Source: Limnochordia bacterium (GTDB lineage Bacteria; Bacillota; Limnochordia; Darwinibacteriales; DTU012). Taken from it: a stretch of DNA of 37,357 bases. The position numbers and the translations under genes are program-made. The notes under the pieces were generated by a model, which was given only the letters and a program-made list of their open reading frames with translations, was not told where the DNA came from and searched no databases. Below, piece after piece: positions 1-37,357 of this stretch. Position 1 is the stretch's first letter, and each line of letters starts with the position of its first letter. The stretch lies in assembly GCA_007116145.1 (NCBI GenBank), contig SKJB01000026.1:1-37357 (forward strand), written 5' to 3'.

Positions 1-155
1 GGAAAATAATCTCCCCACCCTTGCGTCAACCCTTCCTCAACGAGTAGGCTATCATCAATTGCAATTCCTTGTGCTCCCATGTTTAGTAACAATTCTCCCA
101 CTGCTTCTTCCGCTTCACGGTGAATTGTAATTTCCACCTCTTGCCAGTAATTCAT
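1..155 (-). CDS. prmA: Ribosomal protein L11 methyltransferase, N-terminal part (cut by window edge)
   Basis: The first 51 codons of a minus-strand gene run off the left edge. The visible residues begin MNYWQEVEITIHREAEEAVG and continue with GAQGIAIDD, the N-terminal pattern of PrmA, which trimethylates ribosomal protein L11 using S-adenosylmethionine. The catalytic methyltransferase domain lies outside the window. The ATG is preceded by a GCGAGG ribosome binding site. It follows dnaJ by 64 nt, the same order as in B. subtilis (dnaJ then yqeT/prmA), which supports the identification. A modest hairpin separates the two genes, so part of the heat-shock transcription may stop before it. Confidence 0.82.
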   Translation of the reverse strand, partial: MNYWQEVEITIHREAEEAVGELLLNMGAQGIAIDDSLLVEEGLTQGWGDYF

Positions 156-182
156 ACCAAAACCTCGCTTTTGCAGGCTTAG

Positions 183-209
183 CAAAATAAGGCGGAAAGA
201 CCGCCTTAT
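183..209 (-). terminator. Hairpin after dnaJ, possible weak terminator
   Basis: A 9-bp perfect stem (ATAAGGCGG paired with CCGCCTTAT, loop AAAGA) lies 11 nt after the dnaJ stop on the minus strand. Only a short T-rich run (TTATTTTGC) follows. This could attenuate rather than end transcription into prmA. Confidence 0.5.
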
Positions 210-219
210 ACGCTATATC

Positions 220-1341
220 TTATCGCAAAACATCCTTTACCTTCTCAAAAAACGATTTTGATTCCTCAGGGTGCGATTCGCCGCGTTCCTTAGCAAATTC
301 ACGGAGTAACTCCTTCTGCTTATTCGTAAGCTTAGCAGGAGTTAATACTTTGATATGCACCAATTGATCGCCTCTACCATACCCACGTACATCCTGAATG
401 CCTTTACCCCGTAACCGCATCACACGACCACTTTGTGTTCCTTCTGCAATCTTCATCTTAACAGAACCCTCAAGAGTCGGAACTTCAATTTCGTCGCCAA
501 GAGTTGCTTGCACAAAGCTAATTGGTAGTTCACAGACAACATCATTTCCTTGGCGTTCAAAAATCTTATGAGGCTTAACATGCACAACAATTTGTAGGTC
601 ACCAGCGGGACCTCCGCGAGTTCCCGCTTCACCTTGGGCCGTTACTCGTACAACTTGCCCATGATCAATTCCAGCTGGAATTTTAACTCTAATCTTGCGC
701 GTCCGACGGACTCTACCATTGCCATTACATTCCTTGCACGCTTGCTCAAATATCTTTCCTTGCCCTTCACATCGTGAACATGGACGGCTTGAGGATACTT
801 GACCAAAAGGAGTCCGCTGAATAACTCGCTGCTCACCAGACCCATTGCAATCAGGGCAAGACTTGATGGGAGTACCTGGTTCTGCTTGATTTCCATGACA
901 ATGAGGACACACTTCTGTGCGCGGAATCTCTATACTTTGCTCGAGACCAAACGCCGCTTCCTCAAACTCAATACTCATATCATATCGTAAATCTGACCCC
1001 TTACGTGGTCGATTACTCTGACGAGAACCTCCGCCTCCACCAAAGAACATATCAAACACGTCCCCAAGATCGTCAAAGCCACCGAAATCGCCAAAGCCAC
1101 CTTGACCAGGGCCACCATTTTCAAAGGCAGCATGACCATACTGATCATACTTTGCCTTGCGTTCGCCATCGCTGAGCACCTTATAGGCTTCATTAATCTC
1201 TTTAAACTTATCCTCAGCACCTGGGTCCTTATTTACGTCTGGATGATATTCCCGAGCCAAACGCCGATATGCCTTTTTAATGTCGTCAACCTGGGCCCCT
1301 TTGGAGACCCCTAGTACTTCATAATAGTCTTGTTTGGCCAA
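220..1341 (-). CDS. dnaJ: Chaperone protein DnaJ (Hsp40)
   Basis: DnaJ is the co-chaperone that stimulates the DnaK ATPase and delivers unfolded clients. The 373-aa protein has the full type I layout: J domain at about 1-70 with HPD at 33-35, a Gly/Phe-rich linker at about 75-106, a zinc domain with four CxxCxG units (CPHCHG, CPDCNG, CSRCEG, CKECNG) from residue 145, and the C-terminal substrate domains. The start is a TTG codon preceded by an AAGGCGGTG ribosome binding site; no better upstream ATG exists. It begins 15 nt after dnaK and is presumably transcribed with hrcA-grpE-dnaK from the CIRCE-controlled promoter. Confidence 0.97.
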   Translation of the reverse strand: MAKQDYYEVLGVSKGAQVDDIKKAYRRLAREYHPDVNKDPGAEDKFKEINEAYKVLSDGERKAKYDQYGHAAFENGGPGQGGFGDFGGFDDLGDVFDMFFGGGGGSRQSNRPRKGSDLRYDMSIEFEEAAFGLEQSIEIPRTEVCPHCHGNQAEPGTPIKSCPDCNGSGEQRVIQRTPFGQVSSSRPCSRCEGQGKIFEQACKECNGNGRVRRTRKIRVKIPAGIDHGQVVRVTAQGEAGTRGGPAGDLQIVVHVKPHKIFERQGNDVVCELPISFVQATLGDEIEVPTLEGSVKMKIAEGTQSGRVMRLRGKGIQDVRGYGRGDQLVHIKVLTPAKLTNKQKELLREFAKERGESHPEESKSFFEKVKDVLR

Positions 1342-1356
1342 GGGTTACACCGCCTT

Positions 1357-3216
1357 TTACTTCTCTTCATTTTCTTCCGTAAACTCCGCATCCACCACAT
1401 CTTCATCAGAACCACTTGCATTACCTTCTGCTTCTGCTTGGCCCTGTGCTTGCGCTTGCGCTTGCGCTTCTGCTTGAGCCTGTTCATAGATTTTTGCAGA
1501 AATTTCATGCATAGATTCATCTAAAGCTTTCATTTTTGCTTTAATCTCTTCTAGTTCATCGGCTTCGATCGCTTTTTGTAACTCTTCTTTTGCTGCTGTT
1601 ACCTTCGCTTTCTCTTCTTCTGTTACCTTATCACCGAGTTCATTTAGAGACTTATCGACGGAATACACAGCGTTATCGGCTTGATTGCGCAGCTCAATTG
1701 CTTCTCTGCGCTCCTTATCCACTTCGGCATTGGCTTCTGCCTCTTTTACCATCTTATCAATATCGCTCTTTGTTAATCCACTGGCTGAGGTCACAGTAAT
1801 CTTATGCTCTTTACCCGTACCTAAGTCTTTTGCTGACACATTTACAATACCATTTTTATCGATATCGAAGGTTACTTCAATCTGCGGCACGCCCCGCGGT
1901 GCTGATGGAATTCCTGTCAATTGGAAGCGACCAAGGGTTACGTTGTCTGCAGCCATGGGGCGTTCTCCTTGTAGTACATGAATATCTACTGCTGGTTGAT
2001 TATCTGCAGCTGTTGTAAATACTTTTGTCTCTTTACAAGGAATACTTGTATTTCGTTCAATCAACGGTGTCATTACGGAACCTAGGGTTTCAATCCCTAG
2101 GGATAGTGGTGTAACATCGACTAACACTAGACCTTTACCTTTTTCAAATTCGCCAGAGAGCATACCAGCTTGAACTGCAGCTCCTAATGCGACACATTCA
2201 TCAGGATTAATCCCCTTATAGGACTCCTTACCCATCAAATTCTTAACTGCTTCTTGCACAGCTGGAATACGTGTGGATCCACCCACTAAGATAACTCGAT
2301 CAACGTCTCCTGGTTGTAACCCAGCATCTTGTAAAGCTTGACGTGCTGGGCTTAGCGTTGCATCAACCAAGTCGCTGGTCAATTCGTTAAACTTAGCTCG
2401 TGTTAAACTAATATCCATATGAACTGGACCAGACTCTCCTGCACTAATAAACGGTAAGTTTACAGTGGTCTGCGGCAATCCTGAAAGCTCAATTTTGGCC
2501 TTTTCTGCTGCTTCCTTTAATCGCTGTACAGCCATGCGATCCTTACTGAGATCAATGCCAGTCTCACGCTTAAATTGATCAATTAGATGTTTAATCACTC
2601 TCTCATCGAAATCGTCGCCACCTAAACGGTTGTTTCCACTAGTGGCTTTCACGCCAACATAACCCTCAGCTAGTTCCAGAATAGATACATCAAAGGTACC
2701 ACCACCAAGGTCAAACACTAAAACCGTTTGGTCCTCATCCTTATCCAATCCATAAGCGACCGATGCAGCTGTGGGTTCATTAATAATACGCAAAACTTCT
2801 AATCCTGCGATAGCTCCTGCATCTTTCGTTGCCTGTCTTTGCGCATCAGTGAAGTAAGCAGGGACAGTAATAACTGCTTGCTCTACTTTATCTCCTAAGT
2901 AATTTTCCGCTTCTTCCTTTAACTTACGTAAAATCATACTAGAAATCTGTTGTGGAGTATATTCTTTATCATCGATTTTAACTACATGCTCAGTCCCCAT
3001 GTGCCGTTTAATAGAACTAATTGTACGCTCAGGATTCGTTACAGCTTGGCGTTTAGCCACCTGACCCACTAAACGCTCACCACTCTTCGAGAAAGCAATC
3101 ACTGATGGTGTCGTTCTAGCACCTTCAGCGTTTGCGATAACAGTAGGTTCTCCACCTTCCATTACTGCCACACACGAATTTGTTGTTCCTAAGTCAATTC
3201 CAATAACTTTACCCAT
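1357..3216 (-). CDS. dnaK: Chaperone protein DnaK (Hsp70)
   Basis: This is the ATP-dependent Hsp70 chaperone, 619 aa, full length. The nucleotide-binding domain starts [17 protein letters not shown] and contains the [10 protein letters not shown] phosphate-2 motif and the later [10 protein letters not shown] motif; the substrate-binding domain follows ([13 protein letters not shown] onward). The tail has a run of Ala-Gln repeats before an acidic end ([16 protein letters not shown]). The start codon overlaps the grpE stop as TAATG, with an AGAGGAGG ribosome binding site inside grpE, so translation of the two is probably coupled. It sits in the HrcA-controlled heat-shock operon. Confidence 0.98.
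1447..1482 (-). repeat. Six-base repeat coding Ala-Gln tract in DnaK tail
   Basis: Six consecutive hexamers close to cGCTTG (plus strand: tgcttg, cgcttg, cgcttg, cgcttc, tgcttg, agcctg) encode the Gln/Ala-rich tract in the disordered C-terminal tail of DnaK. The three central units are nearly identical, so length could vary by slippage without changing the frame. Confidence 0.7.
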
Positions 3217-3788
3217 TATTTTTCCTCCTCTAACTGTTCTTCGGCCACTTCCACCATACTTGCCCGTAATACTTTCCCTTGATATACATACCCTTTTTGT
3301 AACTCTCCACTAACAATTAGATTCGCACTACTATCGCCATCCATTGTTACCGCTTCATGAACTCTTGGGTCAAAAGGCTGACCCAGACACTCAATAGGCT
3401 CTAAACCTTGTTTCTTCAGATTACTCAACAATTGATCGAAAATCATTTTAACTCCACTTACTAACGGAGAATCTTCCTTGGTAGCTTGAAGCGCTCGTTC
3501 AAAATTATCGACAACTGGTAGAAGATCAGAGATCAGACTTTCGTTAGCGAGCGAGCGAATGGATTCTAGTTGCGTCTGATTTCGCCGTTTATAGTTATCA
3601 AAATCAGCTTTCAATCGCAAAATCTGATTTATTAGTTCCTCGCGCTCCTGCTCCCATTGCGTTTCTCGATCGGACTCAATACGTACTTCACTGGATGACT
3701 CGCAATCTACCTCGCAGCTACACTCTTCACAACAACCCTCGCTACTATCTTCAATGGTTACTTCCTGCTCTACTTCCTTATCCTGCAA
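3216..3788 (-). CDS. grpE: Nucleotide exchange factor GrpE
   Basis: GrpE releases ADP from DnaK. The 190-aa protein has a very acidic, cysteine-containing N-terminus ([12 protein letters not shown] at about 19-30), then the long coiled coil ([19 protein letters not shown]) and the C-terminal beta domain with the family signature ending ([18 protein letters not shown]). The cysteine cluster near the N-terminus is unusual for the family. The start is TTG after an AAGGGGGTG ribosome binding site. It lies 63 nt after hrcA across a strong hairpin and overlaps dnaK by one base. Confidence 0.96.
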
Positions 3789-3813
3789 AATTACACCCCC
3801 TTACACCTGATGA

Positions 3814-3838
3814 ACAGCCCTTAAAATCTAAGGGCTGT
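3814..3838 (-). other. Intercistronic hairpin between hrcA and grpE
   Basis: A perfect 10-bp stem (ACAGCCCTTA with TAAGGGCTGT, 5-nt loop) sits between the hrcA stop and the grpE start. No T-run follows on either strand, so it does not look like a terminator. In B. subtilis the dnaK operon transcript is cleaved between hrcA and grpE, giving different stabilities; this hairpin is in the right place for such a processing or 5' stabilising role, which is an inference here. Confidence 0.7.
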
Positions 3839-3851
3839 GACTTGAAATGTA

Positions 3852-4874
3852 TTATTTGACTAACTCAGACAAAATTTCACTGAGTGAGTTAGCTAACAAA
3901 TCAACAGCAGAAAATACTTTTGCATATTCCATACGAGTAGGACCTATGACACCGATTGCGCCAATTACTTCTCCGCCTACACTATACGTCGAAGTTACTA
4001 CACTGCATTCCTGGATCTCTACACGATTATTTTCATGCCCAATAGCTACCTGTACTCCTGTAACTTTGGCTAGATCATTTAAGACGCTAGACACAATTTG
4101 TTTTTCCTCAAGTATAGATAGCAAAGGCCTTACGCGATTAATATCCTTAAATTCTGGTTGATTAAAGATCTGAATTGCACCATTTAGGTACATCTGCTCA
4201 TGACCAGATTCCCCTAATTCACCAGCAATAATTTCCAGTAAGGCAATGCCGATATCACCAAAATTATCGCGAATATCTTTAATCAAGGTTGATCCGATTT
4301 CGCGGTAGGTGATGCCACGGAGGCGCTGGTTTAGTTGCTCGGAGATATGTGACAACTCCCCGGCACTATACCCAATATTTGTTCTGATAATCCTATTTTG
4401 CACCATACCTGGGTTTAATACCATAACAACAAGTATATTTGTATCATCAATGGGAACTAACTGGATGTGTTTAAGCACACAAGCATTAACTGGTGGAGCC
4501 ACTACAACTGCAATGTATTGGGTAAAAAGTGCTAATAGCTTACAGGTTTCTTGGATCACCTGATCGGTTTGCTGTTGGCGATTCATCTCTTTGTGCTGCA
4601 TCTGCTTACGCTCTTCTTTGGATATCTCTTGTGGCTTCATTAACATATCCACATAAAACCGATAGCCTTTATCAGAGGGAATTCGTCCTGCTGAAATATG
4701 AGGTTGCACAATATAGCCTGTCTCTTCTAGATCTGCCATCTCGTTTCGAATTGTAGCTGGAGATACACCAAGCTTATATCTGCGAGCAATGGTTCTCGAA
4801 CCAACCGGTTCTGCAGAATGGATATAGTCATCAATAATAGCTTGTAAAACCATCATTTTTCGTTCATCCAACAT
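3852..4874 (-). CDS. hrcA: Heat-inducible transcription repressor HrcA
   Basis: HrcA binds CIRCE operators and represses class I heat-shock genes; its folding depends on GroE. The protein has the N-terminal winged helix (MLDERKMMVLQAIIDDYIHSAEPVGS and the recognition region SPATIRNEMADLEE), followed by the GAF-like regulatory domain. I choose the ATG at 4872-4874 (340 aa), preceded by GGAAGTGGGTGGTGGT. A GTG eight codons upstream falls inside the CIRCE element and would put the coding sequence into the operator. It is first gene of the hrcA-grpE-dnaK-dnaJ operon and so autoregulated. Confidence 0.97.
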   Translation of the reverse strand: MLDERKMMVLQAIIDDYIHSAEPVGSRTIARRYKLGVSPATIRNEMADLEETGYIVQPHISAGRIPSDKGYRFYVDMLMKPQEISKEERKQMQHKEMNRQQQTDQVIQETCKLLALFTQYIAVVVAPPVNACVLKHIQLVPIDDTNILVVMVLNPGMVQNRIIRTNIGYSAGELSHISEQLNQRLRGITYREIGSTLIKDIRDNFGDIGIALLEIIAGELGESGHEQMYLNGAIQIFNQPEFKDINRVRPLLSILEEKQIVSSVLNDLAKVTGVQVAIGHENNRVEIQECSVVTSTYSVGGEVIGAIGVIGPTRMEYAKVFSAVDLLANSLSEILSELVK

Positions 4875-4891
4875 ACCACCACCCACTTCCT

Positions 4892-4918
4892 TTAGCACTC
4901 ATCAACAAAGAGTGCTAA
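4892..4918 (-). promoter_or_regulatory. CIRCE operator for HrcA
   Basis: A perfect inverted repeat TTAGCACTC-N9-GAGTGCTAA, identical to the CIRCE consensus. It starts about 16 nt downstream of the promoter -10 box and ends 18 nt before the hrcA ATG, so bound HrcA would block initiation or early elongation. Confidence 0.97.
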
Positions 4919-4933
4919 CACTCGTTTACCCAT

Positions 4934-4962
4934 AAATTATCACTTTGGCTTATATTTGTCAA
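4934..4962 (-). promoter_or_regulatory. Sigma-A promoter of the hrcA-grpE-dnaK-dnaJ operon
   Basis: On the minus strand, TTGACA (4957-4962) and TAATTT (4934-4939) are separated by 17 nt, with CIRCE directly downstream. The -35 box lies 18 nt after the hemW stop codon, and no terminator is seen between hemW and this promoter. Confidence 0.88.
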
Positions 4963-4980
4963 GTGTAGCTTCTTTAATTT

Positions 4981-6120
4981 TTAGCGAATAAATGCCGAAA
5001 ATACCAAATTACCAAGATATAGCCCTGCTTGAGTCAATCTTATAAATCCGTCTACTTCCTCAATTAATTCTCTTGCTGTCAAATCACGCAGCTGTGTTCC
5101 ATAGATGTCTTCAAGAGCATGCCCGAAACGTTTGCTAAAGTTTGCTTTATTAACTCCCGTTAATAAACGCAAACCCACCATCATCGTTTCATCCATTAAT
5201 TGGTCTGCAGTTATTCGTTCTCTCAAATCCCATGTGGGCTTGCAGTGACTCCAATCATCAATATACTTTTTTATATCTAGCGTATTAGCGTAACGAACAT
5301 TTCCCCAAAATCCATGGGCCCCACTCCCTATACCTAAATAGGATTGATTCAACCAATACAGGGTATTATGCCTTGACTCTTTATCTGGACGAGCAAAATT
5401 CGATATCTCATAATGATGAAACCCTTGCGCTTTCAGATACTCATGGGTATGGGTAAACATGGAAAGCTCATCTTCTTCATCCGGCAAATGCAGCATGCCC
5501 TGTTGCTGAGCCTGAAAAAAAGGGGTGTCTTCTTCGACAATCAGCGAATAGCACGACAGATGGGTGGGTTCTAGCTTTAGAGCCTGAGCAAGTGAATCCT
5601 CCCAATCGAGCTGCAGCTGCTGCGGCAACCCATACATAAGGTCTAGGTTATAGTTGTCGATCCCCACTCGTTGCAAAAAATCAACACTCTCATAGATAGC
5701 AGCCACATTGTGGACTCGTCCCATTCCTTCTAGCAAATTGTTCTGAAACGCTTGAGCACCGAGACTCACGCGGTTAATCCCACTGTCCTTAAGAACTTTA
5801 ACTTTCTTGTAGTCCAGGGTCTTAGGGTTAGATTCAATGCTACATTCAGGACTATCAACAAATGTAAACTTGGTAAATATCTGTTCTAACAAACCAGCTA
5901 ACTGCCGTTGACTTAAAACCGTGGGCGTTCCACCACCAATGAATAAGGTATCAAACTTGATATTGGAGAGCTCGTGAGCCCAATACTCTAGCTCCTTGAA
6001 ACAGGCATTAATATAAATGCCGACGATTTCCTCGTCGGCAATAATAGAATGAAAATCACAATATCCACATTTAGCAACACAAAATGGTATATGCACATAG
6101 ATACCAGGCACACAAATCAC
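4981..6120 (-). CDS. hemW: Radical SAM heme chaperone HemW (HemN-like)
   Basis: HemW is a radical SAM protein related to coproporphyrinogen dehydrogenase HemN; the characterised bacterial members act as heme chaperones. The 379-aa sequence has the [4Fe-4S] motif CVAKCGYC (Cys14, Cys18, Cys21), the GGGTPT motif, and the C-terminal HemN domain. The GTG start directly abuts the lepA stop. A second GTG three codons later (6109-6111) has a better spaced GTAGGTGA ribosome binding site and may be the true start. The order lepA-hemW-hrcA matches B. subtilis. Confidence 0.93.
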   Translation of the reverse strand: MICVPGIYVHIPFCVAKCGYCDFHSIIADEEIVGIYINACFKELEYWAHELSNIKFDTLFIGGGTPTVLSQRQLAGLLEQIFTKFTFVDSPECSIESNPKTLDYKKVKVLKDSGINRVSLGAQAFQNNLLEGMGRVHNVAAIYESVDFLQRVGIDNYNLDLMYGLPQQLQLDWEDSLAQALKLEPTHLSCYSLIVEEDTPFFQAQQQGMLHLPDEEDELSMFTHTHEYLKAQGFHHYEISNFARPDKESRHNTLYWLNQSYLGIGSGAHGFWGNVRYANTLDIKKYIDDWSHCKPTWDLRERITADQLMDETMMVGLRLLTGVNKANFSKRFGHALEDIYGTQLRDLTARELIEEVDGFIRLTQAGLYLGNLVFSAFIR

Positions 6121-7917
6121 CTACTCCACTTCTAATATGGCCATAAATGCTTGTTGCGGCACTTCAACATTTCCTAAATTTTTCATCCGTTTCTTACCCT
6201 CTTTTTGCTTATCTAACAGCTTACGTTTGCGGGAAATGTCTCCCCCATAACACTTAGCAAGTACATCCTTCCGAAGAGCCTTCACTGTCTCACGAGCAAT
6301 CACTTTTTGTCCAATGGCTGCTTGAATAGGCACCTCAAACTGATGACGTGGTATTACCGCCTTAAGTTTCTCGGCTAAGCCTCGCCCACGAATGGCTGCT
6401 TTATCGCGATGCACAATACAAGAAAGGGCATCAACTGGATGATTATTCAATAAGATGTCGAGTTTAACCATATCCGACTCCTGGTATTCGGATACCTCAT
6501 AATCCAGCGACGCATATCCCTTGGTCTTCGACTTTAACCGGTCAAAGAAATCCATGATGATCTCGCCTAAAGGCATAAGGTATTCTATACGAGTTCGTTC
6601 TGTTGTTATATACTCCATATTCGCAAACGTACCACGCTTATCCTGACAAAGCTCCATTACTGTACCCACATAAAACTCAGGCACCATAATAACGGCTTTA
6701 ACAAAAGGTTCTGCAATGGACAAAATGGTTTGCACCGGAGGAAAATCGGCTGGATTTTCAATTTGCATGGTTGTTCCGTCCGTCAACGCTATCCGATATA
6801 CAACACTCGGTGCAGTGGTTATCAAATCCAGTCCAAATTCGCGCTCTAATCGCTCTTGAACAATCTCCATATGCAATAGACCTAGGAACCCACAGCGATA
6901 TCCAAATCCTAAAGCGATCGATGACTCGGCTTCATAGGTTAAAGCGGCATCATTTAATTGTAGTTTATCTAACGCATCCCGTAGTTCAGTATACTCCTCG
7001 TTGACAACAGGATATAAACCACAGTAGACCATCGGTTTAGCTGGTCGATATCCAGCTAGAGCTTTCTCCGCTGGCTTACTCGCATGCGTGATGGTGTCAC
7101 CAACACGGGTATCCTTCACATCCTTCATACTTGCAATTACACATCCTACCTCACCTGGACCTAAGCTCTTAACTGCTAACATAGCAGGACGAAATATTCC
7201 TAATTCAGTTACCTCAAAACTACGTTTAGAACTCATCATCTGAATGCGATCCCCAACTCGCAGTTGCCCCTCAATGACTCGAACATAGGCGACTGCCCCA
7301 CGGTAAGAATCGTAATGTGAATCAAAAATAAGTGCTTGCAAAGGAGCGTCTGGACTGCCTTTCGGAGCTGGCACTTTTTTTACAATGGCTTCAAGGATCG
7401 CGTCGATGCCGACACCAGATTTCGCGCTTGCCAAAACAGCTTCACTCGCATCTAAACCGACACTTTCTTCTAGATCCTTTCGAACTCGTTCTGGATCAGC
7501 ACTCGGAAGATCAATCTTATTGATGACTGGAATAATCTCTAAATCGTGCTCTAAGGCCAAATACAAATTCGCCAAAGTCTGAGCCTCAATACCTTGCGAA
7601 GCATCAATTACTAAAATAGCACCTTCACATGCGGCAAGACTGCGCGAGACTTCATACGAGAAGTCTACATGCCCAGGAGTGTCAATCAAATTGAGAATAT
7701 ACTCTTGCCCATCTTGTGCTGTGTAGGCAAGGCGTACAGCCTGCAACTTAATGGTAATACCTCGTTCTTTTTCAAGATCCATGGAATCTAAAACTTGTTC
7801 TGTCATATCTCGTTTTGTTATCGTACCAGTGTTTTCTAGAATTCGATCAGCTAGTGTTGATTTTCCATGATCGATATGAGCAATAATACAAAAATTCCTG
7901 ATGTTTTGTTGTTGCAT
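6121..7917 (-). CDS. lepA: Elongation factor 4 (LepA)
   Basis: LepA is a ribosome-associated translational GTPase. The 598-aa protein has all five G motifs, including [17 protein letters not shown] and NKIDLP, followed by domains II and III. The LepA-specific C-terminal domain carries the lysine-rich ending [19 protein letters not shown]. Domain IV of EF-G is absent, as expected for LepA. The ATG follows a GGATAGGAG ribosome binding site. It is the first gene of the lepA-hemW unit, behind an extended -10 promoter. Confidence 0.98.
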
Positions 7918-7955
7918 GATCTCCTATCCTTCTGTCAGCAGATTTAATCTAAGTT

Positions 7956-7964
7956 ATTATACCA
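7956..7964 (-). promoter_or_regulatory. Extended -10 promoter upstream of lepA
   Basis: TGG followed by TATAAT on the minus strand gives an extended -10 element about 40 nt before the lepA ATG. No convincing -35 box is seen at 17 nt (TATGCA), which is common for extended -10 promoters. Confidence 0.65.
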
Positions 7965-8028
7965 CTTTATGATGCATTTGCATAGCAATAACAACCATGG
8001 AGCTGATTGCAAGGTAGAATACGCGCCT

Positions 8029-9618
8029 CTATTGCTCCTCTAAAGTTCCTTTCTTCCTGTTCATGCGTCCCTTTACCATATTCCAAACAAAGAGGGGTTC
8101 TTCCATTCGGAGTATAAAGCTTAAGCTGAGATAAACGACAGCCCCAGCACTAATCGAGCCAAAGGTCTGAATGAGCCTCCCTGTTCCGCGCGTTAAATCG
8201 AGATAGGGGATTAAGGCCTGACTAGCATAATAGGCCACAATACCCATGGCTACAGATGCAACAGCTGCCCGACTAAATGAACCGAGAATCCGTCTTCCGT
8301 CGATTCCACCAAGCTTTCGTCTGAGCATGAATAAGAAAACAACCAGATTAATAATGGATGTAAGAGAGAATGCAAGAGCAAGACCGCCCGCCTCAAGGGT
8401 TGTCCACTGCAAAAAAGCAATACTCAATATAAAGTTTAGAATCACTGTTAATAAACCAATTTTAACAGGGGTAATCGTATCCTGAAGCGAGTAAAATACT
8501 CGTGTCAAGATTTGTAATCCCGACTGGGCAAACAAACCAGCGGAGTAGAACAATAGTGCGTACGCTGTCGCATTCGTGTCGCTTGCCGAGAACTCCCCAG
8601 CCTCAAACAGAAGACGGACAATCGGAACTCGTAGCACAGCCATCCCCACAGCGGATGGCAAGGTAATATAGAAGACTACCCGTAATCCAAAGGAAAACGT
8701 ACGCCGAAACTCATCCATTTCACCACGGGCCACCAACCGCGCTAAGGTTGGAAATATCGCTGTGGATATGCCCATAGCAAAGACACCAAGCGGAAAGTGG
8801 ACTAAGCGGTTCGCCAAACGTAGTGCGACAATCGATCCCATTTCTAGCAACGATGCAAGATTTTGTCCAATAATTAAATTGATCTGAGCAATGGATAAAC
8901 CAATGAGTGCTGGAATCATTAGTTTTGCCATTCTGCGAATCCCAGGATGCTTTAAGTCAATAACCGGTTTATAATACTGTGCCTTTTTTAAAACCGTAGG
9001 AAATTGTAGCGCAAAACTACCAAACGATCCCACAATTGTGCCCATCGCCATTCCCATTATGCCAATGATGGGGCCTAGCAAGTACGCACCTAGAATCTGA
9101 CTAGCATTATATACAATAGGACCTAGCGCAGGCATGGTAAACTTTTGATAGGAATTCAGGATACCCATCTCTAATCCCGATAAAGCGGTAAAGAATACGG
9201 CTGGAAAAGTTATACGCATTAGAAGAATTAGAAGCTGACGTTGCTCACCGACGAAGCCAATCCCCACTAAGGGAGCGAGCACAGGGGTAAATATTACACC
9301 AAAAACCATAAAAGTGACGAGTAACATACCAGTCAAATTGATAAACGTACTCGCCACATACCATGCTTCCTCTTCTTTATCTTGCGCTAAATATTGCGTG
9401 AATACTGGAATAAAGGCAGAGCTTAGTGCACCACCAACTAGCAGTTGATACATCAAATCTGGGAGGGCGAACGCAGCAAAAAATACATCAGTAATTCCAG
9501 TTCGACCAAAAACTTCTGCCACGGCCCGTTCTCGTACAAACCCTAAAACCCGGCTAACGAAAATGGCAAACATCATAATGCCTGCAGCTCGGGCCATAAT
9601 TCTATTGGTGTTAGACAT
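8029..9618 (-). CDS. murJ: Lipid II flippase MurJ (MviN family)
   Basis: This 529-aa polytopic membrane protein has the MurJ N-terminal signature (ARAAGIMMFAIFVSRVLGFVRE, then DVFFAAFALPDL and SSAFIPVF) and about 14 hydrophobic segments. MurJ proteins flip the peptidoglycan precursor lipid II across the membrane. The ATG follows a GGGAG ribosome binding site. It lies between spoIIP and lepA; in B. subtilis that position does not hold a murJ homologue, so its placement here is lineage-specific. A sigma-H-type promoter upstream suggests expression at the transition to stationary phase or sporulation. Alternative membership of the wider MOP superfamily (polysaccharide export) is less likely given the MviN motifs. 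Confidence 0.92.
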   Translation of the reverse strand: MSNTNRIMARAAGIMMFAIFVSRVLGFVRERAVAEVFGRTGITDVFFAAFALPDLMYQLLVGGALSSAFIPVFTQYLAQDKEEEAWYVASTFINLTGMLLVTFMVFGVIFTPVLAPLVGIGFVGEQRQLLILLMRITFPAVFFTALSGLEMGILNSYQKFTMPALGPIVYNASQILGAYLLGPIIGIMGMAMGTIVGSFGSFALQFPTVLKKAQYYKPVIDLKHPGIRRMAKLMIPALIGLSIAQINLIIGQNLASLLEMGSIVALRLANRLVHFPLGVFAMGISTAIFPTLARLVARGEMDEFRRTFSFGLRVVFYITLPSAVGMAVLRVPIVRLLFEAGEFSASDTNATAYALLFYSAGLFAQSGLQILTRVFYSLQDTITPVKIGLLTVILNFILSIAFLQWTTLEAGGLALAFSLTSIINLVVFLFMLRRKLGGIDGRRILGSFSRAAVASVAMGIVAYYASQALIPYLDLTRGTGRLIQTFGSISAGAVVYLSLSFILRMEEPLFVWNMVKGRMNRKKGTLEEQ

Positions 9619-9673
9619 AAAAACGCTCCCTTAATTACACCCTAGTCGGATTTCGATTACTACAACTCAGACT

Positions 9674-9703
9674 CTATTCTCTACAATGGATCGAATTTCC
9701 TTT
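9674..9703 (-). promoter_or_regulatory. Candidate sigma-H promoter upstream of murJ
   Basis: The minus strand reads AAAGGAAAT (9695-9703), 12 nt, then AGAGAATAG (9674-9682). Against the B. subtilis sigma-H consensus RNAGGAWWW-N11/12-RNNGAATWW only the last base deviates. It overlaps the spoIIP stop codon and would give a leader of about 50 nt for murJ. Confidence 0.55.
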
Positions 9704-10814
9704 ATTGATTACCCATTATCCGCTGTATGACAGCTGCGAGTAATTCAGCGGCTAGTAAACCTTCCTCTAGTGTATTATCTACCGATCCAATCTCCAAAAT
9801 TACACTATTTGGATGCAGATGCTGATTATAACGAGCATCACGTCGCACTTGAATAGGACGCATTAGACCAGGGTACATCGACTCTGCCGTCCGCTGTAAC
9901 TCGTGTGCAAACTGCAAATTTTTTTGCCAATTCGCATGTTCTTGCGGAATATCCTGGGCTGTTCCTAAAACCAGCAAAACTTTTGCCACTCGTTTGCCGT
10001 TAATAATCACCACCGGTTCTGGCACACCTGCATCACGATGCACATCAAAAACGAATTGGATATTCGGATGCCGACCTAGGATTTCACGCACTGTGCGCTC
10101 AGAATTTAAGTACGATCGGGCAAGACTGGGGAAATCATGAATTCGTGTATCATGCAAGACAGAAATACCATAACGTTGCAGAGCTTTCGCTAAGTGGCGC
10201 CCAACCTCCATGACACCCGTTGTTTTCTCATCCGATGCGGATCGAAAGACATAGTGGGCATCACGGTAATTTTGCTGGGCTGCCAAAGGACCCAGATACA
10301 TTTCTGACGAATGCGTGTGATAGATTAAAACCTGCGGATCAGAAGGCAAAGCGCGGACAGAAGACTCGCTGGGATCAAGCCTATCTTGCATGAGAATTGG
10401 GTCTAACAGCGACGCTGACGGCCGAGTGGGTTCAGGGGCAAAACCTAGTTCTGGCAGGAGGGTAAACGACCTTTCTGGAAACACTTGATAACGCTGCAAG
10501 CTTGTGATGGTTGGCAACGTGTTTTTTAAGAACGATTGAGGATTACCTAAGTCGTAATCGGTTATCATATAGATTAGAGAACGTGCCGTATAATCCCAAC
10601 CGGGATAACCTAGTTCCTCTCCGCTAATGGTGGGCATACCCCAAGACAAAATACTGCGAGCTAACAAATGATCTATGCCAGGAAGCGCCATAAATATCTG
10701 GGAAGCAAAAAAGGCTATGCCAAAGCAAAGGAGAATAATAAAAAACAAAGGTAAGAGCTGTGGATGTTTATCACGTCGTTTGCGTTGCCTTCGTATAATT
10801 TTGACCATATCCAA
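9702..10814 (-). CDS. spoIIP: Stage II sporulation protein P (SpoIIP)
   Basis: SpoIIP is the cell-wall amidase/endopeptidase of the DMP engulfment machine (SpoIID-SpoIIM-SpoIIP) acting on septal peptidoglycan. The 370-aa protein has a basic cytoplasmic start, a membrane anchor at about 20-44, and the amidase domain with LIYHTHSSEMY (163-173), DVHRD (257-261) and the ILEIGSVDNTLEE region near 339-351. The start is probably TTG after an AGAGGTGATG ribosome binding site, with an ATG two codons later as the alternative. In B. subtilis it follows gpr directly; here three plus-strand genes separate them. Confidence 0.95.
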   Translation of the reverse strand: MDMVKIIRRQRKRRDKHPQLLPLFFIILLCFGIAFFASQIFMALPGIDHLLARSILSWGMPTISGEELGYPGWDYTARSLIYMITDYDLGNPQSFLKNTLPTITSLQRYQVFPERSFTLLPELGFAPEPTRPSASLLDPILMQDRLDPSESSVRALPSDPQVLIYHTHSSEMYLGPLAAQQNYRDAHYVFRSASDEKTTGVMEVGRHLAKALQRYGISVLHDTRIHDFPSLARSYLNSERTVREILGRHPNIQFVFDVHRDAGVPEPVVIINGKRVAKVLLVLGTAQDIPQEHANWQKNLQFAHELQRTAESMYPGLMRPIQVRRDARYNQHLHPNSVILEIGSVDNTLEEGLLAAELLAAVIQRIMGNQ

Positions 10815-10833
10815 TAGTATGTCATCACCTCTT

Positions 10834-10927
10834 TTAAGATAAGCTCAGAAGTCATCGAAGCAAGGAATTATGGAAATTCGCTTAGCATCAGTATATTTGT
10901 CCGGAAACAAATTTATGAGTATCTTAA
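10834..10927. repeat. Intergenic element copy 1 with terminal inverted repeats
   Basis: The segment is bounded by imperfect inverted repeats: TTAAGATAAGCTCAGAAGT on the left and ATTTATGAGTATCTTAA on the right. Its left 40 nt closely match 37245-37286, including the identical blocks AAGTCATCGAAGC and GAATTATG, and a weaker match continues to the right end. It fills most of the divergent space between spoIIP and the GerMN-domain gene. No coding potential is seen. Confidence 0.6.
10890..10918 (-). promoter_or_regulatory. Candidate sigma-E promoter for spoIIP
   Basis: TCATAAA (10912-10918), 14 nt, then AATATACT (10890-10897) on the minus strand resembles the sigma-E pattern KMATATT-N14/15-CATACAHT with four mismatches in 15. 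SpoIIP is a mother-cell, sigma-E-dependent protein in B. subtilis, which makes the match plausible but not proven. Confidence 0.35.
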
Positions 10928-10945
10928 TGAAAGAAGGGATTTTAT

Positions 10946-11500
10946 ATGCGTTATTTCGTGATCATTGCAGTAATTCTTAGCGTACTAGCCAGTTCTTATG
11001 GAGTGTGGATCACACAGAGTTTGCAGACTCAGATCGAAGAAATCACGACACGTTTAACACAATTCGAAGATGAACAGCGCACACTGCATATCCCACTCGA
11101 AGGAGGAGATATAGCGCTGTATTTTGTGAAGACAACAGACACAGACTTCCTCCTTGAATCTGTAACTCGCAGTGTAGCAGAAACACCATCACCGCTCTTG
11201 GCTCTGACCCTGCTCCTTAACGGACCCATGCCTCAAGAGGAATTAGCACCATCTGTTCCGCCAGGCACCAGGCTAATCAACCTAAAAATTGCGAATGACT
11301 TAGCTACAGCTAATTTTTCTGAGGAAATTCGTACGCAGTTTATTGGCGGTGCACAGTTAGAATCCCATTTAGTGAGTGCTATTGTTAAAACCCTTACCCA
11401 ATTCCCTTATATTCAGGAAGTCCAAATCCTCATCAATGGCGAAATCGTGGAAAGTATTGCTGGACATATCGTTATTGATAACCCTCTTAGCACAAATTAA
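10946..11500 (+). CDS. GerMN-domain membrane-anchored protein
   Basis: The 184-aa protein has an N-terminal signal anchor (about residues 3-24), a short coiled segment, and one GerMN domain (about 55-175) with the typical LALTLLLNGP, GTRLINLKIANDLATANFS and VQILINGE pattern. GerMN domains occur in the sporulation/germination protein GerM and in LpqB-like lipoproteins, and are thought to bind partner proteins or cell-wall structures. GerM of B. subtilis has two such domains; this protein has one. It is divergent from spoIIP, which fits a sporulation role, but function is not established. An AGAAGGG ribosome binding site precedes the ATG. A weak sigma-A-like pair (TTGTCC-N17-TATCTT) is just upstream. 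Confidence 0.8.
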   Translation: MRYFVIIAVILSVLASSYGVWITQSLQTQIEEITTRLTQFEDEQRTLHIPLEGGDIALYFVKTTDTDFLLESVTRSVAETPSPLLALTLLLNGPMPQEELAPSVPPGTRLINLKIANDLATANFSEEIRTQFIGGAQLESHLVSAIVKTLTQFPYIQEVQILINGEIVESIAGHIVIDNPLSTN

Positions 11501-11529
11501 TCATTTGAAGTCTAAAAGAAAGCTTCTGC

Positions 11530-11564
11530 TCATAAGTATAACCATGCTATGGCTCATACTATGA
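11530..11564 (+). promoter_or_regulatory. Imperfect dyad in the feoB leader
   Basis: Outer arms TCATAAGTAT and ATACTATGA pair with one bulged base, and inner arms CCAT and ATGG close a GCT loop. It ends 18 nt before the feoB GTG and has no T-run, so it is not a terminator. It could be an operator or an RNA hairpin near the ribosome binding site. It does not resemble the classical Fur box. Confidence 0.45.
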
Positions 11565-11582
11565 TGAACAGGGGTTTTCTCG

Positions 11583-13292
11583 GTGCAAATAATTCTTTTA
11601 ATAGGTAGCCCTAATGTGGGTAAGAGCATGGTCTTCCATCGCTTAACTGGTAGAAAGGTCACAATTTCAAACTATCCCGGAACTACGGTGGAAATTCTAA
11701 CAGGGTTTTGTGAACACCTTAGAACCACCATGAAAATTTATGATACACCAGGCATGTATTCGTTGTATCCCATAACGGAAGAAGAAGAAGTGACAAGACA
11801 AGTATTAATCCAAACACGACCTAGCTGGATACTAAATATAGTCGACGCTAAGAACCTGGAACGAATGCTGCCACTCACCTTAGAATTAATCCAATCCGGC
11901 TTCCCTGTGATTCTTGGGCTAAACATGATCGACGAAGCAGCCAAACAGGGAATTACGATCGATCACGCCATGCTGAGTAAATTATTGAATATCCCTGTAT
12001 GTGCTATGAGTGCATTGAAGAATCAAGGGATTACCGAACTAAAAAGCAGGCTGGTTCAACCCTCAGCAAGCGTACAACCTCAACCACTCCCCACACAAAT
12101 CGATCACGAAATGTTCCATCAACTAACGCAGGAGGCTCAAGAGGTTTGTCATCAAGTAATCAAGAAACAAAACATCGATACTCCTTGGACTTCCTGGGAT
12201 AATCTGCTACTCTCTCCATGGAGCGGAGTGCCGATTGCTCTACTTGCACTCTATTTCATTTTCTATCAACTCGTCGGACGCTTTGGTGCTGGTGTATTCG
12301 TGAATATCATCGACGATAAATTGTTTGGGCACATTCTTCTTCCTTTATTTATGTTTTGGATTGATAAAATTCCATCACCTGCTCTCCAGCAACTACTCGG
12401 AGGTGAATTTGGGGTTTTTACTTTAGGTTTTCGTTACGCTTTTGCCATCATTCTACCGATCATCAGCATCTTCTTTCTTGTATTTTCGTTGTTGGAAGAC
12501 TCTGGGTACTTGCCACGCCTGGCATTTCTATCAGACAGAATGCTTAAACAGATTGGCCTTGGTGGGCGTGGTGTTATTCCTTTCGTACTAGGTCTAGGGT
12601 GTGGAACCATGGCCGTTGCCGTCACCCGTACATTAGAGACGAAGCGAGAACGCTGTATTGCCACCATGCTCCTAGCACTCGCCATTCCCTGCTCTGCACA
12701 ACTAGGGGTCATCATGGCTATTTTAGCCCCTTATCCGCTCGCTCTGCTTGTTTGGTTAACGACAATTACTGTCGTTTTCTTATGGATCGGCACACTGCTC
12801 CACTCTATTCTACCCGGTACGGCGGGGAGTTTCTATCTTGAACTACCTCCGTTGCGCCTGCCCACAATTAGTAACAGTATCAACAAGACTATGGCTCGGA
12901 TAACATGGTACTTTTGGGAAATACTACCCATGTTTATCATTACGAGTGTGAGCATCTGGGCAGGCACGCTACTTGGCATTTTTGATCGCGTTATAACATC
13001 CCTAGAACGAGTAACGACTCTCCTCGCCCTACCCAAAGAAACAGCAGTGCTATTTCTCTTTGGTTTCCTCCGCCGCGATTATGGTGTCGCTGGTCTGTAC
13101 GACTTACAGTCCCAACTCTCCTGGCCACAGTTAACCATTATCAGTGTTACCCTCACCCTATTTGTCCCCTGCTTAGCACAATTCGCTATAATGGTTAAAG
13201 AACGTGGGGCGGTGCTCGCAACGAGCATGCTAATAATCATTGTTGGCTTAGCATTTAGTATTGGTTTGCTGTTACGCTGGATACTAATATAA
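11583..13292 (+). CDS. feoB: Ferrous iron transporter FeoB, compact form
   Basis: FeoB is the membrane Fe(II) importer with a cytoplasmic G domain. G1 is GSPNVGKS (8-15), G2 lies near NYPGTT (30-35), G3 is DTPGMY (54-59) and G4 is NMID (114-117), with SALK as the likely G5. The membrane part has both gate regions (LEDSGYLPRLAFLSDRM, GLGCGTMAVAVTRTLE, and later ITWYFWEILPMFI and FLRRDYGVAGL). At 569 aa it is shorter than the roughly 650-770 aa of many FeoB proteins, yet nothing essential is obviously missing. The start is GTG with an AGGGG ribosome binding site. feoA follows 35 nt later. Confidence 0.94.
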   Translation: MQIILLIGSPNVGKSMVFHRLTGRKVTISNYPGTTVEILTGFCEHLRTTMKIYDTPGMYSLYPITEEEEVTRQVLIQTRPSWILNIVDAKNLERMLPLTLELIQSGFPVILGLNMIDEAAKQGITIDHAMLSKLLNIPVCAMSALKNQGITELKSRLVQPSASVQPQPLPTQIDHEMFHQLTQEAQEVCHQVIKKQNIDTPWTSWDNLLLSPWSGVPIALLALYFIFYQLVGRFGAGVFVNIIDDKLFGHILLPLFMFWIDKIPSPALQQLLGGEFGVFTLGFRYAFAIILPIISIFFLVFSLLEDSGYLPRLAFLSDRMLKQIGLGGRGVIPFVLGLGCGTMAVAVTRTLETKRERCIATMLLALAIPCSAQLGVIMAILAPYPLALLVWLTTITVVFLWIGTLLHSILPGTAGSFYLELPPLRLPTISNSINKTMARITWYFWEILPMFIITSVSIWAGTLLGIFDRVITSLERVTTLLALPKETAVLFLFGFLRRDYGVAGLYDLQSQLSWPQLTIISVTLTLFVPCLAQFAIMVKERGAVLATSMLIIIVGLAFSIGLLLRWILI

Positions 13293-13327
13293 AGAATGTA
13301 GCTCTCAAATAGAAAGGAACCCCTATA

Positions 13328-13564
13328 ATGAAGGAGCTCCCCTTATCCCAAATAACGCAAGCAACTCAAGGAGTCATAACCAGAATTATTCCTAGACAAA
13401 CAAAGCAACTAAGCAAGTTAATGGGCTTAGGTATCCATCCAGGGCAAATGGTCCAGATTCATCGGGTTTATCCCCAATTTGTCATCTCCATCGGACACAC
13501 TCTCGTAGGACTCGATGATACCATCGCCTGCTTAATCTACATCGCCCTTGATATCGACTCGTAG
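13328..13564 (+). CDS. feoA: Ferrous iron transport accessory protein FeoA
   Basis: The 78-aa protein is a single SH3-like FeoA domain: LSQITQATQGVITRI, LMGLGIHPGQMVQI, and the closing ISIGHTLVGLDDTIACLIYI. FeoA proteins are small cytoplasmic partners required for FeoB activity. The gene lies after feoB, whereas feoA usually precedes feoB. An AAAGGAACCCC ribosome binding site precedes the ATG. Its stop codon directly touches the stop codon of the convergent gpr gene with no spacer. Confidence 0.9.
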   Translation: MKELPLSQITQATQGVITRIIPRQTKQLSKLMGLGIHPGQMVQIHRVYPQFVISIGHTLVGLDDTIACLIYIALDIDS

Positions 13565-14704
13565 TTAGCTTAAGTACTGATACACCTCACTATAGTCTAC
13601 CCCTTCGTGGAAGGTAGTGTTTAGCGCACCTGCGACAACATGGGTTACATCGTCGATTAACTGATCAATTTCCTTAGGAGTGACAATCATACTCCCCATA
13701 AAGGGCTGTAGGACCTCATTAATCATTTGTATTCTTCGTTGTTCACTCATAACGGATAAGGAAGGATCTGCTTTGGATACGCCACCGTTGATAATTGCTT
13801 CTGGGCTAAGCTCGAAATTTGTTCGTGTCGGCACGTCCTGGGATCGGTGAGCTACGCCAGAGTTACGCGCATTTAACATATTCATAGCATCAGAAACAAT
13901 GGTAGCCGCATGCACCACTGTTGGTACACCAATAGCAATAACCGGGATCCCCATACTTTCCCGATTAATTGCCATTCGCTTATTACCTACACCCGCCCCT
14001 GGGTTTATTCCACTGTCCGAGATCTGTAACGTACTGCATAGCCGGTCCACACTGCGACTGGCCAAAGCATCAATACAAACAACGACCTTAGCACCAATTT
14101 GCGATGCTGTACCCATAATAATCTCGCCTGTCTCGATTCCAGTTAGTCCAAGTACTCCAGGTGCAATAGCCGCTACCGGTCGCAACCCTTGACGAAGCTC
14201 TGGCGGCGACAATTCTAAGAGATGACGTGTTACCATAAGCTCTTCTACTGCATTAGGTCCCAAGGCATCAGGAGTGGCATTCCAGTTACCAAGGCCGACA
14301 ACAAGTACCGTATCCTCGGGACCAATCTGTGACTGCTCCAAAAACCATTTGACTTCCTTGGCTAATAAACCAGCAATCTCTTTTTGGATTTCGCGATTAT
14401 GTTGGCGCAATACCGGAGCTTCAATCGTACTATAATTGCCTGGAGCTTTGCCAATCATCCTAGCCCCAATATCATTCTCCACTGTGACACGACTGATTAA
14501 TGCATACTCTGTTTCTTCTGTTTTAACAATAACACCAGGTAACTCTGGTGGACCTTCGTTCTCCACAATTACCTCGTGAGCCTCGAGAGCTAAATCGGTG
14601 CGCACCCCGTATTTTTGTGAAAATGCCGCTTGATATAAATCTACGCTCTTGTGTGCATTGTTTCGTTGAAACGTATTCACATTTCGTCTAAAACCCGTTC
14701 GCAT
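13565..14704 (-). CDS. gpr: Germination protease GPR (spore endopeptidase)
   Basis: GPR degrades small acid-soluble spore proteins during germination and is made as a zymogen. The sequence carries the family landmarks RTDLALEAHE near the N-terminus, the VLVVGLGNWNATPDALGP block, GLTGIETGEII, CIDALASRSVDRLC, and GAGVGNKR followed by GIPVIAIGVPTVV. I choose the ATG at 14702-14704 (379 aa) because an AGGAGGAAG ribosome binding site lies seven nt upstream; a longer reading from 14770 has none. The residues up to about R32 would be the propeptide. No clear sigma-G promoter was found upstream. Confidence 0.96.
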   Translation of the reverse strand: MRTGFRRNVNTFQRNNAHKSVDLYQAAFSQKYGVRTDLALEAHEVIVENEGPPELPGVIVKTEETEYALISRVTVENDIGARMIGKAPGNYSTIEAPVLRQHNREIQKEIAGLLAKEVKWFLEQSQIGPEDTVLVVGLGNWNATPDALGPNAVEELMVTRHLLELSPPELRQGLRPVAAIAPGVLGLTGIETGEIIMGTASQIGAKVVVCIDALASRSVDRLCSTLQISDSGINPGAGVGNKRMAINRESMGIPVIAIGVPTVVHAATIVSDAMNMLNARNSGVAHRSQDVPTRTNFELSPEAIINGGVSKADPSLSVMSEQRRIQMINEVLQPFMGSMIVTPKEIDQLIDDVTHVVAGALNTTFHEGVDYSEVYQYLS

Positions 14705-14781
14705 AATGCTCTTCCTCCTCATGCAATACAAAATTCTAGCATTAGTTTTACCTAGATCTGCAATGTTCATGTATAAAACTA

Positions 14782-14811
14782 TTGAAATCTCTAGAGGATA
14801 TGTGATATAAT
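14782..14811 (+). promoter_or_regulatory. Sigma-A promoter of rpsT
   Basis: TTGAAA (14782-14787), 18 nt, then TATAAT (14806-14811) preceded by TGA, giving also an extended -10. It lies about 40 nt before the rpsT start. Confidence 0.85.
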
Positions 14812-14851
14812 AGCTAACGGTTAGTATCTTAAAGAGGAGGTGAATTTAGGA

Positions 14852-15109
14852 GTGCCGAATATTAAGTCTGCAATAAAACGAGTTAAAGTCAACGAAAAGA
14901 AAAGAGTACACAACGTGGCGCTGAAATCCTCTTTAAAGACTGCTATCAAACGCTTTGAAAAATCAGCCGATGAGAATTCAGAAAATGCTCAAGTAACTTT
15001 GGTTAGTGCAATTAAATCATTGGACAAAGCAGCAGCAAAAGGAATTATTCATAAAAACGCCGCTGCTCGCAAAAAGTCACGCTTAACCAAAAGACTTGCT
15101 TCTAACTAG
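14852..15109 (+). CDS. rpsT: 30S ribosomal protein S20
   Basis: S20 is a basic helical protein that binds 16S rRNA early in 30S assembly. The 85-aa product begins PNIKSAIKRVKVNEKKR after the initiator and ends with the typical HKNAAARKKSRLTKRLAS. The start is GTG at 14852-14854, with GAGGAGGTGA ending ten nt upstream; an in-frame GTG inside that ribosome binding site (14840) would add MNLG and is less likely. It is monocistronic, with its own promoter and terminator, convergent with holA. Confidence 0.97.
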   Translation: MPNIKSAIKRVKVNEKKRVHNVALKSSLKTAIKRFEKSADENSENAQVTLVSAIKSLDKAAAKGIIHKNAAARKKSRLTKRLASN

Positions 15110-15127
15110 TATAAAACATAGAGCAGA

Positions 15128-15162
15128 AACGCTTTCCTGACTACAGGAGGGTGTTTTTTCTT
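15128..15162 (+). terminator. Rho-independent terminator of rpsT
   Basis: AACGCTTTCCTG pairs with CAGGAGGGTGTT (12 bp with three G-T pairs, loop ACTA), followed by a run of T. It starts 19 nt after the rpsT stop. Confidence 0.85.
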
Positions 15163-15170
15163 AAATAAGT

Positions 15171-15211
15171 AAAAAGAAGGGCAGACCTCTAAAAAGGAAC
15201 TGGTCTGACCC
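15171..15211 (-). terminator. Rho-independent terminator after holA
   Basis: On the minus strand GGGTCAGACC pairs with GGTCTGCCC (one bulge, 14-nt loop) and is followed by TTCTTTTT. It begins immediately after the holA stop and closes the com-holA unit, facing the rpsT terminator. Confidence 0.8.
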
Positions 15212-15212
15212 C

Positions 15213-16214
15213 TCAGGAAGATTTTGAGCATAAATGGCAGATTAGTTGCTCTAGCACATACTCACCATTGGCTCCAAATTTCATATCCTGATCAGCTTGG
15301 ATCACCTTGGACATACCCTGGTAGAGCTCCTCCTCGGAAAATCCAAGGTGTAAACGGGTAACCTTTTTAAGTGCATAATCACTTTTTTCGCCCATACATA
15401 TAGCCGCATCTTTGAGCGATAAGCCTCCTTTCAACTTGGCAGCTAATAATAAGCGCAACTGCCGCTCAATCAGTGGTAGTATCCGTAAAGGAGCTTCGCC
15501 CATATCCATCAATTGGTGGAGAACGGCAAGGGCTTGTGGTTGTTTCTTCGCTGCAATAGCATCCACCATTTCAAAAATGGCACCTTGCTCTAATCGACTA
15601 GGGACAATAGTGGTAATACTATCCACATCCGTAATCGTAATCACCTTTGTATCGCCTATGTACAGAAATATTTTTTCTAACTCCTGGGTAATGAGACCTA
15701 GATCGTCTCCCACTCTATCAAGGAAGCGCACCAAGGCCTCCTGCTTAAACGTATACCCTTCCATCCGTACATAGTCCCCAACCCAGCGCTCTAATGTAGC
15801 CCCACGCAAATTATCGCAGGTTATCTCTACTCCTAGTTTGATTAACTCTTTAATCGCTTTTACGCGTTTATCCACTTTTGCAAAAAAAATGGCTAGACAA
15901 TTCGCACTCGTTTTTGTTTGTAACCACTTGACCAAAGACTCCCACACAGCTAACCGTACTTGCTCTGCATCACTGATTACAACAATCTTAGCGCCTCCAC
16001 CCCAAGTAGGCATAGCTAATTCTTCAATAATTTGTCCTGCTTCTAAATCCTTACTCCCATCCATCGTCACCCAATTCCAGTCACTAAAGCCATCCTTGGT
16101 GGAGCGATCGTAGAGAGCTTGATAAACTGCTTTCTGGCGATAGGGATCTGTTCCCTGCACCACGTAAACCAAAGCCAATTTATCACTTGCAATCTGCTTT
16201 AGTACTTGATCCAT
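15213..16214 (-). CDS. holA: DNA polymerase III subunit delta
   Basis: HolA opens the sliding clamp as part of the clamp loader. The 333-aa protein matches the family layout: N-terminal ALVYVVQGTDPYRQKAVYQAL, the AAA+-like domain with KIVVISDAEQ, and the helical C-terminal collar (AIAAKKQPQALAVLHQLMDMGEAPLRILPLIERQLRLLLAAK). It lacks a usable Walker A motif, as normal for delta. The ATG follows GGGAG by nine nt. It is last in the comEA-comEC-holA run, 21 nt after comEC, and adjacent to rpsT as in B. subtilis. Confidence 0.95.
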   Translation of the reverse strand: MDQVLKQIASDKLALVYVVQGTDPYRQKAVYQALYDRSTKDGFSDWNWVTMDGSKDLEAGQIIEELAMPTWGGGAKIVVISDAEQVRLAVWESLVKWLQTKTSANCLAIFFAKVDKRVKAIKELIKLGVEITCDNLRGATLERWVGDYVRMEGYTFKQEALVRFLDRVGDDLGLITQELEKIFLYIGDTKVITITDVDSITTIVPSRLEQGAIFEMVDAIAAKKQPQALAVLHQLMDMGEAPLRILPLIERQLRLLLAAKLKGGLSLKDAAICMGEKSDYALKKVTRLHLGFSEEELYQGMSKVIQADQDMKFGANGEYVLEQLICHLCSKSS

Positions 16215-16235
16215 AGCTTTTCTCTCCCACTACCT

Positions 16236-18533
16236 TTAGCGAGCTGTCGCATATCGGCCTAAAATTCCGTTCCAAACATAAAAGGAGACAGCACCGTCTA
16301 TATCTGTTCTAAACACTTCTACTTCTAGTTCGTCTAATCCTGCTAGCACCTGTGGATGGGGATGCCCAAATGAGTTTCTTCCCACAGAGATCACTCCATA
16401 CTTCGCCTCCACAGCTTGAAAAAATTCTGATGACCACGCAGAACGACTACCGTGATGGGGAATCTTGATCCAATCAGCCCGTGGGTTGACCCGTGATACC
16501 AAGTCTAGCTGCCCTTCTTGATCCAAATCACCTGTAAATAACAGGGTTCTATTCTGGTAGTCCAAACGAAAGACAATGCTGTTATTATTGAAATCACACC
16601 GAGTACCCACTAGTATCGTGTCTGGATGCAGAATATCTATACCAATGTTACCTTGAAACTGGATACGATCACCCGCTCGCCCTTTATAATAGGGAATTTC
16701 CTTCTCTAATACTAACTCCAGATACCGTTGATACGAATTGGTCGTATGGCTCATCCCGTTATCGACGATTTTATTCACGTGAAAGTGTTCGAGTACCGCT
16801 AACAGACCATGTAAGTGATCCTCGTGGGGATGGGTGAGAATCACTAAATCAAGGGTGTTCACCCCCCGTTGCTGTAGATAAGGAACAACACGCTGTAACC
16901 CCACATTTCGCCCTCGTTGTTGCCAATACACAGAATCACCACCGCCATCGACTAAAATGTGTTGATTGTAAGGTGTTCTAATATAAATCGCATCTCCTTG
17001 CCCTACATCCAAAACAGTAACTTCCAAGGGACGTCTGATCGTCACAGGCAAGCTCATCAAAGCCACTAGGCATAAGCCAACAAGCATCCACCGCACATAG
17101 CGTTGCCGGCCTGCAAATAGATAGGATACCCGTCCTACGCATCCTAAACCGATATAGAGGAAATACCAAACAAAAGTGACATCCCAAGCAAGAGTAGTAA
17201 CTCTCCACACAGGAGCCCATACAGCCACCATCTGCCCTACTTGCTCTGTAACGACTACGACCCAGTTTAGTACAAATCCAAGTGGTGCTACGATGCTTCC
17301 AGCTAATCCTAGCACCACTCCCCCAAGCAAGATAAGAAAAACCGCTGGTAGCAATAGTAATGTCGCAATGGGTGCGGACGGAGTAACCTGTTGAAAGTAG
17401 TACACCAGCAGAGGAATTAAAGAGAGCTGGGCAATCACTGACACACCAAGGCAAAGCAAGATTTTCCCTAGCAACTTGCCCCAAATTGTCCCAAGCGGGG
17501 CACATTGTTTTTGGAGAATCGGCACCCACAAAAGGATACCACCACTAGCCACAAACGATAACTGGAATCCAATTTGGTAAACAAGCACAGGAGCTGCTAA
17601 TAGCATTATCGTTCCCACTAAGCTCCAGATGTGTAGCCCGTCCTTGTATCTTGTATGCGAACCAAGTAAAGCCACTACCACGGCCAACCAAGCCCGCCAA
17701 GCAGAAGGACGCCCACCACTGATTAATACATATACACCTAAAAAAGTCGCGACAATTACAGACTTCCATGCTTGGTTTATCGGTAGTAACCTACATACCA
17801 ACCAAAAAAGCGATGCTAGTAAACCTATGTGCATACCCGAAATGGCAAACAGGTGGTTAACACCTAACCTCTCCCAGAGCTGATGAGTCGAGGGTTGGAA
17901 GTAACTCCGTTCCCCTAATACTAAAGCTAATACTAATTCCGGATTTTCAATATGTGATTCAATGTTGTTAGCAATATATGAACGCAATTTGTCAATCGTC
18001 TTTACCCACGTGGTCTGCTTATCTAGCTTCGTCAAGAAAACAGGTTCTACAACACCTAATACTCCTTGGCTGGTCAAATACGTTCTATAACAGAATTCTC
18101 CCACATTTCTCGCTCTATCTGCACGTTGGACAGCACCCTCAAAGGCTAGCCAATCCCCGCGGGAAATGGCAATACTAGTGGGAACATGCAACGCTAGTTG
18201 ACTTCTAACTTCTGGTGCCTTAACAATAACCCGCTGGTAGCCACTAAGAGTTCTAGTCTCTATAACCATCCCCGTTAAAGGAATAGTCTCATCGTTATAG
18301 ATCCAATCCTTGTACAGGGTAGCACCTAGGAAGTAACCGACACATAAAATCGTTATGTAGAGCAAAGTTTGACCCTGCCCACTGCCCATCCTCTCGACAA
18401 TTAGCCAACTTGCGAATAAGGCGAAGAAGCAATATGAGCCCAGCATCACACTGGGCCATATTGCTGCAATCCTAATTCCCAAGATTAACAGAAAGAAAAT
18501 GGGAAGAAAAGGTCGCTTTCTAAGGTGTAACAT
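16236..18533 (-). CDS. comEC: Competence DNA channel protein ComEC/Rec2
   Basis: ComEC is the membrane channel that brings single-stranded DNA into the cell during transformation. The protein has an N-terminal membrane part with the DUF4131 region, the Competence domain with the signature HLFAISGMHIGLLASL, about ten membrane spans, and a C-terminal metallo-beta-lactamase domain with HPHEDHLHG (the HxHxDH motif), LLFTGDLD and IPHHGSRSAW, thought to be a nuclease. I place the start at ATG 18531-18533, overlapping comEA by 14 nt; a TTG four codons earlier is possible. Length of about 765 aa is complete, so the locus appears functional. Confidence 0.95.
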   Translation of the reverse strand: MLHLRKRPFLPIFFLLILGIRIAAIWPSVMLGSYCFFALFASWLIVERMGSGQGQTLLYITILCVGYFLGATLYKDWIYNDETIPLTGMVIETRTLSGYQRVIVKAPEVRSQLALHVPTSIAISRGDWLAFEGAVQRADRARNVGEFCYRTYLTSQGVLGVVEPVFLTKLDKQTTWVKTIDKLRSYIANNIESHIENPELVLALVLGERSYFQPSTHQLWERLGVNHLFAISGMHIGLLASLFWLVCRLLPINQAWKSVIVATFLGVYVLISGGRPSAWRAWLAVVVALLGSHTRYKDGLHIWSLVGTIMLLAAPVLVYQIGFQLSFVASGGILLWVPILQKQCAPLGTIWGKLLGKILLCLGVSVIAQLSLIPLLVYYFQQVTPSAPIATLLLLPAVFLILLGGVVLGLAGSIVAPLGFVLNWVVVVTEQVGQMVAVWAPVWRVTTLAWDVTFVWYFLYIGLGCVGRVSYLFAGRQRYVRWMLVGLCLVALMSLPVTIRRPLEVTVLDVGQGDAIYIRTPYNQHILVDGGGDSVYWQQRGRNVGLQRVVPYLQQRGVNTLDLVILTHPHEDHLHGLLAVLEHFHVNKIVDNGMSHTTNSYQRYLELVLEKEIPYYKGRAGDRIQFQGNIGIDILHPDTILVGTRCDFNNNSIVFRLDYQNRTLLFTGDLDQEGQLDLVSRVNPRADWIKIPHHGSRSAWSSEFFQAVEAKYGVISVGRNSFGHPHPQVLAGLDELEVEVFRTDIDGAVSFYVWNGILGRYATAR

Positions 18534-18951
18534 GATATATCTCAAGACAAATTAAGTCTTTGATCTGTTCTAATCGCTTAGGTCCAATTCCAGTAACACG
18601 TAGTAAGTCTTGCATGGTTCCAAATAGTTTTTCTTCCCTTGCAGCAATAATATTATTGGCTAAAACTGGGCCAATGCCTGGTAATGCTTGTAATTGTTCA
18701 TGCGTAGCCCAATTTACGTGAACACGATCACACAAGGCATCTGCACTACACGGTCTGTCATCCTCCAAAACGAGGGCTGCGTCATCGCTACTTACAGCTC
18801 CCGCCTCTGTGCTTGCGCTTGCTTGGGCAACTGCAACCTCAAGCGTTAGATACTCAACAATGCGTTGGCGACCAATAAACCAGCTTGACATCTGACCAAG
18901 CATTATCGTCGCAATAAGCACACCAAATACGAGTCGTTGACGTGGTGTCAT
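18520..18951 (-). CDS. comEA: Competence DNA receptor ComEA (helix-hairpin-helix)
   Basis: ComEA binds double-stranded DNA at the cell surface and passes it to ComEC. The 143-aa protein (ATG 18949-18951, ribosome binding site GGAGG) has one membrane anchor at about residues 8-27, a short linker, and a C-terminal pair of helix-hairpin-helix motifs (VNWATHEQLQALPGIGPVLANNII and LLRVTGIGPKRLEQI). It lacks the SLBB-type domain found in the roughly 200-aa B. subtilis ComEA, so it is a short form. A longer reading from 19017 has no ribosome binding site and would erase the membrane topology. Confidence 0.93.
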   Translation of the reverse strand: MTPRQRLVFGVLIATIMLGQMSSWFIGRQRIVEYLTLEVAVAQASASTEAGAVSSDDAALVLEDDRPCSADALCDRVHVNWATHEQLQALPGIGPVLANNIIAAREEKLFGTMQDLLRVTGIGPKRLEQIKDLICLEIYHVTP

Positions 18952-18997
18952 ACTAAACAACCTCCATCTACTTCTCCTCACAGCATGGACACTAATA

Positions 18998-19026
18998 GTA
19001 TTCGACTCACATCCCAAAAATCCTTC
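18998..19026 (-). promoter_or_regulatory. Sigma-H-type promoter of comEA-comEC
   Basis: The minus strand reads GAAGGATTT (19018-19026), 11 nt, then GTCGAATAC (18998-19006). This fits RNAGGAWWW-N11/12-RNNGAATWW except for the last base. It follows the terminator of the upstream unit and lies about 45 nt before the comEA ATG. Confidence 0.68.
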
Positions 19027-19051
19027 ACTAATCTGTATTTTCTAATATTTT

Positions 19052-19085
19052 TTTAAACAAAAACTTCCGCTCTATTGAACGGAAG
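19052..19085 (-). terminator. Rho-independent terminator upstream of comEA
   Basis: CTTCCG pairs with CGGAAG around a 10-nt loop on the minus strand, followed by TTTTTGTTT. It ends the nadD-to-19219 transcription unit and separates it from comEA. Confidence 0.78.
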
Positions 19086-19105
19086 CATGATGAACGAGAT
19101 CTTCC

Positions 19106-19189
19106 TTAGAAGCGAAGACCCATGAAAGATAAGGCAATAGCACTGGTTTGACTAAGCTTGACTGGATCCCCCACCTTAACTAGGGGCAC
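19106..19189 (-). CDS. Possible 27-aa small protein
   Basis: A short frame starting at GTG (19187-19189) reads MPLVKVGDPVKLSQTSAIAL and ends SFMGLRF before a TAA stop. The residue composition looks protein-like and the frame lies between the 79-aa membrane protein gene and the terminator. No good ribosome binding site is visible, and an in-frame TAG lies a few codons upstream. It may be a real small protein, the remnant of a longer gene, or chance. I do not recognise a family. Confidence 0.2.
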   Translation of the reverse strand: MPLVKVGDPVKLSQTSAIALSFMGLRF

Positions 19190-19218
19190 ACAAACTTCAT
19201 CTATATGTTGCTAGTCGT

Positions 19219-19458
19219 TTACTTGTTGTCTAACTCCTCCATGATATCTTGCAGATTTCGTTCATGTTTTGCCTTATTCACGCGACTCATTACAAGGTAA
19301 AACCCAAAACCTCCAAGTAGAACCAACAAAATTAACACTGCGACTGGACTCACTGGTTCGGAGTCAAACTCGAATTCGATGGCATGTATAATCCTACTGT
19401 GACCAAGACCAACCATGAGACTTCCAAGTAAAGCTCCAATCTTACATCGAATGTTCAT
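19219..19458 (-). CDS. Unknown small two-helix membrane protein (79 aa)
   Basis: I do not recognise this gene. The ATG at 19456-19458 has an AAAGGTGG ribosome binding site. The N-terminus (CKIGALLGSLMVGLGHSRIIHA) looks like a signal peptide or first membrane helix, then an acidic stretch (EFEFDSEP), a strong membrane helix (VAVLILLVLLGGFGFYLVM), and a charged cytoplasmic tail (KAKHERNLQDIMEELDNK). This suggests a single-pass protein with an external acidic N-terminus if the first segment is cleaved. It starts 15 nt after yqeM and is followed by a terminator, so it is likely the last gene of that operon. Confidence 0.65.
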   Translation of the reverse strand: MNIRCKIGALLGSLMVGLGHSRIIHAIEFEFDSEPVSPVAVLILLVLLGGFGFYLVMSRVNKAKHERNLQDIMEELDNK

Positions 19459-19473
19459 AACGTACCCCACCTT

Positions 19474-20262
19474 TCAAGCACTCGTTCTCTTCTTCTGAGC
19501 AATGAATTGCCACCGCTCCGTTGTTTCGTCTGGTTCATCCCATGTCAAAAAACCATAATACCCTAATATTTCCCAGTCTAATTCGCCTAAAAGGTCATGA
19601 ACCAAGGCTGGACGCCAGAGCTTTTGCCGATGGGTTTCTACCACCCGTTGGTAAAGACCTGACTCTGTAGGCACAAAGAATGTCAGCTGCATATCACAGA
19701 TTTCAGCGGTGCTATCATAGATATTATCCCAATAATAACCAAAGTCGGAAAACAAGTCCGCATAGGATTCCTCCCCATATAACTCGGCTAACTTATACTC
19801 AGAATTTAGGTCAAATAAAAACAATCCCTCGTCCTTGGTGTGCATCTTGATCTGCTGAAACGCTTGGCGAAAGCCCTGCTCATTCGTTACATAATTCAAT
19901 CCATCACAAGCACATAATACAACATCAAATTGGTGATTCAATTGAAATTGACACATATCCAATTCGATAAAAGGAATCGATAGTTTAGCTTGATCCGCCT
20001 TATAATTTGCCTGAACGAGCATGGATTTTGATAAATCGCCGCCCACGATCGAGTAACCCCGCTTAGCTAGGGGAATCGTTATGTTACCTGTGCCACAACC
20101 TAACTCCAATATACTCGGCTGGATAATCCCATACTGTTCCCACAAAGCCTGCAGATACTCCACCCACTGCGTATAGTCTGCGTCCATCAAGCGGTCGTAG
20201 TACGAAGCTAAGTGCGTATAAGCAGGTTGGGGGGCCACAGTTTGTTGCATACTGTCTGTCAT
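19474..20262 (-). CDS. yqeM: Class I SAM-dependent methyltransferase (YqeM type)
   Basis: The 262-aa protein has the Rossmann SAM-binding motif ILELGCGTGNITIPLAKRG (about 51-69), the acidic motif II (GGDLSKSML) and the following DVVLCACDGLNYV segment typical of small-molecule methyltransferases. The substrate is unknown. It directly follows rsfS (29 nt), the same arrangement as B. subtilis yqeL-yqeM, which is the main reason for the symbol. An AAGGGATGTG ribosome binding site precedes the ATG. Confidence 0.82.
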   Translation of the reverse strand: MTDSMQQTVAPQPAYTHLASYYDRLMDADYTQWVEYLQALWEQYGIIQPSILELGCGTGNITIPLAKRGYSIVGGDLSKSMLVQANYKADQAKLSIPFIELDMCQFQLNHQFDVVLCACDGLNYVTNEQGFRQAFQQIKMHTKDEGLFLFDLNSEYKLAELYGEESYADLFSDFGYYWDNIYDSTAEICDMQLTFFVPTESGLYQRVVETHRQKLWRPALVHDLLGELDWEILGYYGFLTWDEPDETTERWQFIAQKKRTSA

Positions 20263-20291
20263 AATTCACATCCCTTAAATCAGACTATGCT

Positions 20292-20639
20292 CTAAAAGTC
20301 AATTTTTTCAGCAGCAGCCCATAATTTTTCCAAACTATAGTACTCACGCTCTTCATCCAGAAAAATATGGATTATTACACTGTAGTAATCCATTAAAACC
20401 CATTTATTATCATTACGTCCCTCTTGTTGCCGAATGGCTATACCAAGCTCATCCATTCTTCCTGCTACAGATTGAGCTACCGCTCCTATCTGCGTTATGG
20501 ATTGGCAACTTCCAATCACAAAGTAATCGCAATCCGCTGTTAAATTCTGCACCCCTAAAATCTGGACGTCATCTGCCTTTTTCTCTTCCATTGCCAAAGC
20601 GACTGCCCTTGCGATGTCTTTTACAGTTAATCCACTCAA
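20292..20639 (-). CDS. rsfS: Ribosomal silencing factor RsfS
   Basis: RsfS binds L14 on the 50S subunit and blocks subunit joining in starved cells. The 115-aa protein shows the family sequence AVALAMEEKKADDVQILGV, the CDYFVIGSC core, QQEGRNDNKWVLMDY and IHIFLDEEREYYSLEKLW. The start is TTG preceded by TAGGAGTGTG. It lies 15 nt after the LCP gene and 29 nt before yqeM. Confidence 0.95.
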   Translation of the reverse strand: MSGLTVKDIARAVALAMEEKKADDVQILGVQNLTADCDYFVIGSCQSITQIGAVAQSVAGRMDELGIAIRQQEGRNDNKWVLMDYYSVIIHIFLDEEREYYSLEKLWAAAEKIDF

Positions 20640-20654
20640 ACTATCACACTCCTA

Positions 20655-21899
20655 TTAATTAAAGTTCATCCCAACAATAACAGTAATATCAACCCGACTA
20701 TCCCAATCTGGTTCAATCCTTACAGTAGCATCAAGTACATCAATAATCGGTTGCAATCTCGCCACGAGCTCTTTATCACGGATAATAATCTGGGTGGTTT
20801 CATAGTTAGAATGGTCTGCGTTGCTCAGTCGCATCACATCATATCCATATCCCTGTAGAATCTTGCCCACACTAGCTGCTACACCAGGACCACCACTACC
20901 GTTTAATACTTCCATACGCAGTGGCAAAGGCCTTCCATAAAAAATTAAATTGACGACAGCTTTTAAACGCTCTTCATCGGGTATCCAATAGCTAGCTCCA
21001 TTCATACTCCCTGCTGTCCCGGGAACTACCGTCATCGCTAAGTCTTCAGCAGAAAATCTCTCCGCGTTAAGAACAAGCCTAAACGCCTGATCCCAGGGCA
21101 AATTCGTGTCGACCGCACTCCATAGTTGACCAATAAGTTTTGGGAGTTTCGGAATGGTGCGTGCTTGCAGTATCTCTTGGATTACAGCAATCATGAATTT
21201 TCGTTGACGTTCAACACGCCCGTCATATACCTGATATTGGGGTTCTACTAGCGACACATCACCTAATCGGTCGCGATAACGTACATATTGCAACGACTTC
21301 TCACCATCTAAGTGTTGATGCCCCGGCAATAAATGAATGTGTAGATCTTGCGCATTATCTACATAGTACATTTCCCGATCTACAGTTACTTCCACCCCAC
21401 CGAGCGTATCTACAATTTGACTAAACCCCGTAAAATCAGTTTGGACATAATAATCAATCTTCACGCCTAGAAAACTAGCGACTGTTTGCACTGTTAGTTG
21501 AGGACCACCGAAAACATAAGCAGCATTTAGGCGATCCCAGCGCTGTCTATCCGAAATAAAGACGCGGGTATCTCGAGGAATCGACAGGAGAGAAACCCGA
21601 CCGTTCGTTGGATCAATCGATGCTACAATAATAGTATCGGTGCGCGGAACTTGATCTCCGTATTTATCAATACCTAAAAATAATATATTAGTGCGCCGGT
21701 TGTCCCAGCTTGACTGAGATACCGGAGTTACATTCATTCCCTGCTTATAACTATAATATGCAGAAAAACCCATTGCCACTAAACCGATTAACACCAAAAA
21801 CACTAAACTAAGTAGGTTACGACGCTTTTGTCTGCGTTTCCATTCACGTTTGAGCCTCATTTCTTCTTTCCGTCTTGCAACTTCCTCAGCTGAAAGCAT
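20655..21899 (-). CDS. LytR-CpsA-Psr family cell-wall glycopolymer ligase
   Basis: LCP enzymes transfer teichoic acids or other undecaprenyl-linked glycopolymers to peptidoglycan. The 414-aa protein has a basic cytoplasmic start, a membrane helix at about 29-51, the LCP domain (NILFLGIDKYGD, RTDTIIVASIDP, VSLLSIPRDTRV, and YVRYRDRLGD), and a C-terminal LytR_C domain (RMEVLNGSGGPGVAASVGKI onward). The start ATG has an excellent AGGAGGTGAG ribosome binding site. It occupies a place between nadD and rsfS. It has its own promoter and a terminator-like hairpin in the leader, so it may be regulated separately from nadD. Confidence 0.93.
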   Translation of the reverse strand: MLSAEEVARRKEEMRLKREWKRRQKRRNLLSLVFLVLIGLVAMGFSAYYSYKQGMNVTPVSQSSWDNRRTNILFLGIDKYGDQVPRTDTIIVASIDPTNGRVSLLSIPRDTRVFISDRQRWDRLNAAYVFGGPQLTVQTVASFLGVKIDYYVQTDFTGFSQIVDTLGGVEVTVDREMYYVDNAQDLHIHLLPGHQHLDGEKSLQYVRYRDRLGDVSLVEPQYQVYDGRVERQRKFMIAVIQEILQARTIPKLPKLIGQLWSAVDTNLPWDQAFRLVLNAERFSAEDLAMTVVPGTAGSMNGASYWIPDEERLKAVVNLIFYGRPLPLRMEVLNGSGGPGVAASVGKILQGYGYDVMRLSNADHSNYETTQIIIRDKELVARLQPIIDVLDATVRIEPDWDSRVDITVIVGMNFN

Positions 21900-21921
21900 G
21901 ATTTACTCACCTCCTTTATGC

Positions 21922-21959
21922 AAAAAGAGCTAGTGGCCCGTATTAGGTAGCCCCTAGCT
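21922..21959 (-). terminator. Hairpin plus T-run in the leader of the LCP gene (possible attenuator)
   Basis: On the minus strand AGCTAG and CTAGCT form the base of a hairpin extended by GGC/GCC after one mismatch, followed at once by CTTTTTGC. It lies between the promoter (21990-22018) and the ribosome binding site (about 21910-21917). Confidence 0.5.
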
Positions 21960-21989
21960 AGCGTTTCAATACATACATTACCAACTCTA

Positions 21990-22018
21990 ACTATAACAAA
22001 CTCATAGGCCATTTACAA
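21990..22018 (-). promoter_or_regulatory. Sigma-A promoter of the LCP gene
   Basis: TTGTAA (22013-22018) and TATAGT (21990-21995) with 17 nt between them on the minus strand. A 7-bp inverted repeat (22018-22024 with 22061-22067, AGAGGGT/ACCCTCT) starts at the edge of the -35 box. The rest of the 21900-22090 gap contains no coding sequence I can support. Confidence 0.65.
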
Positions 22019-22090
22019 GAGGGTATTATTGGCTGTATCACGTATACTATCTTCTAGCAAACCCTCTCTTTCTTAAGACCATTCGCTACC

Positions 22091-22735
22091 TTATGGCCTA
22101 TTATGGGTGCCCGAGCATTCTCCATACAAATTGTTCTTATAAATATAATGATCCACTGTTTCTGGAACGAGATAACGAATGGATTTTCCATGTTTTACTC
22201 GCTTGCGAATGTCTGTAGATGAAATTGCCATAGCTGGTACCTGCAAGATATTGAGACTCTTTTCTTGTTGTGCAAACCAGCGCTTAATCATATCATTTTG
22301 TCGTCCCAACGAAAAACCAGGTCGGGTGGCTGCAATAAATTCAGCCATTTGTAATAGGTTCTTCGGATCTTTCCAACTCATGATCTCTAGAATTGCATCC
22401 GCTCCAGTTATGAAATACAATTCGGTTCCTGGACCATAGCGTGCCTTTAATAAGCGCAATGTTTCTATGGTATATGTTACACCCTCGCGATCAATATCAA
22501 CACGCGAAACCTCAAATTTGGGGTTTGTAACAGTGGCCAATACGGTCATTAAGTATCGATGTTTCGTTTCAGTAACACCGATTGGATCCTTATGCGGAGG
22601 ATTTCCTGACGGCACAAATAAGACCTGATCCAATTGAAATTCACCTAAGGCTGCCTCTGCGGTTACAAGATGGCCATAGTGTACAGGATCGAATGTTCCA
22701 CCCATAATCCCAATCTTGCATTTTGCATCTACCAT
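22091..22735 (-). CDS. nadD: Nicotinate-nucleotide adenylyltransferase
   Basis: NadD adenylates nicotinate mononucleotide in NAD synthesis. The 214-aa protein has the nucleotidyltransferase signature GIMGGTFDPVHYGHL with the HxGH site, VPSGNPPHK, and the ISSTDIRKRVKHGKSIRYLVP motif. The ATG at 22733-22735 follows GGAGGAG with six nt spacing; a TTG five codons upstream lies within that ribosome binding site. The usual partner gene yqeK is not found after it. It follows the xylA terminator and so needs its own promoter; a weak sigma-H-like pair is upstream. Confidence 0.96.
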   Translation of the reverse strand: MVDAKCKIGIMGGTFDPVHYGHLVTAEAALGEFQLDQVLFVPSGNPPHKDPIGVTETKHRYLMTVLATVTNPKFEVSRVDIDREGVTYTIETLRLLKARYGPGTELYFITGADAILEIMSWKDPKNLLQMAEFIAATRPGFSLGRQNDMIKRWFAQQEKSLNILQVPAMAISSTDIRKRVKHGKSIRYLVPETVDHYIYKNNLYGECSGTHNRP

Positions 22736-22780
22736 TACGAACTCCTCCAACTCATAGCCGCTAGATTCTGACTTTGTAGT

Positions 22781-22809
22781 AATTTCGGAGATACTAGGAA
22801 AAATCCTGC
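22781..22809 (-). promoter_or_regulatory. Weak sigma-H-like sequence upstream of nadD
   Basis: GCAGGATTT (22801-22809) fits the sigma-H -35 pattern fully; the -10 counterpart TCCGAAATT (22781-22789), 11 nt away, has two mismatches to RNNGAATWW. No better sigma-A pair is visible in this gap. Confidence 0.25.
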
Positions 22810-22819
22810 TAAAGGTTAA

Positions 22820-22849
22820 TAAAAAAAAGTGGGTTACCCCACTTTTTTT
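22820..22849 (-). terminator. Rho-independent terminator after xylA
   Basis: AGTGGG and CCCACT form a GC stem extended by A/T pairs with loop of four, followed by a T-run. It overlaps the xylA stop codon and ends the obgE-yhbY-xylA unit. It is symmetrical enough to work on both strands. Confidence 0.85.
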
Positions 22850-24170
22850 ACTTTTCTCCCATCATATACTGGTTCAATATTGCTTCTAGAAGCTCCTGAT
22901 TACCAGACACATTGACGATTTGATCATGCTCTAGTGCGTATTTCTCTAACTCTTTCAGCCCTACCGTACCCTTAAGTATTTGACTACCAATACCCGTTTG
23001 GTAACTCCCATAACGAGTGGCAATAAAGTCTTCCAACTCCTTGGTTTCGAGTAATTTATGGGCCACCTTTAACCCATAAGCAAAGGCATCCATCCCAGCA
23101 ATGTGCCCATAAAACAAATCGTCTAAAGCAAAAGACCCACGTCGTAGCTTTGCATCAAAGTTGAGACCACCCGAATGCAGTCCACCATTTTTAAGGATCT
23201 CATACATCGCGAGAGTTGTTGTATAAATGTCTGTAGGCATTTGATCCGTGTCCCACCCTAATAACATGTCACCTTGATTGGCGTCCACACTACCTAGCGC
23301 TCCATTAACTCGAGCTAGGTGTAATTCGTGCTGGAAGGTATGACCAGCTAACGTCGCATGATTCGCTTCGATATTCATTTTAAAGTAGGAGTCCAAGTTA
23401 TACTTCTTAAGGAACCCTAGTACTGTAGCCACGTCAAAATCGTATTGATGCTTTGTCGGCTCTTTTGGTTTTGGTTCAATGAGAAATTGACCTGTAAATC
23501 CGATTTCTTTCGCATAATCCACAGCCATTGTTAAGAAGCGCGCCAAGTTGTCTAACTCAAAGCCCATGTCTGTGTTTAATAGCGTTTCATACCCCTCGCG
23601 TCCACCCCAGAACACATAGTTTTCCCCACCGAGCTCTTTGGTCACTTCTAAAGCTTTTTTCACCTGGGCGCCTGCATAAGCAAACACATCAGCATTAGAG
23701 GACGTGGATGCCCCATGTACAAACCGGGGATGGGAAAATAGGTTTGCAGTACCCCACAATAGTTTTATTCCTGTATCCTGCATCAGCTGTTTTGCTAAAC
23801 TTACGATTTCATCTAAATTTCTATTACTCTCCCTCAGTGTAGCCCCTTCAGGCGCAATATCACGATCGTGAAAGCAAAAATACGGAACGCCAAGTTTACT
23901 CATAAACTCAAATGCTGCTACCATCCGAGCCTTAGCCTGCTCTACGGGATCTGACGATACATCCCAAGGACGAATCATTGTAGCTGAACCAAAGGGATCA
24001 ACACCTTTACCCGTAAATGTATGCCAATACGCTACAGAAAACCGTAAGTGATCCGCCATGGTTTTCTGCCCAACAACCTCACTAGGGTCATAGTACTTAA
24101 AAGCTAACGGATTCTTAGAACCTCTGCCTTCAAACTTAATCCTACTAACATTCTCAAATACCTCTCGCAT
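22848..24170 (-). CDS. xylA: Xylose isomerase
   Basis: XylA converts D-xylose to D-xylulose (and glucose to fructose) using divalent metals. The 440-aa protein is a class II enzyme by length. It shows the start [20 protein letters not shown], the catalytic [12 protein letters not shown], the metal-binding [49 protein letters not shown] and [18 protein letters not shown] segments. AAGGAGGTATG precedes the ATG. No xylulokinase, transporter or XylR is nearby, and no promoter is visible in the 43 nt after yhbY, so it is probably read from obgE. Confidence 0.96.
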
Positions 24171-24213
24171 AAATCATACCTCCTTGTATTTTCCCTAAGA
24201 ATCTCTTAGAGTT

Positions 24214-24504
24214 TTACGGTAGTTCTAGTACTACATTTTCCAAAGATTCGCGATATAACAAGAAATTACGACCGATTTTTTGCACCACATCTGCATTTAA
24301 AGCATGCCCTGCCTGCTCGGCTAATTCCTCCGGTAATTCTGGACAATTCTTTAAGACTCGAACCTTAATGAGTTCTCTCTTTTCTAATACATTATCTAAT
24401 TGGGTTATCAATTCTTCTGTAATTCCACCCTTACCGATTTGAAAAACCGGATCCATACTATTGCCTAACGAACGTAAATACGCGCGCTGTTTACTTGTTA
24501 ACAT
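24214..24504 (-). CDS. yhbY: CRM-domain RNA-binding protein YhbY
   Basis: The 96-aa protein is a single CRM domain: LTSKQRAYLRSLGNSMDPVFQIGKGGITEELI, the ELIKVRVLKN core, and the C-terminal VQKIGRNFLLYRES. Members bind ribosome precursors and are linked to 50S assembly. It starts 14 nt after obgE, also a ribosome assembly factor. An AAGGTGG ribosome binding site precedes the ATG. Confidence 0.94.
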   Translation of the reverse strand: MLTSKQRAYLRSLGNSMDPVFQIGKGGITEELITQLDNVLEKRELIKVRVLKNCPELPEELAEQAGHALNADVVQKIGRNFLLYRESLENVVLELP

Positions 24505-24518
24505 TTTTACTGACCACC

Positions 24519-25808
24519 TTACTCCTGAAACTCAAATTCTAAATCACCGACTCGGACAGTACATCCGTCAGTCACCTTTGCCTCTCTCAATTTGCGATAC
24601 AATCCAATTTTCTCAAATAAACCCTGTAGATATTTCATTGTCTCATCATTCTCTAAATCCATCTGCCCGATTAATCGGATTAATCCAGCACCTTCTACCA
24701 CAAACTCCTCTGCCTCCCTACGAATAGTAAAATCTTCTACCACACTCTTTTCCACTTCAGGGTGATAAATTATTAGATCGTCGACTTCAGCAACGGGTGG
24801 TTCGAGAGCCTTTAACTCTGTCAATACTTGACTGATCCTGTTCATCAACTCAGTCGTTCCACGATTAGTGGCAGCAGAAATTGCAAAAACTTCTCGATCG
24901 TGTGCACTGACATAGGCCACTAAGCGTTCGAAGTTCTCTTGCGCTTCGGGCAAGTCCATCTTATTGGCCACCACAATCTGTGGTAAGGCACCAAGTCGCT
25001 CATTAAAAAGCACGAGCTCTTGGTTAATTTTCTTATAATCCTCCACAGGATCACGTCCATCAACTGCTGCCACATCGATTACATGAACAATTACGCGCGT
25101 ACGTTCCACGTGCCGTAGAAAATCAGTTCCGAGACCGACTCCCTCATGAGCACCCTCAATTAAGCCTGGTATATCCGCTAAGACAAAGGAACGACCTGTG
25201 TCTAACGATACTACCCCTAAGTTAGGAATCAGTGTTGTGAAGGGATAATTTGCAATCTTTGGTCTAGCGGCCGAAACCACGGATATTAAGGTAGATTTAC
25301 CAGCATTGGGATACCCCACAAGTCCAGCGTCGGCAATCAACTTTAATTCTAAATCTATCCAAAAACCGTTCCCTTCTCTCCCCTTCTCAGCAAACGTTGG
25401 GGCTTGGCGTGTAGGTGTCGCAAAGTGAGTATTTCCACGTCCTCCACGTCCTCCACGAGCGATCATGAGCTGCTGCCCAACTCTCGCAAGATCTGCAATA
25501 ACTTCTCCAGTTTCGCCATGTTTAACAATAGTTCCTGGTGGGACCAGTATAATGAGATCGTCTGCATCTTTACCATATTGGTTTTTCTTCTGCCCATGTT
25601 CGCCATCTTTTGCCTTAAAACTTTTACGATATTTGAAATCAATTAACGTAGAAAGGTTAGCATCAGCTCGAAAAAAAACACTTCCTCCTCGACCACCATC
25701 ACCACCAGCAGGTCCTCCTGCTGGAACATATTTCTCGCGCCGAAAACCAACAAAACCATTTCCTCCGTTACCAGATTTCACAGATATTCTTGCCCGATCT
25801 AAAAACAT
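24519..25808 (-). CDS. obgE: Obg family GTPase (ObgE/CgtA)
   Basis: Obg is a GTPase tied to 50S maturation, stringent response and, in B. subtilis, sporulation entry. The 429-aa protein has the glycine-rich Obg fold (1 to about 158: FLDRARISVKSGNGGNGFVGFRREK), the G domain (GYPNAGKST, DIPGLIEGAHEG, NKMDLPEA), and a C-terminal OCT domain (about 350-429). It is separated from rpmA by a strong terminator, unlike layouts where they are co-transcribed, and has its own TATAAT box and dyad. Confidence 0.97.
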   Translation of the reverse strand: MFLDRARISVKSGNGGNGFVGFRREKYVPAGGPAGGDGGRGGSVFFRADANLSTLIDFKYRKSFKAKDGEHGQKKNQYGKDADDLIILVPPGTIVKHGETGEVIADLARVGQQLMIARGGRGGRGNTHFATPTRQAPTFAEKGREGNGFWIDLELKLIADAGLVGYPNAGKSTLISVVSAARPKIANYPFTTLIPNLGVVSLDTGRSFVLADIPGLIEGAHEGVGLGTDFLRHVERTRVIVHVIDVAAVDGRDPVEDYKKINQELVLFNERLGALPQIVVANKMDLPEAQENFERLVAYVSAHDREVFAISAATNRGTTELMNRISQVLTELKALEPPVAEVDDLIIYHPEVEKSVVEDFTIRREAEEFVVEGAGLIRLIGQMDLENDETMKYLQGLFEKIGLYRKLREAKVTDGCTVRVGDLEFEFQE

Positions 25809-25831
25809 AGCCTAATACCCTCTTTACTTCT

Positions 25832-25859
25832 ATTATATTGCCTTATACTCCTGTATAAG
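25832..25859 (-). promoter_or_regulatory. obgE promoter region with 7-bp dyad
   Basis: ATTATA at 25832-25837 (TATAAT on the minus strand) forms a -10 box. A perfect inverted repeat CTTATAC-TCCT-GTATAAG (25842-25859) occupies the spacer and reaches the -35 area, where no good -35 hexamer is seen. This looks like an operator site overlapping a promoter. Confidence 0.45.
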
Positions 25860-25860
25860 T

Positions 25861-25898
25861 AAAAAAACCCTTCGTACTTATTAGTACAAAAGGGTTTT
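25861..25898 (-). terminator. Rho-independent terminator after rpmA
   Basis: On the minus strand AAAACCCTT and AAGGGTTTT pair, extended inward by GTACT/AGTAC with one bulge, followed by a run of seven T. It ends the rplU-prp-rpmA unit 10 nt after the rpmA stop. Confidence 0.92.
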
Positions 25899-25908
25899 CA
25901 AAGCATCA

Positions 25909-26202
25909 TTAAGCCGTTACTGTTACTCGTTCAGCCAAAATACTTACTTGTTTACCAGTTTTTCCTTTACGTTGAAAAGCAACGTATCCTTCAACTTTAG
26001 CAAACAATGTATCATCGCTACCAATACCAACATTAACGCCTGGTTTAATCTTTGTACCTCGTTGGCGGACAAGAATACTACCAGCTGTCACATAATGACC
26101 ATCATGTTCTTTCACACCAAGCCGCTTCGACTGAGAGTCTCGACCATTTTTTGTACTTCCTACACCTTTTTTCGATGCAAATAACTGTAAGTTCATTCGC
26201 AT
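25909..26202 (-). CDS. rpmA: 50S ribosomal protein L27 with cleaved N-terminal extension
   Basis: L27 lies at the peptidyl transferase centre. The 97-aa protein starts MRMNLQLFA then [14 protein letters not shown]. The N-terminal NLQLFA stretch is the extension that Bacillota remove with the Prp protease before L27 can function. The rest is the usual L27 core ([28 protein letters not shown]). GAGGAGGTG precedes the ATG. The prp gene lies immediately upstream (2 nt), a direct functional pairing. Confidence 0.97.
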
Positions 26203-26204
26203 GA

Positions 26205-26537
26205 TTACACCTCCTCAATCTTTAAGAAGTCACCATACTCGGCACATATTGCTTTTAACCCTTTAAACAAAGTATATAGCACGATTTGACTATCATTCCA
26301 CTTAGGATCTAACTCAAAACCTTGGGGTAACATACACTTTAGATATCCGTCCTTATCCTTCACGTCTAAAAGAATATTGATTTCAACTACTTCTAGTAAT
26401 CCAATAACAGCAGTTTGTGTCACAGCCGATACAGCTGCACAGACAATATCTTGCCCACTGCTAGCATACCCACTATGACCCTTCACTATAAATCCGTGGA
26501 TTTTTGAACCAGTTCGAAAAAAACGGATGCTTGTCAT
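26205..26537 (-). CDS. prp: Ribosomal-processing cysteine protease Prp
   Basis: Prp (YsxB) removes the N-terminal extension of L27. The 110-aa protein has the conserved [20 protein letters not shown] segment in which His21 and Cys33 form the catalytic pair, matching the layout of S. aureus Prp. The start overlaps the rplU stop as TAATG, so it is translationally coupled between L21 and L27. Confidence 0.95.
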
Positions 26538-26848
26538 TACGCTTCGATCTTCTCGATAACTAACTTTGTATACGGTTGACGATGACCGGCTTTTCTGCGA
26601 TAGTTCTTTTTGGCTTTAAACTTAAAGATAATAATCTTCTTGCCCTTGCCTTGTTTAACCACACTTGCCGTTACTTTCGCACCGCTTACAACTGGAGTCC
26701 CAATTGTGACAGTTCCTTCATTCGTAATTAATAACACTCGATCAAACGTCACAGTTTCACCTTCGGTTACATCTAACTTTTCCACATAAATTGTATCACC
26801 TTCAGTAACACGAAACTGCTTTCCGCCGGTTTCCATGATTGCATGCAT
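26537..26848 (-). CDS. rplU: 50S ribosomal protein L21
   Basis: The 103-aa protein starts [20 protein letters not shown] and ends with [24 protein letters not shown], both typical of L21, a 23S rRNA binding protein. GTGAGGAGGTG precedes the ATG. It is first gene of rplU-prp-rpmA, behind a strong promoter and a structured leader of about 95 nt, suggesting autoregulation. Confidence 0.97.
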
Positions 26849-26945
26849 TGCTCCACCTCCTCACTTAGACTCGCCAGATTCAGGCACACATAAAGTGTTT
26901 AGCAAAGCCCGTCCTGTGCGGTTTGCAAAAAAGCACAAACCTACA
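26849..26945 (-). ncRNA. Structured 5' leader of rplU (L21 leader type)
   Basis: The leader contains a hairpin GGTTTG/CAAACC with a T-rich loop, a competing TGTGC/GCACA pairing that shares two bases with it, and a distal ACAC/GTGT stem framed by GGC/GCC. An L21 leader with a regulatory role is known in Bacillota (Rfam family L21_leader); assignment to that family is by position and general shape, not by a covariance search. Confidence 0.55.
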
Positions 26946-26951
26946 AAAGCT

Positions 26952-26980
26952 ATTCTATCATTCAAGACCCATCTTGTCAA
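26952..26980 (-). promoter_or_regulatory. Sigma-A promoter of rplU-prp-rpmA
   Basis: TTGACA (26975-26980), 17 nt, TAGAAT (26952-26957) on the minus strand: near-consensus and fitting for a ribosomal protein operon. It begins just after the rng stop codon. Confidence 0.9.
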
Positions 26981-26993
26981 TAAAAAAGAGGAG

Positions 26994-28430
26994 TTAGACA
27001 CCCACTACGTTTGCTTCGGTTAGCGTGAAACCATCATTACCAGCGACCTGAATCACTTTTTTGGTTTCCTTTTTCAATCTAGCTAGAGTAGCACCTTCGC
27101 TTCCGATTAAAATAGCTGCTACGGCAGGATGACATTCTACCTTGACTTCAACAATATCACTTTCTTTTGCAACAGATTGGATCTGATGAGCCACACGAAG
27201 CGCTACGATACTTGCACTTAAGATTCGTCCAGTGCCCCAACAGTGATAGCATTGCACTTCAAGCATATGACTCAGTGTCTTCTTAGACTTTTTACGCGTC
27301 ATTTCTACCAGACCTAACTGGGTAAACCCTAGTACATGACTCTTGGTTTTATCCTTGGCTAATGCTACTTCTAGTGCATGGATCACCTTACGCCTATCTT
27401 CATCACGATCCATGTCGATGAAGTCAATAATAATAATACCACCAACATTCCGCAATCGTAGCTGTTTGCCAATCTCACCTGCAGCTTCAAGGTTAGTCTT
27501 TAAGACTGTTTCTCGTAAATCGTCCACTCCTACATATTTACCCGTGTTCACATCAATACTCATTAATGCTTCCGTTGGATCCAAAATGAGATAGCCACCA
27601 CTGTCTAACCAAACCCGTTTTTTTGTGGCATGTTCTAAGTCTCGCAACACACCAAACTGCTCGAGCAACCCCACTTTACCTCGATAGAGTGTGACCTCCG
27701 TCTGGTTCGACTGCATCAAGCACGATACCATCTCACGCACACTTTCATACAGTTCTACCTGATCCACAACAATCTCGTCCACTTGGCGAGTGACAAAATC
27801 GCGCACTATGCGATAAACCAAATCATGATCCTGATATACGAGTGCAGGAGCACTCATAGTCTTAGCATTTTGCTCAATACGATCCCACTGCTTTTTCAGA
27901 CGAACAACATCATCTCTTAAGTCCTCTAGCGCTTCGCCAGAGGCTACGGTGCGAATAATTAGGCCCATACCCTCCACCTGTAATTCGTTAGCAATCTGTT
28001 TTAAACGTTCACGCTCAATGGGATCACTAATCTGGCGAGACACTCCAATATTGCTCTCTGTAGGCATTAATACGAGAAAACGCCCTGGCAGAGATATCCG
28101 CTCAATAATCCGACATCCTTTAGCCCCTTCTGGCTCTTTGGTCACTTGAACAAGAATTTCCTGCCCTTTATGGACTAGATCAGTAATTCGTTTGTTCCCT
28201 GTTTGGCTTGAAATATCATCAACATACAGAAAAGCATTGCGGTCCAAACCAATATCGACGAAAGCTGCGGACATCCCTGGCAAGACATTTTCCACCTTGC
28301 CCTTGTAGATGTTTCCCACTACTCGACTTTGCTCATCTTGTTCTAGGAAAAACTCAATAAGATGACCATCGTCGATAATCCCTACTAACACTTGATCTAA
28401 GACCGATGAAATTACGATTATTCGGGACAT
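26994..28430 (-). CDS. rng: Ribonuclease G/E family endoribonuclease
   Basis: The protein cleaves single-stranded RNA in rRNA processing and mRNA decay. From the ATG at 28428-28430 (478 aa, AAAGGAG ribosome binding site) it has the S1 domain (VVGNIYKGKVENVLPGMSAAFVDIGLDRNAFLYVDDI), the DNase I-like catalytic core with DFIDMDRDEDR holding the metal-binding aspartates, and the zinc-link-like CYHCWGTG. No long E. coli RNase E-type C-terminal scaffold is present, so it is closer to RNase G. A longer reading from 28469 lacks a ribosome binding site. It starts 2 nt after the preceding gene. Confidence 0.93.
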   Translation of the reverse strand: MSRIIVISSVLDQVLVGIIDDGHLIEFFLEQDEQSRVVGNIYKGKVENVLPGMSAAFVDIGLDRNAFLYVDDISSQTGNKRITDLVHKGQEILVQVTKEPEGAKGCRIIERISLPGRFLVLMPTESNIGVSRQISDPIERERLKQIANELQVEGMGLIIRTVASGEALEDLRDDVVRLKKQWDRIEQNAKTMSAPALVYQDHDLVYRIVRDFVTRQVDEIVVDQVELYESVREMVSCLMQSNQTEVTLYRGKVGLLEQFGVLRDLEHATKKRVWLDSGGYLILDPTEALMSIDVNTGKYVGVDDLRETVLKTNLEAAGEIGKQLRLRNVGGIIIIDFIDMDRDEDRRKVIHALEVALAKDKTKSHVLGFTQLGLVEMTRKKSKKTLSHMLEVQCYHCWGTGRILSASIVALRVAHQIQSVAKESDIVEVKVECHPAVAAILIGSEGATLARLKKETKKVIQVAGNDGFTLTEANVVGV

Positions 28431-28432
28431 TG

Positions 28433-29107
28433 CTACAGCTCCTTTACGACATCTAACGGTGTAACCCATTTCCCGTTAACATCTGGTACTAAGAGCTCAA
28501 TCCGCTCTACTAAAACATCACTTGCTGCTACAGTGAGCAAAGACGAGATCTCTGTTGGACGTAAGTTTTGCTCACTACCACAAGCACCCTGTACATATAA
28601 ACAGTTATCACTCCACTGTAACACATATACCATTGGACGAATGTCTAGCCGTCGTATCCCTTTTTTTGTTTGGCGATCAACCATTAATTGCTCAGCTGCA
28701 AGGAGCTGTTTTACCACTTCTTCACCATTAAAACTAACGGTTTTAAGAAAAGCTAATCGGTAGGTAGCAGCCTTTACAATGGACATCAAAGAAGCTGTTC
28801 GTTCTGGTAACATAGCACTGTCACTGATCCTAAATCCTGGAGGCAAAACCGTATTAAGCGCCTCTTGAACTTCGATGCCAGAAACTGACTTGTTCATCTG
28901 CAAATCCATATATTCAGCCTTACTCGTAACTCCCACTGGCAGTGCATGGGCAAAGGCTATCTTTTGTTTAGGATGAAACCCCTCAGAATAGGCAATAGGT
29001 AGCTTACTACGGCGAATTGCCCGTTCAATGGTTCGTAATACATCGAGATGGGAAAGAAATCGCACTGGGTCACCTTTGGAAAATCGCAATCGGACACCGT
29101 TACTCAT
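28433..29107 (-). CDS. TIGR03936-family radical SAM-linked protein (DUF2344)
   Basis: The 224-aa protein begins VRLRFSKGDPVRFLSHLDVLRTIERAIRRSKLPIAYSEGFHPKQKIAFAHALPVG, the hallmark of the DUF2344 family that accompanies or is fused to a large radical SAM protein. Function is unproven. It overlaps the preceding radical SAM gene by 8 nt. The ATG at 29105-29107 follows GCGAGGTGAG; a GTG three codons upstream is inside that site. The pair sits directly before rng, an arrangement frequently seen in clostridia, suggesting an RNA-related role, which is inference. Confidence 0.88.
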   Translation of the reverse strand: MSNGVRLRFSKGDPVRFLSHLDVLRTIERAIRRSKLPIAYSEGFHPKQKIAFAHALPVGVTSKAEYMDLQMNKSVSGIEVQEALNTVLPPGFRISDSAMLPERTASLMSIVKAATYRLAFLKTVSFNGEEVVKQLLAAEQLMVDRQTKKGIRRLDIRPMVYVLQWSDNCLYVQGACGSEQNLRPTEISSLLTVAASDVLVERIELLVPDVNGKWVTPLDVVKEL

Positions 29108-30950
29108 GTTGCTCACCTCGCTGCAATCGGTTTTCTACCGACAGGGTCGTACAGACAGCACATCCGCTACATCCATGAAACCGACAATCCTCTGTCCGCT
29201 CTTGAGCTAGTGCGGTATTACGTTCCTTTGCCAAAAACACGCGAGTGACACCACTCGTAATGTGATCCCAAGGAAAGGACTCTTCAGAAGTGCGTTTGCG
29301 CGTCACATAAACATCCGGATTGACTTGGCATTCAGCAAAAGCTTGCATCCACAAGTCATAACGAAAACACTCACTCCAGCCGTCAAACTGACATCCTAGA
29401 TCCACGGCTCTTGCTAACACCTCTGCTAAGCGCCGATCCCCTCGCGCAAAAACTCCCTCTAAGAAACTAGTCTTTACATCATGGCACTGCAAGGTAATGC
29501 CAGGACGCGCAAGCTTCTTGCGCAGATACGCCTGTTTTTCTAGCAGTTGTTCTTGGCTATCCTGGCCTTCCCACTGAAACGGTGTGTGGCTCTTCGGAAC
29601 AAATGAGGCTACACTAACAGCTACACTTGGGCGCTTCGCACCCCGATTTTCTTTGCCGATCTTTAAAACATTTTGAGCTAACGTCACAATTCCATCGAGA
29701 TCGTCCGTTGTTTCTGTCGGCAAACCGATCATAAAATAGAGCTTTACCTGGTGCCATCCCGCCTTGAAAGCTCCTGTCACTGCTTGATACAAATCTTCTT
29801 CTCGCACATTCTTATTAATTACATTACGCAAACGCTGGGTACCCGCTTCCGGAGCGAAGGTTAGTCCTGTCTTGCGAAACTTTTGAATCTCCTCTGCTAA
29901 CTTTACAGAAAAAGAGTCCACCCTCAGTGACGATAAGGACAATCCTATCCCTTGTCCCTCATAGTCTGCCACGAGTTCGCTCACCAAATTCCCAACACAC
30001 GTATGATCACCCGTTGACAGAGATGACAACGATACCTCACCATACCCAGTATGCTTAACAAGACTAGCGATCTGCTTCTTTAACGTTTCAACACTACGTT
30101 CGCGCACCGGACGATAGAGCATGCCTGCCTGGCAAAATCGACACCCGCGTGTACAGCCACGCAAAACTTCGACCATCACTCGATCGTGAACTACATCCAG
30201 ATACGGAACCACAAACTTTTCTGGATATTCAGCGGTATCCAGATCAGCAACTACCCGTTTGGTAATAACTCTCGGCGCATTATTCATGGGCTCAAGCGAA
30301 GTAAAGTGTCCCTTTTTGTCATAAGTAGCCTCATAGAAACTTGGAACATAAATACCTGGAATGAGGGCTAACTGCGCTAAGAGATCATGACGAGCGCACT
30401 GTTGAAGCTTACATTTTTTTACAACATCTAATACCTCATGTATGATCTCTTCACCTTCACCAATAACGACACAATCGAGAAAATCGGCTAGAGGTTCAGG
30501 ATTAAAACCGCACGGACCTCCAGCTATCACTAGGGGATCGCCCTCTCTACGATCCATTGTTTTCCGGGCAATACCACCTAAATCAAGCATCTTAATAAGA
30601 TTCGAGTAGCTCATTTCGTATTGGAGAGTGAATCCCACAACATCAAATTTACTTAGAGCTTGTCCCGACTCAAGGGAAGTCAAAGGCAGTTTGGCTGCTC
30701 TCAACTTGTCTTGCATATCAATCCAGGGCAAATATACTCGCTCAGCTACTGCATCTACACGTTCATTAATGATATGATAGATAATTTTTAACCCTAGATT
30801 TCCCATTCCAATCTCATACAAGTCAGGAAAGGCCAAAACCATTCTTACCGCTAGCGGTTCCCAATCTTTATGAACTGCGTGTAATTCATTGTTGGTGTAG
30901 CGTGCTGGTTTACTTACCTCAGGTAATATCTGAAGTAATCTCTCATCCAC
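29100..30950 (-). CDS. TIGR03960-family radical SAM protein with B12-binding-like domain
   Basis: The large protein has an N-terminal cobalamin-binding-like region (VLAFPDLYEIGMGNLGLKIIYHIIN, IAGGPCGFNPEPLADFLDCVVIGEGEE), a radical SAM core with CTRGCRFC (Cys269, Cys273, Cys276 when counted from the upstream ATG), and a cysteine-rich C-terminus (CRFHGCSGCAVC) that may hold another cluster. The substrate is unknown. I prefer the GTG at 30948-30950 because GGAAGGATG is well spaced for it; an ATG at 30959 (619 aa) directly abuts the ribosome binding site. It is coupled to the TIGR03936 gene. Confidence 0.9.
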   Translation of the reverse strand: MDERLLQILPEVSKPARYTNNELHAVHKDWEPLAVRMVLAFPDLYEIGMGNLGLKIIYHIINERVDAVAERVYLPWIDMQDKLRAAKLPLTSLESGQALSKFDVVGFTLQYEMSYSNLIKMLDLGGIARKTMDRREGDPLVIAGGPCGFNPEPLADFLDCVVIGEGEEIIHEVLDVVKKCKLQQCARHDLLAQLALIPGIYVPSFYEATYDKKGHFTSLEPMNNAPRVITKRVVADLDTAEYPEKFVVPYLDVVHDRVMVEVLRGCTRGCRFCQAGMLYRPVRERSVETLKKQIASLVKHTGYGEVSLSSLSTGDHTCVGNLVSELVADYEGQGIGLSLSSLRVDSFSVKLAEEIQKFRKTGLTFAPEAGTQRLRNVINKNVREEDLYQAVTGAFKAGWHQVKLYFMIGLPTETTDDLDGIVTLAQNVLKIGKENRGAKRPSVAVSVASFVPKSHTPFQWEGQDSQEQLLEKQAYLRKKLARPGITLQCHDVKTSFLEGVFARGDRRLAEVLARAVDLGCQFDGWSECFRYDLWMQAFAECQVNPDVYVTRKRTSEESFPWDHITSGVTRVFLAKERNTALAQERTEDCRFHGCSGCAVCTTLSVENRLQRGEQHE

Positions 30951-30981
30951 AATAAACATCCTTCCAGTTGTATCATTTACG

Positions 30982-31869
30982 TTAAAAACGATACTTAGTC
31001 AATTCACTAAGTTTACCATGAATTCCTGTCTCCAGCAACCCATTGATCAATTCCATTTCAGTAACGATTCCAGTTATCTCACCATCAAGATTAACAACCC
31101 ATATAATATGATAGTGAGGAGGAGTAAACTGATGCAGTACTTCACCTAATGATGTTTCCACTGTTGCGACCAACTCTTTCGCTACCATCACCCGTTGTAA
31201 ACGCAATTCCAACTTCTTGCGCGTTAAATAACGCATAAATACATAGGCTGCACTCTTCTTTTCCTTTTGTGCTACAATGTAGAGAAAAAATGCAATAACA
31301 ATTAGAGAGCTAGCACCCATACTTCCATAGAAGTAAACACCCACAAAGCCTAAGCTTAAGAGGGCACAAGCAATGACAATTGCCCCAAAAACCGCTCGTT
31401 CTGTAGCCTTGCGATAACCAAAGCGACCGACAAGGTAACTGCGAAGAATGCGACCGCCATCCAAGGGCAATGCTGGCAACAAATTTATTGCAACCATCGC
31501 CAGATTCGCTTGAATAAAGAATAGAAACCAATAATCCGGTTGCGGGAAGTAGCTTTGAACAAAAAAACCAAGTCCAACAAGGACAAGGTTACTAAGAGGA
31601 CCCGCCACCGCAACCCAGGCTTCCACAGGAGGATTGAGCTGTAACAGTTCGTCGATGCGAGCGACACCTCCAAATGGTAACAGTTCTATCTCAGCCACCT
31701 GTAAACCATGAGACTTTGCAACGAGTACATGAGCAAGCTCATGCCACAGCACAATAGCAAATAGTAGACCCACTTGCACTAACAAACCAGTGATGCTGCA
31801 GAACAATACGAGTAGCAAAAAAAAAGGATTAACCAGTACTGGTATCCCTAAAAAGTAACCGATTCGCAT
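30982..31869 (-). CDS. spoIVFB: SpoIVFB-type intramembrane metalloprotease
   Basis: Site-2 protease family. SpoIVFB cleaves pro-sigma-K in the mother cell. The 295-aa protein has about six membrane segments, the zinc motif HELAH (His43, Glu44, His47), the second motif NLLPALPLDGGR (Asp137), and a C-terminal CBS-like domain (about 225-290) that binds ATP in the B. subtilis enzyme. It lies 4 nt after a small SpoIVFA-like gene, matching the B. subtilis spoIVFA-spoIVFB order. A housekeeping S2P of the same family is possible, but the gene pair favours SpoIVFB. Confidence 0.88.
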   Translation of the reverse strand: MRIGYFLGIPVLVNPFFLLLVLFCSITGLLVQVGLLFAIVLWHELAHVLVAKSHGLQVAEIELLPFGGVARIDELLQLNPPVEAWVAVAGPLSNLVLVGLGFFVQSYFPQPDYWFLFFIQANLAMVAINLLPALPLDGGRILRSYLVGRFGYRKATERAVFGAIVIACALLSLGFVGVYFYGSMGASSLIVIAFFLYIVAQKEKKSAAYVFMRYLTRKKLELRLQRVMVAKELVATVETSLGEVLHQFTPPHYHIIWVVNLDGEITGIVTEMELINGLLETGIHGKLSELTKYRF

Positions 31870-31873
31870 TCGA

Positions 31874-32116
31874 TCACCGCCCAGTCGTTATCCTAGGCAA
31901 ACCCTGTAATAGTGCTGCGAAATCAAAACGTTGCAATGATATTCCAACGTTTTCTAGCTGTTCCACAAAAGGTTGCATATTAAAGTCCGTCTCTAAAACA
32001 AACTCTAAATAATTGGTAATTCCCTGGGAGACTGGCAACCCTAATTCATCAACAATTATAATAACCGTAAATACTGTTACAGCAACCAAAAAAATGCGTA
32101 CGAACCGCACGGCCAT
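31874..32116 (-). CDS. Short SpoIVFA-like membrane protein without peptidase domain
   Basis: The 80-aa protein has one N-terminal membrane helix (about 5-22) followed by LGLPVSQGITNYLEFVLETDFNMQPFVEQLENVG. This pattern resembles the segment just after the membrane helix in SpoIVFA (a helix, then a Pro-Val-x-x-Tyr-type stretch ending in an aromatic/acidic motif). SpoIVFA of B. subtilis is over 250 aa, with a cytoplasmic N-terminus and a LytM-like domain; both are absent here. GGGGGTGG precedes the ATG. The position directly before spoIVFB supports the assignment, but sequence similarity is judged by eye only. Confidence 0.6.
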   Translation of the reverse strand: MAVRFVRIFLVAVTVFTVIIIVDELGLPVSQGITNYLEFVLETDFNMQPFVEQLENVGISLQRFDFAALLQGLPRITTGR

Positions 32117-32177
32117 AAGGCCACCCCCTTCATATAGACTCTTACCCTACTATATTACAGAGGAAGGCTGTTCATTA

Positions 32178-32205
32178 CAAAAAACCTTTCCTTTAGGAAG
32201 GTTTT
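32178..32205 (-). terminator. Rho-independent terminator after minE
   Basis: AAAACCTT-CC and GG-A-AAGGTTTT pair around a 4-nt loop with one bulge, followed by a T-run on the minus strand. The left arm overlaps the minE stop codon. It separates the mre-min operon from spoIVF. Confidence 0.75.
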
Positions 32206-32470
32206 AATGTCGGCGCTTTACATTACGGACTGGTATGTTAGCAATAAGTGCCACAGAATCATCACTTTTATCTAAGTTAACCTCTAGTGCCTGTTCGTCA
32301 ATGTCCATATACTTCGATAACACCTGAATTAGTTCTTCTTTTAATGATTCTAGTAGTCCTGGAGATAGAAGTGCGCGATCATGAACGAGTACAAGGCGCA
32401 ACCGTTCTTTTGCCTTATCTTTGCTGCTATTATCACTGCTCTTTAATAGCCTTGCCAAAAAATCTAACAC
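32204..32470 (-). CDS. minE: Cell division topological specificity factor MinE
   Basis: MinE stimulates MinD ATPase and drives its release, placing the MinCD inhibitor. From the GTG at 32468-32470 (88 aa; GGGAGGGT ribosome binding site) it begins MLDFLARLL with the membrane-targeting helix, then KAKERLRLVLVHDRALLSPGLLESLKEEL (the MinD-binding segment) and the C-terminal dimerisation domain. It starts 13 nt after minD. B. subtilis has no MinE, so this is informative for lineage. Confidence 0.95.
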   Translation of the reverse strand: MLDFLARLLKSSDNSSKDKAKERLRLVLVHDRALLSPGLLESLKEELIQVLSKYMDIDEQALEVNLDKSDDSVALIANIPVRNVKRRH

Positions 32471-32483
32471 GGGTGACCCTCCC

Positions 32484-33281
32484 TTAGCGTTTTCCCACAC
32501 CTATCATGCGCATCAGCCGTCCAACAACAGAATTATCATCAAGTTCGAGAAACGGTATCTCAGCCCCTTCTAATCTACGTACAATATTCCTGAAAGCCTG
32601 TCCGGACTGGGATTTTTTATCCATGACAGCTGGTTCACCGCGGTTTGTAGAAATAATTATACTTTCGTCATCAGGCACTACTCCCAATAGGGGTATTGCT
32701 AGTATATCGATCATATCTTGAATCGTCATCATATCGCCCTTACGAACCATCTCTGGACGAATCCGATTGATAATCAATTTAGGGTCATATAATTCTTGGG
32801 CTTCTAACAACCCTACAATGCGATCTGCATCTCGTACTGCCGATACTTCTGGGGTACTAACGATAATCGCTAAATCTGCACCTGCAGTTGCATTCTTAAA
32901 CCCTTGCTCAATACCAGCTGGACAATCTACGATAACGTATTCAAATTCCTCTTTTAACTGGGTGATCAATTCTTGCATCTGTACAGGATTAATAGCATCC
33001 TTTTCTCTGGTCTGAGCAGCTGGCAAAAGATATAAGTTCTCCATTCGCTTATCCTTGATCATGGCTTGTCGGAGCCGACAATGTCCTTCAATTACATCGA
33101 CTAGGTCGTAGACAATTCGATTTTCCAAACCCATGACCACATCGAGGTTACGCAATCCAATATCGGCATCCACCAAACAAACTTTCCTTCCCAACTGGGC
33201 CAATCCTGTACCAATGTTTGCGGTCGTTGTTGTTTTACCAACGCCACCTTTACCACTTGTAATGACAATGGACTTTCCCAC
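32484..33281 (-). CDS. minD: Septum site-determining ATPase MinD
   Basis: MinD is a ParA/MinD ATPase that binds the membrane and recruits MinC. The 265-aa protein has the deviant Walker A SGKGGVGKTTTT (8-19), the DADIGLRNLDVVMG switch region, VDCPAG Walker B, and the C-terminal amphipathic membrane helix (VVGRLMRMIGVGKR). The start is GTG preceded by AGGAGG seven nt upstream. It is between minC and minE in one transcription unit. Confidence 0.98.
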   Translation of the reverse strand: MGKSIVITSGKGGVGKTTTTANIGTGLAQLGRKVCLVDADIGLRNLDVVMGLENRIVYDLVDVIEGHCRLRQAMIKDKRMENLYLLPAAQTREKDAINPVQMQELITQLKEEFEYVIVDCPAGIEQGFKNATAGADLAIIVSTPEVSAVRDADRIVGLLEAQELYDPKLIINRIRPEMVRKGDMMTIQDMIDILAIPLLGVVPDDESIIISTNRGEPAVMDKKSQSGQAFRNIVRRLEGAEIPFLELDDNSVVGRLMRMIGVGKR

Positions 33282-33301
33282 ACCAATACCTCCTCGGGTG
33301 A

Positions 33302-33922
33302 TTAACTATATGCAGAAATCCGGATTACATTTTCAGTTATACGAGCAACTTCCGGCCCTAATGGTAGCGGCACTTTACCATCCGGCGCACGCGATATATA
33401 TTGGGCGATTCGTAATTGTGTAGGCTCTAAGCGAAACGCAAACACAGTTGCCTCTGTATTACCATTACAACCTGCATGAGCCACACCCCTTAATGCTCCT
33501 AAGACCAATATGTCGCCACTACAAACAATTTCCGCTCCCGGATTTACATCGCCAACAATCACCACATTACCGCTAAACCGGATTTTCTGTCCCGATCGAA
33601 TCGTTCTTCGCTGTAACAGTGTTTCTTCATCAGGAAGTGTTTCGTCAGTTCTAACCGGTGTACTTTCTGGCTTTTGTTCAATTTGTTTCGTTTCTAACTG
33701 CATTCCAAACTCCTTAATGGTACTCTCAAGTACTACTTTTTGTGCTGGCTCCAACTTTCTCACGCCTTCTGTCAATACCACAGTGGCTCCAGCAAAAAAG
33801 TGGTGAGCAGAGGCTAACTTTGTTCGCAGTTGGTTTATAACTTCAGCAAACTCTAGATCCTCAGGAATCTGCAATGACAACCCACTGCGATCTCCTTTAA
33901 TAAAAAAAGCCTCTTTACTCAT
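33302..33922 (-). CDS. minC: Septum site-determining protein MinC
   Basis: MinC inhibits FtsZ assembly. The 206-aa protein has the N-terminal FtsZ-interacting domain (SKEAFFIKGDRSGLSLQIPE onward) and the C-terminal beta-helix domain that binds MinD (RTIRSGQKIRFSGNVVIVGDVNPGAEIVCSGDILVLGALRGVAHAGCNG). I choose the ATG at 33920-33922; a GTG two codons upstream is also compatible with the AAGGAG ribosome binding site. A longer reading from 33985 is unsupported. Confidence 0.95.
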   Translation of the reverse strand: MSKEAFFIKGDRSGLSLQIPEDLEFAEVINQLRTKLASAHHFFAGATVVLTEGVRKLEPAQKVVLESTIKEFGMQLETKQIEQKPESTPVRTDETLPDEETLLQRRTIRSGQKIRFSGNVVIVGDVNPGAEIVCSGDILVLGALRGVAHAGCNGNTEATVFAFRLEPTQLRIAQYISRAPDGKVPLPLGPEVARITENVIRISAYS

Positions 33923-34012
33923 TATCACTACGCTCCTTGCTCTCTGAAAATCATTCTCGCGACCTCTTACACCATTCGCTCTCAACCTAAAAAATTCCTG
34001 CCTTTTTCCAAA

Positions 34013-35851
34013 CTATTCAAATCCAAAATAGGCATCAAAGACCTTTCTTGCAATAGGAGCTGCACTCGAACCACCACCAACACCGTGTTCCACGACGACA
34101 ATTACTACTAACTCTGGATCATTAACAGGCACGAATGCACCGAATAGGCCGTGAGACACTTTACCTGGAATCTGATAACTTCCGGTTTTACCAGCCACAG
34201 ATGCAGGAAACCCTGAGAATGCGCTGCGAGCTGTTCCTCGTGGGTGAGTAATTACAGCTTCCATTCCAGCTATAACTGCTTCCCAAGTACTAGGTGCCAC
34301 ATGCAGTTGATACGCCACCTCCGGGAGATACTCCTTGGTGATCGTACCTTCGGGATCAAGAATTTGCTGTACCACCGTCGCTTGATAAGCGGTACCCCGG
34401 TTGGCAATTGCACTATACGCTACGGCTAATTGCAGCGGAGTCACAGTTACAAATCCTTGTCCAATGGAAACTTGCTCTGTATCTGTTGGGTACCACACTT
34501 GATCAGAAAGGGGTCGCGACTGGAATCGCTTTCTTTTCCATTGGCGATCGGGTATAATACCGCTTGGTTCTCTCGAAATCCCTAGTATTCCTGTGGGCGA
34601 TCCAAACCCAAAGTCGCGTAACCATTCAGACAAAGAATCAATACCCACCTTTACCCCAAACTCAGCAAAGAAGTGGTTGCTTGATACTGCCATTGCGTCG
34701 GTAAAACTAATCGTACCAAACGGTGCTAATCGTTGCGTAATTACCCAATCTCGTACTCCGTATTGACTTACACCAGTAGCATTGAAAACATCAGTGGGTT
34801 TTACTACCTCTTCTTCTAACATGGCTATAGCCACAAAAGGTTTAAATATAGAACCTGGACCATATTGCCCATGAGTTACCCGATTAAAAAAGGGCTCTGC
34901 AGAATCACGGACTAGACTCTGATAGTAAGTATTGCGCTCATTCGCATTAAGAAGTCGCGTCGGATCATACCCAGGTACGCTAACCATGGCTAAAATCTCA
35001 CCAGTCTTTGGTTTCATCGCCACAACAGCACCGTTATAGGCACCATGATACGCTTCACTGGCATTTGTACGTAATAGTGCTGTATGGCTTAAAAATGCTG
35101 CTTCTGCGGCTTGCTGCAAGTCTTTGTCAATGGCTAACACAAGGTTATGGCCAGGAACAGGTTCCACAAAACCTACTGTTTGCACCAAACGACTAAGTGC
35201 ATTCACTTCCTTACTTAAGGATCCTGATGTGCCACGTAACTCTTGCTCATACACTAATTCTAAGCCCGTCTTTCCCACTAAGTCCGAATTGTGGTAACTA
35301 GATCCGAGCGCTTGTAACTCCGCTGCACTAATTAATCCTAAGTAACCGATTAAATGACTAGCTACATCACCATGTAGGTATTCACGAACCCAATCTTCCT
35401 CAATAAATACACCCGGCAGAAATGCCCTATTCTCTTCAATAGCTACTACTAAACGAGCCTCCACATCTCGGATCAAGCGTACAGGCTCGTAAGGCAAACG
35501 CCATTCACTGTCAATAGAATCTAGTAACTCCCCTCTCTCTACACCTAATAGATCACTTAGAAGCTGAAAAACTTCCTCCGATTCCTGAGATTCACGGGGT
35601 ATCCCTCCAGGGATTAAGGAAACAGTAAATGCTGGTCTGCTTCGCACTAAGACCTCTGCGTTACGATCCAGCATATTACCACGAACAGGCATAATACGCA
35701 CACGACGCATTCGGTTACCATCAGCTAACCGCGCAAAATAATCACCTTGCACAATCTGTAAGTGCCATAAACGACCTACTAAGATAAAACAACAAACAAG
35801 TGCAATTGCATAAAAAGTCCGTAGGCGTTGTTCAAGGTTTTTATCGTCCAA
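34013..35851 (-). CDS. mrdA: Penicillin-binding protein 2 (elongasome transpeptidase)
   Basis: MrdA/PBP2 cross-links peptidoglycan during cell elongation with MreC, MreD and RodA. The protein has one N-terminal membrane helix, the dimerisation region (RIMPVRGNMLDRN), and the transpeptidase domain with SxxK as SIFK (Ser338 and Lys341 by numbering from the upstream GTG), SSN at 394-396, and KTG in AGKTGSY. I prefer the TTG at 35849-35851 because GTGGGGTGAT lies seven nt upstream; a GTG four codons earlier lies inside that site. It follows mreD and precedes minC. Confidence 0.95.
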   Translation of the reverse strand: MDDKNLEQRLRTFYAIALVCCFILVGRLWHLQIVQGDYFARLADGNRMRRVRIMPVRGNMLDRNAEVLVRSRPAFTVSLIPGGIPRESQESEEVFQLLSDLLGVERGELLDSIDSEWRLPYEPVRLIRDVEARLVVAIEENRAFLPGVFIEEDWVREYLHGDVASHLIGYLGLISAAELQALGSSYHNSDLVGKTGLELVYEQELRGTSGSLSKEVNALSRLVQTVGFVEPVPGHNLVLAIDKDLQQAAEAAFLSHTALLRTNASEAYHGAYNGAVVAMKPKTGEILAMVSVPGYDPTRLLNANERNTYYQSLVRDSAEPFFNRVTHGQYGPGSIFKPFVAIAMLEEEVVKPTDVFNATGVSQYGVRDWVITQRLAPFGTISFTDAMAVSSNHFFAEFGVKVGIDSLSEWLRDFGFGSPTGILGISREPSGIIPDRQWKRKRFQSRPLSDQVWYPTDTEQVSIGQGFVTVTPLQLAVAYSAIANRGTAYQATVVQQILDPEGTITKEYLPEVAYQLHVAPSTWEAVIAGMEAVITHPRGTARSAFSGFPASVAGKTGSYQIPGKVSHGLFGAFVPVNDPELVVIVVVEHGVGGGSSAAPIARKVFDAYFGFE

Positions 35852-35886
35852 AGCAGATATCACCCCACTCGCTTTCCTAAATCATG

Positions 35887-36372
35887 CTAACTACTGATCC
35901 CCTTGTTCAACTCGTAGATTCGTAAATAGATCAAGATACTAATAATTCCATTGTATATACTTAACGGCAGAATCACTTGATTAATTGCAACCATCCAAGG
36001 CACATGTAAACCGAACACCAGCATCCCTAAAAGATAAAGAAACTGATCGAACACAGTGGCTAACATTACCGTAATAAATGGAATGAAATAATTCTCTTTA
36101 TAGAACCGTTTGCACAAAAAACCAACAGATATGCCAATAACTCCCTTGGTTATTGCATTGAGACCGATCATCTCACCCACTAATAGGTCTAGGGCAAGGC
36201 CCGCAACAAACCCAAACTTCGCACCAAAAACAGGTCCATTTAAAAGACTAAAGAGACACACCAATACCACAATCAGATCTGGTGAGGCTTTCAAAAATGG
36301 CAAGAGGGCGAATACAGTCGACTGTAATACAAGGGAGAGTAGGATCAATCCTCCATAGATAAAGAATTTCAT
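35887..36372 (-). CDS. mreD: Rod shape-determining protein MreD
   Basis: The 161-aa protein has about five hydrophobic segments and typical MreD features (LVLQSTVFALLPFLKASPDLIVVLVCLFSLLNGPVFGAKFGFVAGLALDLL). It is an elongasome membrane component working with MreC and PBP2. AGGGGGATACC precedes the ATG, overlapping the end of mreC. Confidence 0.93.
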   Translation of the reverse strand: MKFFIYGGLILLSLVLQSTVFALLPFLKASPDLIVVLVCLFSLLNGPVFGAKFGFVAGLALDLLVGEMIGLNAITKGVIGISVGFLCKRFYKENYFIPFITVMLATVFDQFLYLLGMLVFGLHVPWMVAINQVILPLSIYNGIISILIYLRIYELNKGISS

Positions 36373-36382
36373 TGGTATCCCC

Positions 36383-37207
36383 CTACTCTAGACTATCTTG
36401 TAAAACCACAAACACATATTCTAAGCGGGTAAAATCAACAAATGGTTCTATATAAGCCATAAAGGAGAGGTCATAGCGACCTGGAATGACATCAACTACC
36501 CTACCCACTGGCAAGCCTTTTGGAAACATGCGCGACAAACCTGATGTCATAATAATATCATCGACATGCAGACATACATCCCTACCTAGTGGCTTAGCCA
36601 TTAATAGTCCAGAGTAGTCTGGATCGCCTTCAACTAGAACCAAGTCACCGGTAGATTGCACCAAGCCACCAACGGCACTTTGTGGGTCCACACTAAGAAT
36701 CACGGTGGCTGTGCGTGGTGATACACTGTGAACTGTACCAACAATACCGAGGCCCGAGACTACTGCCATGCCCTGCTTTACTCCATGAATACTTCCATTG
36801 TTTATGGTTATGGTACTGAGCCAATTTGTCGGGGAGCGACCGATCACTTCCGACACCAATAATCGATGATCCACTTCTGATTGAAAATCAAGAGCCTCTC
36901 GTAATCGTTGATTCTCACGTTTATGATCGGCTAGTTGATATACTTGCTGTTGTAACCGTAATACCTCACGTTCTAGTTCCTGATTCTGATCTTGTAACGT
37001 AGAAAACTGTGAAATCGTAGCAAGCAATGATTCCACTGAACGGTTCACACGCATTACTCCAGTTTGCAGGGGAGCAATAATCTCTCGTACTACTTCCTCG
37101 ACGAGCGATAAGCGTGGTCGATAAAAGGAAGTGAAATGAATCGTACCAGCAATCGCCAGAATTATGATGATAATGACAGCTAATCTCCAGCGCGCTAACA
37201 ATTGCAA
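36383..37207 (-). CDS. mreC: Rod shape-determining protein MreC
   Basis: MreC is the single-pass elongasome scaffold that activates PBP2. It has a membrane helix (RLAVIIIIILAIAGTI), a coiled coil (LQDQNQELEREVLRLQQQVYQLADHKRENQRLREAL) and the paired beta-barrel C-terminal domain (VIGRSPTNWLSTITINNGSIHGVKQGMAVVSGLGIVG). The frame is open upstream to 37288, but those codons overlap the intergenic repeat at 37242-37350 and lack a ribosome binding site. AGGAAGTGAT lies seven nt before the TTG at 37205-37207; GTG at 37217-37219 is the other option. mreB is expected beyond the window. Confidence 0.93.
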   Translation of the reverse strand: MQLLARWRLAVIIIIILAIAGTIHFTSFYRPRLSLVEEVVREIIAPLQTGVMRVNRSVESLLATISQFSTLQDQNQELEREVLRLQQQVYQLADHKRENQRLREALDFQSEVDHRLLVSEVIGRSPTNWLSTITINNGSIHGVKQGMAVVSGLGIVGTVHSVSPRTATVILSVDPQSAVGGLVQSTGDLVLVEGDPDYSGLLMAKPLGRDVCLHVDDIIMTSGLSRMFPKGLPVGRVVDVIPGRYDLSFMAYIEPFVDFTRLEYVFVVLQDSLE

Positions 37208-37241
37208 CCATCCAATCACTTCCTCATCTCCCCTTGCTAGG

Positions 37242-37350
37242 AGTAAACTCGAAAAGTCATCGAAGCGATGAATTATGCGAAACTCCACTTGGTTTTAGTT
37301 GTTTCTGATTACGCTAACTTGTGTCGAAAACGTAACTTTTCGAGTTTGCT
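37242..37350. repeat. Intergenic element copy 2 with terminal inverted repeats
   Basis: The segment is bounded by AGTAAACTCGAAAAGT (37242-37257) and ACTTTTCGAGTTTGCT (37335-37350), an inverted repeat with 15 of 16 positions matching. The left 40 nt align with the element at 10834-10927. A small internal hairpin TCATCG-AAG-CGATGA is present in this copy only. It lies just upstream of the likely mreC start. Confidence 0.65.
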
Positions 37351-37357
37351 AAACGAA

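Follow-up and report, generated by a model that had tools for sequence, protein, structure and literature searches.

Results

The window, i.e., the whole stretch of 37,357 nucleotides that was analysed, carries on its minus strand the predicted DNA-uptake genes comEA (18520..18951; helix-hairpin-helix DNA receptor, assigned from its open reading frame and profile matches) and comEC (16236..18545; DNA-uptake channel, open reading frame and profile match), the latter of which overlaps the end of comEA and has an uncertain exact start. The ComEA product matched TIGR01259 (E 1e-14) and TIGR00426 (E 1e-12), both matches lying under the strict cut-offs of these models, and the ComEC product scored 259 bits with the ComEC/Rec2 profile TIGR00361 (cut-off 190). 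Upstream of these genes, a promoter/terminator scan placed the intrinsic terminator hairpin of the preceding unit at 19063..19086 on the minus strand. The segment 19063-19200 (minus strand), which includes this terminator, folded better than shuffled sequences (z -2.3) and had no fitting family in Rfam; within the 5′ leader of comEA itself, no structure was found (z -0.19 against shuffles) and Rfam gave no credible match. Further upstream lies an 83-residue membrane-like open reading frame (19219-19470, minus strand), the place of which is taken in most relatives by a gene resembling rnfA by its C-terminus. We also observed a ribosomal protein L21 leader (Rfam RF00559) at 26857-26934 on the minus strand.

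The interval separating the terminator of the preceding unit from comEA contains, on the minus strand, the sequence GAAGGATTT-N11-GTCGAATAC (19026 to 18998), which has the form of a sigma-H-type promoter. It consists of a -35 element GAAGGATTT (19018..19026), a spacer of 11 nt, TTGGGATGTGA (19007..19017), and a -10 element GTCGAATAC (18998..19006), both elements being kept in relatives. Seventeen of the 18 element positions fit the pattern RNAGGAWWW-N11/12-RNNGAATWW, the sole departure being the last base (C for W). This agrees with the first-pass annotation, made from the letters of this DNA, which had described a match in all but the last base, located between the terminator and comEA and about 45 nt from the start codon; we place the site 46 nt upstream of the comEA ATG (18951), beginning 36 nt past the terminator (19086-19063). 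A Shine-Dalgarno sequence GGAGG precedes the gene (18961..18965), and the usual spacing of sigma-H promoters would put the transcription start at 18987..18993.

The genome (2.76 Mb in 164 contigs) was scanned with the sigma-H pattern and, as a control, with the reversed pattern, which is imperfect in that it preserves the base composition but not that of neighbouring bases. Perfect sites numbered 34 against 0 for the control, and 166 sites departed from the N11 pattern at no more than one position, compared with 46. Approximately 0.3% of 100-nt single-strand windows thus contain a site with at most one mismatch, the figure from the control density being 0.08%. In 37 genomes of the order, perfect matches numbered 715, against 49 for the control, so the sigma-H promoter class is genuine in these bacteria.

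Conservation was assessed with a weight matrix, whose training set of 18 intergenic sites came from this genome and included no known com gene. It was applied to positions -150 to -25 of gene starts with a hit threshold of p ≤ 0.05. The first-pass annotation had named absence of the motif from close relatives as a result that would refute its proposal; the motif withstood this test, with a site on the same strand before comEA in 22 of 29 genomes of the order and none on the reverse strand (0/29). Most of these sites lie at -60 to -77. In a further set of comEA genes, drawn chiefly from the other families of the class, the matrix found a site in 15 of 27. The combined matrix p for comEA (2e-21) assumes independence and, the relatives not being independent, is to be taken as strong rather than exact. 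ComEA proteins of these relatives are approximately 40-60% identical, and their leaders are by eye mostly dissimilar outside short blocks. In one family (f3), the promoters have AGGT and GAAA/GAAG variants; mapped SigH promoters of Clostridioides difficile likewise include AGGT and GAAA forms, such as AAAGGTATC and TGTAGAAATA (PMC7438776).

The first-pass annotation had proposed a search for the same motif before comG, comF and spo0A, and the motif was recovered before the latter two, the comG counterpart having only a weaker variant in this genome. The matrix found a site before comFA in 27 of 29 genomes; in this genome comFA, which is followed by comFC, has a perfect site 44 nt upstream of a possible GTG start and 11 nt upstream of a longer ATG frame. 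The gene spo0A, a known sigma-H target, carries GCAGGACTTTTCTAATTGACGACGAATAC at -71. The variant before pilB, which opens the pilus gene series pilB-pilT-pilC, is GCAGGTGAT-N11-GACGAAGTT (p 0.11, not significant alone). Matrix sites occur in 8 of 27 pilB leaders, most relatives outside this genome's family having none, and comparable or better sites are present in four genomes of the same family (L155, L158, L164 and L174; L155 with p 0.11, not significant). A c-di-GMP-II riboswitch was seen in seven of the 12 pilB leaders scanned in relatives (L162, L163, L166, L170, L151, L157 and L159); none was found in the pilB leader of this genome or in those of the four same-family genomes with sigma-H-like pilB sites. 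The dprA leader has no sigma-H-like site by eye. At L282, a yifB/comM-like gene has a sigma-H-like site upstream (10750-10782, minus strand), and this site is followed by tandem -10 copies (AACAAGAGAATTCAATC).

Additional elements are found in the com leaders of relatives. The sequence TGCCC(A)GGG occurs before both comEA and comFA, approximately 13-14 nt past the GAA of the -10 element; at this distance it would fall right where the transcript begins. Most comEA and comFA leaders of family f3 have TGCCCAGGG, or the close forms GCCCGGGG and GCTCAGGG, at a nearly fixed distance after the -10 element, and the forms in the family of this genome are CCCAAGGGA-like. Counted strictly as CC(Y)A(A)GGG, the element is present in 37 of 60 com leaders and in one of 52 controls (p 1e-12 if independent), the controls comprising SigH2 (0/14), spo0A (1/19) and other sites of this genome (0/19, including its own comFA). 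A second sequence, CAGAA[AT] (comEA box CAGAAAA), precedes the -35 element in 24 of 31 comEA leaders and in 5 of 81 others; its distance to the -35 element is mostly 8 nt in f3, compared with 16-19 nt in f1, a difference of about one helical turn. The p values for these elements are descriptive, as the patterns were noticed and counted on the same sequences. Both are weak in this genome, where GTGTCCA (18986..18992, minus strand) is a degenerate remnant of TGCCC(A)GGG and TTAGAAAA (19038..19045, minus strand) a degenerate form of the comEA-specific box. A search of 30 genomes with the composite AGGW..GAA..CCCAGGG gave matches mostly resembling chance in coding sequence; by eye, nearly all of the matches that were correctly spaced and had a G ahead of CCC belonged to comEA or comFA. 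One match that seemed to be a new locus turned out to be a comFA fragment.

Canonical SigH is encoded in the genome (TIGR02859, 382 bits, cut-off 294.8) by a gene adjoining rlmB and a thyX-like gene (names by eye). Two SigH-family paralogues accompany it, SigH2 on C58 (G000:C58:18213-18845; L002, L178) and a third member on C5. SigH2 is 53% identical to canonical SigH, is kept at 70-80% in four families (f1, f2, f4 and f5) and is absent from f3; a sigma-H-type site lies in front of SigH2 itself in each of the 14 genomes encoding it. ComK (PF06338) was detected in none of the 37 genomes, the Bacillus subtilis positive control being detected.

The background frequency of sigma-H-type sites was estimated on 497 kb of the genome for genes whose upstream space measured 80 nt or longer (matrix hit ≥ 13). 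Hits were obtained for 24 of 147 such long-leader genes (16.3%), against 1.5% in shuffled sequences and 2.7% on the reverse strand, the value of 16.3% being slightly generous given that part of the 497 kb also supplied training sites. Long-leader hits in the window include minC, murJ and nadD (names by eye); the sites of murJ, nadD and minC lie at -74 to -85 of gene starts at 9618, 22735 and 33922, respectively, on the minus strand. Elsewhere in the genome, spo0A (55-nt leader), motA- and cheW-like genes and sigma-factor genes gave hits. Sigma-H thus seems to be a second sigma factor in broad use in this genome.

Discussion

We propose, with a probability of roughly 0.8, that the site is a sigma-H-type promoter starting comEA-comEC transcription. 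The sequence supports direct transcription of this type well, since the motif is conserved, comFA and spo0A have such sites, SigH is present and ComK is absent; conservation within both the order and the class and the recurrence at comFA bear out what the first-pass annotation had suggested for comEA-comEC. RNA polymerase with SigH, most likely the canonical factor and possibly a paralogue, would read AGGATTT and GAAT and begin comEA transcription past the terminator, near 18990. Promoters of this type would also drive comFA-comFC and, in this genome, may drive the pilus-motor operon pilBTC, so that one sigma factor would set most of the uptake machinery without ComK. From the DNA we infer that SigH is the factor, that the site is active, where transcription starts and under which conditions it would be switched on.

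One-mismatch sites occur genome-wide about every 33 kb of single strand, and a chance match in front of comEA could be considered on that ground; the fixed position and strand of the site in comEA leaders across the order strongly disfavour it and leave it very improbable. A conventional sigma-A promoter, with the motif as a minor or silent site, would be the usual kind of arrangement, the comEA leader is AT-rich and, by eye, a poor TTGTTT-N17-TACAGA pair is discernible. However, in the promoter scan the minus-strand interval from the terminator to comEA contained no sigma-70-type site and the region had no more of them than shuffles did, and the blocks conserved in relatives are AGGA/AGGT and GAA rather than TTGACA or TATAAT, which makes transcription of comEA from sigma-A improbable. 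Hardly more credible, and if anything slightly less so, is the idea that GTCGAAT is a Spo0A box marking Spo0A control and not a promoter. This part of the site resembles the 0A box (TGTCGAA-like), and some relatives have TGTCGAAT, but its spacing to the conserved AGGA/AGGT is fixed at 11-12 nt and many -10 forms of relatives, e.g., GTGGAAATT, misfit such a box.

A different question is which factor would read the promoter. SigH2 or the C5 paralogue could be the competence sigma factor, as ComX is in streptococci, and the 53% identity of SigH2 to SigH, together with the SigH-type site in its own leader in 14/14 genomes, is what a regulated relay would have. Yet family f3 lacks SigH2 and still has its comEA and comFA promoters; canonical SigH is therefore the simplest reader, and we regard a paralogue in its stead as unlikely, though less so than the alternatives weighed above.

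The site is not special by itself, as approximately 16% of long-leader genes have one; only its conservation is. With sites before so many genes, including growth genes, a sigma-H promoter is no sign of transition-phase control here, and the earlier suggestion that it ties competence to the transition phase is not supported; three SigH-family factors could read such sites. Given such wide use of the sigma-H class, conditional competence probably requires elements or regulators specific to com genes. Tentatively, in this order of spore-formers a dedicated competence regulator might act with sigma-H via TGCCC(A)GGG (comEA and comFA) and CAGAAAA (comEA) and make the competence role of the broad sigma factor conditional.

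This type of control is already known from a few non-sporulating species, namely Listeria, Staphylococcus aureus and Lactobacillus sakei. Listeria monocytogenes has sigma-H-dependent comG, comE and coiA promoters, and RNA-seq with SigH overexpression showed an AGGA/GAAT promoter 22 nt from comEA (PMC4754846). The likeness to the present case, read here from sequence, lies in late com genes under sigma-H with such a promoter before comEA; the difference is that Listeria belongs to the non-sporulating Bacilli and has a regulon of 13 genes (PMC4754846), whereas here a spore-former has a broad sigma-H class, comFA is included and relatives carry extra com-specific elements. In S. aureus a SigH-family factor directly drives the uptake operons comG and comE, but that organism is non-sporulating and its SigH is nearly silent in normal culture (PMC3486894), in contrast to SigH in a spore-former. 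Likewise, SigH induces comEA and comGA in the non-sporulating L. sakei (PMC3364868), whereas the present host carries sporulation genes. The spore-former B. subtilis does not use SigH as a direct driver of uptake genes, control being indirect through ComK (PMC3364868); a com regulon of that type would include ComK, found here in 0/37 genomes. Regarding the breadth of use, in Sporomusa sphaeroides KIAC the mapping of start sites gave 322 with AGGA/GAAT SigH motifs, or 16.1% of the promoter motifs assigned, reaching far beyond sporulation genes, a role that the paper terms expanded (PMC12456013), comparable to our sequence-based 16% of long-leader genes; that paper, however, stresses acetogenesis genes, and no com genes of that organism were seen in the passages searched. 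A partial literature search found no report of direct sigma-H control of uptake genes in a spore-former. What appears to be new here is the occurrence of such putative control in a ComK-less lineage with sporulation genes, its deep conservation and the extra elements confined to com genes.

The published division is that SigH controls late com genes directly in non-sporulating Bacilli and indirectly, via ComK, in B. subtilis (PMC3364868). Conserved sigma-H-type promoters before comEA and comFA in a whole order that lacks ComK and carries spo0A together with sporulation genes would make sporulation and direct sigma-H control of uptake compatible, and the link between sigma-H and uptake would then be old or have arisen more than once. 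The shared com-only elements offer a handle for finding the missing regulator, and competence in these little-studied bacteria would have a concrete, testable switch.
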